From: Gammaproteobacteria bacterium
GTDB lineage: Bacteria; Pseudomonadota; Gammaproteobacteria; Ga0077536
Reading direction: 5' to 3'
NCBI GenBank assembly: GCA_021773835.1
Contig: JAJFJQ010000031.1
Location: forward strand, 62,001-126,000
Length of the DNA: 64,000 nt
A model generated the notes under the pieces. The model worked only from the letters and a program-made list of their open reading frames with translations. It made no database searches and was not told the DNA's origin. Both the position numbers and the translations under genes were made by a program. Each line of letters starts with the position of its first letter. Within the stretch, counting starts at the first letter, position 1. This document shows positions 1-64,000 of the stretch, piece after piece.

Positions 1-44
1 ATCGATTAAGACAAACGAATTCGAGACTGAATTGCGCCGCTGGT

Positions 45-1748
45 TCACGGCACGATCCAATCGCTCAATGCCTTTATTCCGCCTTTTTCGCCCGGGTCAA
101 TCGCCACTACGTAGGCCCCTTTCGACGCTATTCGCTGACCGGGCCCCAGCGCCAGGGATGGATGGGTGCCTGGGTTGAGACGATTCTCTGCCTCGTGCTC
201 GATCAACTCGATTAAGTAATCACGATGGAAATCGGACAACAGGTGCACGAGACCGTACTGCAGCAAAGTTAAGGCGTAGTACGTTTGATATTGCAACCGT
301 GGATGGGTCACTTTCAATCTGCGTGAATGCATCCACGCGCGCACACGAAACTTACGCGGATGGTAGCGGCTTGGAAGTTCATACGGGTGGGCGAAAACCG
401 CACGTTCTCTCATGACATCAACAAAAACATTTTTTGCTGCACTCAACGCGTTCGATGGTAGCGCAATCAGGCTTGCACGAAGCCCGCTTTGAGCAAGTGT
501 ATGGATGGTGGTTGCGATGTTCTCGCCCGGCCACAGTACGAGCCCGCCCTTATTTGAGGACGCGGCCATGCGAGCCAACGTGGCGTGTAGTTCATCGACA
601 TCGGAATAAGCCTGACTCTCAACCACCGTTTCGGGCATCAGTTCTGCCATTGCGCGCGCAAAGGCTTTAGCCGGAACTTCACCGTACGGATCACTGTGCC
701 AAAGCTGTGTGAGTTGTTCTGGCCGCTGCGGTAGCTGCGAGATATAGGACGCCAGTGCGCTAGCCTCAAGCGCGAGGCCGCCGGAAAAGTAGAGCGAGTA
801 GCCATACTCAACATCGCTCAACCGAGGCAATTCAGAATTTGGGAACAAGCAAGGTAGGCGCTGCTGATCACAAAAATCTCCGATGCGTTTCCACGGGCCG
901 CGGGTCAGCCCGCTAACAACAGCGAATACCGGCTGCTGTAAATAATACTCCGCAAGTTGGCCGGGCCAGGTTTCGGGCGCCCCCGTCAGTTTCCACACAT
1001 GCAATTCCCATCGCCGGTAGGCGTCTAGAAACGTTGAGCGATAGCCAGGAGAGAAGGTGGGGTGATCCAAATCGCCTTCGGTATCCTTATTCATCCACTT
1101 AAAAAATGTCTGGATGGTTTGAAATACCGCATCACCTGCCGCCTCGTCTGCATCTTCGGTAATGACGGTGGCGAAATGGATAACGCTTTGCTCGACGCCT
1201 GGATCAATATCCGCTGACAAGGTCTGCATGAAGGCAACAAGATTGGCCATGTCGCGGTCACCAATATCGTAGCGCGGCATCACGGGGTTTAATTGCTCAC
1301 CTTTTGGGTTGATACCATCTCGTAGTGCCCGTGCTAACGTATTTTCGTCATAGGCGGGGCGCAAGCGCGGTTCACGGACTTGAGCCCAGAAGCTCGACGG
1401 TTGTGATTCTTGGAACATTTCTTTGAAGCGTTCTACCCGGTCCGCCTCTGCGGGACTGAAAATCTTGGGTCCGGAAATCGGCGGCACATAGTGTCCGCCT
1501 TCGCTCGAACCAAAGCCGCTCGGGCGATGGCAGCTGACGCAGCTGAATTGCGTACCACTAAATTTGATATCGCCCTGGGCAGTCGCGGTGACGGGTTCAC
1601 CCTGGTGGTTTAATCCATACCAATAGAGTGTGCGACCTGCGTCTACGTCGCCATCTACAAAGTTTGCCGCGGTCGCGGTGGATATTGCGTAGATGAGCAA
1701 GCAGACGGTAAGGAAGAGCGGCGCCGGGCGACGCCAAAAACCATGCAT
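45..1748 (-). CDS. Exported cytochrome c fused to a periplasmic-binding-protein-like domain
   Basis: The 567-residue protein begins with a Sec signal peptide (hydrophobic stretch about 10-27). A single haem-c site CVSCH lies at 70-74, and the NPVMPRYD segment near 160 could supply the axial methionine. Residues about 190-550 have no haem motif and read like a type I periplasmic binding fold, with phrases such as FAVVSGLTRGPWKRIGDF and GLVLWPGENIATTI. It is the last gene of the five-gene minus-strand copper/redox operon, 8 bases after the SCO gene. A periplasmic electron acceptor for the operon's oxidase, with a ligand-binding or docking C-terminus, is my inference. The haem assignment is firm. 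The binding-protein assignment rests on sequence style only. Confidence 0.75.
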   Translation of the reverse strand: MHGFWRRPAPLFLTVCLLIYAISTATAANFVDGDVDAGRTLYWYGLNHQGEPVTATAQGDIKFSGTQFSCVSCHRPSGFGSSEGGHYVPPISGPKIFSPAEADRVERFKEMFQESQPSSFWAQVREPRLRPAYDENTLARALRDGINPKGEQLNPVMPRYDIGDRDMANLVAFMQTLSADIDPGVEQSVIHFATVITEDADEAAGDAVFQTIQTFFKWMNKDTEGDLDHPTFSPGYRSTFLDAYRRWELHVWKLTGAPETWPGQLAEYYLQQPVFAVVSGLTRGPWKRIGDFCDQQRLPCLFPNSELPRLSDVEYGYSLYFSGGLALEASALASYISQLPQRPEQLTQLWHSDPYGEVPAKAFARAMAELMPETVVESQAYSDVDELHATLARMAASSNKGGLVLWPGENIATTIHTLAQSGLRASLIALPSNALSAAKNVFVDVMRERAVFAHPYELPSRYHPRKFRVRAWMHSRRLKVTHPRLQYQTYYALTLLQYGLVHLLSDFHRDYLIELIEHEAENRLNPGTHPSLALGPGQRIASKGAYVVAIDPGEKGGIKALSDWIVP

Positions 1749-1756
1749 ATTCCGGA

Positions 1757-2449
1757 TCAGTTCAAACTGGCATTCGCCGAATGCAGTGCTTCGCTATATT
1801 CCGCGACTAATTCGCTGACGGTGAGAAAACCGTCGATTCGTATCCATGGAGAGTCGGACCGTGCCCTTAGGAAGGTATACGGGCGATGATACATCTTGTT
1901 ATCGCTTTGATAGAGGACATTGAATGCGCGCATTACTTGGCCGATGTCATCCTGAGAGCCGGTGAGAAAAGTCCAGTGGTCACCCGCGCGGTTTTTTTTT
2001 GCGTACGCAGCAAGACGCTTCGGCGTATCGTATTCTGGGTCGATCGAGATTGACAGCATGCGATAGCCGTCGCGGGTAGCGGTGAGCGCACTCTGACCGC
2101 GTGCGAAGGTCGCGCTCATAAGCGGACAAATCGTGGCGCAGCTGGTGAAGATAAACTGCATTAATATCGGCTGATCGTGGCTCAACAATTCGCTTAGGGT
2201 CACTTCCGAGCCCTGACTGTCGGTGAGATTCACGGTCGGCGGAGCGTAATCGCCGACTGTGCGCGTATACGATGGCATTTTGGCTTGGCCATTCGCGGCC
2301 TGTGACGTCGGGTTGTCGTGAGCCGCGTGATGAATGTGTCCCCCGTCACTACGCTGACCCGCATTGATTGAACCAACGAAGCTGACGGCGACGAGCAGCG
2401 CAGCGAGTGCTGCGGTGTGGCTCACCTGAGATTGACGAGTACGCGCCAT
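1757..2449 (-). CDS. SCO1/SenC copper chaperone-thioredoxin family protein
   Basis: The 230-residue protein has an N-terminal signal or anchor segment (about 12-30). It carries the canonical SCO copper motif: CATIC (C104, C108) followed by PLM, with the distal histidine in MYHRPYTF (H188). SCO proteins deliver copper to, or reduce cysteines of, copper enzymes in the periplasm. Here the client is probably the multicopper oxidase encoded upstream in the same operon rather than cytochrome oxidase, because no cox gene is in sight. It lies between the 637-residue unknown gene (9-base gap) and the cytochrome gene. The family call is secure; the client is inferred from position. Confidence 0.9.
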   Translation of the reverse strand: MARTRQSQVSHTAALAALLVAVSFVGSINAGQRSDGGHIHHAAHDNPTSQAANGQAKMPSYTRTVGDYAPPTVNLTDSQGSEVTLSELLSHDQPILMQFIFTSCATICPLMSATFARGQSALTATRDGYRMLSISIDPEYDTPKRLAAYAKKNRAGDHWTFLTGSQDDIGQVMRAFNVLYQSDNKMYHRPYTFLRARSDSPWIRIDGFLTVSELVAEYSEALHSANASLN

Positions 2450-2458
2450 TTTCGTTGG

Positions 2459-4372
2459 CTAGTGCACCGACCAAACTGAGACGTCATGGTGTAGTGCATC
2501 GAACTGGTACATGCGTAATCGCCGTGAAGGCTGATAGTTGAATGTCACCTCTACGGTGTGCTGCCCGATCCCGTTTACCGTGCGCGCATTCGCCACTGGG
2601 TCCATCAGGTCGCCCCACATCGATGCATTCTTATATTTCCGCTTGTGGCCTTTCTTCTTAAAGTGACGCTTCATCGACTCCACGTGGCTCGTTACATAGG
2701 GCACCTCTGAACGCTCCGCCGGTGGCACAGGTATCGGCCCTTGGCCCGCGACATGGATCCAGAAGTAGTTGCGGCCGAAGGTGAAAAGCGGACCGCCGCC
2801 GCCGACTGGCAATGTGTTGTGAAATACATTTTCCCATCCTCGCAAGCCGCCGAAATCTACTAGGACGTATGCGTGGACGAAGTAATCCCCATTGAGAAGG
2901 TTGACTCGAACCTTGTCGCCTTTTTCTTTCCAAAGGTGATCGAGGCGAACCTCGGCTCGGCCATCGTGGCCTTTCACTTCGCCATACATGGTGTTGTTGA
3001 CGAATAATATATTGATGTCCGCTTCGGGATCCGCGGCAAAACCGGTTGGTAGTCGATTACGATTCTGCCAGTCGTCGAACGCTTGGCGAATGCGCGGCAA
3101 TCTGGTATCTAATAATCGCTCGAGCGTCTTTCCGCCGCCTTTTTTGGATGCGCGTTTAATCTGGCGGAACAGTCGCCACATCCGTTTTGCGGGCGCGTGA
3201 TCTCCAATCATATCGATAGCCGCGAGTTTGGCTTCTTCACTTGATCTGGGGTCCTCGCCGAACACCGCGATTTCGGCGAAGTTGCGCGGTTGGCCGCCGG
3301 CGATAAGCACTTTGACGTTCTCGACCACTTGAACCCGCGGCGGGTGGACGCGCCATCCCCAGTGGTAGGTCAGGTTCCAAAAGCGAGCAGGCGGCATTTT
3401 CATCTCGTAGGTGTATCGCAGACCATCTTCCATCGGGAAAAACGTCTGATCCATCCCAACATTAGGGATGCGGGCGCCGCCAAGGTTTGGTCCGCCGACG
3501 TCGGTAAAGTCTAATTCTTTAGGATCGTCGAAGAACATCGCATAGGGCGCAAAATCGTCATGCGACCGGTTCAGCATGTTGATGTTATAGACAATCGTCC
3601 ACTCCTCATCGTCGACGATTGTTGGATCAACATAGCTCGTATCAGATTCGATATGGGTGTCGTACCAGATTTGGTTGATGGTGACTGTTTTTGTGACTGG
3701 ATCTACCGACTTGGTCTTAAGGCCACCAAGGTAATGCAACAGTGGAAAACCTTCATAAACTCGGCCGGCTAAGTCACCCGACAATTCATTCCCTTCGATG
3801 ATGTCGATGGCCTGTCGGGCAAGCTTGCGCACTTTGCGTGCATTCACTTTGACTGATTTACGGGGACGGTCTTTGCCTTTCGCTTTTTTGCCGTAGCCGC
3901 TAGCATGCTTTCCGTCGTCATCATGACGGCGCTTCTTGTCCCGACCAATCATCGCTTCCAATTTATCCATGATCCGATCTAGATCATCGGTCGGTGAGGT
4001 CTTATCGATTGATGAGACCAACGGGTCGGGATGCAAGTTATAGGGGTTGTCCGGGGTCGATGGCAACGTGTTTGGGATCGGTGTGCCGCGACAGGTTTCG
4101 GCGTCTTCGTATTTCGTCTCGATCATGTTTGGTGGATTCGGACCGAAACTATCCCCTTCGGGTAATATTTGCTCGGCGGTCGAAAGGTAGGTGGTCTTCC
4201 CGTCAGCACTCTGGGTCCTGGTCTCGAAGGGTACGCGAGGTTGTTGATTGGACCCAAAATGATCAATACACAAAGCATTTAGGCCTTCGAGTTGAGCGGA
4301 AGCCGGGGCTGCCGCAATCAGTGCGTATAACATTGTGGCCAGTGTGGCGGTCCTGCGGACATTAGTGATCAT
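2459..4372 (-). CDS. Secreted 637-residue protein of unknown family in a copper-oxidase operon
   Basis: I do not recognise the family. A Sec signal peptide ends near APASAQ at about 27, and a GGAG lies upstream of the ATG. Only two cysteines are visible (ALCIDHFG and ETCRGTP). A very basic, low-complexity stretch at about 140-185 (GKDRPRKSVKVNARKVRK) may be a flexible linker, and another lysine-rich stretch lies near 575-590. The second half is rich in aromatic and glycine segments such as WNLTYHWGWRVHPP, FNYQPSRRLRMYQF and GRNYFWIHVAGQGP, suggesting beta structure. It is wedged between the cysteine-free SCO-like gene and the real SCO gene, so it probably works with the multicopper oxidase outside the inner membrane. 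Confidence 0.8.
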   Translation of the reverse strand: MITNVRRTATLATMLYALIAAAPASAQLEGLNALCIDHFGSNQQPRVPFETRTQSADGKTTYLSTAEQILPEGDSFGPNPPNMIETKYEDAETCRGTPIPNTLPSTPDNPYNLHPDPLVSSIDKTSPTDDLDRIMDKLEAMIGRDKKRRHDDDGKHASGYGKKAKGKDRPRKSVKVNARKVRKLARQAIDIIEGNELSGDLAGRVYEGFPLLHYLGGLKTKSVDPVTKTVTINQIWYDTHIESDTSYVDPTIVDDEEWTIVYNINMLNRSHDDFAPYAMFFDDPKELDFTDVGGPNLGGARIPNVGMDQTFFPMEDGLRYTYEMKMPPARFWNLTYHWGWRVHPPRVQVVENVKVLIAGGQPRNFAEIAVFGEDPRSSEEAKLAAIDMIGDHAPAKRMWRLFRQIKRASKKGGGKTLERLLDTRLPRIRQAFDDWQNRNRLPTGFAADPEADINILFVNNTMYGEVKGHDGRAEVRLDHLWKEKGDKVRVNLLNGDYFVHAYVLVDFGGLRGWENVFHNTLPVGGGGPLFTFGRNYFWIHVAGQGPIPVPPAERSEVPYVTSHVESMKRHFKKKGHKRKYKNASMWGDLMDPVANARTVNGIGQHTVEVTFNYQPSRRLRMYQFDALHHDVSVWSVH

Positions 4373-4437
4373 TATTTGAACTCCATACGCGCGTTGGTCC
4401 AGTCGCTGTTGCTTGGCTGAACCAATCGACTACGCTA

Positions 4438-5187
4438 CTACACTTGACGGTTATGATTGCGGCGATCGGTCGGATCGTAGACGCGCGGTCCGGCTCGAGT
4501 GATTTTGCCGGCACGTTTACCACGCGGCATTACCCAGGTTATACGTTCGGCCATATCCGAGATTTGAATATCGATTGGAAATCCGCCCCAGACGCCGGCC
4601 GACCCGTTGCCGTAAAACACGATATCGGTTTTTCTCGAAGCCGCGTGCTGTCCATGCTTCATGCGGTACATGCGCAGAGATAAATCGTCGGCATTCTGCT
4701 GGGCGCCGGTTAGGAATAACCAATTGGCCGGTGCGCGATGCTTCTCCGCGAACGCCTCTAGACGTGCAGGGGTATCGTTGCGGGGATCTCGAGTAATCGA
4801 GATCATTCGAACGTCGCCGTTCGTCAGTTTCTCACCCAAATTCTCGGCTAGTTGAGCGAGCTTTGACGTCACCGGTAGCGACAATTCGCTGCCCACGCTC
4901 ATGAAGTTTAGCAACACGATATTGTTCTCGATGAGATCGTCATACAGGCGATGGGTGCGCCCGTGCTGGTCGACCATCTCAACATCGGGAAAGGCGTCGC
5001 GCACCCGCGTGTCAATAACGTTGGGTCGTGGGCGGTTCGCCATCGCCTCAGCTTCAGCCGCGGCCCGGGCCGCCGGGCTAGCGCCCGCAACCCCGGCCAC
5101 AACGACAGCAGGTATGCCAGTTAACAACTGGCGCCGGTTGGTCATGCCAGGCGCCTTGCTCGCTCTTTCATCGCTTTTGTAAACCAT
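4438..5187 (-). CDS. Tat-exported SCO-like thioredoxin-fold protein lacking copper cysteines
   Basis: The 249-residue protein starts with a twin-arginine-type leader (TNRRQLLTG, then a hydrophobic stretch). The fold follows SCO: an MVDQHGRTHRLYDDLIENN segment, then ISITRDPRNDTPARLEAF, the counterpart of SISIDPEYDTP in SCO. Where SCO has FTSCATIC, this protein reads FMSVGSELS (95-103), so both copper cysteines are replaced, and no cysteine occurs anywhere in it. It cannot bind copper in the SCO manner or act as a thiol reductase. An AGGAG precedes the ATG and overlaps the end of the oxidase gene, so the two are translated together. A structural partner or adaptor of the oxidase is plausible. 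Confidence 0.8.
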   Translation of the reverse strand: MVYKSDERASKAPGMTNRRQLLTGIPAVVVAGVAGASPAARAAAEAEAMANRPRPNVIDTRVRDAFPDVEMVDQHGRTHRLYDDLIENNIVLLNFMSVGSELSLPVTSKLAQLAENLGEKLTNGDVRMISITRDPRNDTPARLEAFAEKHRAPANWLFLTGAQQNADDLSLRMYRMKHGQHAASRKTDIVFYGNGSAGVWGGFPIDIQISDMAERITWVMPRGKRAGKITRAGPRVYDPTDRRNHNRQV

Positions 5188-5191
5188 GCGA

Positions 5192-7036
5192 TTAATCTCC
5201 TTCGCCCGGCGGCACGATGTCCCAGCGGATCATCATGGCGTGGTCTTCGTGGACAACGTTATGGCAATGCATGACATGCTTGCCGAGAAAATCACGCCAT
5301 CGGCCGAAAAACTTGATTTCGTCGCCAGGCCCCAGAGTGACAACGTCTTTACGTGCCTTCAGTACATCACCGTCCGTAACGGGTTTGCCGTTTACCTCGA
5401 GGATTTGGAATTCTTCGAAATGGGTATGCACTGGATGTGCCCACGCATTGCCGGCATTGCGAAAGGTCCAAATTTCCGCTGAGCCCTGCTCGATCGCCGC
5501 GTCAACGCGATTCGGATCCATCAAGCGGCCATTGATCGTCCACAGGCCATTGTCATAGTCGAAAACGAATAGCCTCTCGCGCCGTACCTCGCGCATATCA
5601 ACCTTTGGCAATTTGCGCATTTTCCTAGGTATCCGCGAGGGGTCGCGCACTTTGCCGGGTAGCAATCGAAACTCCATTAAGCCGTCGCCGTCTTCCAACA
5701 TCCGACCAGAAGGACCGGCACCATCGGGCCGCATTTCAAGGCGGTTGACCAAATAAACTTTGTCCTCTGGTGAGTACCTGGAGAAGTCGACGATGACGTC
5801 GTGACGTTGCGCCACCCACACTGAGATGCTTTTTTGCTTGAGCGGTCGCTCAAGTAGGTTTCCGTCCGTAGAAATAACAACAAAATTGTCGTCGTAAGGT
5901 TCGCCGTCCGCGGGTACGACATGTAGAAAAAGCGTGTAAAGGCGTGATGGCCCGCCATTCAAGATGCGGAATCGATACTTGCGCCGTTTGACTTCAAAAT
6001 ACGGTTGTATGATGCGGTTGACCGTGAACCGGTCGCCAATCATGCCATTGGTGGTGTAGGCCTGCGGCTCAGGGCCATACTCGTTCGATGTTCCCTGCGA
6101 ATTGCCGGTATCTGGAAATTCCGCACCGTGTACGGGGCCGGGGTTAAAAAAATCCCACACCACTTGGCCGTCTTCATCGAATTGTATGTCGTGCAATATC
6201 AGCGGTACGTCGAATTCGCCGCTCGGTAGCCTAAATGCCTTGCGACTGCGGTCTCTCTCATTGTTACTGTCGCGTTCGTCGAACAGTAAATAGAAACCGG
6301 TTAGACCCGCATAGACATTTGGTGCCGTGAAATCGAGACGGTGATCGTGATACCACAATGTCGCCATGATCTCGCGTCGATCAAAGCCGGCCGCAAAGTT
6401 GGCATAGTGGTGATCCCAGAATTCTCCTGGATTAAAAAAATCCATCGGGATCCCGTCGCTTTCCGAGGCTGTGTGCGCATTATGAAGATGGACGGTTGTC
6501 GACGGTAACGCGAAGCCGATATTCCCTTCGCCAACATCCGGCAACCAATTTTCTCGGCGTAGAAAGATGGGTTCGCCATAGTATGCGTGGTAGGTCTCAC
6601 CCGGCACTTGCCCGTTGAAGCCCCACGACCACGAGCCGACATTCTCATCACCAAGTCGGCCGACGTTGCCCTCGACGCCATCGCCGTAAGGCGCTTCATG
6701 ATGATATTTCCAGCGAAATTCGCTGAGGACCTCGCGATAGAATTGCTCAGGTGTGAAGTCATCCCATCTTTGGTGGCGTTCCGGATCCGGCTCTGGATCG
6801 TAGGATCCCGGGTCGATCGGTTCCGCGATCCGCATAACATGCAACGGCGCCGTAAATGGTGTTACCGGTGGGCTCGGATTAGCGACGATGCTCGTTTCAA
6901 GGTTGTCAGGAAATACGAGGCCAGATTGTGGGAAGCTGTCCCATTTTGGGGTCGCCTGGGCTTCTGGAACTTTCGACGCTAGGCCCACTCCGGCGGCGGC
7001 AAGGCCTAGTTTTAGCGTATCTCGCCTTTTGGTCAT
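5192..7036 (-). CDS. Tat-exported multicopper oxidase (CotA/bilirubin-oxidase-like)
   Basis: This is a three-domain copper oxidase of 614 residues from the chosen ATG. That start follows GAGGTG and opens the Tat leader MTKRRDTLKLGLAAAG; the frame remains open 90 bases further upstream. All four copper motifs are present: HLHNAH (about 183-188), WYHDH (228-232), HPVHTH (534-539) and HCHNVVHEDHAMM (590-602). The last gives the type 1 copper cysteine with an axial methionine, as in CotA and bilirubin oxidase. The family couples one-electron oxidation of phenols, bilirubin-like compounds or metal ions to reduction of oxygen to water. It is the first gene of the operon that includes two SCO-fold proteins and a cytochrome. 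The substrate cannot be read from sequence. Confidence 0.92.
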   Translation of the reverse strand: MTKRRDTLKLGLAAAGVGLASKVPEAQATPKWDSFPQSGLVFPDNLETSIVANPSPPVTPFTAPLHVMRIAEPIDPGSYDPEPDPERHQRWDDFTPEQFYREVLSEFRWKYHHEAPYGDGVEGNVGRLGDENVGSWSWGFNGQVPGETYHAYYGEPIFLRRENWLPDVGEGNIGFALPSTTVHLHNAHTASESDGIPMDFFNPGEFWDHHYANFAAGFDRREIMATLWYHDHRLDFTAPNVYAGLTGFYLLFDERDSNNERDRSRKAFRLPSGEFDVPLILHDIQFDEDGQVVWDFFNPGPVHGAEFPDTGNSQGTSNEYGPEPQAYTTNGMIGDRFTVNRIIQPYFEVKRRKYRFRILNGGPSRLYTLFLHVVPADGEPYDDNFVVISTDGNLLERPLKQKSISVWVAQRHDVIVDFSRYSPEDKVYLVNRLEMRPDGAGPSGRMLEDGDGLMEFRLLPGKVRDPSRIPRKMRKLPKVDMREVRRERLFVFDYDNGLWTINGRLMDPNRVDAAIEQGSAEIWTFRNAGNAWAHPVHTHFEEFQILEVNGKPVTDGDVLKARKDVVTLGPGDEIKFFGRWRDFLGKHVMHCHNVVHEDHAMMIRWDIVPPGEGD

Positions 7037-7545
7037 CGTGTCACCTCTGCAATAGGTCTGAACTGTTGCATCGTTAAGCTGTCGGCCGCGCGGTTTTTTG
7101 TAGGCACCGGTGCAGGCACGTCTCAAACGCCGCTATAGCGCGCGCCAGCACGCCGGCGGGCATATACGGCGATTCCGATCGCTGCATTTTGCTCGCTGAG
7201 ACTATATAGATAAAGTGCATATAAATAGATTTTATAAAATAAAAATATTCTGAAACATTTCCCAGACTAACAATATGCCCATTTTTTTACGATAAACAGA
7301 GGTGTAAATTTTTGGTAATTCTTCACACTTTCTTTGGCGCTAGAACGGTTTTTTGTGGGGGAGGATGGTCTTCCGTAGGTTGGCGTAGTACAGAAATTGC
7401 CGTCGAATCACCGCGTGTTGCGGGACGATTGCCGGGCAAATTGCCTGGCCGCAGCGCTGATGCGGTGGCGATCTCGAAGAAAGCTTAGCTTATCGCATCG
7501 ATGTCGACGGGCGGGTCGCCGGCGATGATGCGCCGGTTTCGGGCC
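7037..7545. promoter_or_regulatory. Gene-free stretch with AT-rich promoter region for the oxidase operon
   Basis: About 500 bases hold no convincing gene. The part at 7195-7335 is strikingly AT-rich, with several TATAAA- and TATAT-like hexamers and a poly-T run, unlike the GC-rich surroundings. It sits just upstream of the minus-strand oxidase operon, so it is the obvious promoter zone. No single -35/-10 pair could be fixed by eye. The remainder, next to the end of the CobW gene at 7546, shows nothing clear. Confidence 0.4.
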
Positions 7546-8672
<1,127 letters not shown>

Positions 8673-8676
<4 letters not shown>

Positions 8677-8999
8677 TGCGAGCCGGCCGCTAGCAATTCG
8701 AGGAGATTGGGGTCTAAGGGGTCGCAACTTTGCCCCGCGAGCCGTTCGGCCGCTGCCCATATCTCTGTGAGTTGATAAACCTCTTCGTTCTTTCCGGCGC
8801 GGTTACTCACGAGCCATGAGCTACCGCCCCAATCGTTTAGCTCAAGTCCGAGCTGGTTCAATAGTGGTCTAATTAGTGCAGCACGGCGTGCGCGTTCATA
8901 GCGCCGGGTGATCTTATTGCCATTGGCCTGGAATTCCGCCCGTCCTGTCATGTCAGTCCAGTGGGTGCTCCTGCCGAGCACGGCACATAACGCGCACAT
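8673..8999 (-). CDS. Small conserved-type protein with N-terminal CxxC, partner of the CobW GTPase
   Basis: A 108-residue protein beginning MCALCAVLGR, so a CxxC pair sits at the very N-terminus, followed by a tryptophan-containing segment and a basic helix (KITRRYERARRAALI). The second half has motifs LNDWGGSSWLVSNR and LTEIWAAAERLAGQ. I have no named family for it, though small proteins of this style are known to me beside CobW genes. It lies 12 bases after the deacetylase gene and its stop overlaps the CobW start. Metal or thiol chemistry through the CxxC is a guess. Confidence 0.75.
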
Positions 9000-9011
9000 T
9001 GTGGTCCGACC

Positions 9012-9911
9012 CTAGCTTTCGTCGAACGCCGGTAGGCGCCCGTTATAGTAGGGGAGTTCGTCTACTCGTGGTGTGTAGCTACCATCGGCGATGAGTTTGT
9101 TTACGTGGTTAGTTACTTCTTCGCCGGTAGCAAACCATACATCACCCTTTGCTTGCATTTCCTCCATCATTTCTTTGACCATGATCATGCGTGACACCTG
9201 ACCTGAGCAAAACGGATGAAAGCAATTGAGCCAATGTCCGCCGTATTCCCACATGGCATAAAACTCGGCCATGTAGCAGGCCTTCGCCTCATCCGGTGAC
9301 TTAATCGTCATCATGTAATCCATGTCATTGTTGTGGACAAAATGCGGCCAATCGTCGAGCTGCCAATTGCCGGGCAGTTCGATCATATCGCCCGCGGCGC
9401 AGCGGATTATGTGCGGTACATCGTCGCCCATCAGTGAGCAGTCATAGGTAAAGCCGAGTTTGAGTATGATGTCTAGTGAGGATTTCGAGAATTTGTACCA
9501 CGGTGCGCGCCAGCCACGTGGCGCGATACCGGTGATGTCGACCAGCGAGTCGAAGCCGCGCCGAGTCCAATATTCTTCTTTATCGGCCGTCATTTCATTC
9601 GGGAACTCGTGGATATAGCCGTGATGACCGACCTCATGGCCGGCATCAATGATCATTTTCACGGCTTCGGGATATTGTTCAGCAACCCAACCCGGGACGA
9701 AAAAGGAGTGTTTTATGCCGAGTTCGGCGCACACCTCGATAATGCGCTCGACCGCGATCAGGGGTCCGTAGCGAAACATTGAATTGCTACATATCTTCGT
9801 GTCCCCATCATTGGGGTAGACCAGGTGTAGCAGACTGTCTGCATCCAAATCCCAAGTAAACGTCACGGCGCAACGTGCGCCATTGGGCCACGGCACTGGG
9901 TTTTTGATCAT
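9012..9911 (-). CDS. NodB/PuuE-type polysaccharide-deacetylase-family hydrolase
   Basis: The 299-residue cytoplasmic protein (no signal peptide) has the NodB fold motifs: TFTWDLDAD near the N-terminus for the catalytic aspartates, GHHGYIHE for the zinc histidines (HxxxH), and PRGWRAPWYKF for motif 3. Cytoplasmic members of this size resemble PuuE allantoinase, which opens a hydantoin ring, more than peptidoglycan or chitin deacetylases. The flavin monooxygenase and M24 enzyme upstream in the operon, and the hydantoinases elsewhere in the window, favour a cyclic-amide substrate. A GGGAGA precedes the ATG. The fold is certain; the substrate is inferred. Confidence 0.88.
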   Translation of the reverse strand: MIKNPVPWPNGARCAVTFTWDLDADSLLHLVYPNDGDTKICSNSMFRYGPLIAVERIIEVCAELGIKHSFFVPGWVAEQYPEAVKMIIDAGHEVGHHGYIHEFPNEMTADKEEYWTRRGFDSLVDITGIAPRGWRAPWYKFSKSSLDIILKLGFTYDCSLMGDDVPHIIRCAAGDMIELPGNWQLDDWPHFVHNNDMDYMMTIKSPDEAKACYMAEFYAMWEYGGHWLNCFHPFCSGQVSRMIMVKEMMEEMQAKGDVWFATGEEVTNHVNKLIADGSYTPRVDELPYYNGRLPAFDES

Positions 9912-9958
9912 TTTATTCTCCCGTTTGGTGTTAATTGCGATACGTTATCGTATAGGTT

Positions 9959-10170
9959 GTCACACCGGATTAGACTCGGGGTCTGTGCGGCGCTTGATCG
10001 CCTACGGCGGCTTGTTCCATTGGATACCGGATCATGTCTGGTATGACGTTGGGTGTTGTTGCCCGGGACTCGGTGCGGGGTCCATGCGGCGCCTCACCGT
10101 CTGCGGCAGCTTGTTCAATCGAATACAAGACGTTAAGTACCGTCACCCCGGACTTGATCCGGGGTCCACG
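9959..10170. repeat. Cluster of four degenerate REP-like elements
   Basis: The gap between the deacetylase and monooxygenase genes is filled with diverged copies of a CGTCAnnCCGG..CCGGnnTCCA element of 27-30 bases. Copies lie at about 9959-9985, 10021-10048 (opposite orientation), 10059-10087 and 10141-10170. The last is the cleanest, beginning CGTCACCCCGGACTTGATCC. The same element type occurs as an inverted pair at 38845-38991. Such elements are usually dispersed in many copies per genome and fold into hairpins. No gene is apparent in 9912-10252. Confidence 0.7.
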
Positions 10171-10252
10171 CGGCACCTGATCGAACATCACCGTTTGCTC
10201 TATCGGGTACCTGTCCAAATCCTGCAGGACCTCTTGTGGCCTTAACAACGGT

Positions 10253-11620
10253 CTAATTGCCCCACGCCTTAAAATCTTCATCTTCTTCCACTACCGCCAA
10301 CATCGACGCATCGATTTCTTCCGGCAAATGCGCGAATCGGTGATCGACGAGATCATCACGTCCGGTGACCTTGGAGCGTGCTTCTTCCGGTGGACGGCCA
10401 CGGCGCGCAGCGAATTCCGTTCGGGTTCTGGCGCTTAGTGGTTCTTGGCGCAGGTAATCCGGTTTGCCGTCGGGCTCACGAAATTCCGGCATTACTTCTT
10501 CGGCTGTTATCTGCATGTTCTTCATCACCATCCAGTTCGGCATGGGGCCGAAGGCGGAGCCGACATTTAAGATCCCGCCAGCACCGACATCGTCGCAGTA
10601 GTCACCGAGCAGGTTCTTCACCGTCTCAGGCGAGCCGACAAAGATATATTTTTCGTTAATCATGTCGTTGTAGCTGACATCGCATTGCTGTTTCACCCGG
10701 CCTTTTTTTAATGCACCGGCGAAGTTGCGAAACGATTTGTTTGACATATAACCGGGAGGGAAATAGGTGGTCTTGGGGATCTTCAACCCGGTATTGAATA
10801 ACCAGGAGAGATGCGCCTTGGCTTCACGATGGGCCTGCGCATCGGTTTCCGCAACGTAGGTCGGCACTGCCGCATTGAACATACTCTTCGGCGCGTCGTA
10901 GCCGAGCCGATTGCATTCTTCACGCAGGCCGTCGAAGGCCATCTTGGTGAACCATTGGGGTGCGTAGATCATCATGTAGGTGTGTCGGTGTTTGGCGATG
11001 AGCTGAATTGTCTCGAGCGAACCTTGCCCCGGGATCCAAATCGGTGGATGCGGCTTTTGCAGTGGTCGCGGGATTGGATTCACATTGGGTATATAAAAAT
11101 GATCGCCCTGCCAGGTAAATGGACCGTCGGTGGTCCAGGCCTTGATGATGAGATCGTGTGCTTCTTGAAACCGCGCACTTGAATCCCCCGGCGCGACGCC
11201 ATTATTGAAGTATTCGCACCCAATCCCGCGGACAAATCCTGAGATAATGCGGCCGCCCGAGATCACATCGAGCATCGCGACTTCTTCGGCTACTCGTAGT
11301 GGATTACCGTGCAGTGGGATCGCATTGCCGACCATGCCGATCGGCAGATGCGAGGTCATCTTGATCAACATTGCGGCGATGATGTTCGGCGCAGGCATCG
11401 TGCCGTAGTAGTTCGCATGGTGCTCGTTCACAATCGCGCCATCAAAACCGTAACGCTCGGATGCCGCGAGTTGATCGAGATACTCGTTATATAAGACGTT
11501 GCCGCGTTCAGGGTCGTAATGTGAATTGGATAAGCTAACCCAACACGATTCGAATTCCTCGGTCGGCGGAATAAACGGGTAGGGCATCAAGTGGAAAAAG
11601 TAGAAACGTAATTTGTTCAT
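10253..11620 (-). CDS. Luciferase-like (LLM) flavin-dependent monooxygenase
   Basis: A 455-residue member of the bacterial luciferase-like family (TIM-barrel, FMN-dependent). Typical segments are AIVNEHHANYYGTMPAPNI, PLHGNPLRVAEEVAMLDVIS and GRIISGFVRGIGCEYFN, followed by the KPHPPIWIPGQGS motif. It extends about 70 residues beyond the usual barrel with a charged tail. The ATG at 11620 lies 2 bases after the stop of the M24 gene and follows a GGTGG; an in-frame TTG 12 bases upstream is less likely. The family includes RutA, alkanesulfonate and nitrilotriacetate monooxygenases. The substrate is unknown, but neighbours point to an N-containing compound. Confidence 0.88.
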   Translation of the reverse strand: MNKLRFYFFHLMPYPFIPPTEEFESCWVSLSNSHYDPERGNVLYNEYLDQLAASERYGFDGAIVNEHHANYYGTMPAPNIIAAMLIKMTSHLPIGMVGNAIPLHGNPLRVAEEVAMLDVISGGRIISGFVRGIGCEYFNNGVAPGDSSARFQEAHDLIIKAWTTDGPFTWQGDHFYIPNVNPIPRPLQKPHPPIWIPGQGSLETIQLIAKHRHTYMMIYAPQWFTKMAFDGLREECNRLGYDAPKSMFNAAVPTYVAETDAQAHREAKAHLSWLFNTGLKIPKTTYFPPGYMSNKSFRNFAGALKKGRVKQQCDVSYNDMINEKYIFVGSPETVKNLLGDYCDDVGAGGILNVGSAFGPMPNWMVMKNMQITAEEVMPEFREPDGKPDYLRQEPLSARTRTEFAARRGRPPEEARSKVTGRDDLVDHRFAHLPEEIDASMLAVVEEDEDFKAWGN

Positions 11621-11622
11621 AG

Positions 11623-12813
11623 TTACCACCAAATTACCGGGGTCTTGGTCAGGATCTCGTTGTGATCTTCGTGGACTATGAAGTTCTGTTCTATGCCGGA
11701 ACTGCCTACCTCGGTTTGCGTCACAAATGCCTCAATACCGACCGCGGTTGAGGCGCTAAAAACGTCGTCTTCACTGCACATCTGTGTGCCGATATAGGGC
11801 AATTCGAAGAACAAGCCGATGGAGTGTCCGAAGTGTGGCCACTTTTCTGCCGCCTGGTCCTTCTCGCCACCGGTTTGTTGCATAAGACGCTCACCGAGGC
11901 GTGCAACATCCATCACCTTTGCACCTGGTCGGACCGCGTCCATTAGCTCCTGAATGATGCGAGCGTTCGTTTCGATCAACGCCTTTTGCGCTTCGTTTGG
12001 TTTACCACCGCACACCGCCGTGCGTCCGGGATCGAGCCAGTAACCCTCACGCATCGGACCGTAGATCCATCCCCGCACCAGGTCACCTGGCTTGGGACGC
12101 TCGAGGCTATATCCAGATAGCTGGTTGGTGCACCAGTATTGGATATTTTCGCCATGGGAACACGGGATCATATGAATCGTCCCGCCGTCTGCGATGATTT
12201 TCTCGGCCGCAGCAGCGGCCGCTGCAGCCTCTGTTTCACCGTCAATAAGTCCCTCGAGTAGTCGATCGAGTCCGCGTGTCATGATCTCGCCCGCCTCACG
12301 CATACACTCGAGTTCGCGCGGACTCTTAATCCGACGCACCTCTAGAACGAGTTCGTCTTCAGGTACCCACGTAATCTCAGGGGTGTAGGCCTCGAGTTGT
12401 AGCCAGTACTTCATTGGCAGGACTTGGGTGCCAACAAAGGCGACCTTGCCTTTAATGCCGCGGCGTTTTAGTGCTTCGGCCACGCCTTTTATCGGATCGT
12501 GATGCCATTCGATGTGGTCGGTAGAGACGATATCTTTGCGCGGCCACGCCTCGTCAGCTTGCAACTCAGGCTTTTCACCTTGCTGCATAATGACAGCGGA
12601 GAACGAACGGGCGTTGAACAGCGCGTTGTCCCACCCTTGTCCGGAGGCTTGGGAATAATAGTTCGATAGATACAAGACGTCGCCGCAGCGCTCGTAACCA
12701 CCGCCGGAACGACCCCATACCACCGCCGCGTCGTAACCGAGTCGGTCCATTTCCGCGAGTACCCGTCGCCACCGTTGTTCGTATTCGGCGATCGAAAAAT
12801 AGCGCTCCGCCAT
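11623..12813 (-). CDS. M24-family creatinase/aminopeptidase-P-like hydrolase
   Basis: A pita-bread-fold protein of 396 residues, the usual creatinase length. The ATG at 12813 follows GGGAG; the frame is open to 12960 but only from a TTG without a ribosome site. The C-terminal catalytic domain shows REGYWLDPGRTAV, HFGHSIGLFFELPYIG and GIEAFVTQTEVG. The segment that normally gives the first metal aspartate (GDLVxxDxG) reads GDLVRGWIYG here, so one ligand of the two-metal site is missing, as in metal-independent creatinase. It could therefore hydrolyse a C-N bond of a guanidino or amide compound instead of a peptide. It is the first gene of the operon. Confidence 0.85.
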   Translation of the reverse strand: MAERYFSIAEYEQRWRRVLAEMDRLGYDAAVVWGRSGGGYERCGDVLYLSNYYSQASGQGWDNALFNARSFSAVIMQQGEKPELQADEAWPRKDIVSTDHIEWHHDPIKGVAEALKRRGIKGKVAFVGTQVLPMKYWLQLEAYTPEITWVPEDELVLEVRRIKSPRELECMREAGEIMTRGLDRLLEGLIDGETEAAAAAAAAEKIIADGGTIHMIPCSHGENIQYWCTNQLSGYSLERPKPGDLVRGWIYGPMREGYWLDPGRTAVCGGKPNEAQKALIETNARIIQELMDAVRPGAKVMDVARLGERLMQQTGGEKDQAAEKWPHFGHSIGLFFELPYIGTQMCSEDDVFSASTAVGIEAFVTQTEVGSSGIEQNFIVHEDHNEILTKTPVIWW

Positions 12814-13199
12814 GCCGTCAGTCTCCCGTAGATCGAGTGATATGAAACGTTCGGTTATCGCTAAATCACGCGGCGCTACCATTCCGCCAGTCGGCGTTTC
12901 CTCGGTAGTAAAATAGCGCAGCAAGTGAGTGACTGTAGCTGTCGGAGGTATCCCTTTCAACCAGTACCAGAAAGCCCGATGAGCGTATTCGAGCGGTAGG
13001 GATCTACTGTGATTTTGCCGCTTCGTGTGATGCCTCCTGGATCATTCCTGACGCAAGGCACGCGGAGGAGTCAGGACGCGATTTTGTCAGATCCCGTTGA
13101 TCGCTTGCGAAAAAGACCGTCGCAGTTATTCTAAGCAGGCAAATTGCACCAAAAGCAGTGCAACAAAACGAATCACCCAATAAGCAAGAGGAGAGGGCA
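12814..13199. other. Divergent intergenic region with an inverted repeat
   Basis: About 385 bases separate the divergently transcribed M24 and secreted-deacetylase genes, so promoters for both should lie here. A perfect 7-base inverted repeat TCCTGAC (13046-13052) and GTCAGGA (13070-13076) with a 17-base spacer could be an operator or a hairpin. The strand-plus end carries AGGAGAGG just before the ATG at 13200. I could not fix promoter hexamers. Confidence 0.35.
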
Positions 13200-14198
13200 A
13201 TGAGACGAACACGTCGCGTGGCGACTATTCAAGGAATCGCATTCGCGATCCTGTGTTTCGCGGCAACGGCCGTAGGCGCGGCCGGTGACCACGGCACACC
13301 GACCGAAAGACCGATTTGGGAGTGGACCCCGGAGGAGATCAAACATCATGTAGATCGCGTGCGCGCGGGGCGTGACCTGTCGCCAAAGAGTTGGCCGAAT
13401 GGGGCGAAGGTCGCGGTGAGTTTATCGTTCGACATCGATACCGAGCCGGTTTGGGTCGGGTTCCAGGAAGTGCGTACACCGTCGTACATGTCGCGTGGCG
13501 AATACGGTGCACGCACGGGTCAGCCTCGCGTGCTCAAGTTGCTTAAGAAGCACAATATTCCAGCCACATTCTTTATTCCTGCGATGACGATGGAGCTACA
13601 TCCGGAAGTGGTGCCTGAGATATTGAAGCACCCCGAATACGAAATCGCGTTTCATTCCTACGTGCACGAAAATCCGCTTCGCCTTACCGAGGACGAAGAG
13701 CGGAACATCTACGCGAAGGCATTGAAAATTTTCGAAAAGCATGTCGGGCGCAAGCCTTTAGGTTTTCGTTCTGCAGCGTGGGATTTGACTGATTCGACGA
13801 TCAAAATCGTCAACGAAATGGGTTTCCTCTACGAGACTTCGATGATGTCGGACGAACGTCCCTACATGCTCATGTCCTATGGCAAGGAAACGGGGCTGAT
13901 CGAATTGCCGGTGGAATGGATCTTGGACGATTGGCCGTTATTTCAAATCAGCTGGCCAACGAAGCACGTTGCCATTCGTAACGCCGACGATGTGTTTTCG
14001 ATCTGGCGTGATGAGTTTGACGTCGCGCACGAAGAAGGCACTTTATACATGCTCACAATGCATCCGCAGGTGATCGGTCATCGCTATCGTATAAAGATGC
14101 TGGATAAGCTCATCACTCACATGAAGAGTAAAGGCGACGTGTGGTTTGCGACGCATGAGCAAGTAGCGCGTCACGTCAAGGAGCAAGCTGGTTTATAG
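13200..14198 (+). CDS. Secreted NodB-type polysaccharide deacetylase family protein
   Basis: The ATG at 13200 has an AGGAGAGG ribosome site, better than the ATG at 13158. It opens a signal peptide (basic MRRTRR, then IAFAILCFAATAVGAA), so the 332-residue protein is exported. NodB motifs are intact: SLSFDIDTEP for the catalytic aspartates, IAFHSYVHENP giving the HxxxH zinc pair, and GFRSAAWDLTDS for motif 3. It shares the family and the ending motif KGDVWFATHEQVARHV with the cytoplasmic protein at 9012-9911 (KGDVWFATGEEVTNHV), so the two are paralogues working in different compartments. It stands alone on the plus strand. A periplasmic amidohydrolase acting on an N-acyl or cyclic amide substrate fits. 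Confidence 0.88.
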   Translation: MRRTRRVATIQGIAFAILCFAATAVGAAGDHGTPTERPIWEWTPEEIKHHVDRVRAGRDLSPKSWPNGAKVAVSLSFDIDTEPVWVGFQEVRTPSYMSRGEYGARTGQPRVLKLLKKHNIPATFFIPAMTMELHPEVVPEILKHPEYEIAFHSYVHENPLRLTEDEERNIYAKALKIFEKHVGRKPLGFRSAAWDLTDSTIKIVNEMGFLYETSMMSDERPYMLMSYGKETGLIELPVEWILDDWPLFQISWPTKHVAIRNADDVFSIWRDEFDVAHEEGTLYMLTMHPQVIGHRYRIKMLDKLITHMKSKGDVWFATHEQVARHVKEQAGL

Positions 14199-14219
14199 CT
14201 TCGGTCCTAGATAATCACC

Positions 14220-14262
14220 TTCGACGTCGGCGGAGTAATGACTGCCGGCGTCGAACGTTTCT
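14220..14262. terminator. Hairpin terminator between convergent genes
   Basis: A 12-base stem pairs TTCGACGTCGGC (14220-14231) with GCCGGCGTCGAA (14244-14255), with one G-T wobble and a 12-base loop. A short T-containing tail follows on the plus strand. It lies between the stop of the deacetylase gene and the end of the opposing MscS gene, as expected for a bidirectional terminator. Confidence 0.65.
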
Positions 14263-14267
14263 TGAAT

Positions 14268-15095
14268 TTACCCAGCTGGTACACCCTCGTTATTAACCAG
14301 CAGGATTTCGCGCTGCGGTGTTGGCATGGTCGCTCCCACCGACTCTACGGCCCTCTTGATCAATTCCGGTAACTCGAATTTCAGCACCCAGTAGTCGGCT
14401 GTCGTGCAGTAAGGGCGGATGACGAACAGCGCGGACGAGTCACCAAAATTCTCGATCCCGATAAATGGCGACGGGTCTTGGCGGACGCGTTCGTCCGTCG
14501 TTAAGGCATCGGCGATGGCCTGCTTGACCTTTGCTAGGTCGCTGTTAATCGCAACTTCGACGACGAGATCGAGTCGACAGGCGCCATTGCGTGACCAGTT
14601 CAGTAGCGGCCGTTGGGAGATATAGGCGTTCGGTATATCAACTCGGACGTTCTGTTGCGAATCAATCTTGGTGGAGAACACGCCGATCTCGGCAACCTTT
14701 CCGAGGTAGTCGCCGGTTTCGATAAAATCATTTTTGCGAAACGGACGAAACATAAACAACATGATCCCTGAAGCGAAATTCGACAGCGAACCTTGCAATG
14801 CAAGACCAATGGCAAGCGTGCAGGTACCTAGGATCGTGATGAGGGACGCTGTTTCGATGCCCATGACGCCGAACGCTGCAATAACGACAACCGATATCGT
14901 CAGGTAATAAGCGAGTGACGATAGAAGATCGACGAGTTCCCCGTCGAGCCGCACGCGCCTCAAGGCGTGCGCAAGTGTGCCGCGTACACCTCTTGCGACC
15001 AAGAACCCGAGGATAATCAGCGCAAGTCCACCGATGGCGGTGATGCCCCATTTCACCGCGAGGGCCGACATTTCGTCCAACCAGACTAAGTCCAT
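14268..15095 (-). CDS. Small-conductance mechanosensitive channel (MscS family)
   Basis: The 275-residue inner-membrane protein has three N-terminal hydrophobic segments, then the MscS pore helix and beta domain. The diagnostic stretch is LALQGSLSNFASGIML followed by FRPFRKNDFIETGDYLGKV. The C-terminal alpha/beta vestibule contains DIPNAYISQRPLLNWSRNG. It gates under membrane tension and releases osmolytes during hypo-osmotic shock. The start is fixed by a perfect AAGGAGGT 8 bases before the ATG. It ends the minus-strand set oxidoreductase - triple RidA - MscS, 52 bases after the RidA gene, but its role is probably general. Confidence 0.92.
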   Translation of the reverse strand: MDLVWLDEMSALAVKWGITAIGGLALIILGFLVARGVRGTLAHALRRVRLDGELVDLLSSLAYYLTISVVVIAAFGVMGIETASLITILGTCTLAIGLALQGSLSNFASGIMLFMFRPFRKNDFIETGDYLGKVAEIGVFSTKIDSQQNVRVDIPNAYISQRPLLNWSRNGACRLDLVVEVAINSDLAKVKQAIADALTTDERVRQDPSPFIGIENFGDSSALFVIRPYCTTADYWVLKFELPELIKRAVESVGATMPTPQREILLVNNEGVPAG

Positions 15096-15147
15096 GTCAC
15101 TACCTCCTTATTTTTTCACCTTTCGATAGACAATAAATTAATGGCCA

Positions 15148-16374
15148 TTAGTCGATCATGGCGATGACTTCGATCTCGATCTCCATAGCTTCATAGGCGA
15201 GGCAGGGCATTGGAATACCGGTCGAGGCTGGTCCGGGCTCGGTAAAACTTGCGGAACGCACACTTAGATTGTCGTGCAGCACGTCGGCAGACGCGGACCC
15301 GCTGTAGTACGCGGTGACTTTTACGACGTTGTCCAACACCGCGCCAAAACCTTTTAGGATTGTCGCGATATTTGCGACGCTGGTGCGAGTTTGGGTGACG
15401 AGTTGGCCTGGATCTATGATCACGCCTTTCGGATCCATTGATACTTGGCCGCCGATGTAGATCATCTTGCCGCATTTAATGCCGTGCTTATAGGGAAGGT
15501 GTACGGGCCAATCCCAATGACCTTCAGGCCACACGTGTTCGCGCGGCGCACTCGTACCATCGGGACGCAGCATCGCGGTCACTTCGAGTGACGCCATCAG
15601 GCCATCGCGATAGAGAAACGGGATCGGAATACCAGTTGCAGCCGGTCCCGGTTCATCGAAATAACTGGCGCAGGCGAGCGCTGCGCCTTCCCATTGTTGC
15701 GCAGTACCGCCGGCCACGTAGTATCGATTGATCTTGACTGCGTCGTTAAAACCCGCGCCGAGATCGGTCAGCAATCTACCGATGCGGTCCATCAGTGCGC
15801 GACTTTGCCCGACGAGATCGCCCGCATTCGCAATGGTGCCGTCGGCTTGTAGCGCGGTTTGTCCGCCAACGAATACCATCTCACCGCACCGTAGGGAATG
15901 ACTGAGCGGCGCGGGCAAGGTTTGGCAATCGCTAGCGTTGGCGATAACTCTCGGTATGCGCGAACCATCCTCTGCCCGCATGGCAACGCCTTCGATCTCG
16001 ACCACCATATGCTCATAGGCAAGCGCCGGTAGTGGGATTAGTGAGATCACCGGACCTGGAGCGTCACCGAGCGCACTACTCACTGCCGCCAGTAGGCGGT
16101 CTGCATCGGCGTCCTCGGTATGCACGTAGAAGCAGATCAGTTTCACGAGGTCCGCGAGATCGGCATCGAGATCGACCAATATCCGCCGGATGTACTCCAT
16201 AGCGGTCTCGGTTTGTGCTGTGAGATTATCTGGATTACACACGTTACCTTGTGGATCCAGATCTACCTGGCCACCAAAATAGATCATCTCGCCACAGCGA
16301 AGGCCGTGCTTATGGCTGACATGGATCGGCCAGTCCCAGTGGCCCTCGGGCCAAGAGTGTCGTCGTTGTGCCAT
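15148..16374 (-). CDS. Triple RidA-domain fusion protein
   Basis: Three RidA/YjgF/UK114 domains lie in one 408-residue chain, at about 24-133, 158-269 and 298-407. Domains 1 and 3 are closest, each preceded by the nonamer WPEGHWDWP (8-16 and 282-290) and containing CGxMIYxGGQVxxDPxG. Domain 2 keeps CGEMVFVGGQT. RidA proteins normally form homotrimers with active sites between subunits, so this chain looks like a covalent pseudo-trimer. The arginine that stabilises imine intermediates in canonical RidA (PARS segment) is replaced: the three domains read PGPVIS, PGPAAT and PGPAST. It is therefore unlikely to be a normal enamine deaminase. It lies 65 bases after the oxidoreductase gene, probably in one operon. 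Confidence 0.9.
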   Translation of the reverse strand: MAQRRHSWPEGHWDWPIHVSHKHGLRCGEMIYFGGQVDLDPQGNVCNPDNLTAQTETAMEYIRRILVDLDADLADLVKLICFYVHTEDADADRLLAAVSSALGDAPGPVISLIPLPALAYEHMVVEIEGVAMRAEDGSRIPRVIANASDCQTLPAPLSHSLRCGEMVFVGGQTALQADGTIANAGDLVGQSRALMDRIGRLLTDLGAGFNDAVKINRYYVAGGTAQQWEGAALACASYFDEPGPAATGIPIPFLYRDGLMASLEVTAMLRPDGTSAPREHVWPEGHWDWPVHLPYKHGIKCGKMIYIGGQVSMDPKGVIIDPGQLVTQTRTSVANIATILKGFGAVLDNVVKVTAYYSGSASADVLHDNLSVRSASFTEPGPASTGIPMPCLAYEAMEIEIEVIAMID

Positions 16375-16439
16375 TGGTTTCCCCTTATTTACTTGGTTTC
16401 ACGTCGGCGCTCGCTCGGCGCGTGCGATCACTATCGCTA

Positions 16440-18392
16440 TTAGATCTCGTAGGCCGCCATGAAACCCGGCCATACACAGCTGCGGAGATTGCCGAGGCGT
16501 ACGCAGTCGCCGATGAACGGCGGCGATGGTGCAATTTCGTGCGCGACCTCATTAAAAGTACGGTCCGGGCGAAAGCCCCACGCCGGTACCACCGTGTCCG
16601 CTTCCAGATGAATAAGTTCATCCGTGTCACCGGTAAAACTCGCGCCCGTTGGTGTGATCTCTGCGATGCGATGATTACCTTTGATGATAACTCCGCTGGA
16701 TTCCATCATGTCCATAAAGACTTTTCGGCTGAATGGCTCAAGGTTAGGAATCAAGTCATCGGCCGCTTCTTTTATCGTTGTCAGCCACACTTCCTTACCG
16801 AGGCGCGCGAGGTACACCGAGATATCGCAACCGAGCCAGCCGCCGCCAACAACGATAACCCGCTTACCGGCGGTCGCTTTGCCCTCGAGTAAATCAACCG
16901 GATAGGACACATGCGGGAGATCGACCCCAGTGATGTTGCGATATTTGGATTGGACACCGCAGGCGACAATGAGATTGTCCGGATTTAAGGACTTCACTAA
17001 ATCCGGGGTTGCCTCGGTGTTCATGCGGATATCGATGTCGAGGCGTTCAACCTCGTAGGCCATGTTGTCCATCAAGGCACGCAGGTCGTCTTTAAAGCCC
17101 AGCAGCGCGGCGATCTGGAGTTGCCCGCCGAGCCTATCGGTGCGTTCGAACATCGTCACCTCATGGCCACGTAAACAAGCAATGCGTGCCGCCTCCATGC
17201 CCGCGGCGCCGCCACCAATGACCACGACTCGGCGACTTTCATCTGCCTTAACCAAGGGGAAGTCGCCCTCTCGGCCGCATTGGAAATTCACATCGCAGCG
17301 CTGCGGTCGCGCCACCATCTCGCCATTGAGACAGCTTTCATTACAGCGGATGCATGGGCGGATGGCGCGTATTTCACCTTGTGCTGCTTTATTTGGGATA
17401 TCTGTGTCACTTAAGAAACCGCGACCGATCGCGACGATGTCCGTCTTCCCTTCGCGCACGAGGTCCGCGGCCATGGGGACATCGATACCGCCAACCGCGA
17501 TCACCGGCAGTGTCGCGATCTCTTTTACCGCCGCCGCCAGGTGTGCAAGGCCGCCGCGCGGGACGTAGATTGGCGGTTCGCACTCTTCCCAACTTTCTCC
17601 GATTGAACCGGATACATGGTGGGCATCAATACCGGCGTCCTCGAGCATCAATGCCAGCTCTTTTGCTTCTTCAATCTCAAAGCCACCGGGAACGAAGTCG
17701 TCGCCGTTGTAGCGATAGAGGATCGGGAAATCGGGTCCCACTAAAGCGCGCGTTTCGCGCACGATATCCAGTGATACGCGCGCGCGATTCTCAAGCGAAC
17801 CACCGTATTTATCGTTGCGATGATTTCCGTAGGGCGAGAGAAACGTGCCCGGCAGGTAGCCATGGGCGCCATGGATCTCAACTGCCTCGAAGCCGGCCAT
17901 TTTTGCGCGCGCCGCGGCCTCTGCGAACGATTGAATAACGCCTTCAATCTCTGCAACCGTGATCTCGCGTACTTTATAACGCTCGCCCATCAGCGCTTGA
18001 TACATCAAATCCGGGATCGCCGAGGGCGAAAGACAAGGCTCGGCGTAAGAACTTTGACGCCCCGCATGTGCAAGCTGAAGGCAGGCACGGGCACCATTTA
18101 AGGTGATGGTCTCAGCGAGAAGGCCCAAGCCGACCGAGAATCGATCGCTACTCGCGCTCAACATGCCCCATTCGGCGGAAGACAGTTCGTCGTCGATGCG
18201 CGCGAATTCGATGATCAACATCGCCGCGCCACCTTTCGCTCGCACCCGGTAGTGGTCGATCAGTGCTGGTGTGACTTCGCCGTCGGCAGTTGGCAGACGT
18301 GAACACATGGGCGCCATGACGATGCGGTTCTTTAGGGTGAGCTTGCCAATCTTGATTGGATCGAACAAGGGTGAGAAATCGGTGGTGGGCAT
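16440..18392 (-). CDS. Old-Yellow-Enzyme/FAD-NAD oxidoreductase (2,4-dienoyl-CoA reductase/TMADH type)
   Basis: A 650-residue two-part flavoprotein. The N-terminal FMN barrel (about 1-340) includes MAPMCSRLPT, LQLAHAGRQSSYAEP and EIHGAHGYLPGTFLSPYGN. A 4Fe-4S cluster motif follows, CIRCNESC then C (CxxCxxxC..C, about 345-365). The C-terminal half has two dinucleotide-binding loops, VVIGGGAAGMEAARIA and VIVVGGGWLGCDISVYL. This is the layout of FadH, NADH oxidases and trimethylamine or dimethylamine dehydrogenases. An amine or enoate substrate is possible; the neighbouring RidA fusion could deal with reactive imine products. A GGAGGT lies upstream of the ATG. Confidence 0.9.
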   Translation of the reverse strand: MPTTDFSPLFDPIKIGKLTLKNRIVMAPMCSRLPTADGEVTPALIDHYRVRAKGGAAMLIIEFARIDDELSSAEWGMLSASSDRFSVGLGLLAETITLNGARACLQLAHAGRQSSYAEPCLSPSAIPDLMYQALMGERYKVREITVAEIEGVIQSFAEAAARAKMAGFEAVEIHGAHGYLPGTFLSPYGNHRNDKYGGSLENRARVSLDIVRETRALVGPDFPILYRYNGDDFVPGGFEIEEAKELALMLEDAGIDAHHVSGSIGESWEECEPPIYVPRGGLAHLAAAVKEIATLPVIAVGGIDVPMAADLVREGKTDIVAIGRGFLSDTDIPNKAAQGEIRAIRPCIRCNESCLNGEMVARPQRCDVNFQCGREGDFPLVKADESRRVVVIGGGAAGMEAARIACLRGHEVTMFERTDRLGGQLQIAALLGFKDDLRALMDNMAYEVERLDIDIRMNTEATPDLVKSLNPDNLIVACGVQSKYRNITGVDLPHVSYPVDLLEGKATAGKRVIVVGGGWLGCDISVYLARLGKEVWLTTIKEAADDLIPNLEPFSRKVFMDMMESSGVIIKGNHRIAEITPTGASFTGDTDELIHLEADTVVPAWGFRPDRTFNEVAHEIAPSPPFIGDCVRLGNLRSCVWPGFMAAYEI

Positions 18393-18485
18393 TGGTACCT
18401 CCGGACAAACAACCGTGCGTTGTAAGGCGGGTCAAGCGCTTGGCGCCCGGCCTGGAACGTAGAATAATCAGCCATACCCGACGGA

Positions 18486-19694
18486 ATGTCTACGGATCGA
18501 GTCTGCAGCGCCATGCACCCTGAAATCAATCTGCATAATTGGCTTTATGCGCCGCATCATCGTTATGGATTTCAGCATGTCAGTGAATTCGTAAAGACCG
18601 ATCCGGTAAGTCGTGGTTCGAACCCCGCCAGAGAATTGCGCTACCAACCCCATGATCTTCACAAACTTTCGGTCGCGGGAATAACCGGTCGCGATCCCAA
18701 CTCAACCAATATCTCCTACTCGAGCGCACTAGATCTGACGCATAGCGACGCGATATTGGTGCTCCATAAAGGTCGAATTGCCGATGAACAATATTTTCAC
18801 GGCATGCAACCAGAGACCTTGCATCTCTTAATGTCGTGCACCAAGAGTCTCATCGGTGTTTTGGTCGGTATGGCGGCACACGAGGGAGCGATCGATCTTG
18901 ATACCGAGATCGAATATTACCTGCCGCAGCTGGCTGACACCGGGTTCGCCGGCGCTACCGTGCAACAACATCTCGACATGAGTGTTGGCGTCGGGTTCGA
19001 CGAGGACTACGCCGATCCGGACGCTGCGATAAATCATATGGACTATGCTGTCGGTTGGCGCCCCCGGCCCGAGGGGTACGACGGTCCGGACAGTTTAGTG
19101 ACATTTTTGCAGAGCATTAGGACGCGCGCGTATCACCATGGCAGCTATTTCGACTATCGTTCGCCAATTACAGACGTACTTGGTTTGTTGGTCGAAAAAG
19201 TCAGCGGTCGTCGCATTGCTGACTTACTGGCAGAGCGGCTATGGCACCCGCTCGGTTGCGAGTTCGATGCCTATATCACTGTAGATGACGAAGGGCAGGC
19301 ACTTGCCAATGGCGGACTGTGTACGAGTTTGCGTGACCTGGCGCGATTTGGACAAATGATGTTGGACGATGGCCGAGTAGCAGGGCGACAAATCGTACCG
19401 CGGTCCTGGGTGACGTCGTGCCGGCATGGTGATGATGCATGCTTTGCAGCGTGGCGCGCGAGCGCCTTCGTCGAACGCGCACCGAATGGCCACTACCGCA
19501 ACCAGTGGTGGTGCCGAGAACGCACGCGGGGTGTTTTGCTGGCGAGCGGTATTCACGGTCAGGCCTTGTATATCGACCCGCAAGCGCAGCTCGTCATCGC
19601 GAAGTTTTCGTCACAACCGCAAGCGCGTGATACCGAAACGTTTAACCTGCAATTTGCTTTGTGCGAAACAATCGCGTCTTATTTCGAAGCATGA
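18486..19694 (+). CDS. Class C beta-lactamase-fold serine hydrolase
   Basis: The 402-residue protein has the SxxK nucleophile motif in LMSCTKSLIGVLVG, a YxS/YxN-type motif in FDYRSPITDVLG, and a C-terminal HGQALYIDP segment in place of KTG. This pattern is typical of 6-aminohexanoate-dimer hydrolases and related esterases or amidases in the beta-lactamase fold. No clear signal peptide is seen, so it is probably cytoplasmic. An internal ATG at 18510 (MHPEINLHNW) is an equally good start. It is followed after 32 bases by the symporter gene, suggesting that it acts on an imported amide or ester. Confidence 0.85.
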   Translation: MSTDRVCSAMHPEINLHNWLYAPHHRYGFQHVSEFVKTDPVSRGSNPARELRYQPHDLHKLSVAGITGRDPNSTNISYSSALDLTHSDAILVLHKGRIADEQYFHGMQPETLHLLMSCTKSLIGVLVGMAAHEGAIDLDTEIEYYLPQLADTGFAGATVQQHLDMSVGVGFDEDYADPDAAINHMDYAVGWRPRPEGYDGPDSLVTFLQSIRTRAYHHGSYFDYRSPITDVLGLLVEKVSGRRIADLLAERLWHPLGCEFDAYITVDDEGQALANGGLCTSLRDLARFGQMMLDDGRVAGRQIVPRSWVTSCRHGDDACFAAWRASAFVERAPNGHYRNQWWCRERTRGVLLASGIHGQALYIDPQAQLVIAKFSSQPQARDTETFNLQFALCETIASYFEA

Positions 19695-19726
19695 ATCGAC
19701 TTGAGCGCTAAGCGACAATCATCAAC

Positions 19727-21343
19727 ATGAATCCCTACGCCATCGGCATTATCGGCAGTGTGCTGGTCTACCTGTTCATCGGTAATTTCATGGGTCGACG
19801 GGTCAAGGGCATCGATGACTACTATGTCGCTGGGCGCAATGCCCCAACCTTATTGATCGTCGGCACTTTGGTCGCGAGTTTCTTGAGTACCGCCGCCTTT
19901 CTCGGTGAGACGGGCTTCAGCTACGAAGGCTACGCCGGGGTAATGCTGATACTTGTGGCTTTTAATATGATCGGCTATGTCGTCGGCGCGCTGTTTTTTG
20001 GACGCTATATTCGGCGCAGCGAAGCGATCACGGTCGCGGAATTTTTTGGCAAACGCTTTGCTAGTCGTAGGGTGCAAACGGCCGCCGGGGTCACCGTCAT
20101 TGTTGGTCTTGCCGCCTATTTGTTGGCGGTGACCCAAGGCGCGTCGCTCGCGATCTCTGAGGCGATGAACATTCCCTACGATGTCACCTTACTCATTGTG
20201 TGGTTGGGCTATACCTGGTTCACCGCGTACTCAGGATCAAAAGGGGTGGTGGTCACGGACACGATCATGTTCCTGTTGTTTACCTTTGTGGCGTTTCTTG
20301 CGCTGTACTACATCATCGACGCCGCCGGCGGTTGGTTTCATACCGTCCAAACCCTCGCCACGTTTGAGGCGAAACCGGGGATCCTATCGTGGCACGGCAT
20401 GATTGGGCCGGAGGCTCGATGGCAAAGCGCCGGTGACGCGCTGACTTGGGGTCTGATCCTCGGCGGTGCTTGGGGTATCACGATCGCCGTCAGCCCGTGG
20501 CAATCGAGCCGTTACCTAATGGCCAAAGATGAGCATACGGTCATCCGTGCCGCGTGCATGGCGAGTGCGGCAGCGATGTTGTTCTACTGCGCTTTAATTA
20601 TGGCGGCTGCGTCGATCAATTTACTCAATCCGACTATCGACCCGCCAGAAAAGGCGATGATTTGGGTAGCAATGAACACCTTGCCAACCTTCGCGGGGGT
20701 GTTGCTGATGGCCGGTATTGTCGCCGCTGCGCTGTCGTCCGCGTCGACCTTTCTATCGTTGATAGCGTTCAGTGCGGCCAATGACTTGGTAGATATCAAA
20801 GGGGCGAGCGAGAGACGCCGCCTTACGATCAGCCGTTACGCTATGTTGGTCGTCGGCATGGTGATCTTGGTGTTGGCGCATTTGCAGCCGCCGGCGATTC
20901 TGGCGATCTCGTATTTTGCGGCAACCTTGTTCGCATCGTCGTGGGGGCCCGTGGCTTTCATGAGCGTATGGAGTTCACGCATTACCGCAAGCGGTGCTTT
21001 TTGGGGCATCGTTGTCGGTTTCGTCGCAAACTTTGCCGTAAAAATTCTGGACCTCTACGAAGTCATCGCGCTACCGGTGCTTCTTCATCCCATTGTGATC
21101 GGTATCGTCATGAGTACGATGACGATAGTTATGGTGTCGGGTCGCGGACAGGTGAGCGATGCGGAACATCGGTTTCGCCTACAGATGCATAAGACACCAG
21201 CCACCGAGATCAACGCCGCGATGGCCCGTAGCACGCTACGGTTTGCGCAAGGTTTGGTGGCCTGCGGGATCGTTTTGAGTGCTTTGTTGATCGTGTTCTA
21301 TGTCGTACCTTATGACAATGCAATGGCACAACTGCGAGACTGA
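19727..21343 (+). CDS. Sodium:solute symporter (SSF family)
   Basis: A 538-residue inner-membrane protein with about thirteen hydrophobic segments. The N-terminus has the SSF signature region: GIDDYYVAGRNAPTLLI and ASFLSTAAFLGETGFSYEGY. The ITIAVSPWQSSRYLMAKDE stretch in the middle is also typical. SSF carriers couple sodium to uptake of solutes such as pantothenate, proline, acetate, urea or nucleobases. The start lies 32 bases after the serine hydrolase gene. The transported compound is not readable, but the surrounding amide and hydantoin genes suggest a small nitrogenous or carboxylated substrate. Confidence 0.92.
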   Translation: MNPYAIGIIGSVLVYLFIGNFMGRRVKGIDDYYVAGRNAPTLLIVGTLVASFLSTAAFLGETGFSYEGYAGVMLILVAFNMIGYVVGALFFGRYIRRSEAITVAEFFGKRFASRRVQTAAGVTVIVGLAAYLLAVTQGASLAISEAMNIPYDVTLLIVWLGYTWFTAYSGSKGVVVTDTIMFLLFTFVAFLALYYIIDAAGGWFHTVQTLATFEAKPGILSWHGMIGPEARWQSAGDALTWGLILGGAWGITIAVSPWQSSRYLMAKDEHTVIRAACMASAAAMLFYCALIMAAASINLLNPTIDPPEKAMIWVAMNTLPTFAGVLLMAGIVAAALSSASTFLSLIAFSAANDLVDIKGASERRRLTISRYAMLVVGMVILVLAHLQPPAILAISYFAATLFASSWGPVAFMSVWSSRITASGAFWGIVVGFVANFAVKILDLYEVIALPVLLHPIVIGIVMSTMTIVMVSGRGQVSDAEHRFRLQMHKTPATEINAAMARSTLRFAQGLVACGIVLSALLIVFYVVPYDNAMAQLRD

Positions 21344-21345
21344 CA

Positions 21346-21492
21346 GTGAGTGGTGAACTGCTGCTGGCCATTAGCTGTGGTGCGGTTCTCGTGTTCACCG
21401 GCGTCATCGCATACATTTGGACTCGGCGCGACTACACCGGATCGGCGAGGGACAGCGCCCTAGAAGACGACTCGTCGGACTCGAGCGTGTGA
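21346..21492 (+). CDS. 48-residue single-span membrane peptide, probable symporter companion
   Basis: A GTG start lies 2 bases after the symporter stop and opens a 48-residue frame. It encodes one hydrophobic helix (about 5-25, LLLAISCGAVLVFTGVIAYI) followed by a positive WTRRDY border and a highly acidic/serine tail ending DDSSDSSV. Spacing implies translational coupling. Small membrane proteins are known to accompany SSF carriers (YhdT with PanF is an example), so a subunit or stabiliser role is a reasonable inference. The composition change from helix to charged tail argues against a random frame. Confidence 0.6.
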   Translation: MSGELLLAISCGAVLVFTGVIAYIWTRRDYTGSARDSALEDDSSDSSV

Positions 21493-21551
21493 TGCGCGCC
21501 GGCCGGGTAGCGTCGGCTGGATAGCTGACGACCGGCAAGTACAGTAGTATT

Positions 21552-21569
21552 TGCCGTGCGGGCACGGCA
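21552..21569 (+). terminator. Perfect short hairpin after the symporter unit
   Basis: TGCCGTG, a CGGG loop, and CACGGCA form a perfect 7-base stem in the 127-base gap between the symporter unit and the next monooxygenase gene. No T-run follows, so termination would be weak or Rho-assisted; a leader hairpin for the next operon is the alternative. Confidence 0.4.
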
Positions 21570-21619
21570 TAAAGCGATCGAATTAATTAATCCGTATCCG
21601 CCTACTGGAGGGGTGCAAC

Positions 21620-22495
21620 ATGGCTATCAGCATTGGGGTTTTTCAGATGGTCGCGGACAAGCGCGCGGACCCCGCAATTGTTGCCAAGGCGGCAGAAGAT
21701 CTCGGTTTTAATTCCTATTGGGTGCCCGAACACCCGATCCTGCCGGCTGCATCGAAATCGACCTATACCGCCGATGCCGCCGACGAAGATCCAGAATTAC
21801 CCGATTATCTGTGGCAGATCCCAGATCCGTTCGTGGTGCTCGCCCGTGCATCGGCAACGACCTCACGCATTCGCCTTGGTTGCGGGGTTTGCTTGGTCCC
21901 GCAGCATCACCCCTTGGTGCTCGCTAACGAAGTTGCAAGCCTCGATCATTTCAGCGGCGGTAGGCTCAACTTTGGTATCGGTGCTGGTTGGAACCGCGAG
22001 GAATCAGAAATGCTCGGGGTCGATTTCGACCATCGCTGGACGCAGACCAAAGAGTGCGTCGCCATCCTCAAGGAGCTATGGTCGAAAGAAATTGCCGAGT
22101 GGGACGGAAAATATTACTCATTTTCGCCGGTGCGATGTTTCCCCAAGCCAGCGCAAAAACCACATCCGCCCATACACTTCGGCAGCAGCGGAACGCCGCG
22201 CGTGTTCAAACGTGTCGCCGAATGGGGCGATGGTTGGATGCCAACGATCCGAACCTTGGAGGAGTTCGCCGAAGGGTGCGACAAGTTAAGGGCGGCATGC
22301 GACAAGGTGGGTCGCGATTTCAGCGAGATACATGTCTCGCCGCTGGTCCTGGAAGGTTTGTTTCGAACAAAAGCGGAACGTGATGCATTCGCAGAGGCCG
22401 GGGCCGATGAAATGATCATGTGGATCACGGAAGCCGAAACGCCCGGCGTGTTAGAGGAACTCAAAGTGTTTGCCGACGAATTGATAGAATCCTAA
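21620..22495 (+). CDS. Luciferase-like (LLM) F420/flavin-dependent oxidoreductase
   Basis: A 291-residue luciferase-like protein with the compact layout of the TIGR03619-type, F420- or FMN-dependent subgroup. Features are IGVFQMVADKRADP, RLGCGVCLVPQHHPLVLANE, LDHFSGGRLNFGIGAGWN and the KPHPPIHFGSSGTPRVFKR motif. It catalyses oxidation or hydride transfer on an unknown substrate. GGAGGGG precedes the ATG. It is the first gene of the plus-strand hydantoinase operon, 30 bases before hyuA, which suggests that it generates or modifies the compound the hydantoinase opens. Confidence 0.88.
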   Translation: MAISIGVFQMVADKRADPAIVAKAAEDLGFNSYWVPEHPILPAASKSTYTADAADEDPELPDYLWQIPDPFVVLARASATTSRIRLGCGVCLVPQHHPLVLANEVASLDHFSGGRLNFGIGAGWNREESEMLGVDFDHRWTQTKECVAILKELWSKEIAEWDGKYYSFSPVRCFPKPAQKPHPPIHFGSSGTPRVFKRVAEWGDGWMPTIRTLEEFAEGCDKLRAACDKVGRDFSEIHVSPLVLEGLFRTKAERDAFAEAGADEMIMWITEAETPGVLEELKVFADELIES

Positions 22496-22525
22496 TGCAT
22501 TGCGTGCGCGTGACGGGGTAGGGAT

Positions 22526-24604
22526 ATGACAGCTGCAAACGTTCGCGTTGCAACCGACGTTGGCGGGACCTTTACCGATCTTGCCTACTTTGAGACGGAC
22601 GTCGAGACGGGTGAGCAGCGGGTGCGCACGGCCAAGGTTGATACCACACCGCCGGATTTCGAACGCGGCGTCCTCGAGTTATTGCACAAAGCCGATGTGC
22701 CATTTTCTGAGATTGGATTTCTCGCCCACGGTACAACCGTCATTATCAACGCCATTACCGAGCGTAAAGGTGCTAAGACAGGTCTGATCACCACCAGCGG
22801 ATTTCGTGATGTGTTGGAAATTGCTCGAGGTGATCGGCCGAATTTTTTCGATCTGGTTTACCGCAAGCCGGTACCATTTGTTCCACGCCACTTGCGGCGT
22901 GAATTACCTGGCCGAATGAACTACCACGGCGAGGAGCTCGTCCCACTCGATCTCTCGGGGCTGCCGGATATCATCGAGGGGTTCGCTGAGGAATCGGTTG
23001 ATGCAATCGCTGTGTGCTTATTGCATTCCTATGCGAATGAGGCGCATGAAGTGGCGGTGCTTGAAGAAGTACGCCGACTCGCCCCCGAAATCTCCGTCGT
23101 GGCATCCCATCAAATTACGCGTCAGTGGCGAGAGTACGAGCGTACGAATACGGCGGTGTTGTCGGCCTATGTACAACCGATCGCGGACCGCTATCTAAAC
23201 AACCTAAATAATAGCCTTAAAGACGGCGGGTTCGACGGTTCCTTGTACATCATGCAATCGAACTGTGGCATTGATACCGTTGAGTCGACCCGGCAGACGC
23301 CGATCACAATGATCGAATCCGGACCGGCGAGCGGTGTGTGGGGCGCAGCCGAGCTGGGTCGTCTGCTGGGTATCCCGAATGTGCTCGCGCTCGATATTGG
23401 CGGGACGACCGCCAAGTGCTCGTTGATCGAGGACGGCCAGGTCAAGATCATTTCTGACTATTGGATCGAACGTAATCAAGCAAACTCCGGTTACCCGATC
23501 TTGGCGCCGGTGGTCGATATCGTCGAGATCGGCAATGGCGGCGGTTCAATTGCCTGGGTGGACGATCTCGGTAAGCTGCACGTTGGGCCGCAAAGCGCCG
23601 GCGCAAACCCTGGTCCGGTGGCCTACGGACGCGGCGGGACCGAGCCGACCACAACCGATGCCAACCTGGCGCTCGGCCGGATCAACGCCGATTATTTCTG
23701 TGGTGGCACGATGGTTGCCGATATGGCCGGTGTCAATAAGTCACTTGCCCGTTTGGCCGACACCCTGGCGGTGTCGAGCGAAGAGGCGGCGCGCGGTATC
23801 GTGCGCATCGCCAACCACAACATGATCAATGCGCTCAAGCTCGTGTCATTGAACCGCGGCTATGATCCGCGTGACTTTACCCTCGTTGCCTTTGGCGGCG
23901 GCGGCGGAATGCACGCCAATGCCCTGGCGGCGGAGTTGCAGATCAAACAAGTGATAATCCCCGCTGAGTCGGCTGTGTTCTCCGCCTGGGGGATGGTGAT
24001 GTCGGATCTGCGTCGCGATTATTTCAAGACCTTTTTGTGCGATCTCGATAACGATGCGCCGACAAAACTAAAAGAGGCATTTGTTGCCCTTGAATCGCAG
24101 GCAAGGGGCGAATTCTCTAGCGAGGGACTCGATCCGGGAATGCTGAATTTTCTATGCTTCGCCCGCTTCCGATACCGCAACCAAGAACATTCCACCGAGG
24201 TCGTGTTGCCCGACGATGGTGTGACCGCAGAAAACCTACTCGAAATCCGAGAACGCTTCGAGGTCAACTACGAGCGCGAATACACCTATCGATTACCCAC
24301 TGTCGTAGAAGTGGTTGGCCTGCATCTCGTCGCCCAGGGCGAGGTCGGTAAGCTTGCGCTGGTTGAAAAGCGTGCGACGGGGCGTAAGCTCAGTGAGGCC
24401 GTAAAAGGCCGGCGCCAAGTCGATTTTGATGTGGATGGTAGCTTCGAGGCGGTGTTATACGACGGCGCATTGCTCGAGCCCGGGATGTCATTTGCAGGAC
24501 CCGCTATTATCGAAGCGGCCGGCGCCACGGTAGTGGTCAATCCGGGTAGTCAAGCCTCCGTGGACCAATTCGGAAATGTCGTCGTCACGATCGGAACCGC
24601 GTAA
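22526..24604 (+). CDS. hyuA: ATP-dependent hydantoinase/oxoprolinase subunit A
   Basis: The 692-residue protein has the HyuA layout: N-terminal ATP-binding DVGGTFTDLAYF, LAHGTTVIINAI, the second phosphate motif LALDIGGTTAKCSLIEDG, the EIGNGGGSIAWVDD loop and LVAFGGGGGMHANALA. With HyuB it couples ATP hydrolysis to opening of five-membered cyclic amides (hydantoins, N-methylhydantoin, 5-oxoproline); relatives are acetone carboxylases. The hyuB gene follows after 14 bases with its own GGAGAG. This is one of two HyuA/HyuB pairs in the window and is accompanied by a dipeptidase and an amidase. The exact ring substrate is unknown. Confidence 0.92.
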   Translation: MTAANVRVATDVGGTFTDLAYFETDVETGEQRVRTAKVDTTPPDFERGVLELLHKADVPFSEIGFLAHGTTVIINAITERKGAKTGLITTSGFRDVLEIARGDRPNFFDLVYRKPVPFVPRHLRRELPGRMNYHGEELVPLDLSGLPDIIEGFAEESVDAIAVCLLHSYANEAHEVAVLEEVRRLAPEISVVASHQITRQWREYERTNTAVLSAYVQPIADRYLNNLNNSLKDGGFDGSLYIMQSNCGIDTVESTRQTPITMIESGPASGVWGAAELGRLLGIPNVLALDIGGTTAKCSLIEDGQVKIISDYWIERNQANSGYPILAPVVDIVEIGNGGGSIAWVDDLGKLHVGPQSAGANPGPVAYGRGGTEPTTTDANLALGRINADYFCGGTMVADMAGVNKSLARLADTLAVSSEEAARGIVRIANHNMINALKLVSLNRGYDPRDFTLVAFGGGGGMHANALAAELQIKQVIIPAESAVFSAWGMVMSDLRRDYFKTFLCDLDNDAPTKLKEAFVALESQARGEFSSEGLDPGMLNFLCFARFRYRNQEHSTEVVLPDDGVTAENLLEIRERFEVNYEREYTYRLPTVVEVVGLHLVAQGEVGKLALVEKRATGRKLSEAVKGRRQVDFDVDGSFEAVLYDGALLEPGMSFAGPAIIEAAGATVVVNPGSQASVDQFGNVVVTIGTA

Positions 24605-24618
24605 CAGGAGAGCGAATA

Positions 24619-26319
24619 ATGAGTGCCTATCCTTTATCGGAAGATCAAAGCGCAGTTGAATTCGATCCGTTTACGATCGAAATAATCCAGAATTCACTAC
24701 AAGCAATCTGCGACGAAATGTTCGTTGCCATGCGCAAGACCGCGATGAGTTCGATCATCTACGAGGTCTTGGACATGGGTACCGCGGTAGTCGATCCGCA
24801 CGGTAATCTCGCTAGCGCCGGCGCAGGGATCCCACTGTTCGTAGCAGGGCTCGATAAGGCCGCCGCGTTTGTGATCCAGAAATGCGCCGAACAAGGGATC
24901 GTGATCGAACCCGGCGATGTGTTTGCGACCAATGATCCGTACAACGGTGGGGTGACGCATTTAAATGACGTTGCCTTCGTCATGCCAGTCTTTGTTGACG
25001 GTGAAATCGTTGCCTGGGCTGCAGATATCGCCCATTGGAATGACGTTGGTGGGATGGTCCCCGGCTCGATGGCGACCACCGCGACAGAGATCTACCAAGA
25101 AGGTTTGCGGTTACCTGGCGTAAAGATCGTTGCGCGGGGCGAGCCGAATGAGCCGCTGATTGAAGTGATGAAGGTCAATTCGCGGATGCCGGATTTTCTC
25201 GAAGGTGATATGTGGGCCGGGATCGCCGCAGTTCGGGTCGGCGCCCGTCGCCTCGAAGAAGTCGCGAATAAATACGGTGTGAAAACGTTCAACGAGGCGA
25301 TCAGTCGTTACCTCGATTACGGTGAGCGGATGACCCGCAAGGCCTTGGTCGACCTGCCGAAGGGCCGTTTCACACACAGTGAAGAGCAGGATTCGGGATT
25401 GGTCTATGCCTGCGTCATCGAGATCCGTGAAGACGAATTCATCGTTGATGTGCGTAATAATCCGCTTGACCCCGGACCGCACAATCTAAGCCGCGACGCA
25501 TCATTGCTTGCCGCGCAGCTACTGTTGAAGGCGGTGACGGATCCAGGGCCAACTTGCAACGGGGGTAATTTTCGGCCGTTGACGTTTTTGACCCAAAAGG
25601 GAACGGTGTTCGACCCAGAAGAACCGGCGGCGCAAGGCTTCTATTACGAGGCGGTGCTAAGGCTATATGACTTGTTATGGCGATGTCTGGCAAACGAGTT
25701 GCCGCACTTGATGCCCGCAGGTCATTACGCCTCAATGTGTGCGACCGTCCTTGGCGGCACGCATCCCGATACCGGCCGGCCATACGCCTTCGTCGAGCCG
25801 GAACTCGGTGGTTGGGGTGGCTCGATCGACAGCGACGGTACCAATGGGATGTTCTCGGGGTTTCACGGGGTTACGTTCAACTGTCCGGCGGAGATCAATG
25901 AGGCGCGCAACGGTCTGCTAGTTGATCGGCTGGAATTGAATCCAGATCTCGGCGGCGAAGGGCGTCACCGCGGTGGTAAAGGGATCCGTATGGATTACCG
26001 CATCCGCGCTGAAGAAGGCTTTATGACGTCCTTCTTCACCCGTTCGAAATTCCCGCCCTGGGGCTTGGTGGGGGGCAACGATGGCTCGCCGAACTACGTT
26101 GAAGTGCGCCGCGTTGATGGCTCGGTTGAACGCCATTCGTCGGTAACTCAGCTTAAGCTGTTCCGTGATGACGTTGTTCGAATCGTCACCGGCAACGGTG
26201 GTGGCTACGGCGACCCACACGAGCGGCCACGGGAGAGCGTCTTGGACGATATTAAAAATGGATATCTAACAGAGGAACGCGCGCAGGCCGTATACGGCTT
26301 CAACACGACGACGCGATGA
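24619..26319 (+). CDS. hyuB: ATP-dependent hydantoinase/oxoprolinase subunit B
   Basis: A 566-residue HyuB-family protein. Diagnostic stretches are MRKTAMSSIIYEVLDMGTAV, GDVFATNDPYNGGVTHLND (the family metal or phosphate motif NDPY..GG.TH..D) and the glycine-rich C-terminal GNGGGYGDPHERP. It forms the catalytic complex with HyuA encoded just upstream. The usual NDPY motif is intact here, unlike the second HyuB at 34740-36692. Its stop overlaps the start of the dipeptidase gene (ATGA), so the three are one transcription and translation unit. Confidence 0.92.
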   Translation: MSAYPLSEDQSAVEFDPFTIEIIQNSLQAICDEMFVAMRKTAMSSIIYEVLDMGTAVVDPHGNLASAGAGIPLFVAGLDKAAAFVIQKCAEQGIVIEPGDVFATNDPYNGGVTHLNDVAFVMPVFVDGEIVAWAADIAHWNDVGGMVPGSMATTATEIYQEGLRLPGVKIVARGEPNEPLIEVMKVNSRMPDFLEGDMWAGIAAVRVGARRLEEVANKYGVKTFNEAISRYLDYGERMTRKALVDLPKGRFTHSEEQDSGLVYACVIEIREDEFIVDVRNNPLDPGPHNLSRDASLLAAQLLLKAVTDPGPTCNGGNFRPLTFLTQKGTVFDPEEPAAQGFYYEAVLRLYDLLWRCLANELPHLMPAGHYASMCATVLGGTHPDTGRPYAFVEPELGGWGGSIDSDGTNGMFSGFHGVTFNCPAEINEARNGLLVDRLELNPDLGGEGRHRGGKGIRMDYRIRAEEGFMTSFFTRSKFPPWGLVGGNDGSPNYVEVRRVDGSVERHSSVTQLKLFRDDVVRIVTGNGGGYGDPHERPRESVLDDIKNGYLTEERAQAVYGFNTTTR

Positions 26320-27296
26320 ACGATGCAGTTGGCGCAATAAGTTGGGACGCGCATAGCTGTGTGCCACTGACGGCATCCTACCGTTTGGATGCCTTGCACC
26401 GACACCGTGATGCGGGCTTTGACTACGTTTCAATCAATGTCGGCATGGACGCGAACCCGATCGCTCAGATCATGGACATGATCTCATCGTTTCGCGAACA
26501 AATTGAACAACTACCAGATATTCGATTTGCGGAAACGCTTGACGATGTGCGCCGTGCGGCGGCGGACGACCAGCTTGCTGTCAGCTTTGATTTGGAAGGT
26601 GCCGTACCCTTGGCATCTGATCCCGCGAACGTACAGGCATTCCACGACCTTGGGATCCGGCAAATGCATTTCGCCTACAATCGGCGTAACGAGGTTGCCG
26701 GCGGGTGTTATGAACCCGACGCGCCGCTGACCGCGCTCGGCCACGAGGTGTTGCGGGCGTGCGAAGAAGCTGGGGTCATTGTCGATTGTTCACACCTCAA
26801 TGAACCCTCCGCGTTGGCGATCTTGGCGTCGGCGAAAAAGCCGGTTGTCTTTAGTCACTCCAACGTCCGTGCACTGAATGGCAATTTTCGCAATATTACT
26901 GATGCAATGGCGACTGCTTGCGCCGCGACCGATGGTGTTATCGGGGTCACCGGATTGAGTAACTTCACTCCCGGCGAACGCGCTGAGGCGGATGCCATGA
27001 TTGAGGTCATTGATTACTTGAACCAACGGGTTGACGTGAGGCATATCGGCGTCGGTCTCGATTACGTGTATGACGTCGAACTTGACGAGCTGCCGGAAGG
27101 TTGCGACCCGGCCTATTGGTGGCCGCTCGAATATGGCTACGGCGAAGATTTCTACAAGTCTTCCACGTTCACGCCCCCTGAAGCTGCGCCGCAGTTACGC
27201 GAAGGCTTGAAGGCGCGTGGTTACGCCGACGTCGACATTTGCGGAATTATGGGTGGGAATTTCTACCGAGTGGCAAACGCTTGCTGGAAATCCTGA
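26316..27296 (+). CDS. M19-type membrane-dipeptidase-like hydrolase
   Basis: A 326-residue TIM-barrel amidohydrolase of the renal dipeptidase (M19) family. Counterparts of metal ligands are visible: SWDAHSCVP (usual HxD), SFDLEGAVPL (the glutamate), DCSHLNEPS and PVVFSHSNVRAL (histidines), and GVGLDYVYD. In the first motif the aspartate of HxD is replaced (HSC), so the two-metal site is altered. It lacks a signal peptide, unlike secreted M19 enzymes. Overlapping hyuB by 4 bases, it probably hydrolyses the ring-opened product or a dipeptide-like intermediate. Confidence 0.85.
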   Translation: MNDAVGAISWDAHSCVPLTASYRLDALHRHRDAGFDYVSINVGMDANPIAQIMDMISSFREQIEQLPDIRFAETLDDVRRAAADDQLAVSFDLEGAVPLASDPANVQAFHDLGIRQMHFAYNRRNEVAGGCYEPDAPLTALGHEVLRACEEAGVIVDCSHLNEPSALAILASAKKPVVFSHSNVRALNGNFRNITDAMATACAATDGVIGVTGLSNFTPGERAEADAMIEVIDYLNQRVDVRHIGVGLDYVYDVELDELPEGCDPAYWWPLEYGYGEDFYKSSTFTPPEAAPQLREGLKARGYADVDICGIMGGNFYRVANACWKS

Positions 27297-27341
27297 TTAA
27301 CAGCGTCGCTTTAGACCTAACGATAAAAATGGAGCAAACCA

Positions 27342-28847
27342 ATGCCCGTTCGCATGCCCTCGCCGAAAGATATCCGCGCCGCCGGCGCTCGGTTTAACTT
27401 TGATGTCAATGATGAAGAAGTCGAAGGCTTCTCAGAGATCATCCGTGAAGCACTTCCCGCCTTCCAACGTTTAGACGAACTTGTCCCGCCGGGTATGCCG
27501 GTGAAATATCCGCGCCGGGATTTTGGCGGCCGTCCGTCGGCCGAGAACAATAAGCACAATGGCTGGGCCTGGCGCTGCTCAATTCCAGGTGCCGATGAAG
27601 GTCCGCTTGCCGGAAAGAAGGTGGGCTTGAAGGACCACGTGCGCGTCGCCGGTATTCCCATGATGAACAGTTCGAGCGTGATGGAGGGCTACGTACCACC
27701 CGAGGATGCAACAATAGTCACCCGACTGCTCGATGCCGGAGCCGAGATCATCGGTAAGGCGGTCAACGGATCGCATTGTTTTGATGCCATTGGCCTGAGT
27801 ATTTATCCCGGGCCGCAACCGATCAATCCGGCGACCGGTAAACACTGTGCCGGCGGATCGTCGAACGGGAGTGCAGTGGTGGTTGCGAACGGTGATGCGG
27901 ATATCACGATGGGTGGTGACCAAGGCGGCTCAATCCGCATCCCGGCGTCGTGGTGCGGCGTAGTGGGGCATAAACCGACTTTTGGTCTTGTACCCCACAC
28001 CGGCTTGGCCGGACTCGATCACTCGATCGACTATACCGGACCCTTAGCGAAGACTGTGCGTGATTGTGCGCTGACATTACAGGCCGTCGCCGGAGCCGAT
28101 GGCCTCGACCCGCGCCAAAGCGACGTGAGGGTGGAAGATTACACCGCTCACCTTGAGGATGGGGTCAAAGGATTACGTATTGGCGTGTTGCGTGAGGGTT
28201 TCGGTCACGCTGAGTCAATGGTCGAAGTGGATGATGCAAACAGGAATGCTGCGACGGTGCTGGAAGATGCGGGCGCGATACTAAGCGACGTCTCCGTGCC
28301 GATGCATCTCGATGGAAACGCCATCTTATGGCCGTTGATGTTGCAGGGCGGCACTGAAACCAATAAACAGGACGGTAGTGGTCATGGTTGGCGCGGCTAC
28401 TATCCCATGGACCATGTTAATTTCATGCATCGGACCCTCAAGGCCCGATCGAATGATCTCCCCTTGGGTTTGAAGCTAGTCTTATTACTGGGTGAATACA
28501 CCTATGAGCACTACGGCATGCATTACTACGCGAAGGCGCAAAACCTAGCACGCGGGTTACGTGCCGCCTATGACGAAATATTTAATGACGTTGATTTGTT
28601 GCTCATGCCGACCTTGCCGTTCACCGCGCCACCCATGCCGACCGAACCGCTGTCGACCTACGGATTCCTTAAGGTGTTCGCGAATATGATCCACAACACC
28701 GGATCGTTCAATCCAAGCGGTCACCCGGCGATATCCGTACCTTGTGGTGCGCACGAGGGCTTGCCGATCGGTATGCAGCTCGTTGGCCGTCATTTCGATG
28801 ATGCGGTCGTACTCCGTGCCGCCTATGCCTACGAGCAAAGCCGATAA
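27342..28847 (+). CDS. Amidase-signature (AS) family amidase
   Basis: A 501-residue AS-family enzyme. The Ser-cisSer-Lys triad is readable: lysine in GKKVGLKDHV, the first serine within GGSSNGSAVVVANG, and the nucleophile region in GGDQGGSIRIPASWCG. The family hydrolyses linear amides and N-carbamoyl compounds. It sits 45 bases after the dipeptidase gene with GGAGC before its ATG and belongs to the same operon as hyuA-hyuB. Release of ammonia from an amide or carbamoyl product is the likely role. No signal peptide is seen. Confidence 0.9.
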   Translation: MPVRMPSPKDIRAAGARFNFDVNDEEVEGFSEIIREALPAFQRLDELVPPGMPVKYPRRDFGGRPSAENNKHNGWAWRCSIPGADEGPLAGKKVGLKDHVRVAGIPMMNSSSVMEGYVPPEDATIVTRLLDAGAEIIGKAVNGSHCFDAIGLSIYPGPQPINPATGKHCAGGSSNGSAVVVANGDADITMGGDQGGSIRIPASWCGVVGHKPTFGLVPHTGLAGLDHSIDYTGPLAKTVRDCALTLQAVAGADGLDPRQSDVRVEDYTAHLEDGVKGLRIGVLREGFGHAESMVEVDDANRNAATVLEDAGAILSDVSVPMHLDGNAILWPLMLQGGTETNKQDGSGHGWRGYYPMDHVNFMHRTLKARSNDLPLGLKLVLLLGEYTYEHYGMHYYAKAQNLARGLRAAYDEIFNDVDLLLMPTLPFTAPPMPTEPLSTYGFLKVFANMIHNTGSFNPSGHPAISVPCGAHEGLPIGMQLVGRHFDDAVVLRAAYAYEQSR

Positions 28848-28933
28848 AATGCGTCGCTAAATGATTGTCGCAACGCTCGATTATTAATGAGCCGTTCGCG
28901 GTAACGTGAATCTGTATAAATTTTGGAGAGAAC

Positions 28934-29845
28934 ATGGCGACTAAAAAGACCGGGACGCGTGAAGATATTGAGATCAATGCCGACGGAGAGACGATCCGTG
29001 GTTGGCTATTCAAACCGGCAGGGAAGGTGGAAAAGACCCCGTGTATCGTGATGGGCAACGGATTCTCCGCCGTCAAAGAAATGGGCATGGTGGATTTCGC
29101 GGAGCGTTTTACCGCCGCCGGTATGGCGGCAATTGCCTTCGATTTCCGTAATCTGGGGGAGAGCGATGGCAGCCCACGGCAAGAGCTCGATCCGGCTAAA
29201 CAAATCGAAGACTTACGCCATGCGATCACGTTTGCCACGATGCAGCCATCAATTGATCGCGATCGGATCGGCTTGTGGGGAACAAGCTATTCCGGTGGTC
29301 ATAGTCTGGTGATTGGCGGAACGGATCGACGCATTCGATGTGTCGTAGTGCAGATGCCAACCATCAGTGGACATTGGAGCGGCCTGCGGCGATTACCGAT
29401 GGATATGATCCCCGGGGTCACGGCTGCATTGGCCGACGATCGGATCAAGCGCATGCGTGGCGAAAGCTCAACCATGCGGCCGATCATCGGCGAACCCGAT
29501 GAGCATCCCATCTATGCCGCCGGTGAGGTGCGTGAATTTTTCGATAAGTATGCTGTTCAAATTCCGACGTGGGGCAACGAGGTGACCTTGCGCTCGCTTG
29601 AGTACGCGCGCGCCTATGAGCCGGGTGCCTACATTGAGTTCATCAGCCCAACCCCGCTATTAATGATTGTCGGGCTCAAGGACACCTTAACGTGTTACGA
29701 CTTACAATTAGAAGCCTTCAATCGTGCGCTTGAACCAAAGAAATTAGTGATGTTGGAGGGCGGCCATTTCACTTGTTACGATGATGAGTTTGAGACGGCA
29801 GCTAGTGCGGCGGTTGATTGGTTTAAGGCGCATCTTTTTGGGTAA
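28934..29845 (+). CDS. Alpha/beta hydrolase, dienelactone/acyl-peptidase type
   Basis: A 303-residue cytoplasmic alpha/beta hydrolase. The nucleophile elbow is GTSYSGGHS, a NGFSAVKEMGM oxyanion-like turn precedes it, and the catalytic histidine is in LEGGHFTCYDD near the end. The acidic residue should be in IVGLKDTLT. GGAGAG precedes the ATG. It is the last gene of the hydantoinase operon before an inverted repeat element. In the Rut pathway a similar hydrolase (RutD) removes a carbamoyl product, which is a tempting analogy but unproven. Confidence 0.87.
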   Translation: MATKKTGTREDIEINADGETIRGWLFKPAGKVEKTPCIVMGNGFSAVKEMGMVDFAERFTAAGMAAIAFDFRNLGESDGSPRQELDPAKQIEDLRHAITFATMQPSIDRDRIGLWGTSYSGGHSLVIGGTDRRIRCVVVQMPTISGHWSGLRRLPMDMIPGVTAALADDRIKRMRGESSTMRPIIGEPDEHPIYAAGEVREFFDKYAVQIPTWGNEVTLRSLEYARAYEPGAYIEFISPTPLLMIVGLKDTLTCYDLQLEAFNRALEPKKLVMLEGGHFTCYDDEFETAASAAVDWFKAHLFG

Positions 29846-29861
29846 TCCAAATATTTATGGA

Positions 29862-29950
29862 ACCACGGAGAATACGAAGGGCACGGAGATTAAAGTACCA
29901 AAAACATTAGTAATACATATTTTCTCCGTGTCCTTCGTGTTGTCCGTGGT
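29862..29950. repeat. Inverted-repeat element with 28-base arms
   Basis: The arms at 29862-29889 and 29923-29950 pair with 3 mismatches (ACCACGGA..ACGAAGG..CACGGAGA pattern), separated by 33 AT-rich bases. It lies in the 192-base gap after the alpha/beta hydrolase. The motif ACCACGGAG..CACGGAG is a common dispersed intergenic element in many bacteria. It could fold as a long hairpin and end transcription of the hydantoinase operon. Confidence 0.65.
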
Positions 29951-30037
29951 CAATTTAGTTTTAGTTAAGGCTTCGCTAAGTAACGACTCAATACTTGCAC
30001 AGCGCGACCACGGTGTGTCTTACGGAGGTACATTGAG

Positions 30038-30574
30038 ATGAGCCAAGAACTGCTGGAAAATCCGGTTACCGGCGAGACCATGCTGATCCTGGAATCAACC
30101 GCCGATACCTTTAAGATCGAGTACGCGTTGCGCGCGCACGGCGAGATCCCATTGGAGCACTATCACCCGAATGTAGAGCAGAAGATTGCCGTTAGCTCTG
30201 GCGAAATGCACGTTACGATCAATGGCGAGCACCAGGTGATAAAGGCTGGTGAGTCGTATAGCGCACCGCCGAGTGCGCTGCATTTTCAATGGAATCCGTG
30301 TGACGAGGAGGCCATCGCGACAGAAACGTACACCCCTGCCGGCCGCAACCATGATTTTTTTCGTACGCTGTTTGGTCTAGCGCGTGATGGCCACACTGAT
30401 GATCACGGCATGCCATCGTTGCTGGTGCGCGCTGCGATATTCACGGAATTTAGAGACACCATTAGACCTGCTGCCGCCGGTCTCCGTTTTGTTATCGCCG
30501 CGCTCGCGCCACTGAGTGCGCTGTTGGGCTATCGACGACTCATCAAAACCTATGCGCGACCACAGGTTAGCTGA
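30038..30574 (+). CDS. Cupin-domain protein with C-terminal hydrophobic segment
   Basis: A 178-residue protein whose first 110 residues form a small cupin: EHYHPNVEQKIAV supplies two metal histidines and a glutamate-type position, followed by GEMHVTINGEHQVIKAGE and APPSALHFQW. Cupins of this kind bind a metal and act as enzymes or sensors. The last 40 residues contain a hydrophobic stretch (LRFVIAALAPLSALLGY) that may attach it to the membrane. A GGAGGT precedes the ATG. Function is unknown; its place among catabolic genes suggests an isomerase, dioxygenase or regulator. Confidence 0.8.
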   Translation: MSQELLENPVTGETMLILESTADTFKIEYALRAHGEIPLEHYHPNVEQKIAVSSGEMHVTINGEHQVIKAGESYSAPPSALHFQWNPCDEEAIATETYTPAGRNHDFFRTLFGLARDGHTDDHGMPSLLVRAAIFTEFRDTIRPAAAGLRFVIAALAPLSALLGYRRLIKTYARPQVS

Positions 30575-30613
30575 TATACGAAAAACTGTTACCTTAGAAA
30601 TTGTTGATATCCG

Positions 30614-31222
30614 ATGAACACAATTACCTATCGTCCAATGGTCGTAGCCGACATCGACATGGTGCCGCTTGGTTGTCAGGGGCCGCGTGACGCGATAGCG
30701 GAACGCATAGACGACCTCGGTGCCGCGGCGATCCTTGCCTTTGATGGCGACCAACACGTCGCGCAGCTGCAGTTCCGACGTTACGATCCCCATTTGCGCT
30801 CTCCAGATGGTTTATGGGACCCCCTGTACTGGGGCGACTTCGGCGACTACGCGCCATCGCTCCCAGGCGATACGCTGTCGGTGTTTTGTTATCACGTAGG
30901 CCAACTCGAAGATTCCGAGGCTCGCGATGCGAAATACCAAGGACATGGCATCGGACTCGCGCTATTAGATCATTTTCTAAATTGGGCGAGCGATGCGGGT
31001 TTTGTATCAGTTACCGCCAAATGCACGCCATCGCCGCGGTCGGTTATGTCGTTTATGGGTGGTCAACCGGCCGAAGCCTATAGTGAACGCGGGTTCGAGC
31101 TCACCGCAAGCTGGGTCGACACGCAGTTAGGCGAAGTGATCCGGCAAAAGGGGCTTGTGCCAGAAGGCGTAGACCTGGACGAAGCGGCACGAGTCGGGTG
31201 TTGCGTTAAATCGCTTCGTTAA
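30614..31222 (+). CDS. GNAT-family N-acetyltransferase
   Basis: A 202-residue protein with the acetyl-CoA-binding motif A of the GNAT fold: KYQGHGIGLALLDHFLNWA contains the QxxGxG pattern, followed by the beta strand GFVSVTAKCT. N-terminal part MVVADIDMVPLGCQGPRD and WGDFGDYAPSLPGDTLSVF are typical of a subgroup with unknown substrates. It would transfer an acetyl group from acetyl-CoA to an amine. It is 39 bases from the cupin gene and probably co-transcribed with it. Confidence 0.82.
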   Translation: MNTITYRPMVVADIDMVPLGCQGPRDAIAERIDDLGAAAILAFDGDQHVAQLQFRRYDPHLRSPDGLWDPLYWGDFGDYAPSLPGDTLSVFCYHVGQLEDSEARDAKYQGHGIGLALLDHFLNWASDAGFVSVTAKCTPSPRSVMSFMGGQPAEAYSERGFELTASWVDTQLGEVIRQKGLVPEGVDLDEAARVGCCVKSLR

Positions 31223-31248
31223 CCACGCAGAGCGCAAAAATCCGAGAA

Positions 31249-31289
31249 GGATCCTAATAAAATGTTCTGTTTAATAGCTATTAGAATCC
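31249..31289. terminator. Hairpin between convergent genes (GNAT and RidA)
   Basis: GGATCCTAATA (31249-31259) pairs with TATTAGAATCC (31279-31289) with one wobble across a 19-base loop. It sits between the GNAT stop and the end of the opposing RidA gene. The sequence around it (AACCACG..CGTGGTT at 31221-31297) resembles the inverted element at 29862-29950, so it may be a decayed copy acting as a terminator. Confidence 0.45.
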
Positions 31290-31354
31290 GTGGTTTTCGT
31301 GGTTGTACATTTTTCTCGGCGTAATCGAGTTCTGCATTCATTGCCGGCAGCACA

Positions 31355-31804
31355 TTAACCCGGCAAAATCGCCATCCCCTCAATCTCGAGCAAGTGATCC
31401 GGCCACGCCACCCGCACCACTTCAACGCAGGTCGTCGATGGGTAGGGGCTGTTAAAAAATTCTCCACCGAAATCCCTTAGGCTAGCGAGTCCTTCTTCCA
31501 TGTATCCGGCAACAAAATAGTAGCGGATCTGCACGATGTCATCAGTGGTGCAGCCAGCCTCCTCGCAGATGTTTCGAACATTGATCAGGGCTTGGCGTAC
31601 TTGCGCATGCATATCCGTCGCAACGGTTTTTCCTTCGGTTGTCGTCGGTGTCTGTCCTGAAATAAACAAGAAATTCCCATGCATTACTGCTTGCTCCCAA
31701 CCTGAATTTTCAGGCGGAACCTTGGGCAGTTCGCGAGAGTGATAAAGATTGAAGTAGTCTTCCGGCTTCCAAACGCTTGCTGGATTAAGTGATCGTTTTT
31801 TCAT
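31355..31804 (-). CDS. RidA/YjgF-family protein (single domain)
   Basis: A 149-residue RidA protein. I set the start at the ATG at 31804 (MKKRSLNPASVWKPEDYF), which follows GGAGAG; the frame stays open further but that part has no RidA character. Motifs are NFLFISGQTPTTTEG, DMHAQVRQALINVRNICEE and VEVVRVAWPDHLLEIEG. The usual catalytic arginine position reads STTCVEV instead of ARSCVEV, so canonical imine deaminase activity is doubtful. In RutC, another RidA relative, the reaction is on an aminoacrylate-type intermediate. It shares the minus strand with the deacetylase-like gene 64 bases upstream. Confidence 0.88.
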   Translation of the reverse strand: MKKRSLNPASVWKPEDYFNLYHSRELPKVPPENSGWEQAVMHGNFLFISGQTPTTTEGKTVATDMHAQVRQALINVRNICEEAGCTTDDIVQIRYYFVAGYMEEGLASLRDFGGEFFNSPYPSTTCVEVVRVAWPDHLLEIEGMAILPG

Positions 31805-31868
31805 TGTTGTCTCTCCGATTTTAACAACGAGATAACAGCGACACCCATGGTGTCTATGGCGCAGTGAA

Positions 31869-32759
31869 TCATGCGGGTAGCGGTTGTTGCTGCAAATACC
31901 AGTCCAGGATCTGCTCACCGTCCCAACACACAACCCCAGGTTGGGCGAGGATGTGCTCAAAGGTTTCACGCACGTAGCGAAACCGGTGTGCTGCACCTGA
32001 TAGGTACGGGTGCATGGCCAATGCCATGATGCGTACCGAATCGGCGCTCTCTGCGTATAGCGTATCGAATGCGTCAATCGCGCGTACCTTAAAGGCGTCG
32101 GAACGCTGATGCTGAATCGCCATCATCACGATGTCGTGGATTTCGAAATTGTAAGGTAGGGCGACAACGTGACCGTGTTTGGTTTGAATCGGCACCGGCT
32201 GATCGTCCAAGGCCCAATCGCCGATGTACTCGATACCTGCTGCCGCCAGGTGGTCGAGCGTGTCGAAAGTCTGGGTCAATCCCGGCCCGAACCAACCCCG
32301 CGGTTTCTTACCGCAGAACTTTGTAATGACGTCCATGGTTTTGGCAATACTCGCGGGTTGGTCGTCAATTTTATGCATTGGGACCTGCTCGTAAGCGTGG
32401 GCGTTAAATTCCCATCCTGCTTCAAGGCAGGCGGCGGCGACTTTTGGATAATCTTCGCAGACGCGTGCGTTCAACGTGACCGTCGGTCGAATGTCCAGCG
32501 CTTGGAGCATTGCTTTCAGACGCCAGAAGCCAACCCGCATACCGTATTCGTGCCAGGTCCAGTTCGGCACATCCGGCAGCAAAGGTTGCGCCTGCGGCGG
32601 TGGAATCACCGTGCGTGCCATCGCCCGTCCAATATCCCAGACTTCAAGGGCGAACACAGGCCACACGATCATGCGGGCGTTACCCGGCAAGCTTAACGGT
32701 TCACGTTCGGTGATTGCAGAGAATTCTATCCGCTGTGCAGGTGCCATCGGCTCAGCCAT
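31869..32759 (-). CDS. Deacetylase-fold (NodB/PuuE-like) protein with degenerate metal site
   Basis: The 296-residue protein follows the PuuE-like layout, but the metal-binding motifs are eroded. The first motif has no aspartate (MIVWPVFALEVW), and the zinc pair HxxxH reads HAYEQ, so the second histidine is lost. Motif 3 survives as RGWFGPGLTQTFDT. It may be a catalytically altered or inactive paralogue of the two intact deacetylases in this window. I prefer the ATG at 32759, which follows GAGGGGC, over the TTG at 32774. It is divergent from the monooxygenase at 33038 and upstream of the RidA gene. Confidence 0.8.
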   Translation of the reverse strand: MAEPMAPAQRIEFSAITEREPLSLPGNARMIVWPVFALEVWDIGRAMARTVIPPPQAQPLLPDVPNWTWHEYGMRVGFWRLKAMLQALDIRPTVTLNARVCEDYPKVAAACLEAGWEFNAHAYEQVPMHKIDDQPASIAKTMDVITKFCGKKPRGWFGPGLTQTFDTLDHLAAAGIEYIGDWALDDQPVPIQTKHGHVVALPYNFEIHDIVMMAIQHQRSDAFKVRAIDAFDTLYAESADSVRIMALAMHPYLSGAAHRFRYVRETFEHILAQPGVVCWDGEQILDWYLQQQPLPA

Positions 32760-33037
32760 CGGTTTGCCCCTCAAAATTTTATCGAACGATTTCTAACGTG
32801 ACGGATGTTGCATTGCGTGACCGGCGCGAAGCCAATCCGATTCTAAACCCAGTATAGAATATGCCGCCTCGGGTTTGGCCACTAGTGCGACCGTGGACTG
32901 AAAGATGTGATTCTGCGGGAATTTACCGGTTGATCTGCCAATTTGGGTACGTGATACTCGGACGCAGCGGGCGATAGCCATCGCCTCTCTCAACAGTCGA
33001 TTCAACAAGCCTACCCGAAGCGGTAAAGGAGACGAAG

Positions 33038-34042
33038 ATGAAGGTTGGATTCTCCATCCATATGCGCTATCCGAAGCAGTTCCGCACGAAATCATGGACC
33101 CAACTTTATCAGGATGAAATCGAGCTTGCCGTTCATGCCGAATCGCTTGGGTTTGATAGTTGCTGGGTCTATGAGCATCATTTTACAGAGCCGGAAGGAC
33201 ACTGCCCTTCACCGATGGCCGTGTGTGCCGCGCTTGCCGCACGCACCAAGCGCATGGAGATCGGACCGAATCTGATCATGCCCTTGCACGATCCGGTCTT
33301 CATTGCCGAGGAATCCGCGATCATCGATCTGATGTCTGGCGGCCGGTTTTGTCTTGGGCTGGTACAAGGTTACCGCGAAGTCGAATACGACGGCTGGGGG
33401 ATCCCGACCAGCGAGCGCGGCCCACGTATGACCGAGGCGGTCGATATCATCCGGAAATGTTGGGAAGGGGAGACGTTTAGTTACGACGGCAAGTTCTGGC
33501 AGTATAAGAACATCACCCAAGACCCACCGCCAGCGCATGATATCCCGATCCTCTATGGCGGACGCGCGCCGGCCGGTCTACGACGTGCGGCGCGAGATGG
33601 CGCCGGCATCTTATCTCAAGGCCCCGGAATGGATGCGCCGCAAATCTATGCGGATGAATGTCGCAAGCAAGGACTGGAACCCGGACAAGTGCGTCACTTG
33701 CGCTATTTCGTCGTATCCGAAGATCCCGAAAAATCGTGGAACGAGTTACGGCCGTACGCTGAGAACATGATGAAGATTTACGACAAGTGGTTCCAAAACT
33801 CGAAGGACCGAGGCGTAACGGATAAAACTGGGGACGAACTCAATGCAGATGATTTGCTTGGCGATGATCTCTACATCGTAGGCACCCCAGAACAGGCAAT
33901 CGAGCGAGTGAATAAACTTAAGGCCGCCTACCCAGACATCCATGAGCTATGGGGTTTGTGGCACTATCCTGGACTCTCGCATGAGAAGGTCGCCGACAGC
34001 ATGGAGTTATTTGCGAATAAGGTGATGCCGTTCATTCGCTAA
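33038..34042 (+). CDS. Luciferase-like (LLM) flavin-dependent monooxygenase
   Basis: A 334-residue LLM protein with the FMN-barrel signature: SCWVYEHHFTEPEGHCPSP, LIMPLHDPVFIAEESAIIDL, MSGGRFCLGLVQGYREVEY and IPILYGGRAPAGLRRAAR. GGAGACG precedes the ATG. It is followed after 25 bases by an isochorismatase-type hydrolase and then HyuB-HyuA, so the four genes form one operon. The monooxygenase-plus-isochorismatase order is the order of RutA and RutB, where ring oxidation and opening is followed by amide hydrolysis. The substrate is unknown. Confidence 0.9.
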   Translation: MKVGFSIHMRYPKQFRTKSWTQLYQDEIELAVHAESLGFDSCWVYEHHFTEPEGHCPSPMAVCAALAARTKRMEIGPNLIMPLHDPVFIAEESAIIDLMSGGRFCLGLVQGYREVEYDGWGIPTSERGPRMTEAVDIIRKCWEGETFSYDGKFWQYKNITQDPPPAHDIPILYGGRAPAGLRRAARDGAGILSQGPGMDAPQIYADECRKQGLEPGQVRHLRYFVVSEDPEKSWNELRPYAENMMKIYDKWFQNSKDRGVTDKTGDELNADDLLGDDLYIVGTPEQAIERVNKLKAAYPDIHELWGLWHYPGLSHEKVADSMELFANKVMPFIR

Positions 34043-34067
34043 CGGTGTGCCGTAGGAGGTGTGAACA

Positions 34068-34724
34068 ATGGCTAAAACTCAACCCTTTGCAGATCCAACG
34101 TGGTCATTGGTGCCGGGACACACAGCGCTGATCCTGATCGATTTGCAAAACGATGTGCTATCCAACGATGGTTGGTACGCCAAAAGTGGCGTCGATATTA
34201 ACCACATGCGCCGTGTGATAGAGCCGACGAAACGCATGTTAGATGCTGCTCGCGCGAAAGGCGTCCCAGTTATTTGGACGACCCATGGTCTACACAATGA
34301 GGTTGACGCCGGCGTCTTTTGGGACACGCGGCCATTCCTGCACGGTGGTGGCTTTCGTGTTGGGTCTTGGGGACATAGCATTTACGATGAGTTCGAGGTG
34401 TTGCCGGACGAGTGGTTAGTCGACAAGCGGCGCTTAAGCGCGTTTTATAACACCGAGATGGATACTATCCTGCGTGGGCTCGCCGCCGAGACAGTCGTTA
34501 TCACCGGGGTGCTAACCAATCAGTGCGTCGCTGGAACGATGAAAGATGCGATGTATCGAGATTACAAATCGATCCTGATCGAAGATTGTTGTGGCACTAC
34601 GCTACCAGAGCTGCATGAGCCGACGGTCATGATGGCGCGGGTTGGCTGGGGCGCAGTATGGGATCTGGACCGTCTATGCGAGGGATTGCGCAAACTGCCT
34701 GAACCAGCGACCCGAGTCGCTTAA
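34068..34724 (+). CDS. Isochorismatase-type amidohydrolase (RutB / N-carbamoylsarcosine-amidase-like)
   Basis: A 218-residue cysteine hydrolase with the Asp-Lys-Cys triad: LILIDLQNDVLSND, VDKRRLSAFYNTEMD and VVITGVLTNQCVAGTMKD. The fold is shared by RutB, N-carbamoylsarcosine amidohydrolase, biuret hydrolase and isochorismatase. Immediately upstream of HyuB-HyuA (15-base gap), N-carbamoyl hydrolysis after hydantoin opening is the best guess: N-methylhydantoin to N-carbamoylsarcosine to sarcosine. GGAGGT precedes the ATG. The fold is certain; the substrate is inferred. Confidence 0.9.
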   Translation: MAKTQPFADPTWSLVPGHTALILIDLQNDVLSNDGWYAKSGVDINHMRRVIEPTKRMLDAARAKGVPVIWTTHGLHNEVDAGVFWDTRPFLHGGGFRVGSWGHSIYDEFEVLPDEWLVDKRRLSAFYNTEMDTILRGLAAETVVITGVLTNQCVAGTMKDAMYRDYKSILIEDCCGTTLPELHEPTVMMARVGWGAVWDLDRLCEGLRKLPEPATRVA

Positions 34725-34739
34725 GCGAGCGCTGGCCGC

Positions 34740-36692
34740 ATGAGTACAACCAGCGACGCTGCCAATTCTGCCGCGCGCGAGGCGCTTGCCGCATCGGCAT
34801 CCGATAAACGCTCGAAGCTTGATCCAACCAGCTTTGCCGTCATCTACAACGCGCTTAACGCGGTTGTAAAAGAGATGTCACTGACCTTTGAGTATTCGGC
34901 GTGGTCATCGATCATCGCCGAAGCGCGGGATTTCTCTTGCGCGGTTTACGACGCCGGTAGCCCGCCAAACGCACTGTGCGTGCTCGATGGCTTGCCAATC
35001 CATGTAAACGCGCAACCTGTCGCGATTTCGGAGATCGCGAAGTTCTTCGGCACCGAAGAGATCCACGATGGCGACGTCATGCTCGTCAATAGCGCCTACT
35101 ACGGCAATACCCATATTGGTGACTTCGTTATTGCGACCCCCGTGTTCTATGAGGGTGAGCATTTGTTCTGGTCGGCGGCGACTGGACATCACATGGACGT
35201 CGGGTCTGCCTATCGCACCAGCGTGCCGGTATACGCCACAGACATCTGGAGTGAAGGCCTGCAGATCTCTCCGTTGAAGATTGCCGATCGCGGCGTGGTC
35301 CGCCGCGATGTCATGAATATGCTGCTTGAGAACGTGCGCTACCGTGATTTTATTTACGGCGATCTCATGTCTCAAATCGGATCGGTAAAGACCGGTAAAA
35401 AACGTTTGCTAGAGATGCTCGATGAATGGGACGCCGAAACGCTGAGAACGTTTTCTAGTGAAATTATCGACTATGCCGACCGCCGCACACGCGAAGAACT
35501 CGCGTCATGGCCGAATGGCACCTATTCCAGTGAGGCGTGGGTCGACTCCGATGGCTACGGGCGTGAGCACATTACAGTGCGCTGCAAGATGACGATCGAC
35601 GGTGATCAGGTGAAGGTCGACTTCGATGGCTCGGATCCCCAAGGTCGGGGTGGAATCAATGCTGGGTGGGCGACTTGCCGAAACTCCGTATCGACGGCAA
35701 TTCTAATGTGCATCGATCCAGACATCCCACACAACGAAGGGTGCCTGCAGCATATCGAAGTCAGTGCGCCGAAAGGAACGGTAGTAAACGCCGAATGGCC
35801 AGCGCCGACGGCAGCGGCGACGATTGTGCCTGCTGACACGATCACCGATGCCGTGTGGAAATGTTTAGCGCAAGCGATCCCGGGCAAAGCGGTGGCCGGC
35901 TGTGGTCACGTAACGCCGAACTGCGTGACCACCGGTATCGATCGGCGTGACCCCGAGGTCGAAAAACCGTTTGGTGTGATCCTGTTTAACGGGAGTTCGG
36001 GCGGCGGCGCATCGGCGGTGTGCGATGGCTGGCCATTTATGGTCACGCCGGGGACTGTCGGCGGTCTGTGCTTCGCGCCGATTGAGATCATCGAGATGCA
36101 TTTTCCGTTGGTCGTGCGTGAATACCAAGTACGGACTGATTCAATGGGCGCAGGTCGACACATCGGCGGACCTGGCCTAAATTTTATATTGACTCCACGC
36201 GGGACCGGCCAGATCGATAACTACGGTTACGGCGATGGTATGACGAATCCACCATTTGGCCTATATGGCGGTCTACCGGGAGACGGCGGCGCCTTGTATC
36301 GGGAAAACGCGGACGGCACAAAATTTGTGGTGAGCGCGTTGTCGTACTTTCGAGTTAGAGAGGGGGAGTTGTGGTGTGCCGTTGCAACCGGCGGAGGCGG
36401 TTATGGCGATCCGCTTGAACGTGATCCGTTGCGGGTTGCGGCGGATGCGCGGGACGAATTCATCAGCCTTGAAACTGCGACGGAAATTTATGGCGTCGTA
36501 TTCACAAAGGACTTTGTTCCCGACCCTGAGGCGACCAAGCAGCGACGCGCGATACTTAGTCGTGATCTAACCCTAGCATCGATTAACCCGTCGGTGCCGG
36601 GCGCCGCAACGTATTACCGGTCGCTCGTCGGACCGCATGACACCTACGAACTCAATCCGCGTCCGCCTGAAGACGCGGACGCGACCCTCTAG
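34740..36692 (+). CDS. hyuB: Hydantoinase/oxoprolinase subunit B (second copy)
   Basis: A 650-residue HyuB-family protein, longer than the first copy. The family motif NDPY..GGTHxxD is modified to VNSAYYGNTHIGDF, and the glycine-rich end GGGGYGDPLERDP is conserved. The N-terminus has an alanine-rich 30-residue extension. Its neighbours are the isochorismatase-type gene upstream and hyuA downstream, reversed compared with the first pair (A-B). It forms an ATP-dependent ring-opening complex with the next gene. The altered motif suggests a different substrate from the first pair. Confidence 0.9.
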   Translation: MSTTSDAANSAAREALAASASDKRSKLDPTSFAVIYNALNAVVKEMSLTFEYSAWSSIIAEARDFSCAVYDAGSPPNALCVLDGLPIHVNAQPVAISEIAKFFGTEEIHDGDVMLVNSAYYGNTHIGDFVIATPVFYEGEHLFWSAATGHHMDVGSAYRTSVPVYATDIWSEGLQISPLKIADRGVVRRDVMNMLLENVRYRDFIYGDLMSQIGSVKTGKKRLLEMLDEWDAETLRTFSSEIIDYADRRTREELASWPNGTYSSEAWVDSDGYGREHITVRCKMTIDGDQVKVDFDGSDPQGRGGINAGWATCRNSVSTAILMCIDPDIPHNEGCLQHIEVSAPKGTVVNAEWPAPTAAATIVPADTITDAVWKCLAQAIPGKAVAGCGHVTPNCVTTGIDRRDPEVEKPFGVILFNGSSGGGASAVCDGWPFMVTPGTVGGLCFAPIEIIEMHFPLVVREYQVRTDSMGAGRHIGGPGLNFILTPRGTGQIDNYGYGDGMTNPPFGLYGGLPGDGGALYRENADGTKFVVSALSYFRVREGELWCAVATGGGGYGDPLERDPLRVAADARDEFISLETATEIYGVVFTKDFVPDPEATKQRRAILSRDLTLASINPSVPGAATYYRSLVGPHDTYELNPRPPEDADATL

Positions 36693-36733
36693 CCCAGCCG
36701 GGCGCTTTTATCATCTGATCGGAATTAATCGTC

Positions 36734-38803
36734 ATGGGCATGCGTCTAGGCATTGACATCGGCGGCACGTTCACCGATTTCATCCTCGCCACCGGAACCG
36801 GTGAGCTTATTATCAGCAAAGTATTGAGTACACCTGCGGCACCGGAGGAGGCGGTATTCGTTGGTGTAAACGATCTCGCCGAGCGGCTTGGATTGACCCT
36901 AGATGCCTTCGTCTCGGATTGCGATCACATCATCCACGGTACGACGATCGCAACCAACACGCTGATCACTCGTAGCGGGCCGACCATGGGGATCCTACAT
37001 ACGGAAGGTTTCCGCGATGTCTTATACCTACGAGACGGCTTTAAACCGGACCGTTACAACCTGCAGTTAGAACCGGCGGCGCCGCTGATCGAACGCTATT
37101 TGCGTCGCGGTGTTAACGAACGGATCTTGCATGACGGTACGGTTGAGATATCGCTGGACGAAGGTAGCGTGCGAGCCGCACTCACTCACTTTCGCGACGC
37201 CGGTGTCACCTCCGTTGCCGTGTCGTTACTATGGTCAATGATCAATCCCGACCATGAGCGGCGCATTGGAGAAATCATTGCCGAGGAGATGCCTGAAGCC
37301 TACGTCGCACTAAGTTGTGACATTTTGCCTCGAATTCGCGAGTACCCACGTGCATGCGCGACGGCGCTAAGTGCCTATGTGGGCCCAGCGATCGAGGACT
37401 ACCTCACTCGTATCGCGGAGTTCTTTCAGACCCACGGCTATCGTCGTGATCTGTTGATAATGCAGGCGACCGGAAGCTCCGCCCGCGTACCGGATATCCA
37501 GCAGCGCCCCGTACTCGCGATCGGCTCGGGACCCGCGGCTGGGCCGCCGGCGAGTCTATTCATCGGCGGGCGCGAGCAGGAAGACGACCTGATGTTGGTG
37601 GAGATGGGTGGCACGAGTTTCGAGGCGAGTATGATCACCGCCGGTCAATTGCCGAAAAGCGCGGATACCGAGTTGCACGGATTTCCGATCGGTGTCGCGG
37701 CCGTCGATGTCCACTCGATCGGCGCCGGCGGTGGCAGTATTGCTTGGATCGATAGCGGCGGAATGTTGCGCGTTGGTCCGCAGAGTGCGGGTGCGTCGCC
37801 GGGTCCCGCCTGCTACGGCGCAGGTGGAATAGAGGCGACGGTCACCGATGCGAATTTGGTTTTGGGGTATCTGAACGAAGAGAACTTTTTGGGCGGGCGC
37901 ATGCAGCTCGACCGGGAAGCCGCCGAGCAAGCCTTAGCTCGGTTGGCAGAACCGCTTGGAATGGCAACGATGGATGTTGCAGCGGCGATCTATCGCATCG
38001 TCAACACCGAGATGGTCGGTGCGATGAGGGCGGTATCTGTCATGCGTGGCGTCGATCCGCGTCGCTACACAGTCGTTGTCGGTGGAGGCGCGGGCGGTGC
38101 GCACGCGGCGAAGATCGCGCAAGAACTCGGCGTACGTAAAGCGATCTGTCCAACTGTTGCGGGTGGTTTGTGTGCCTTTGGTATGCTCGCCGCGGATGTC
38201 GGTCATGATTATCTGACAACCCGGCCTATGAACACCGGCAACATGGATATTGATGCCGTCAACGCCTTATTTTCCGATATGGAAACGCGTGCCTTAAGCG
38301 AACTAGGTGCCCAAGGTTTCGCGCCTGAAGAGATCAAGCTCGCTCGCTTCGCCGACGCCAAATACCCTTATCAGTCGCATGAGATCATCGTGCCAATTCC
38401 CGATGGAGAACTGGGCGATGCCGACGTTCAACGCATGGCCGATTCATTCCACGATACCCACGAGCGTCTTTACACCTACTGTTTACGTGAAATGCCGGTC
38501 GACATGAATGGTTGGCGGCTTACTGCGACGGGCGGACTACCTACCTTGCCGCTACATTCAGAATCGCTTGGCGATGGAACCGCAGATTCAGCAAAATCTG
38601 GTTCGAGGTCGGTTTACTTTCAAGAGCTCGGGGACTTTTTAGATGCCGCGATCTTTGCAGGTGAGCTGTTGAGGCCTGGGATGGTGGTTAGCGGGCCCGC
38701 AATTGTCGAATTGCCGACCACCACTATTGTTGTTTTTCCAGATCACACACTGACAGTTAGTGAATTTGGGGATTTCCGGATCGAGATCCCGCAAGACGGA
38801 TAG
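36734..38803 (+). CDS. hyuA: Hydantoinase/oxoprolinase subunit A (second copy)
   Basis: A 689-residue HyuA-family protein with ATP-binding DIGGTFTDFILATG, IIHGTTIATNTLIT, the second motif MLVEMGGTSFEASMI (usual D in DMGGT replaced by E), HSIGAGGGSIAWIDSGG and VVVGGGAGGAHAAKIA. Residues 185-200 (EEMPEAYVALSCDILPRIRE) are typical. It is the last gene of the LLM - isochorismatase - HyuB - HyuA operon, 41 bases after hyuB, and ends at the REP-like inverted repeat. The two HyuA proteins are clearly paralogous but not close copies. Confidence 0.91.
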   Translation: MGMRLGIDIGGTFTDFILATGTGELIISKVLSTPAAPEEAVFVGVNDLAERLGLTLDAFVSDCDHIIHGTTIATNTLITRSGPTMGILHTEGFRDVLYLRDGFKPDRYNLQLEPAAPLIERYLRRGVNERILHDGTVEISLDEGSVRAALTHFRDAGVTSVAVSLLWSMINPDHERRIGEIIAEEMPEAYVALSCDILPRIREYPRACATALSAYVGPAIEDYLTRIAEFFQTHGYRRDLLIMQATGSSARVPDIQQRPVLAIGSGPAAGPPASLFIGGREQEDDLMLVEMGGTSFEASMITAGQLPKSADTELHGFPIGVAAVDVHSIGAGGGSIAWIDSGGMLRVGPQSAGASPGPACYGAGGIEATVTDANLVLGYLNEENFLGGRMQLDREAAEQALARLAEPLGMATMDVAAAIYRIVNTEMVGAMRAVSVMRGVDPRRYTVVVGGGAGGAHAAKIAQELGVRKAICPTVAGGLCAFGMLAADVGHDYLTTRPMNTGNMDIDAVNALFSDMETRALSELGAQGFAPEEIKLARFADAKYPYQSHEIIVPIPDGELGDADVQRMADSFHDTHERLYTYCLREMPVDMNGWRLTATGGLPTLPLHSESLGDGTADSAKSGSRSVYFQELGDFLDAAIFAGELLRPGMVVSGPAIVELPTTTIVVFPDHTLTVSEFGDFRIEIPQDG

Positions 38804-39209
38804 TACTCGAAGGCGACAACACTCCATTTGGCGTCGTAATCCAGCGTCATTCCGGCGAAGGCCGGAATCCACTCATGTTGAGTCGACATCTGATGACTAG
38901 AGGCGCGTAGGTCGTTTAGAGATCGGCGTGGAATAGCGCTTTATTCGACATGTTTACCGCTGCATGGATTCCTGCCTTCGCCGGAATGACGGCGAGAGTA
39001 GACGAGGGCGAGAAGAGACTGCGCTCGGAAACGACATATAAGAAACGGTCAACTTATCGACGCCTTGCATTCGTATAAGAGATGTTTCGTTATGCCGTAT
39101 GTATTTCCGCGGTCTGCGGAGATCGCCCTCGACCGTATGACGGGAGAGCAACCGACAACTATGAGATCAAATTTTCACTGTCACGGAAAAAAACTATACT
39201 CATCCCAGC
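38804..39209. repeat. Gene-free gap with a REP-like inverted pair (38845-38871 and 38965-38991)
   Basis: Two 27-base arms, one beginning CGTCATTCCGGCGAAGGCCG at 38845 and its inverted partner ending CCGGAATGACG at 38991, match at 26 of 27 positions. They flank 93 bases, giving a 147-base element. Each arm can itself form a small hairpin around GAA. It is the same family as the cluster at 9959-10170. No gene is seen in the rest of the gap; the promoter of hmgA should lie in 39000-39209. Confidence 0.75.
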
Positions 39210-40514
39210 ATGGACAAGAAAAAATCTATCGACACGGAATACCTATCCGGTTTTGGTAACGAGCATAGTAGCGAAGCGTTACCTGGCGCGTTGCCGCAAG
39301 GACAATTTTCGCCGCAACAACCACCCTTTGGCTTGTATACCGAAAAATTCAGTACGACGTCGTTCACCGCGCCGCGTGCCAAAAACCGGCGTACATGGTT
39401 TTATCGGATCCGACCGTCCGTTCTACATGGACAATTTGATGAAATTTACCACCCGGGGTTGGCGAGTTCACCGCTTGAGGCGGCCGTCGTGCCGCCGGTG
39501 CAATTGCGCTGGGATCCGTTTCCAGTGCCGGCGGCGAAGACGGATTTTCTTGATGGTCTATTAACGATTGCGGTAAACGGTTCACTCGCCGGGCACGCCG
39601 GTACAGCAATCCATTTGTACCTAGCCAATAGTTCGATGGATGGCCGCTATTGTTTCAATGTAGACGGCGAGCTACTGATCGTACCGCAACTGGGTCGCTT
39701 AAGCGCTTATACCGAATGCGGGACTTTGCATGTAGGACCGGGGGAGATCTGCGTCATCCTGCGTGGCATGAAATTCCGTATCGAATTACCGGACGGCAAC
39801 AGTCGCGGTTTCGTATGTGAGAATTACGGCGAGCCATTCACCCTACCTGAACGTGGACCCGTCGGGTCGGACGGGTTCGCCAACGACCGAGATTTTCTAA
39901 CACCGCACGCCGCCTATGAAGATGGCGATGGCGATTTCGAATTAGTGTGCAAGTATTTTGGTCATCTCTACACTAGCCGCATAGATCACTCACCATTAGA
40001 CGTAGTGGCTTGGGTGGGTAGCTCGGTACCGTATAAGTATGATCTCAATCGGTTTAATACTATCAATACCGTGAGCTACGACCATGTCGATCCATCGGTG
40101 TTTACCGTGTTGACCTCGCCGTCGGATACGCTTGGCGTGGCGAATGTCGATTTCGTTATTATACCCGCCCGTTGGCAGGTGGCGGAAAATACTTTTCGTC
40201 CGCCCTGGTTTCATCGAAACGTCATGAGTGAATTCATGGCGCTCCTCTATGGGGAATACGACGCCAAGAAGACTGGGTTCGCACCCGGTGCGATGAGTTT
40301 ACATAATTGCATGATTCCACACGGACCTGACGCCGTGTCCTTCGAAGGCGCGAGTAATGATGGACTAGCGCCGGTTAAGCTGGAGGACACGATGGCGATC
40401 ATGTTCGAGTCGCGTTATGTGTTGCAGCCAACCCCGGCGGTACTTGACTCACCGCACCTGCAAAACGACTACGTGGATTGTTGGCGGGATCTGACGCGGC
40501 GATTTTCGCCGTAG
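39210..40514 (+). CDS. hmgA: Homogentisate 1,2-dioxygenase
   Basis: A 434-residue enzyme, the usual HmgA length. The characteristic start YLSGFGNEHSSEALPGALP and the iron-binding region around FHRNVMSEFMALLYGEYD and MSLHNCMIPHGPD are conserved. It uses ferrous iron to open the ring of homogentisate to maleylacetoacetate in tyrosine and phenylalanine catabolism. No maleylacetoacetate isomerase or fumarylacetoacetase gene is visible nearby, so the rest of the pathway must lie elsewhere. A P450 gene on the opposite strand converges with it. Confidence 0.96.
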   Translation: MDKKKSIDTEYLSGFGNEHSSEALPGALPQGQFSPQQPPFGLYTEKFSTTSFTAPRAKNRRTWFYRIRPSVLHGQFDEIYHPGLASSPLEAAVVPPVQLRWDPFPVPAAKTDFLDGLLTIAVNGSLAGHAGTAIHLYLANSSMDGRYCFNVDGELLIVPQLGRLSAYTECGTLHVGPGEICVILRGMKFRIELPDGNSRGFVCENYGEPFTLPERGPVGSDGFANDRDFLTPHAAYEDGDGDFELVCKYFGHLYTSRIDHSPLDVVAWVGSSVPYKYDLNRFNTINTVSYDHVDPSVFTVLTSPSDTLGVANVDFVIIPARWQVAENTFRPPWFHRNVMSEFMALLYGEYDAKKTGFAPGAMSLHNCMIPHGPDAVSFEGASNDGLAPVKLEDTMAIMFESRYVLQPTPAVLDSPHLQNDYVDCWRDLTRRFSP

Positions 40515-40566
40515 AGGTCGTTTTCGTGAGTTTGTCGTGGCGATGTCTGCACAACCACGTCGAAGT

Positions 40567-41787
40567 CTAGACCCGTACGGGTAATTGGGTAAACCCTCTG
40601 AACCGAGCACGCTGTGCCCGCTCCGGATCACCCGCGAGCTGCAGCGTCGGGAATCGCCGAAGTAGTCTGGCGATTGCCGTGCGTGCTTCAAGTCGCGCAA
40701 CCGCCATGCCGGCGCACGCGTGGATCCCGCCACCGAATGCAAGGTGAGGATTCGGTGAGCGAGTAATATCGAGTACGTCGGGGTCAGCAAATACTGCGGG
40801 ATCGCGATTGGCACCACCAATACTTAGGGTAAGCGTCGTCCCATCTGGGATTGATGTGCCGTCAAAGTCGACTGCCTTGGTGGTGATCCGGTTACCGAGC
40901 TGTACCGGCGCTTCAACGCGCAAGAACTCTTCCACTGCAGTATCGATCAATCCGAGGTTTTCCGTCAGTTGCTGCAGCACGGGTGGATTCATCATTAAGG
41001 CGTGGACACCGTTACCGATTAAATTGGTGGTCGTCTCATGGCCGGCGTTCAACAAAAAGATACATTGGTGATACACCTGTTGATCGGATAAGCGGAAATT
41101 CTCGCTTTCGAAGCGTAGCAGGCGGGTGATGATGTCGTCGCCACCAAGGTCGGCTCGTCGTTGATCGATCAGGTCACGCAGAAACTCGACGAACTCAAGC
41201 ACCGCTTGGTTTCCGTGCTCCAACACAGCGACGTCACTGCCAAATTCAAGTGCACCCAATATTGCCGCAGACCAGCCGCGCAGCGGTGCGCGGTCTACGC
41301 GTGCGACATTGAGTAGGTTGCCAATCACCTCTATCGGAATAACGCTGGCGAAGTCATCGATCAGGTCGAACCTCGTCTTGTCTTCAAGATTGTCGAGTAA
41401 TTGCTCAACGAGGTTAATCAGGTCGCCTTCCATTGCCGCTACTACTCTCGGCGCAAGTGCGTCACCGATCGCCTTACGTACATTGGTATGTAGGGGTGGA
41501 TCGTTAAATACGAGGCTGGTTGTATGGTGCTCGAAAAGTGGGCTGTCGCCGAACAAGGGCGCGAATTGCGCTTCTTTCGCCGAACTAAATGTCTTGGGAT
41601 CGCGGTAGATCCGATTGATATCGCTGTGCCGGGTCAAAAAATAGCTGCCATCGGGACAGCGGTGGACCGGCGAATGCTCTCGCAATGCTCGAAATGCCCG
41701 ATATGGATTGGCATAAAATTCGGCGTCGAGATTCTGCGGATCGAAGGCTTCGACAATCATTCGCTGACTTTTATCCGTAGATGACAT
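40567..41787 (-). CDS. Cytochrome P450
   Basis: A 406-residue class I bacterial P450 with no membrane anchor. The haem-thiolate motif is FGGGIHACAGMAVARLEA with C358, the I-helix oxygen motif is AGHETTTNLIGNG, and the K-helix ExxR equivalent is EEFLRVEAPVQLGNR. Sizes and motifs resemble CYP107/CYP105-type hydroxylases. It needs a ferredoxin and a reductase, not present nearby. Substrate is unknown. It converges on hmgA with a 52-base gap. Confidence 0.93.
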   Translation of the reverse strand: MSSTDKSQRMIVEAFDPQNLDAEFYANPYRAFRALREHSPVHRCPDGSYFLTRHSDINRIYRDPKTFSSAKEAQFAPLFGDSPLFEHHTTSLVFNDPPLHTNVRKAIGDALAPRVVAAMEGDLINLVEQLLDNLEDKTRFDLIDDFASVIPIEVIGNLLNVARVDRAPLRGWSAAILGALEFGSDVAVLEHGNQAVLEFVEFLRDLIDQRRADLGGDDIITRLLRFESENFRLSDQQVYHQCIFLLNAGHETTTNLIGNGVHALMMNPPVLQQLTENLGLIDTAVEEFLRVEAPVQLGNRITTKAVDFDGTSIPDGTTLTLSIGGANRDPAVFADPDVLDITRSPNPHLAFGGGIHACAGMAVARLEARTAIARLLRRFPTLQLAGDPERAQRARFRGFTQLPVRV

Positions 41788-41882
41788 TGCGCAGTTTTCG
41801 GCTCAGAACAGGCGCATAAGTTTATCATCCGGCCCCGGAGCCGTGGTCATGTTCAACGAGATCAAGCTACACAAGAGGCGGC

Positions 41883-41947
41883 CGGGCGGCGTCCCAGGAC
41901 CGTGGGGTAAGGAAAGTCCTCATCAAGGGGAGTTCGGATGCCGCCCG
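41883..41947 (+). ncRNA. Strong unexplained hairpin, candidate structured RNA or leader
   Basis: CGGGCGGCGTCC (41883-41894) pairs with GGATGCCGCCCG (41936-41947) over 12 bases (one G-T). The 41-base loop contains a second possible pair, AGGAC (41896-41900) with GTCCT (41916-41920), and an AAGGAAAGTCCT sequence. It is in the 295-base gap (41788-42082) between the P450 start and the small ORF at 42083. It does not match any riboswitch I can recognise. Strand is uncertain because the stem is symmetrical. Confidence 0.4.
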
Positions 41948-42082
41948 ACCATTGTCTGATCAACCTTGGGTAGATAATACAAATACGGGCTGCAACATTG
42001 GGTCTAAACTGTGTAAATGGATGTAACGGATAACCCCACCATTGGACACACAGATGCAGTTTTGGGGTAATGAATATCGATA

Positions 42083-42343
42083 ATGATTTCTAAAGGATGG
42101 AAGATCCTCTTGGTATCATGCATAGCGGCGGTGATCGTTTTGGTTGGCGTATCTTTGAGCCCGCTCAAGCTTGATTTGAGTGTCGGTTTGACGCCGATCT
42201 GGCAACGTAAGAATGCGTCAGCGCGGCAAGTGCCGGACGCTGACTCGAGACCTTCTGCTTCAGCGGCTCTGACATCGAGTCAACAGACGACCGACGACGT
42301 GCTTACCATAACGATCGATCGAGGAACCCCGATGCGGGATTGA
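42083..42343 (+). CDS. Small membrane-anchored hypothetical protein
   Basis: An 86-residue frame with an N-terminal hydrophobic helix (about 7-25, ILLVSCIAAVIVLVGV) and a polar, serine/threonine-rich tail predicted outside. No family is recognised. It lacks a strong ribosome site. It follows the hairpin at 41883-41947 and converges with the SCO-MauG gene. The helix plus coherent tail makes a real gene more likely than not, but it could be a chance frame. Confidence 0.45.
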   Translation: MISKGWKILLVSCIAAVIVLVGVSLSPLKLDLSVGLTPIWQRKNASARQVPDADSRPSASAALTSSQQTTDDVLTITIDRGTPMRD

Positions 42344-42393
42344 CGCAAGTGATGTCCGGCACCTATTTTTTTGAAATGCGTATCGGACCTTGT

Positions 42394-44352
42394 TTAGTTA
42401 TCTGAGAGCTCACTACTGTTGCCGACCGGTGCGGCAAAGGCGTCACTCAGTATACGATCAACACTGTCGCCGGTGAGCGACTTCAGGAACGCCACGAGAT
42501 TGCTTTTCTCGATTTCGGTTAGTCCGAGCGGGCGAATGAGCGGGTCGAGGCCCTCGTTTTCCACACCGCCGTGGTTGTAAAATTCAACGACCGTAGCCAG
42601 TGTGCCCAGAGAACCATCGTGCATGTAGGGGGCGGTTAGGTCTACATTACGTAAGCTTGGCGTTCGATATTTCCATCGATCGTTGGGATCCTGCGTTATC
42701 TCGTAGTATCCGAGATCGCCTGGTGGTCGCTCGCTGGATTCGGCGACTGCATTCGGATCGACATCAATGAAGATGCCCGGTGCCAGTAGCACGCGCTGCG
42801 CTTCAGTTGGGGTCTTGTGCATCGACCGCTGATAACCAATGCCTGTGTTATGGACTTGATGGTCAGTAAATAGCGCGTGGCTTCTATCTATCAGGTGACA
42901 CGAACTGCAACGACCCTTACCGGTAAAAACCTTAAAGCCCTTACGCACTTCGTCGCCGACGGCGGATTCGTTAGCACCAAAGTGCCATTGATCGAAGGGA
43001 CTATTTCCGGACACCAAGGTTCGTTCATAACTTGCGAGAGCCATGCCGATATTGCTTAGGCTTGCACTTTCGCCGGCAAATGCTTGCTCAAATAATCCGC
43101 GGTAGTCCGGTAGGCTACGCAATTTGTTGACAACTGCACTGACAGACGGGTTGGCCATCTCATTGGCCGCTAACAGCGGTTGCCAGATCTGATGTTCGAG
43201 ACGATCATCGCGCGCATCATGGAATAATTTGCGGAGGTAACCGACGTTGTAGATCGTCGGTGAGTTGCGCCGGACAGTGCGGCCCTCAACCCCTACTGCA
43301 GTGGCGAGTTCGTTGTGTGCGAAGCCTTGTTCTGGCACATGGCACATGGCGCAAGAAATTGTTTGATTGAGCGAAAGTCGGCGATCGAAGAATATCTTGC
43401 GCCCAAGCGCTACCTTGTCCGCCGTCAGCGGATTTTCCGGCGGTATGGGCATCGCCGGTAAACCAAGCGGCACCGGATCGATCAGACTCAAGAGATCCTG
43501 GCGCGCGCCGCGCCGATTCGGTAAATAATCCGATTGCGTTTCGTACTCGCGGTGCTCGTAACCCGCTTTATCATCGCCCGCACCATGAAGACTAGTATTT
43601 TCGGTTGCCACCTTTAGCGGACCGGCTGGTGCCGGTTCGTCTAGGATGGTCTTGAGGTCATTAATAATGGTGTCCGCGTGCAAGAACGACACGCTATAGA
43701 TGTTGCGAATGTTGCGGTTCGTATCGATCAAATAGACGCGCAAGATATGCGAATACGTACTCAGCGCGTTGCCATTTTCATCGTACTCGCGCGCGACCGT
43801 TTGATTGTAGCGCTTTAGGATCGGTTGCAGCTTCTCTTCGCTCTCGCAGGTTAGAAAACGCCAGTCGGTCTCGTCCGTGCGGAAGCTGCGGCCATAGTTC
43901 TGCATGACCGTTGGCGTGTCATGTCCCGGATCAAAGCTTAAACTGAGCAGGCGCACGCGATCCTCTAGCGCCGGGTCGGCTTCGATCCGTTTTGCAACTT
44001 TGCTAAAGACATAGGTTGCCAGCGGACAACCGTTGACGTCGTCGCAACTGGTGTAGACAAAGCTCAGCAAAACGGGTTTTTCACCCAGCAGACTCCCAAG
44101 CTGGAGCGGCGCTCCGTCACTTGTGAGCACTTCACCGTCTCCTGCCGCACTGAGCACTGGAAGCTCATAGGTACCGGCGGCCGGTGCGGCGAAGGAGAGA
44201 TCCGAATAGCCCGGCGCTAGAATGACGGGCTCGTCATCCGGTTCGTGTTGATCGCCGTGGGCCATCACGCCCACGGCAACTATTAAGGCACTAACGAATA
44301 GCGTTAGTTGGTAGACCCTGGTTAGATTGTGCTGATAACGGCAAATCCGCAT
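42394..44352 (-). CDS. SCO1/SenC-MauG fusion: maturation protein for methanethiol oxidase
   Basis: One 652-residue exported chain carries two domains. The N-terminal signal peptide is followed by a SCO1/SenC fold (about 55-240): FVYTSCDDVNGCPLA gives C103 and C109, spaced CX5C instead of CX3C, with the distal histidine in TYSHILRVYLID (H202). The C-terminal di-haem cytochrome c peroxidase/MauG domain (about 290-640) has haem sites CAMCH (334-338) and CSSCH (482-486). In methylotrophs the genes after mtoX encode separate SCO1/SenC and MauG proteins. Here they are fused, and the ATG overlaps the mtoX stop as TAATG. Probable role: copper delivery and oxidative maturation of MtoX in the periplasm. 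Confidence 0.92.
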   Translation of the reverse strand: MRICRYQHNLTRVYQLTLFVSALIVAVGVMAHGDQHEPDDEPVILAPGYSDLSFAAPAAGTYELPVLSAAGDGEVLTSDGAPLQLGSLLGEKPVLLSFVYTSCDDVNGCPLATYVFSKVAKRIEADPALEDRVRLLSLSFDPGHDTPTVMQNYGRSFRTDETDWRFLTCESEEKLQPILKRYNQTVAREYDENGNALSTYSHILRVYLIDTNRNIRNIYSVSFLHADTIINDLKTILDEPAPAGPLKVATENTSLHGAGDDKAGYEHREYETQSDYLPNRRGARQDLLSLIDPVPLGLPAMPIPPENPLTADKVALGRKIFFDRRLSLNQTISCAMCHVPEQGFAHNELATAVGVEGRTVRRNSPTIYNVGYLRKLFHDARDDRLEHQIWQPLLAANEMANPSVSAVVNKLRSLPDYRGLFEQAFAGESASLSNIGMALASYERTLVSGNSPFDQWHFGANESAVGDEVRKGFKVFTGKGRCSSCHLIDRSHALFTDHQVHNTGIGYQRSMHKTPTEAQRVLLAPGIFIDVDPNAVAESSERPPGDLGYYEITQDPNDRWKYRTPSLRNVDLTAPYMHDGSLGTLATVVEFYNHGGVENEGLDPLIRPLGLTEIEKSNLVAFLKSLTGDSVDRILSDAFAAPVGNSSELSDN

Positions 44353-45740
44353 TAATGTTCGGCAAACAGGGTATCCGTCGCTTTAGTCGGTCGCTTGCCA
44401 TAGAGGGCATTCGAACCGAAACGCATTTGGTGCGGACGACCCAGTTTCTCTGCGCCAAAGTCGATGGTGAACTTGTGCACTAGCTTGCCGTTGTCCCAGG
44501 TATAGGCCTTGAAGTAATCCAAGTCGACACCCTCGGGTGCGGTCTTTTTATCCCAGTTGCCGAGCAGGGAGGAGGTGTAATAGACCCGCGATCCATCCCA
44601 GCTCTGCGACACCATATTGACCTGTGCGCCGATGTTTTCAGTGAACGTTTCTTTCGGCGCATGCGGATCCGAGATATCGAATAACCGCGTCATCCCATCG
44701 TTCCAGGTGTTGACCCATAGTAAATTGTCATCGGCGCTAATAGAAATATCGACCGGCAGCGGGATCTTGCTCGCATCGCCAATATCAGCCACATCCTTGG
44801 CATGCCACTCACCGGCATCGTCTTCGTAGATCAGCCAAATCTTCGAGGTTAGTGCAGTCGTTGTAAAACAATAGTCGTTCTTCGGTCCCCAAGCGCAGCG
44901 CACTTCAAGCGGCGCACCGGGTACGTCCAGGATTTTTTTGGGTTTGCGAGTATGCAGGTTCCACACGACGACGGTGTTGCCAAAACGTTTCATTGCCTCG
45001 GGATCACCCATCATCTTGCCGAGGTCCATCATGTAGTTGTTCCAGCCGGTAAACGAGGAGGTCACCATGACATTGCGTCGGGGCAGCACACGCACGTCGT
45101 AGCCGTAACCATCGGCAAATTTGCCGGACTTTACCGCGCCGCCGAGATTTTCGTCCGTTGGCATCCAGTAGGTCTCGATGTACTCACCGGCATTGGTGTA
45201 CTCAGCCATTCCCGTGCGACCACCGTGGTCCTTATCATTCGACAAACCGGTGACCAACATGCGGCCGGGTAGTGCATAGGTGGTATGTGGGCCAACTATG
45301 CCGCCGGTTTTTGCCGGGAAGTCGTCGATAGTTTTGTGCAGCGAGGGTTTCGCCGGATTGCTGTGAACATCGAAGATGAAGATTTTGTTCGTATCAAGGC
45401 CTCCGGCCCAGAGATAATGACGGTCGTCGGTAAGCCCAGAATGATGCGCCTCATTACGTCCCCCAACCGAAAGCGAATCAATGATCTTGCCGTACTTCGA
45501 CGAATTTGGGTTTACATCGATGGTCACCAGCTTGTCCGAGCCATCGCCGACGCCTTCTATTCCTAAGGTCCAGACATAGATGTAATCCTCTTGTCCCACG
45601 ATCTTCGCCATGTACGGCGACATGCAAGTTTCATCCGCGCTAACCGGCACTGCGAGGAATGGTATGAGCAGCACGCATGACGCGGTAAGCTGCTGTAGAA
45701 ATCGTGACAGGCTACGATTGTGCTTGTTCGATATTTTCAT
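44352..45740 (-). CDS. mtoX: Methanethiol oxidase (SBP56/SELENBP1 family)
   Basis: A 462-residue protein of the selenium-binding-protein family with the hallmark start TCMSPYMAKIVGQEDYIYV (C39), preceded by a signal peptide ending near PVSADE. Other conserved stretches are GGRNEAHHSGLTDDRHYLW, SSFTGWNNYMMDLGKMM and KLGRPHQMRFGSNALY. The bacterial enzyme is a periplasmic copper protein that oxidises methanethiol to formaldehyde, hydrogen sulfide and hydrogen peroxide. Assignment as MtoX rests on the export signal and on the downstream SCO1-MauG gene, the context known for mtoX. It is the first gene of a two-gene unit. Confidence 0.9.
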   Translation of the reverse strand: MKISNKHNRSLSRFLQQLTASCVLLIPFLAVPVSADETCMSPYMAKIVGQEDYIYVWTLGIEGVGDGSDKLVTIDVNPNSSKYGKIIDSLSVGGRNEAHHSGLTDDRHYLWAGGLDTNKIFIFDVHSNPAKPSLHKTIDDFPAKTGGIVGPHTTYALPGRMLVTGLSNDKDHGGRTGMAEYTNAGEYIETYWMPTDENLGGAVKSGKFADGYGYDVRVLPRRNVMVTSSFTGWNNYMMDLGKMMGDPEAMKRFGNTVVVWNLHTRKPKKILDVPGAPLEVRCAWGPKNDYCFTTTALTSKIWLIYEDDAGEWHAKDVADIGDASKIPLPVDISISADDNLLWVNTWNDGMTRLFDISDPHAPKETFTENIGAQVNMVSQSWDGSRVYYTSSLLGNWDKKTAPEGVDLDYFKAYTWDNGKLVHKFTIDFGAEKLGRPHQMRFGSNALYGKRPTKATDTLFAEH

Positions 45741-46116
45741 GAGACTACTACCTTCGATCTGTGCGGTTGGACGTGGGGTGCCGACTGCGGCTTGGTTACG
45801 AGGCTATCTTTCCTGAACCCGTATCGCTCAGTTAGCACCGGGCCTCTAAGAAGCGGCCCGCGTTAGGGTTTACCAGTTGATGTTGAACACCGATAAGCTT
45901 ATATCTCCAGTGACACAACTTCAACAAACCCCCTTCGGTGCCGTATGGTAGGGGTTCGAAAAATCTGAACGAGGAGTACAACGCGGTGGCGACAAACCTT
46001 AACTATGGTGATATCGCCATATACAAAAACTTCACAATTCGGCCGTCACTCAGGGCCGGACAGCGACCGACGGGCGGGGCCGAAAACGGAGCATTGCTGG
46101 GGCTCATAGCTTCGCT
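45741..46116. promoter_or_regulatory. Divergent leader region of mtoX and the DMT exporter
   Basis: The 376-base gap should contain promoters for mtoX (minus) and the exporter (plus). A hairpin CGGGCC (45839-45844) with GGCCCG (45855-45860) lies in the presumed mtoX leader, about 100 bases before its start. A short frame at 45938-46120 is probably spurious. No known riboswitch is recognised. Confidence 0.35.
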
Positions 46117-47013
46117 GTGAGTCAGTCAAGCTTGCATACGGCGTTCGTTCGAGCGGCGCCGGCCCTCTTTGTATTCTTGTGGTCTACCGGTTACGTCGGT
46201 GGACGGTTCGCCATCCCGTACGCCGATCCAATAACCTTCACGTCAATTCGCTTCACTATCGTCGTGATCCTCTTGACCTTGATTGTCACGCTTAGCCGAC
46301 GCCAACTACCGCGGCGATTGAGTATGTGGGGTCACCTTGCAGTATCTGGTGTACTCATTCACGCGGGCTTCGTCGGCGGCCTGTTCATTGCCATCGATTT
46401 GGGCGTGAATATTGGCGTTGCATCGTTGATTGCCGGCACGCAACCACTGCTCACTGCCGTTGCGGTGATCCCGCTGTTGGGGGAAACGCTGAGCAAGCGG
46501 CAATGGTTTGGTTTCGTAATTGGATTTTTGGGTCTGGCGATGGTGGTATTAAAGGCCTTGGAACTCGGTGCATTGCCGATCGCAGGGCTCATTGCCTGTG
46601 TCGTCGGCTTGTGCGGTATTACCTTCGGCTCGCTTTATCAGAAACGCTTTGTTGTCGGGATCGATCTATTGGCCGGATCGGTTATCCAGTTTTCTGCAGC
46701 ATTATTGCCCTGTCTGGTGTGGGCATTTCTTTTTGAGACGCGGTCTATCGAATGGAATACGACCGTGATACTGACGTTGGCGTGGATGTGTCTGGGATTG
46801 TCGATTGGGGCGATTTCTATCTTGCTTTTTCTTATTCGAGAGGGCGCGGCCTCGAAGGTGTCTAGTCTCTTCTACTTAGTACCACCAGCTACGGCGTTGC
46901 AGGGTTATTGGTTATTTGACGAACGCTTGAGTCTTATCCAAGTTGCAGGAATTGTCATGGCCACAATTGGGGTTGCGCTGATAAATAGTGGAAGTAGCAC
47001 AACTGTGAGGTAA
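46117..47013 (+). CDS. EamA/DMT-superfamily transporter
   Basis: A 298-residue inner-membrane protein with ten hydrophobic helices in two EamA repeats. The signature FLWSTGYVGGRFAIPYADP at the start and PLLGETLSKRQWFGFVIGFLG in the middle are typical; the second repeat ends with YWLFDERLSLIQVAGIVM. Start is a GTG. The family exports or exchanges small metabolites such as amino acids. Divergent from mtoX and convergent with the sulfur operon, so it may export a sulfur or C1 metabolite, but that is a guess. Confidence 0.88.
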   Translation: MSQSSLHTAFVRAAPALFVFLWSTGYVGGRFAIPYADPITFTSIRFTIVVILLTLIVTLSRRQLPRRLSMWGHLAVSGVLIHAGFVGGLFIAIDLGVNIGVASLIAGTQPLLTAVAVIPLLGETLSKRQWFGFVIGFLGLAMVVLKALELGALPIAGLIACVVGLCGITFGSLYQKRFVVGIDLLAGSVIQFSAALLPCLVWAFLFETRSIEWNTTVILTLAWMCLGLSIGAISILLFLIREGAASKVSSLFYLVPPATALQGYWLFDERLSLIQVAGIVMATIGVALINSGSSTTVR

Positions 47014-47035
47014 CTCTGACCGTTAAGGTCAGAGT
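47013..47035. terminator. Perfect hairpin between convergent genes
   Basis: ACTCTGACC (47013-47021), loop GTTAA, and GGTCAGAGT (47027-47035) form a perfect 9-base stem overlapping the stop of the transporter gene. The opposing DUF1641 gene ends 20 bases away. A C-run instead of a T-run follows on the plus strand. It is most likely a bidirectional transcription stop. Confidence 0.6.
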
Positions 47036-47054
47036 CCCCCAGGATCTCGTCAAC

Positions 47055-47588
47055 TCACGATTTAGCGGATCCGCTTTGGGCGCGCTGCAGCCCTTCGCCG
47101 AATTTCAGCAAAAATTGCAGCGTTTGCTGCGACTCCGGTTTCGACAATAGTGACAACATTGAAAGAACGCCGCCGCTGGCCGGGGCTTTAGCGGATTCGG
47201 TCGCGGCCTGCTCGAGCGATTGTAGGACGTCGTCTGCGGTTTGGACCATCGCATCGCTGCCGAGTGTATTGGCGGCCTGCTCGACGAAAGTAAACAAGCG
47301 CTCGACGATGCTGTCGGTCGCAGCCGAACGCATTGCATGCAGTAGCAAGACGGTCTGGCATAAGGTGTCGAGAGCACCGAGTCGATGAAACTCGGTTAAG
47401 CGATCGATAAGCGTGTGTACTGCCGCTCGCGTTTCTTCTTCATTTAAGCGATCGACGACTTCTAGGGCAACGCCTGCCGTTGTGGCTAAGCGTTCAACCA
47501 TGGAGTCAGTTAATGCATCACGTGCCGCTTGGATGCCGCGCTGGATTTCGTCAGGCGCGTCAGCGTTTGCTGTCATTGGAGTAGCCAT
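47055..47588 (-). CDS. DUF1641-family protein
   Basis: A 177-residue, mostly helical protein of the DUF1641 type: LTEFHRLGALDTLCQTVLLLHAM and LEQAATESAKAP segments. The ATG at 47588 has AGAGGA in front, 11 bases after the SQR-like stop; the frame is open from 47627 without support. DUF1641 proteins commonly accompany sulfide:quinone oxidoreductase-like flavoproteins and other dehydrogenases, with no established activity. It is the last gene of the sulfur operon. Confidence 0.85.
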   Translation of the reverse strand: MATPMTANADAPDEIQRGIQAARDALTDSMVERLATTAGVALEVVDRLNEEETRAAVHTLIDRLTEFHRLGALDTLCQTVLLLHAMRSAATDSIVERLFTFVEQAANTLGSDAMVQTADDVLQSLEQAATESAKAPASGGVLSMLSLLSKPESQQTLQFLLKFGEGLQRAQSGSAKS

Positions 47589-47599
47589 TGCAATTCCTC

Positions 47600-48739
47600 T
47601 TAAAGTAATCCGCGAGCGGAGAGCCAATAGAGGCGGTTGTAGGCAAGTTTGAACCAGTGGACCATTTGTGATGGCGCACCGGGGTTTGGCGGCGTGGTGT
47701 AGTTAAACCAGACGTAAGTTCCTTGGTTCATCCCGGTTTCGACGAAACAGAACACCTTGCCGTCATATTTCCGCGCCATACGGCCTTCGGTCACCAGCGA
47801 GCTTAGGTTGTCGATAATCGTGTCGGCCTCGAAGTGAGCGGTGGAGCCGGCTTTCGAGATCGGTATATTGGTGGTGTCGCCGCATACAAAGACGTCCGTT
47901 GTGCCTTCGTGTAACAAAGTTTCGCGCTCAGTCGGCACCCACCCTCCGGCACCAAGATCGGAGTCCGTAATAACTTGCGAACCATGGTGCGGTGGAATGG
48001 TGACCAGTAAATCGTATTCAATGTCGCTCTCTTCTTCCGACGAGATAACCTTTTTCTCTACATCGATCGATTTCGTATTGAAGAACGTCTCATACTTGAT
48101 CCCGGCCTTGTCGAATTCGGGTTGGGTCCAATTCGCGACTGGTTCCAGCGCGTGCAAACGTCCAATGGGATAGGTGTAGGTGATTTCCGTTTTGTCACCC
48201 AAGCCGCGTTCTTGTAAATAATCGCGCAACATGAAGGTGATCTCGAGTGGCGCGACCGGGCATTTGTGTGGTGCATTAACGTTAACCACAATTTTGCCGC
48301 CGTCGAAGCCTTCAAGTGCCTCGCGCATCTTGCGTGCACCGTCCAAGTCGTAAAACCAATGGGCGCCTTCCGCCATCCCAGGTACGGTATCTGGACGCAA
48401 ACGAGAACCCGTCGCTAACACGAGATAGTCGTATTCGTGGGTCGTGCCGGACTCAGTTGCCACTGACTTGGTACTAATGTCGATCTTGGTCGCCGGATCC
48501 ACATGGAAAATAACCCGTCGATCCAGCACGCTGCGTTGGTCGCGGAACAGGTCTTTTTCGCGGATCCGGCCAAATGGCACGTACAGGAGCCCGGGCTGAT
48601 ACATGTGCTGCTCGTTGTTACCAATGACGGTAATGGTCACTTCATTGGCGCGTAGCTCTTTACCGAGTTGGCGGCAAAGTCCGTTGGCGATGATGGTGCC
48701 GGCGAGGCCGCCACCAACGATAAGTATTTTCTTAGCCAT
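47600..48739 (-). CDS. Sulfide:quinone oxidoreductase-like FAD protein
   Basis: A 379-residue flavoprotein from the ATG at 48739 (GGGAGCG upstream), with the FAD-binding N-terminus KILIVGGGLAGTIIANGLCR and the second FAD motif TDVFVCGDTTNIPISKAGS. Cysteines C160 (HKCPVAPLEIT) and C331 (VFCFVETG) occupy the places of the redox pair of sulfide:quinone oxidoreductase and flavocytochrome c. It would oxidise sulfide to sulfane sulfur and reduce quinone at the membrane. In this context it can take up the sulfide made by MtoX and pass sulfur to TusA. Confidence 0.88.
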   Translation of the reverse strand: MAKKILIVGGGLAGTIIANGLCRQLGKELRANEVTITVIGNNEQHMYQPGLLYVPFGRIREKDLFRDQRSVLDRRVIFHVDPATKIDISTKSVATESGTTHEYDYLVLATGSRLRPDTVPGMAEGAHWFYDLDGARKMREALEGFDGGKIVVNVNAPHKCPVAPLEITFMLRDYLQERGLGDKTEITYTYPIGRLHALEPVANWTQPEFDKAGIKYETFFNTKSIDVEKKVISSEEESDIEYDLLVTIPPHHGSQVITDSDLGAGGWVPTERETLLHEGTTDVFVCGDTTNIPISKAGSTAHFEADTIIDNLSSLVTEGRMARKYDGKVFCFVETGMNQGTYVWFNYTTPPNPGAPSQMVHWFKLAYNRLYWLSARGLL

Positions 48740-48786
48740 GTTTCGCTCCCGTTCGTTTGGACTATTATTGTGTAGGCGTGTGGTTA

Positions 48787-49017
48787 TTATTTTATTTTTC
48801 GCACGACGATATGCCAAAAATCTCCTTCTTCTTCGATTCCAACCATTTCATGCTTTACTTTTTCTACCCATGCCGGGATGTCGATCGCCGATCCCTTGTC
48901 GCTTGAGAGGACATCAATTTCGTCGCCTATTTCGACAAGCTTTAGGGTGGCGATTAATTCCATTAGCGGGCCCGGACAGAAAGCCCCGCGTGCGTCAATT
49001 GTTGTTCGTTCGCTCAT
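48787..49017 (-). CDS. TusA-family sulfur carrier protein
   Basis: A 76-residue TusA-fold protein with the catalytic CPGP motif (C14-P17) in GAFCPGPLMELI. The cysteine carries a persulfide. It lies between the DsrE-type gene (21 bases upstream) and the SQR-like gene, so it likely shuttles sulfane sulfur between them, as TusA/DsrE pairs do in dissimilatory sulfur oxidisers. Such carriers can also serve tRNA thiolation, but the neighbours favour sulfur oxidation. Confidence 0.92.
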   Translation of the reverse strand: MSERTTIDARGAFCPGPLMELIATLKLVEIGDEIDVLSSDKGSAIDIPAWVEKVKHEMVGIEEEGDFWHIVVRKIK

Positions 49018-49038
49018 GATTAAAGTGTAACCGATCGA

Positions 49039-49431
49039 TTAAAAGACTATTAGCTGGCCGGACTCGGCGTCGGACAGAAACTTTGTCAATCCACCGGCGT
49101 CATCTACCAGGTCTTCGACCAGGTCGTCGAGTTCCATTTGGGCAACATCCAGCGCCATTGAGCAGGCGAAAATTTTCATCTCGCCGAGCATCTTGCCTTG
49201 CCCGAACAGCTCAATTGCATCGGGTACATTGCGCTCTTTCATGACCTTCGAGAAATTCCCACCGCTATAGCGCTGCCCGTCGACATCTTTGCGAAATACC
49301 GCAAGCGCGTTCATGCTGACGAATACCTCGACTGGGCGATCGGAGACGGCCGCAACCGAAGCGGTCATTGCAGCCATTTGTATCTTTTCGTGCTCGCCGG
49401 AGCACAGGAGTATGAATAAGGGAGGTGTCAT
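49039..49431 (-). CDS. DsrE-family sulfur-trafficking protein
   Basis: A 130-residue DsrE/DsrF-like protein with a candidate sulfur-carrying cysteine C90 in MKIFACSMALDVAQM, and the PPLFILLCSGEHEKIQMA opening strand. It belongs to the DsrE2/peroxiredoxin-like subgroup by sequence style. First gene of the operon DsrE - TusA - SQR-like - DUF1641, so it probably exchanges sulfane sulfur with TusA. No membrane anchor is visible. Confidence 0.88.
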   Translation of the reverse strand: MTPPLFILLCSGEHEKIQMAAMTASVAAVSDRPVEVFVSMNALAVFRKDVDGQRYSGGNFSKVMKERNVPDAIELFGQGKMLGEMKIFACSMALDVAQMELDDLVEDLVDDAGGLTKFLSDAESGQLIVF

Positions 49432-49551
49432 GCTCGTATTAATCCGCTATCAATATTGTGAACGAAAGCAATGCCCGGGTTTAATCGCCCGCTGTTGGAG
49501 ATACTGACCGATAATTGCCTGGGTTATATTCACCATTCCGTTAGAACCATC

Positions 49552-49577
49552 GGTTATAACCTTATTCCATGTTGGAA
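49552..49577. promoter_or_regulatory. Paired palindromes in the divergent promoter region
   Basis: A perfect 10-base palindrome GGTTATAACC (49552-49561) is followed by the inverted repeat TTCCA-TGT-TGGAA (49565-49577). They lie between the divergent DsrE operon and the haloalkane-dehalogenase-like gene and could be operator sites. No regulator gene is nearby. Confidence 0.3.
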
Positions 49578-49669
49578 ACCATACAATAAGGCGAGACACG
49601 GTGGGTTTCCAGCGGTTTTGCAGACAGCGACCATAAGCCGGGATTAAACATTTTTGAGGGGAGTAGCAA

Positions 49670-50572
49670 ATGAGCAGCGACGACATTTTTCGCACACCAG
49701 ATTCGTGTTTTGATGGCCTAGCGGGCTTCGACTACAAGCCAAACTACGCCGAAGGCTTTGCCGGCTCAAACGGCATGCGCATGCACTATTTGGACGAAGG
49801 TAGTAAGGACGCCGATGTGGTTTATTTATGTCTGCACGGTGAGCCGACCTGGTCCTACCTGTATCGAAAGATGTTGCCAATATTCGTCGCCGACGGAGCG
49901 CGGGTCATTGCCCCGGATTTCTTTGGTTTCGGGCGATCCGATAAACCGGCCGATGACGTCTATAGCTTTGATTTTCATCGTGCGAGCCTGGTCGGATTAC
50001 TTAATCATCTGGACCTTAAAAACATCACTTTGGTGTGTCAGGACTGGGGCGGCTTATTGGGCTTGACCTTACCGCTAGATTTCCCAGATCAGATCACACG
50101 TGTGGTCGCCATGAATACGATTTTATGCACGGGAGAAATGCCGTTGCCGCCGGCATTCGACGCGTGGATAGCGTGGGCCGCCGCGCACCCTGATATGGAC
50201 TTGGCCGAAGCGGTCGCTGTAATCGACGATACCTTGTCGCCGGAGCAATGCGCCGCGTATAGAGCACCATTTCCAAATGAGCGTAGTAAAGCCGGACCGC
50301 GCGCGTTCCCACGTATCGTGCCAACTGAGCTCGATTCCCCTGGCGCCGAAATTTCACGTCGAGCACGTGACTGGTGGCAAACTGAGTGGACCGGTCAGGC
50401 GCTCGTATTTTGCGGCGTCCATGACGATATTTTGAGTTTGCCGGTGATGCAGCTTCTCAGCAGCTGGATCAAGGATTGCCCGCCGGCGATTGAAGTGTCA
50501 CAGGCCGGGCATTTCGTACAAGAGTGGGGTGAGCAGGTGGCGGAGCGGGTGGTCGCTGAGTTCTCGTCTTGA
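49670..50572 (+). CDS. Haloalkane-dehalogenase-family alpha/beta hydrolase (HLD-I-like)
   Basis: A 300-residue alpha/beta hydrolase with HGEPTWSYLYRKML and the nucleophile region VCQDWGGLLG, where the nucleophile is aspartate followed by the halide-binding tryptophan, as in haloalkane dehalogenases. The catalytic histidine is in SQAGHFVQEWGE. The cap and acid position around CGVHDDIL are consistent with subfamily I enzymes. It would hydrolyse a carbon-halogen bond to an alcohol in the cytoplasm; epoxide hydrolases are the alternative. GAGGGGAG precedes the ATG. Confidence 0.87.
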   Translation: MSSDDIFRTPDSCFDGLAGFDYKPNYAEGFAGSNGMRMHYLDEGSKDADVVYLCLHGEPTWSYLYRKMLPIFVADGARVIAPDFFGFGRSDKPADDVYSFDFHRASLVGLLNHLDLKNITLVCQDWGGLLGLTLPLDFPDQITRVVAMNTILCTGEMPLPPAFDAWIAWAAAHPDMDLAEAVAVIDDTLSPEQCAAYRAPFPNERSKAGPRAFPRIVPTELDSPGAEISRRARDWWQTEWTGQALVFCGVHDDILSLPVMQLLSSWIKDCPPAIEVSQAGHFVQEWGEQVAERVVAEFSS

Positions 50573-50591
50573 AGCCTCATTGAAGACGAGA
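50562..50591 (+). terminator. Hairpin at the end of the dehalogenase-like gene
   Basis: TCTCGTCTT (50562-50570) pairs perfectly with AAGACGAGA (50583-50591) across a 12-base loop. The left arm overlaps the last codons and the stop of the gene. It lacks a T-run but is placed as a terminator. Confidence 0.55.
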
Positions 50592-50665
50592 GACTAGTTA
50601 GCGTTTGATTTTCGATCGATCGCGGTATCCGGTTTTGCCGCCGAGAGCCCAAAACGTTGCGGAGA

Positions 50666-51477
50666 TTACCTCCGTTGTGCCTGTCGTCTCTGATTAGGTT
50701 TGAATTTTTCTTCCCAGGCGACAACGTCCTCCGAACTCGGTCTGTAGGTCGTGAATTGCTGTGATATTAATTTCTCGTTGTTGTGCCAGATCTCAAACAA
50801 CCACTCGCCTTCGTCATTAAAACGAGATCGCCATCATCAGCATCGATCATGTAAATATTCGAGCCGTTGAATGGAACCGTTGGTCCATCATCATTGACGA
50901 GGGTTGGGTTTCCCGCTTGGTCACCAATGTACATGATCGGGCCGTGCTTCTTAGAGAGTCGTGCAGCAGGTGCACTACGCGTCGCGGCAATGTGCGGTTT
51001 CGGGTTCGGGAAAAGGTTGTCCGGATCGTTCGGATCGTTAACGTCGTTAGTTGGATTGTCGGCGCCAGGGTTGTCCCAATACGACTTTAACTCCCGTTCC
51101 CGAATTAGGTCGCCCGAAACCGCATCGAGTGCATACAGCCATCCTTTATTGTCGCCAATAGATACCTTACCCCATGCAACCGTCGGCTGAGTCCATGGGT
51201 CTCCGCGAAATGTGTAGTTCCATGCCTCATGAATATTCTTGATGTCTTGTGGCTTGAGATTGACTTGACGGTTATTACGTGTGTTTCCCAGATATTCTCC
51301 TCCGGTTGCCCATGCCGATCATTTTGGTCCCAAACCGTTTGGGCCATGACCATTACTACTATCGGCAATCGAACCAGCTGACGCGACGCTAAGAAGCAAA
51401 GCCAGACTAATCGCAGCGCATTTAACATGTTGTTTGCGCTTCGTGGTGAATTCGTGTTCGTACAATGTCTTCAACAT
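50666..51477 (-). pseudogene. Degenerate PQQ-dependent dehydrogenase (quinoprotein) fragment
   Basis: From a well-placed ATG at 51477 (GGAGGCGGT before it) a signal peptide reads AAISLALLLSVASAG. The frame hits TGA at 51319-51321 after HGPNGLGPK and continues in the same frame with SAWATGGEYLGNTRNNRQ and GWLYALDAVSGDLIRE, which are quinoprotein-style. It ends at TAA 50767-50769. A one-base shift near 50826 leads into a second frame, NDEGEWLFEIWHNNEKLI, that stops at 50666. The native family is about 550-600 residues, so this is a truncated, interrupted relic. The intact frame would be a periplasmic alcohol or aldehyde dehydrogenase. Confidence 0.75.
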
Positions 51478-51833
51478 ACCGCCTCCGTGTAAATTATCGT
51501 TAGGCACGGCGATTCGGTTATTGCTTAATGCAGCTACGCAGTGCAGGGAAGAAAGGTAATGTCATTTAGAAATTGTCGCAGCGCCCGTAATTAAACGATC
51601 GTTGAATTGCTTTTAACAACACCAGCGATCGATACATTAATCAATCTTTTGCGACGGAATGATAGATTTTGGTACCGTACCGAGTTTGCTTAATGCCCCT
51701 ATACGACACATTGTGCCAGGCAAGGACACACGCTTAATCAGGGATTTGGCTACGAACGCGCGAGGCGACCTATGACACGGTGTTTCCATGAAGTTGTCTC
51801 GTACGCCGGACCGTACTTGGATCGCGTCGTTAA
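51478..51833. other. Gene-free gap downstream of gspD
   Basis: About 355 bases between the quinoprotein relic and the end of the type II secretion operon. I see no gene, repeat or clear hairpin; it contains the promoter side of the relic and the 3' end region of gspD. Confidence 0.4.
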
Positions 51834-54041
51834 CTAAAAGCGTATTTCGATTTCGCTTGGTGGATCGAAATTCTTCATTTTCTCGCTGTACTCGCGGGTC
51901 ACTTCACGGGCGTCGGTATCGCTGCCGACTGCCCGGGGGGTGATCAATACGATCAGTTCCGTGCGCCGCGTTGTGTCATTGGTTTGGCTGAATAATTTGC
52001 CCACTGCAGGGATATTGCGGAGATAGGGAATACCGCTTTCACCTTCGGTCGCGCTATCGCGGATCAAGCCGCCTAGCACGATGGTGTCGCCACTTTGCAC
52101 GGCGACGGTGCTGGTGATTTTCCGCTGCTGAATCGTCGGGGCGTTGAGGTCCGAACTCGTCGTTCCCACCGCGTCACTCACTTCTTGATCTACTTCCATC
52201 GTAACCAATCCACCAGCGTTGACCCGCGGGGTCACCTGCAGCGTGACACCCGTGTTGCGGTATTCGATTTCATTCACTGTCGGCGCATTGGGATCGATAT
52301 TGCTTATCGACGAGCGCGTCGGGATCGGGATCTCGTCGCCGACATTAATCGTTGCCGTTTGATTATCGAGGACCATGAGCGATGGCGAGGAGAGGATGCT
52401 GACTTGCGATTCTGTTGCAAGCGCATTGATCGCAGCCCGAACTTGGCCGGCCGAGTCGATGATGGCGTATGAAAAGGCCGGCGCTAGGGTGCCGATCCCC
52501 GGCGCGCCGAGATCGAGGAGTCCCTGGCCTTGTTTGCTACCTCTGATTCCGTTTTTGAAAAACCATTCAACGCCATACTCCAAAGAATCGCTTAAGGTGA
52601 CTTCTATGATTGTCGCTTCAATGAGCACTTGCAATGGAATGAGATCGAGTTTGCGGACGGCCGCGATGATGAGTTCATATTCTTTTGGAGTCGCTAATAT
52701 CACCAAGCCGTTGTTCGTCTCGTCCGGAATGATGCGTAAGTGTTCGCCAACTCGAAGCGCGACGCCGCTGCCCGGCGCCATCGCATTGTCGATCGCGTTG
52801 TTGTCGCCGGCGCCGGGGTCGGAGTCGACGGTTACGGGCTGCAAGCCTGGAGCAAGTTCAATCTCTCTCTCGGTATACGTTTGCGGACCTGAAAACACCT
52901 CGTTCAGGATCGCTGCGACATCCACTGCTTTGGCATTTTGCAGGCGGAAAACGTACAGGCGCGGATCCGCCGAGTCGCTCGGGACATCGAGTCGTTCGAC
53001 CCAGGTTTTTATTTCGGTAATGGCACGGCGTGAGGGTGAGACTGCGAGCAGCGCGCCGAGACGTTCAAGGCTGACAAGCCGGACGAGGCCCTCTAAGACC
53101 TTGCCAGACTGCCCGCTAAGTGCTTGCTCAAGCTCTTTGACCAGATCGGCAGGCGTGACGTAGTTCAACGAAAATAATCCGGTCGACATACCTTTCATCC
53201 AATCGACGTCGAATATCGCAATGGTTTCCATATAGCGGCGAAGCTCGGTCGCGGTACCGGCTAGGATGAGCAGGTTGCGCTGTTCGTTCGCGTGGATCAG
53301 GGCGCCATCGCTTAGAACGGGCTCGATGATCTGCTGCATTTCTGCAACCGCAATGTAACGTAACGTAATGATCTGGATGCCATAGGAGGCGTCGTTCCTG
53401 CGATTACGCGCGTTAGGACTCAAGCCGCCTTTAATCGAGGTTGCGATGGGAACAATCCGATAGAGATCGCCTTCTTTGAGTAGGGCGGCTTGGCTTTGCC
53501 GCAGTAGTAATTCCAAGACAGTCAGCAAGTCGTCCTTATCGAGCCCGCCGCTCGTCTCGGTTGTCACCGTACCGGCAACACCTTGTTCGATGACGTAATT
53601 GGCGCCCAACATTTCGCCGAGAATGGCCTTTACGACCTCTTGAATATCGGCATCTTGAAAATTGAGAACAATGCCCTCATCGGTGGCCGCGCTTCGCGCT
53701 ATTGGGTCGCCAGGGTTGGCCCCGGTAAAGGTGGCGGTGCCGAGTGCTATTTCGTCTTGTCCGGCTGGCAGCGAAGATGATTGGGCGGGATCATCTTCAT
53801 CTGATGCTTTTTCGGTTGGGAAGTCTGCCGCCGTACGATCCGGCCCGGGCCCCGATTGCTGTGCCCGATCTAGCGCCCCTTGCAGTTCTTTCGTATTGGA
53901 GATCGGTTGAGAGCATGCGCCGAGCAGCATCATCATGACAATCAGGGCAAGATATTGGAGGCGACGATAAGGGTAGGGCGCCACATTGCCTTCACCACTG
54001 CAACATGCGGTCACGGGGCGCTCACGGAGACGGTTATTCAT
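51834..54041 (-). CDS. gspD: Type II secretion outer-membrane secretin GspD
   Basis: The ATG at 54041 overlaps the gspC stop; the frame is open to 54086. The N-terminus is a lipoprotein signal (LIVMMMLLGAC lipobox). Then come the N0 domain (IVLNFQDADIQEVVKAIL), N1-N3 ring domains, and the C-terminal secretin barrel with VEWFFKNG and VQSGDTIVLGGLIRD plus the end segment GIPYLRNIPAVGKLFS. It forms the outer-membrane channel through which folded periplasmic proteins leave. About 735 residues, longer than average because of an acidic/serine linker near 100. It is the last gene of the operon. Confidence 0.93.
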   Translation of the reverse strand: MNNRLRERPVTACCSGEGNVAPYPYRRLQYLALIVMMMLLGACSQPISNTKELQGALDRAQQSGPGPDRTAADFPTEKASDEDDPAQSSSLPAGQDEIALGTATFTGANPGDPIARSAATDEGIVLNFQDADIQEVVKAILGEMLGANYVIEQGVAGTVTTETSGGLDKDDLLTVLELLLRQSQAALLKEGDLYRIVPIATSIKGGLSPNARNRRNDASYGIQIITLRYIAVAEMQQIIEPVLSDGALIHANEQRNLLILAGTATELRRYMETIAIFDVDWMKGMSTGLFSLNYVTPADLVKELEQALSGQSGKVLEGLVRLVSLERLGALLAVSPSRRAITEIKTWVERLDVPSDSADPRLYVFRLQNAKAVDVAAILNEVFSGPQTYTEREIELAPGLQPVTVDSDPGAGDNNAIDNAMAPGSGVALRVGEHLRIIPDETNNGLVILATPKEYELIIAAVRKLDLIPLQVLIEATIIEVTLSDSLEYGVEWFFKNGIRGSKQGQGLLDLGAPGIGTLAPAFSYAIIDSAGQVRAAINALATESQVSILSSPSLMVLDNQTATINVGDEIPIPTRSSISNIDPNAPTVNEIEYRNTGVTLQVTPRVNAGGLVTMEVDQEVSDAVGTTSSDLNAPTIQQRKITSTVAVQSGDTIVLGGLIRDSATEGESGIPYLRNIPAVGKLFSQTNDTTRRTELIVLITPRAVGSDTDAREVTREYSEKMKNFDPPSEIEIRF

Positions 54042-54726
54042 TGTTCCCATCATCATCAGTATCGGTAAATTGGGGCTCGTTCTCATTATTATCGGGTGCT
54101 GGGAGCGTTGTAGTAGCCGATTGCGCCTTCCTTTTCGCGCGCTGTGCTGCTAGTCGCTCGCGCCGAATCTTCGCCTCAGCCTGGGCGGCGAGTTTCGGAT
54201 CACTGCGGCGCTCTAGTACTAAGGTTTTGGCCTGCGCTCCACGTTCCAAGGTGGCTGAACTTGGCTTCAACGCGGTGATACGCCAACCGTCGACCACCTC
54301 ACCGACCTGTGCTCTTTGGGTCTGCAGGGTGGGTGCCGTTTGTAGCAGCGCAAATCGGTTCTCATCTTCGATTATAATGCCAACCAATTTAATGTCGCCG
54401 TTTGAGATCTGTGACGCAGGCGATTGCGGCAGCGGCTCGGGATCATCAAACGCGGTGTCCGGAGCCGGACGCCGCGTGGGGCTGAAGAGGGGGCGCGCAA
54501 GGATCTCGCCGTAATCGACGGCCCTCGTGTCGACTAGCTCCCCCGGATGCGACCCGCTCGATTGAACATGGTCGACGTCGGTTGATGGAACACTATTTAC
54601 TCGCGCGTCACCGATTCGTGGTGGTCCAGGCAATGAGAATAGCCATATCGCCGCTGCGGTGATGCAACAGGCAATCACCAGTGCAAGCGTGACGTTACCT
54701 GAGTGCAGTCTGCGCATCGGATCCAT
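54034..54726 (-). CDS. gspC: Type II secretion inner-membrane coupler GspC
   Basis: A 230-residue protein with one N-terminal membrane helix (TLALVIACCITAAAIWLF) and a periplasmic homology region (YGEILARPLFSPTRRPAP then DIKLVGIIIEDENRFALL) that contacts GspD. The C-terminal tail is charged and acidic without a PDZ domain. The ATG at 54726 is preferred over the TTG at 54732. It overlaps gspM by 32 bases. Placement of gspC just before gspD at the 3' end of the operon, instead of at the start, is characteristic of some gammaproteobacterial systems. Confidence 0.88.
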   Translation of the reverse strand: MDPMRRLHSGNVTLALVIACCITAAAIWLFSLPGPPRIGDARVNSVPSTDVDHVQSSGSHPGELVDTRAVDYGEILARPLFSPTRRPAPDTAFDDPEPLPQSPASQISNGDIKLVGIIIEDENRFALLQTAPTLQTQRAQVGEVVDGWRITALKPSSATLERGAQAKTLVLERRSDPKLAAQAEAKIRRERLAAQRAKRKAQSATTTLPAPDNNENEPQFTDTDDDGNNE

Positions 54727-55330
54727 CGCCAATCTGCATATAGGCGGCTGCCATCAGGCGAACCGACAACTGCTGTCCCGCGTTCGAAACGCCAAGTTGT
54801 GCATTCTGCTGTCGGCGCGCACGAGCACGACGAGCGCGTTGGTTGGATTTCCCGGAAACTAAGAGTCGCTCCACGAATATTCGTGGCTGTCCCGATTTCA
54901 GCCCATATAAGACGTCGTGAAGTGACCGTAGATCTCCCGAAAAATTTACCGTTACCTGCAGCTTGTGAAGATTGGCGACTTCGGCCACGGCGAGTGGCTG
55001 GCTACTAAGCTGTCGCGCATTGCTGGCGCTGATGATTTGCTGGATCCTGCGTTGTAGTTCAGCCGCGCCGAGAGTTGGCGATCTTGCGACAACAAACTGA
55101 TTTGAATCCGCCGAGCCGATCGACTGTCGCAATTGCGCGACGGCTTCTGTTAGCTGTTGTTTCGTTGATGCTAATCCCTGAACGCGGCCGACCCGCTCAC
55201 TCAACGATCCGACCCGGGTACGATGCCGCTCTGCTTCATCCATTAACGGTAGCCAGACGACTACGGCAACGCTCGCGATGATGCTGAGCAGGAGTCCCCA
55301 CGCTAACAACATATGCCGGCGCTCTTTCAT
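54695..55330 (-). CDS. gspM: Type II secretion protein GspM
   Basis: A 211-residue protein with one N-terminal membrane helix (LLAWGLLLSIIASVAVVVWLP) and a coiled-coil-like periplasmic part rich in alanine and glutamine, ending in a ferredoxin-like domain (HKLQVTVNFSGDLRSLHDVL). It pairs with GspL on the inner-membrane platform. Its ATG overlaps the gspL stop (TAATG). The assignment rests on position and domain style because GspM sequences are weakly conserved. Confidence 0.85.
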   Translation of the reverse strand: MKERRHMLLAWGLLLSIIASVAVVVWLPLMDEAERHRTRVGSLSERVGRVQGLASTKQQLTEAVAQLRQSIGSADSNQFVVARSPTLGAAELQRRIQQIISASNARQLSSQPLAVAEVANLHKLQVTVNFSGDLRSLHDVLYGLKSGQPRIFVERLLVSGKSNQRARRARARRQQNAQLGVSNAGQQLSVRLMAAAYMQIGDGSDAQTALR

Positions 55331-56406
55331 TATTGATCGCCCGCACCGACCGAGACGGCGATTTGAAATCGATCATCGCCGGTTGCGTTATTACGCGTTA
55401 CAGGCGACGAGAATTTCGGCGCCGAGAATCTGGGCGAGGCCTCGAGAATGCCCGGAATTTCCGACGCATTACTCGACTCTCCCTGTAACATTAAGGTGCC
55501 GTCCTTCAGGTCGAATCGTCTGATCCAGGTGGTATCGGAGAGCAGCTGCGTAACGTCGTTAAGCACATCCAAGGCTGCAACATGACTGGTTTGCAGTTGG
55601 TTAAAGAAACTAAACTTATCGAGAAGGCGAGCATGTTCTGCCCGCAGCGCATTTAGTGGGCGAGCAGCGACTACCCCAGTACGTTCTTGTTTCTCTAGCT
55701 GGGCGATTGTTGTTTCGGCGTCGCGTATTTGTTTTCCTGGAATGAAGGCAACCAGGATCATCCATAGGACGAACAATGCAAACCGCAACCGGTAGGGTGA
55801 TTGTTCATTTTTCTGTGCCGGTTGATCGGGCAGTAAATTCACCCCGGTCTCAAAGGTCCGTCCTTCGATGTCAATGGTCGTCAACCGTAGGCCGATGTTA
55901 CGAACGATCGACTCCAACGGTTCTACTTCCCGCTTTGGCACGAGTAGAAGATCGACGTCAATATGTTCGGCACCGGTCGCGCTTGTCACATCATCGAAAT
56001 CAAAATAGACGTCGTCGATTGAAAACGGCGTCTGCCGGTCGATATCGAATGAGACAACGCTCGCTAGCTCGTCGCGCACCGATTTCGGGTAGCGCAGGCG
56101 CTTGACCAAGATCCGCTCGAACGGAAGGCGTAAAACCGCCGAGAGTGCCGATAACTGATGCGGCTTCGCCAACCATTCTCGGGTGCGGCCTCGATCAGCA
56201 TCATCGGTGATCGAAATGGTTCGGCGATCCGTCGGTCTTTCCGAACCGTCCTCGTAGTGTTCAACTAGTATTTGATCGTCGCTAACGCTTAATAGAAGGT
56301 ATTGTTTCAAGCGCTGTTGCCGGTCGCGCCAGCGTTTGGGGACGATCAGCGCCAGCCCTTCGGCCCACCAGCATAAGAATTTGTCGATGTTATCCAGCAA
56401 ACGCAT
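55330..56406 (-). CDS. gspL: Type II secretion protein GspL
   Basis: A 358-residue protein with a cytoplasmic actin-like/PilM-type domain followed by a membrane helix (RFALFVLWMILVAFIPG near 208-224) and a PilN-like periplasmic domain. Features are RLPFERILVKRLRYP and ASVVSFDIDRQTPF. It recruits the GspE ATPase and binds GspM. It overlaps gspK by 17 bases. Confidence 0.86.
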   Translation of the reverse strand: MRLLDNIDKFLCWWAEGLALIVPKRWRDRQQRLKQYLLLSVSDDQILVEHYEDGSERPTDRRTISITDDADRGRTREWLAKPHQLSALSAVLRLPFERILVKRLRYPKSVRDELASVVSFDIDRQTPFSIDDVYFDFDDVTSATGAEHIDVDLLLVPKREVEPLESIVRNIGLRLTTIDIEGRTFETGVNLLPDQPAQKNEQSPYRLRFALFVLWMILVAFIPGKQIRDAETTIAQLEKQERTGVVAARPLNALRAEHARLLDKFSFFNQLQTSHVAALDVLNDVTQLLSDTTWIRRFDLKDGTLMLQGESSNASEIPGILEASPRFSAPKFSSPVTRNNATGDDRFQIAVSVGAGDQ

Positions 56407-57295
56407 TGTCTTCGATGTCTTCTTCTGGGATCCGATAGGGCCAAGTTTCGCGCCAAGCTAGGATAGCGACCCCAGGGTCATTGCGTCGACCTCGCGCGAG
56501 TTTAATAATAGCGGCGAGCTGGCTAACAACGCCATTAACTTCAGCCCGCACTAATATTTCGAAGCTTCGCCCACCCCGTCCTTGGCGCGCGCGGCCAGCC
56601 ACGATTCGGTTGATCCGCTCCCGCGCCGGGCTGGTTGCCGCCGCGGCTGCCGGTGACTCGATGCCTGACAATGCGTTCACCACAAAGTTTGGCGCCACCG
56701 CCAGATTAACCTTGCGTTTTTGGGAGTGTACGGTAACAAAAGGTGCTATCGCCTCGTATTCGGTGCTCGACATCCCAAGCACGAGCTGCAGTTCTTCCCG
56801 CGTATTAAACGGTCCGTTTTTAGGTCCGTAGCTTAGGTTGGCCGCTACGTAGTCACGCGCTTCGGCCCCATCGGGCCCGGGATCATCGTCACGATCGCGC
56901 CAATCAATAATGCGCGCGGTAACTTGCGCTGCGCGCGCGTGGTCGTTTAACGCATAATGAACGATGGCCTCCAAGTGCTCATCGGACGTTGAGTTTAAGT
57001 CCGCAAGCCCACCAAGATCTTGGATCGTGACCTCGATACTGGCGTCACCAAAGTCGACTTCAATGGTGCCGCCGTTCGTCGGCCACGGCGGTTCGGCTAT
57101 CGAAGATCCGAGTTCGAAGACGGCTCGCCAGAATCCGGCTTCTGCGGCTGCGCGCGCTTGCGCACGGGATAATCCGGATGCGGTGATCTTGGTATCGCTT
57201 TGAACCGCGAGTGAATAATTCAAAGCGAGTACGCTCGCCAAGGCAATCAACCACACTGTGATAATCAAGGCGGCACCGCGGGCAGACTTTTTCAT
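56390..57295 (-). CDS. gspK: Type II secretion minor pseudopilin GspK
   Basis: A 301-residue protein with the GspK-type leader ARGAALIITVWLIALASVLA, cleaved before an alanine. The characteristic AGFWRAVF and DLGGLADLNSTSDEHLE segments and the ITARIIDWRDRDDDPG calcium-like region follow. It caps the pseudopilus with GspI and GspJ. The start overlaps gspJ by 4 bases (ATGA). Confidence 0.9.
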   Translation of the reverse strand: MKKSARGAALIITVWLIALASVLALNYSLAVQSDTKITASGLSRAQARAAAEAGFWRAVFELGSSIAEPPWPTNGGTIEVDFGDASIEVTIQDLGGLADLNSTSDEHLEAIVHYALNDHARAAQVTARIIDWRDRDDDPGPDGAEARDYVAANLSYGPKNGPFNTREELQLVLGMSSTEYEAIAPFVTVHSQKRKVNLAVAPNFVVNALSGIESPAAAAATSPARERINRIVAGRARQGRGGRSFEILVRAEVNGVVSQLAAIIKLARGRRNDPGVAILAWRETWPYRIPEEDIEDNAFAG

Positions 57296-58053
57296 TCAGT
57301 CTCCTCACCGGCGGGCACTGCCTCGGCTTCGAGTTGGGCCTCCCGGGCGCGTGACCGCGGGTTAATTTGCTCGAATGATCCGGTCGTGTTGACCGTCATC
57401 GCTGTGCGTTTTGACATGGCATTGGCGTAAATGGGTACGACGAGTTCGTCGGGCGAGCGTTTATTCTTGCGCTCGATCCGAAGTCGAACCAATAGCGGTA
57501 GCCGATCGGCCTGCGGCCATTCGCTCGACCACATGGGATCATCGTTCTCCCCCAGCACGCCAAAGTATTCAAGCTCGATGGCCTCAGCGTCTGTGATAAG
57601 CGTTCTGTTGTCACCGATGCTGTGGTCCGCGAACCTGGCCAAGTCAAACGCGTTATCGATATGCAGTCGCTCATACGAAAAGACGAGCGATTGATGCGGC
57701 GGATGTCCTTCGATGGTTAAAGTGTTTTTGTGCAATCCCCCGGCCGAGCGATGACTAGGAATGTAACCGACATAGGTGATCTGCCGCTGATCGCCACGGA
57801 ATAGCAAGTGTCGTTCGCGACCCGTTCTTAGGACCAGCGGAACGACTTCGCGAATCTGATCGCCGATAAATTGATAAACGCTCTCAGAGACTTGCTTAGC
57901 GGCAAGATGATCTTGTCCCGCGGCCGTGCCTAACGCATAGGTATGCAATGAGCTGAACAGCATTGCCGCGAGGACCACCGACAAGGACAATGCAATCAGT
58001 ACCTCGATGAGCGTGAAGCCCGCGGAGATACTGTGCTTAGAACGCGCGATCAT
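57292..58053 (-). CDS. gspJ: Type II secretion minor pseudopilin GspJ
   Basis: A 253-residue pseudopilin with the type IV leader SAGFTLIEVLIALSLSVVLA and periplasmic domain. It forms part of the pseudopilus tip with GspI and GspK. I chose the ATG at 58053; the GTG at 58065 is possible. It overlaps gspI by 17 bases. Confidence 0.88.
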   Translation of the reverse strand: MIARSKHSISAGFTLIEVLIALSLSVVLAAMLFSSLHTYALGTAAGQDHLAAKQVSESVYQFIGDQIREVVPLVLRTGRERHLLFRGDQRQITYVGYIPSHRSAGGLHKNTLTIEGHPPHQSLVFSYERLHIDNAFDLARFADHSIGDNRTLITDAEAIELEYFGVLGENDDPMWSSEWPQADRLPLLVRLRIERKNKRSPDELVVPIYANAMSKRTAMTVNTTGSFEQINPRSRAREAQLEAEAVPAGEETE

Positions 58054-58477
58054 GGCTATTCGCACTCACTAAACGGAGCGAACTCAATTTTATCGATCGA
58101 GGCTTGTGATTCCGCTCCCAGCCCACATCAACATCGATTTGTACGAGTCGCGCCCGCGGGTCGTCCTCGGCGCTAGTTGTGGCTGTTAACGATAGTGTTT
58201 CTTCGGTAGCACGATATGGCTGGATCGAGACGCTCCATCGAAATTGGTCCGTTTGATCGGAAACCGATAGGTCTTGCGCGGCGGCGCGCATACCGTACTC
58301 GGCCAACAATGAATCTGCCAGGATCAAAGCGCTATCGTAATCTTCGGTCAGCGCCAAATTGCGCGCACCTTGACCGAAAATTTGGCTTAAGACGCCGAGT
58401 GCAATCGCAGCGATCGCAAATGCGACGATCACTTCAAGCAAGGTAAAGCCCCGTTGTCCTCGAGTCCGGCCGTGCAT
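58037..58477 (-). CDS. gspI: Type II secretion minor pseudopilin GspI
   Basis: A 146-residue pseudopilin with leader GQRGFTLLEVIVAFAIAAIALG. The ATG at 58477 overlaps the gspH stop as TAATG; the frame is open to 58507 from a TTG without support. The segment DSALILADSLLAEYG is typical of GspI. It belongs to the tip complex. Confidence 0.9.
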   Translation of the reverse strand: MHGRTRGQRGFTLLEVIVAFAIAAIALGVLSQIFGQGARNLALTEDYDSALILADSLLAEYGMRAAAQDLSVSDQTDQFRWSVSIQPYRATEETLSLTATTSAEDDPRARLVQIDVDVGWERNHKPRSIKLSSLRLVSANSHDRAF

Positions 58478-58968
58478 TATTCGATTACCGCGAGGCCGGT
58501 GAGCCAATCGATGTCGATGGCATGGCGCCGCTCGGCTAAGGAGAATTTGATGCGCCCGCCGGTCGCGCTGCCGTCGGCGAAGAACCGGACGCCAATGATA
58601 TTCTCCGATAGACGTTCCGACTCGGCGGCGGTTACTTCGATATGGGTTGCGGCGGGGCGTATCGGAAGATCAGATTGATCGTCTAGGCGATAAGTCCGCG
58701 ACTCGAGGTCGATCAAAAGCGTTACTTCGCGTTGTTGGGCTCGTGCCAAGCTGCGTGCACTTCGCGCCGCCGTCAACAGTGAGCGTACAGACGCTTTCAA
58801 GTGCGCTGTATCGAGGGAGTGACCAATATTGGGGCCGACAACGGCGAGACTGAGCCCAACAAGTGTGAGTACGACTAACAATTCCATGAGGGTAAACCCG
58901 CGGCGTACGCGCAAGGAGGTTACGGATCCAGCTAGGGTCTTACTCCCAGTTGTTGATGTCGCGCGCAT
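58477..58968 (-). CDS. gspH: Type II secretion minor pseudopilin GspH
   Basis: A pseudopilin of 163 residues from the ATG at 58968 with the leader VRRGFTLMELLVVLTLVGLS. The start is uncertain: the frame is open upstream to 59112, deep into gspG, and a TTG closer to the leader is possible. The segment SARSLARAQQREVTLLIDLE is typical of GspH. It links the major pseudopilin to the tip. Confidence 0.85.
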   Translation of the reverse strand: MRATSTTGSKTLAGSVTSLRVRRGFTLMELLVVLTLVGLSLAVVGPNIGHSLDTAHLKASVRSLLTAARSARSLARAQQREVTLLIDLESRTYRLDDQSDLPIRPAATHIEVTAAESERLSENIIGVRFFADGSATGGRIKFSLAERRHAIDIDWLTGLAVIE

Positions 58969-59395
58969 CCTTGTCACCGCCAGGCGCCTTATCTGCACCA
59001 TATGTGAATAAATCGTAGTCCCCGTGATCCCCGGGTGACTTATATTGGTACGCAACGCCCCACGGATCGCCGGGGACTTTCTCCTTACGCAGGTACGGAC
59101 CGTTCCAGGCATCGCTGCCGGCCGGGGCTTCGATCAAGGCGTTCAATCCTTCGTCGGTAGTGGGATAGCGCCCGGTTTCCAGCATATAGATATCAAGTGC
59201 GGCTGAGAGATCCTCAATCTGCAGGGCGGCGGTGTCGGATTTCGCCTGTCCAAGGTGTTTAAGCAGTCGGGGTCCGACGATACCGCCAAGGAGACTCAGA
59301 ATTACCAGTACGACCAGGAGTTCGATTAAGGAGAATCCGGATCGCGCCCGGCGGCGTTGCGGGTTCGCACTGCGTTGTTGCGTTGTGGATGTCAT
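58940..59395 (-). CDS. gspG: Type II secretion major pseudopilin GspG
   Basis: A 151-residue major pseudopilin with leader ARSGFSLIELLVVLVILSLLG. The C-terminal calcium-binding part is conserved: YPTTDEGLNALIEAP, NGPYLRKEKVPGDPWG and DYDLFTYGADKAPGG. It polymerises into the pseudopilus that pushes substrates through GspD. It starts 4 bases after gspF. Confidence 0.95.
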   Translation of the reverse strand: MTSTTQQRSANPQRRRARSGFSLIELLVVLVILSLLGGIVGPRLLKHLGQAKSDTAALQIEDLSAALDIYMLETGRYPTTDEGLNALIEAPAGSDAWNGPYLRKEKVPGDPWGVAYQYKSPGDHGDYDLFTYGADKAPGGDKDARDINNWE

Positions 59396-59399
59396 AGGC

Positions 59400-60614
59400 T
59401 TACACGACCAGTTCGTTAAGGCTTAATATGGCCAATAGTATAGAGACAATGATGAACGCGATGAGCAAGCCGAGACCCAATATCAGGATCGGCTCCAGTA
59501 TTGCGAGCATTCGCTTGATCGACGTTTGCGCCTGTTCATCATAAATGTCGGCGAGCTTTAACAACATCGCCGACAAGGCGCCGGTTTCTTCACCTACTTT
59601 GATCATCTGAATAGCCAACTGCGGGAAGCATCCGGTTGCGGCCATCGGCTGCGACAGGCCAAGCCCGTGCTCTAAATCCTTAGCTACCGCGTTAAGCGCG
59701 TCGGCCACGACTACATTCGTCGCGGTATCCCGTACCAGTACAACACCGTCCAACAAATCGATCCCGTTGCTGGTCAACGTCCCCAAGGTGCGGCACATTC
59801 TGGTAACCTCGATCCGAATCACTAATTCGCCGAAGATCGGTAAGCCCAAGACCAGTGCGTGCCATTGTCTCCGGATTTTAGGGTCGGCAAGTAAGGCGCG
59901 GGCGCCGACGTAGGACAAGCCAGCCACGATCGGCAAGGTCCACCAATACCGTTGCAGAACGTTCGCCATCCACACCACGATCTCCGTCGACCAGGGCAAA
60001 GATTTGCCTAAGTCCTCAAACAAAGCTTGAAATTGCGGCACCACATAGACGAGAAGCACGACCAATGAGCTGCCGGCAACGATAAGTAAGATAGCGGGAT
60101 ACAGGAGCGCGGAAAATATCGCGTCGCGCAATTGCTTCGAGCGCTGTTGATAATCGGCGAGCCGTTGCAGCACCAGCTCCAGTGCCCCGGTTGCTTCGCC
60201 GGACCGTACCAAACTCGTGTAGAAATCAGAAAACGGACCGCCGGACTTCTCTAAGGCGTCGGATAGCGAAGCCCCGCTCTCGACGCCAGACCGTACCCGT
60301 TCGAGTAGGTCCCGTAGCGCTGCTTTCTCCGTCAGCGACGTTAGCGTGCTTAAGGCTTGTGCCAACGGCAGACCTGCGCCAAGCATGGTGGCGAGCTCAC
60401 GCGTTAGGTTATGCACGTCTGTGCCGGACACACGATCTGTCGACAGAATATTGAGATCCGTTTGCAGCGCACTGGGGGTGAGTTCCTTGGTCGCCACAGG
60501 GAGGTAACCAGAGCCTTGCAGGTTATCCACCACGGTAGCTTCATCGGCCGCGTCCATTTCGCCTTCAATTCGTTGTCCATCGGTGGCGACGGCGGTGTAG
60601 GCGAAACGTTTCAT
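59400..60614 (-). CDS. gspF: Type II secretion inner-membrane platform protein GspF
   Basis: A 404-residue polytopic protein with two T2SSF repeats: FTRELATMLGAGLPL-like stretch LTRELATMLGAGLPLAQAL and VTRMCRTLGTLTSNGIDLL, each followed by the G(E)TGAL motif. Three hydrophobic segments, the last at the C-terminus (LGLGLLIAFIIVSILLAIL). It anchors the assembly machinery and works with GspE. It begins 14 bases after gspE. Confidence 0.95.
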   Translation of the reverse strand: MKRFAYTAVATDGQRIEGEMDAADEATVVDNLQGSGYLPVATKELTPSALQTDLNILSTDRVSGTDVHNLTRELATMLGAGLPLAQALSTLTSLTEKAALRDLLERVRSGVESGASLSDALEKSGGPFSDFYTSLVRSGEATGALELVLQRLADYQQRSKQLRDAIFSALLYPAILLIVAGSSLVVLLVYVVPQFQALFEDLGKSLPWSTEIVVWMANVLQRYWWTLPIVAGLSYVGARALLADPKIRRQWHALVLGLPIFGELVIRIEVTRMCRTLGTLTSNGIDLLDGVVLVRDTATNVVVADALNAVAKDLEHGLGLSQPMAATGCFPQLAIQMIKVGEETGALSAMLLKLADIYDEQAQTSIKRMLAILEPILILGLGLLIAFIIVSILLAILSLNELVV

Positions 60615-60628
60615 TACGTCACCGGTAA

Positions 60629-62341
60629 TTATCCGAGCTGCGTCACGCGCATCACTTCTTCAAGCGCCGTAATACCGCGTATTACTTTGTCGATGCCGTC
60701 TTCGCGCATCGTCACCATGCCCGCATCGATCGCGGCTTTTTGCAAAGTCGCACTGTCCGCGTGTTCTAGAATTAAGTTGCGCACGAAATCGTCAATCGCA
60801 AGATACTCATGGATCACGGTCCTGCCGAGGTAGCCGGTTCTCGCGCAGGCGTTGCAACCGACCGGCCTAAATAGCGTCGCGTCTAAATTCTCTTGCAAAC
60901 GCTTTGACGCCGTATCCGCAATGATTGCCTTACTAGCCGGATGCGGTTCCTTGCAGTCGTTACATAAAGTGCGTACCAGCCGTTGTGCCAGGATGCCGTT
61001 GACGGTTGAAGTAAGAAGATATTCCTCAACTCCCATATCGAGCAGGCGGGTAACACTACTGCCCGCATCATTGGTGTGCAGTGTCGACAAGACCAAATGG
61101 CCGGTTAGCGCCGACTGCACAGCGATGGATGTGGTCTCGGCGTCGCGCATTTCACCGATCATGATGACATCGGGATCTTGACGAACAATGGATCGCAGGG
61201 CCTTGGCAAATGTCAGATCAATCTGCGGTTTCACTTGAATTTGATTGATCCCTTCGAGTTGATATTCCACCGGATCTTCAACAGTGAGTATTTTGCGCTC
61301 CGGCCGGTTCAAGCTATTTAGAGCCGCATACAGCGTGGTTGTTTTCCCGCTACCGGTCGGCCCGGTGACAAGTAAAATCCCGTGAGGTTGATCGAGCGCG
61401 GCAATAAAACGTTCAGCGCTGCCGCCGGTGAAGCCGATCTTGTCAAAGTCCAATGGCAGCGCTTCTTTATCCAGGATCCTCAATACAACGCTCTCACCAT
61501 GCATCGTCGGCACCGTCGAGACCCGCAGGTCGATCGGTTTGCCTTGCGCGCGGATCTGGATCCGACCATCCTGAGGCAGGCGGCGCTCGGCGATGTCGAG
61601 CCGGGCCATGATCTTCAGGCGTGAAATAACCGCGGCGGTGGAGCGGGCAGGGGGGGCGTCTACGTCTTTTAGCACGCCATCGATTCGATATCGCACATGG
61701 AGCTTGCGCTCAAAGGGTTCGATATGAATATCTGAAGCACGCATATCGACTGCGCGAGAGATGATGACATTCACTAGCCGGACAACCGGTGTCTCACTAG
61801 CGAGATCGATCAAACGCTCTACGTTGTCGTCGAGATCATTTGCGTCATCGATGGCCTCAACGATATTTGACATTGCACTCGATGAACTCTCATAGAGCCG
61901 CTCGATCATTTTCTCGATCTGCAACGGCGTTGCAATTCGAACGACGACCGGTTTGTTGCAAGCACGCGAAAAAGCCGCTGGTGCGAACTCGTCCAATGGG
62001 TCAGAGACAGCAAGCTGGATTTGAGAATCGGACTCGCTAATGGGACAGACGATAGAAGCTTTAAGAAACTTAAGCGAAATATTGCGGTCCTCGATTTCGA
62101 CAAATTCGAATTCTTCGTCATCGACTGTCGGAAAACCGGTGAATTTTGATAGCGCAGCGGCTAATTCGGAATCATCAATCAGCCCCAGCATACGCACTGC
62201 AGCAATGCAGGCGAGCCCGGATTCCGATCGCAAGGTTTCCAATTTCTGAAGGTGGGACGCCGTGACCATGCCGTCTTCAAGCAGTGCCTGTGTAAACGAC
62301 CCTTGATCCGAATTTGGACGTGTGTTGGCAGCTTCATTCAT
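60629..62341 (-). CDS. gspE: Type II secretion ATPase GspE
   Basis: A 570-residue cytoplasmic ATPase with N-terminal N1E-type region, Walker A GPTGSGKTT (327-335), Asp-box and His-box motifs (EDPVEYQLEGINQIQV and TGHLVLSTLHTNDA), and the zinc tetracysteine region LCNDC then GCNACARTGYLG. It powers pseudopilus assembly. It is the first gene of the operon gspEFGHIJKLMCD. No gspO peptidase is in the window. Confidence 0.96.
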   Translation of the reverse strand: MNEAANTRPNSDQGSFTQALLEDGMVTASHLQKLETLRSESGLACIAAVRMLGLIDDSELAAALSKFTGFPTVDDEEFEFVEIEDRNISLKFLKASIVCPISESDSQIQLAVSDPLDEFAPAAFSRACNKPVVVRIATPLQIEKMIERLYESSSSAMSNIVEAIDDANDLDDNVERLIDLASETPVVRLVNVIISRAVDMRASDIHIEPFERKLHVRYRIDGVLKDVDAPPARSTAAVISRLKIMARLDIAERRLPQDGRIQIRAQGKPIDLRVSTVPTMHGESVVLRILDKEALPLDFDKIGFTGGSAERFIAALDQPHGILLVTGPTGSGKTTTLYAALNSLNRPERKILTVEDPVEYQLEGINQIQVKPQIDLTFAKALRSIVRQDPDVIMIGEMRDAETTSIAVQSALTGHLVLSTLHTNDAGSSVTRLLDMGVEEYLLTSTVNGILAQRLVRTLCNDCKEPHPASKAIIADTASKRLQENLDATLFRPVGCNACARTGYLGRTVIHEYLAIDDFVRNLILEHADSATLQKAAIDAGMVTMREDGIDKVIRGITALEEVMRVTQLG

Positions 62342-62648
62342 CGCAATTTAGCGATTGTCGCTCATATCATTAGTGTGGGAAACAGGGGGTATTGGGAGGT
62401 TAATCAATTAACGTAATCGAAGCGGAGCAATCGAGGCGGGAAATATGCCGAGAAAAGGGCGGTTACCTATTTATGGCGATTGTTGCCACGTCATGCGACC
62501 TGGGTTGGAGCGTCGCTGAATTTTCGCCAGTGACTTGGCCAAAACGGATTTTTGGGTCGTTTGGATGTGGGCTTACCATAATGGCTAGCCAGAACCTTTC
62601 GCTAATTTTTCGCCAATTTACGTTAGCGGCAGTAGACCGCGCGCGACA
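62342..62648. repeat. Gap upstream of the nuclease gene with one of two short direct repeats
   Basis: The gap holds the promoter for the secretion operon and for the nuclease gene. A 15-base sequence GTTAATCAATTAACG at 62399-62413 recurs as GTTAATCAACTAGCG at 63902-63916 (13 of 15), flanking the nuclease/immunity pair in the same orientation. This could mark an insertion, but the match is short. Nothing else is clear. Confidence 0.3.
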
Positions 62649-63275
62649 ATGAAATCTTTCATTAACAAATGGTCGGAGTCGATTAAGTCGATTACCACAA
62701 ATGGAGTTGCATTAATCGCAAGGCAAGCCGTCAGCGCTGCGTTTTCGAGATCCACGGTCAACCGAGCAATCGTGGCAACTTTGGAAAGTTCCGGTCGAGT
62801 CGCTGGCAAGGCCGCGTTGAAAAAGCTCAGGAAGTGTATCCGCGAGAAAAACAAATGTGGACTTAAAGCAAATATACTTATTGTTGGGTACGACACACCA
62901 AATGTTCGGGACAACGTTGATATGGGGCAGGCGCGGAGACCCCGTAATATAGTTTTGTCCTATAAGAATCCAGCGCGAGGGGATCGCCGTTGGTACGCGC
63001 GCAGAGGCAGACTTGGAGGATGCAAACAATCACTTAAACCAAGTGTGTTCCACTCTTGTGATGAGTACCCAATGTTTGCAACTTTCCAAGGTGGTCCAAA
63101 CAAAACTGGGGTTTCATTGAGTTGGGTCCCCGCTCGTGAGAGCTCGGTAGTGGGAGGACATTTCAGCGTTCTCGCAAAGCGGATGGGTAATAAGGATAAC
63201 TTTATAGTTGTTACTAGCACTCAATTGCCAAGTATTGGGTTGCCGTTCGGGAAAAGGAAGGGAAAAGGTAAATAG
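62649..63275 (+). CDS. NucA/NucB-type deoxyribonuclease domain protein, probable toxin
   Basis: A 208-residue protein with a lysine-rich N-terminal half and a C-terminal domain containing the hallmark of NucA/NucB nucleases, CDEYP (137-141), followed by FATFQGG and SLSWVPARESSVVGGHFSV. The family cuts DNA and is often a toxin tip in polymorphic-toxin proteins. No signal peptide or delivery domain is seen, so this may be an orphan tip. The gene is more AT-rich than its neighbours, as transferred genes often are. Another gene starts 3 bases later, the arrangement of a toxin followed by its immunity gene. Confidence 0.7.
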   Translation: MKSFINKWSESIKSITTNGVALIARQAVSAAFSRSTVNRAIVATLESSGRVAGKAALKKLRKCIREKNKCGLKANILIVGYDTPNVRDNVDMGQARRPRNIVLSYKNPARGDRRWYARRGRLGGCKQSLKPSVFHSCDEYPMFATFQGGPNKTGVSLSWVPARESSVVGGHFSVLAKRMGNKDNFIVVTSTQLPSIGLPFGKRKGKGK

Positions 63276-63278
63276 GGT

Positions 63279-63875
63279 GTGCATTCTGTGAAACTGTGTA
63301 TCGAACAGAACTTAAATGACCCAGGAATATTACGCAGGATTAAGAAGTCCCTGCTAAACAGGTTTAGTACGGGGAGTTCAAATGACATGGCGAAAGCCGT
63401 GTCTTTAGCCGGTTATTTGGTCGCCCTCGGCGAGCTGCCCGAATCGAAATCTTTACTTTGCAGCTTCGTCCACGAAATAGAGCCAACCAACGATCGACGA
63501 GATATTTGGGGCGCTACGGGCCAAGGAATATTATTGTTAGCTTACATAAACCGACTAGACGGAAACACGCAAAAAGCTAAGGAACTAACCGAAATTATAG
63601 TGGCTGACGACATTACCGAGCATCAAAAAAATATCTACGAGTCATACCTTTTTGAGACGGCCGATCATAGTTCTATGACTGAATACGCAAAAAGCGAAAC
63701 GCCGAAATACAAGTGTGAAATTCTAGTTGGTCAATTACTGACACTTATATATTACGTTATGATGCTACCACATTACAAAGAAATCGCTCCGAGAGATTTT
63801 GAAGATTTACTGGAGAGTCACATACAGGAAAAGACTCAGTGCCTAAGAAACGCTCTTGCCGGTTGTTGGCCGTAG
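63279..63875 (+). CDS. Unknown helical protein, candidate immunity protein
   Basis: A 198-residue protein of no family I can name. It looks mostly helical, possibly with TPR-like repeats (LAGYLVALGELPESKSLL then LLAYINRLDGNTQKAKEL), and acidic in the second half (EDLLESHIQEKTQ). It follows the nuclease gene by 3 bases and has the same lower GC content. Its position and size suggest an immunity protein that inhibits the nuclease. The alternative is an unrelated acquired gene. Confidence 0.65.
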   Translation: MHSVKLCIEQNLNDPGILRRIKKSLLNRFSTGSSNDMAKAVSLAGYLVALGELPESKSLLCSFVHEIEPTNDRRDIWGATGQGILLLAYINRLDGNTQKAKELTEIIVADDITEHQKNIYESYLFETADHSSMTEYAKSETPKYKCEILVGQLLTLIYYVMMLPHYKEIAPRDFEDLLESHIQEKTQCLRNALAGCWP

Positions 63876-64000
63876 ACAAACAGGACAGGGGACACTGATA
63901 AGTTAATCAACTAGCGGAGGCACAACTTGCCTCTGACTTTTAGTGTCCGATCATTGGGGGAAGCTAACACCGTCCCATCGCTGTTTATAACTGCTGCTTA

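Follow-up and report, generated by a model that had tools for sequence, protein, structure and literature searches.

Two genes lie end to end on the reverse strand of the window, by which we mean the whole stretch of 64,000 nucleotides of DNA that was analysed. The first is mtoX; the second, directly downstream, joins a SCO1/SenC domain and a di-haem MauG-type domain in one protein. The features of the locus are as follows.

44352-45740, (-) strand: mtoX, SBP56 family, MtoX type, 462 aa (open reading frame, Pfam and NCBIfam)
42394-44352, (-) strand: SCO1/SenC-MauG fusion gene, 652 aa, directly downstream of mtoX
43657-44175, (-) strand: SCO1/SenC domain, residues ~60-232, with C103-DDVNG-C109 and H202
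43465-43656, (-) strand: linker, residues 233-296, 64 aa
42397-43464, (-) strand: di-haem MauG/MbnH-type domain, residues 297-652, with CAMCH at 334-338, CSSCH at 482-486, H378 at the inter-haem position, Q388, W390, P392, E398, and Y592 at a haem ligand position
46117-47013, divergent: EamA transporter, between mtoX and the flavoprotein gene
47600-48817, (-) strand: flavoprotein similar to type III sulfide:quinone reductase, lying ~1.9 kb upstream of mtoX

The mtoX product matched the SBP56 Pfam family with 175 bits and the NCBIfam model for methanethiol oxidase MtoX (NF052453) with 748.1 bits, above the curated cut-off of 650; on this family assignment the gene is identified as encoding a methanethiol oxidase (MTO) of the MtoX type. 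Residues C39, H99, H100, H152, H437, W233 and W396 of the window protein correspond to the positions discussed for Ruegeria MTO. In an alignment of 86 MtoX proteins, the copper-site histidines were kept in 85-86 sequences, C39 and W233 in all 86, and W396 in 85. One MtoX in this alignment (L139) has a proline in place of the conserved copper-ligand histidine at position 152 of the window protein. Distant SBP56 proteins have Pro or Ala in the W233 column, with their Trp 2 or 3 residues earlier depending on the alignment. Inspected by eye, the N-terminus of the window MtoX contains a hydrophobic stretch ending in VSA followed by DETC, and the protein is probably exported; the measured mature N-terminus of Hyphomicrobium MTO, as given in PMC5739008, begins DETX. 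Scanning viral sequences with MtoX turned up no relatives.

The mtoX stop codon (TAA) and the fusion start codon (ATG) share one base, 44352, which agrees with the overlap read in the original prediction. That prediction had also placed a SCO1/SenC domain (C103, C109, H202) and a MauG-type domain (CAMCH, CSSCH) in one open reading frame; both were recovered by Pfam, and all of these residues are present. The SCO1-SenC match covers fusion residues 87-214 with 55 bits (cut-off 22.8), and the CCP_MauG match covers residues 312-459 with 173.7 bits (cut-off 25.6). Residues C103, C109, H202, H338 and H486, as well as Q388, P392, E398 and Y592, are invariant in all 19 aligned fusions, among which the linker varies from 32 to 102 aa. 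The N-terminus of the fusion protein has a hydrophobic stretch, and export is probable here too. Its own genome has just one full-length copy of the gene; four other matches there, 31-44% identical, each cover part of one half only. A structure model of the fusion protein gave a mean pLDDT of 64 and a pTM of 0.45, with low confidence across much of the haem half and over residues 242-280 (linker), and no domain arrangement is claimed for this reason. Promoter and terminator scans returned chance-level numbers only.

SCO1-MauG fusions beside mtoX were already reported in the paper on the identification of MtoX, which names Methylophaga thiooxydans (PMC5739008), and a 2019 paper describes two mto clusters in that organism, each with such a fusion (PMC6548844). 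The published Methylophaga cases remove any claim of novelty, and the idea of the fusion as a new architecture was rejected; the window fusion is a real, correctly read example of a published architecture in a new organism. The premise of the original prediction that characterised mtoX loci keep the two partners separate is true for Hyphomicrobium VS and Ruegeria but fails for the fusions in these two papers. A maturation role for the SCO1/MauG partners of MTO was proposed in the first (PMC5739008); in the second, the fusion was proposed to process MTO in the periplasm, and both mtoX genes and both fusion genes of Methylophaga were induced on DMS (PMC6548844). Compared by description, mto-clusters 1 and 2 of M. 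thiooxydans resemble the window in that mtoX precedes an SCO1-MauG fusion for which a signal peptide is predicted. The clusters then run on to a TlpA-like gene, persulfide dioxygenase, SqrB and SulP (PMC6548844), whereas in the window the next downstream open reading frame on the same strand, counting those of 120 aa or more, is a P450. Hyphomicrobium sp. VS and Ruegeria pomeroyi (SPOA0269-0271) have the same functions in the same order as the window (mtoX-SCO1-mauG) but with SCO1 and mauG as two genes, which in Ruegeria are tandem neighbours with a 4-nt overlap. The Ruegeria MauG-like protein is 52% identical to the window haem half.

To survey the neighbourhood of mtoX, the GTDB species collection was scanned with an MtoX alignment, the best 80 loci of 544 confirmed relatives were taken, and their neighbours were classified by BLASTP. 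In 34 of these best 80 loci a fusion follows mtoX directly, and in another 39 SCO1 and MauG are separate genes. In 36 of the 39, SCO1 is downstream of mtoX and a divergent MauG gene is upstream, and in the remaining three (L111, L120 and L122) the genes are in tandem. Both partners, fused or separate, were thus found at 73 of the best 80 loci. The other seven were unclassified: six have contig ends near mtoX (L070, L092, L100, L106, L107 and L108), and the seventh is L110. This last locus has mtoX and SCO1, with no MauG in 4.9 kb upstream, where the contig ends, or in ~6 kb downstream, and is the one locus of the best 80 that might lack a member of the trio.

A reverse survey ran a fusion profile on 369 genomes of the class; at E 1e-60, 65 of these gave matches. 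We read the 33 places outside the own genome whose match took in the SCO1 part, a selection that could overlook a fusion whose SCO1 part had changed strongly; they comprised 24 fusions, eight separate-gene loci and one frameshifted fusion beside mtoX (L216). Twenty-two of the 24 fusions are directly downstream of mtoX (one of these mtoX genes is cut by a contig start), which rules out that such fusions occur mostly without mtoX. The expectation that they always adjoin it held for these 22. Both remaining genomes also contain mtoX or pieces of it: the L206 fusion is cut off at a contig start, with mtoX fragments elsewhere in its genome, and the L203 fusion (6015-8042) is unlinked to mtoX, which is on another contig and adjoins another MauG gene. 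The neighbours of the L203 fusion are a LysR-type gene (identified by eye), a metallo-beta-lactamase-fold protein and a sulfate permease. The two surveys overlap in some contigs (L124/L198, L081/L189, L066/L212) and are not independent.

These counts also bear on the suggestion that two neighbouring genes were joined by an error of assembly or sequencing. Such neighbours do exist in tandem elsewhere, in L111, L120 and L122 and in Ruegeria. The window gene, however, is one uninterrupted frame of 652 codons, the same architecture recurs in the 34 loci and 24 places of the two partly overlapping surveys, and some fusions (L056, G526 and G634) are on contigs of several million bases. An error was accordingly rejected, with a probability that we regard as negligible. 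Several single loci differ in detail. In L116, L197, L204, L207 and L208 the fusion is followed directly by a second, stand-alone MauG-type gene, which in L116 is cut by the contig end. The L208 fusion has CAHCH as its first haem motif. The mtoX of L083 and the fusion of L216 are each split over two frames in draft assemblies, reflecting error or decay.

In a phylum sample of 398 genomes, a close mtoX (58-65% identity) was present in four further genomes, all with separate partners, and none of 11 distant SBP56 genes in this sample had SCO1 or MauG within ~8 kb. On these surveys, it is MtoX-type enzymes, and not the SBP56 family at large, that the fusion and the pair accompany, in line with the view that both partners are dedicated to MtoX. 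One genome (G244) speaks against strict exclusiveness: it has a MauG-type gene of the mtoX-linked branch and no mtoX match. This gene (L135, 5881-7101) encodes a protein 46% identical to the window haem half.

The origin of the fusion was examined with three trees, one for the MauG parts (86 rows), one for the SCO1 parts (82 rows) and one for both joined (75 rows); their roots and deep branches are unsure. All three trees place the fusions in one group with separate-gene lineages nested inside, namely a Woeseiaceae group, Cycloclasticus and L111; SH-aLRT support for this group was 94 (MauG), 93 (joint) and 81 (SCO1). L130, L109 and L123 nest among the fusions in the SCO1 tree and fall outside them in the MauG and joint trees. 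The joint tree requires a minimum of four transitions between fused and split states, and a fusion-only clade was rejected at the borderline by the AU test (p-AU 0.049). One fusion event followed by about three later splits is our tentative reading of the trees, the number of splits being uncertain because of the borderline AU test and the different placement of L130, L109 and L123 in the SCO1 tree.

The canonical SCO1 copper motif is CX3C together with a distal His. The window SCO1 domain, with CDDVNGCP, has CX5C in place of CX3C and retains the histidine (H202, as in 19/19 fusions). It passes the Pfam gathering score for SCO1/SenC and matches Sco folds (4hde, TM 0.84 by target), and is assigned to that family. 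All 85 mtoX-linked SCO1 domains have CX5C followed by P, mostly as C-x-D-x-N-G-C-P, in fused and separate forms alike; Ruegeria SCO1 has CX5C too, which was also found in 33/33 of a second, partly overlapping set. By comparison, CX3C was present in all 30 ordinary SCO1 proteins read (Pfam members, among more matches). Of 14 ordinary SCO genes located near mtoX, 13 also have CX3C, while no motif was obtained for the remaining one. A narrow literature search, by exact words, found no CX5C Sco protein, and the motif may be unreported.

The consistent CX5C raises the alternative that the SCO1 half is not a copper chaperone but a redoxin handling thiol-disulfide or persulfide chemistry at C39 of MtoX. 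This cysteine is present in 86/86 MtoX proteins and corresponds by residue mapping to Cys28 of Ruegeria MTO, which was required for activity (PMC10936201). We consider this reading improbable, given that the distal H202 is kept throughout the aligned fusions, the domain matches Sco folds, and MTO is described as a copper enzyme with a reported need for this metal (PMC5739008). A SCO1 half that delivers copper would fit that reported requirement.

The haem half resembles MauG, the maturation enzyme of methylamine dehydrogenase, in its two c-haems, Tyr ligand position and Gln/Pro/Glu distal pocket. H378, Q388, P392 and E398 have the same spacing as Trp93, Gln103, Pro107 and Glu113 of MauG (numbers from PMC6405878 and PDB titles), and Y592 aligns with the Tyr ligand of Methylobacterium MauG. 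Among 76 mtoX-linked MauG-type proteins, P392 and E398 were kept in all, Tyr was found at the ligand position in 71 (two have Phe and three a gap) and Trp at position 390 in 69. The inter-haem Trp93 of MauG, by contrast, is His in the window protein; Trp was kept at this position in just 7/76, and 50 have His there. Among 35 relatives used for comparison whose genes do not adjoin mtoX, 31 retain the Trp; this set, made up of the best phylum matches and a small number of plasmid, own-genome and reference proteins, the last being one MauG and one MbnH, is not random. The window domain is also far from MauG in the tree and scored 208.9 bits against the NCBIfam MauG equivalog, below the cut-off of 443.85.

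MbnH, the di-haem partner of the copper protein MbnP, gave the best NCBIfam and PDB sequence matches (TIGR04039 and 6e1c) and shares a copper context. The TIGR04039 score, 245 bits, is nevertheless below the cut-off of 362.85, and the window haem domain is on a separate branch. The MbnH gene adjoins that of MbnP, as was seen in Methylocystis, whereas the window gene is beside mtoX, its immediate upstream neighbour, and no MbnP was found among the scanned window neighbours of the fusion. A further di-haem enzyme, BthA of Burkholderia, is not known to have SCO1 or mtoX in its gene context. Like most of the mtoX-linked proteins, it combines Tyr-His ligation with the lack of an inter-haem Trp, for which it has Ser, and it still forms bis-Fe(IV) (PMC6405878). 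According to the same paper, the inter-haem Trp is necessary for TTQ biosynthesis by MauG (PMC6405878). Loss of this residue makes a TTQ reaction identical to that of MauG less certain and a BthA-like peroxidase role possible. It is common to fused and separate forms and, like CX5C, may be unreported; on these residue patterns the two features may mark the mtoX-linked pair as a subfamily of its own.

The haem half could then be a peroxidase removing H2O2 released by MtoX, with the SCO1 half alone serving maturation. Canonical peroxidases have a sixth haem ligand other than the Tyr position seen here, and a pure scavenger would not need fusion to a copper chaperone. What favours a peroxidase is that BthA, despite its Tyr-His ligation and missing Trp, turns H2O2 into water (PMC6405878), and that H2O2 is a product of the assumed MTO reaction (reaction 1, quoted in PMC10936201). 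The same paper reports no H2O2 from recombinant Ruegeria MTO (PMC10936201), and we hold this reading to be unlikely, if less so than the redoxin one.

From the observed domain architecture, residue conservation and linkage to mtoX, we favour, with some reserve, a fusion protein that works in the periplasm, where it would serve the maturation of one client, the methanethiol oxidase of the upstream gene, and combine copper loading with oxidative modification. In the order of steps that we infer, the SCO1 half, through its CX5C and His site, would load copper onto the MtoX histidine cluster (H99, H100, H152 and H437), and the tethered di-haem half, through its MauG/MbnH-type His-Tyr haem, would oxidatively modify MtoX residues, for which the W233/W396 pair is the published candidate. 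The oxidative role is suggested by family resemblance and linkage. Fusion would fix a 1:1 ratio and bring both activities to one client. Against this reading are the mostly lost inter-haem Trp, the scores below the MauG and MbnH cut-offs, and the G244 gene without mtoX. The strongest published point that we found against an essential maturation step is the reported activity on methanethiol of Ruegeria MtoX produced by itself in E. coli (PMC10936201); maturation may thus not be essential for that activity.

In the best reading, the haem chemistry of the MtoX maturation protein need not be that of MauG. Whether fused or separate, the SCO1 protein with expanded CX5C and the di-haem enzyme, which retains the Tyr-ligated haem but mostly has His for the inter-haem Trp, could form a distinct maturation pair that builds a copper site coupled to a modified MtoX residue by non-TTQ chemistry, a more specific proposal that we advance as a possibility with less confidence than the general maturation role.

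Upstream of mtoX, positions 47055-49431 on the (-) strand encode the sulfide:quinone reductase-like flavoprotein, a family-less protein and a DsrE-like protein. The flavoprotein scored 346 bits, below the cut-off of 525. Judged from these assignments, the genes are possibly a sulfur-oxidation module, with the flavoprotein as a candidate sulfur-oxidation partner.

The DMS/DMSP sulfur cycle includes methanethiol oxidation among its steps, and the mechanism of MtoX is disputed, with copper and a proposed TTQ cofactor in one paper and a reactive cysteine in another. The dedicated and sometimes fused pair at 73 of the best 80 loci argues that native MtoX needs something that was missing from the enzyme made in E. 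coli, and the CX5C and Trp-to-His features provide concrete residues to mutate.
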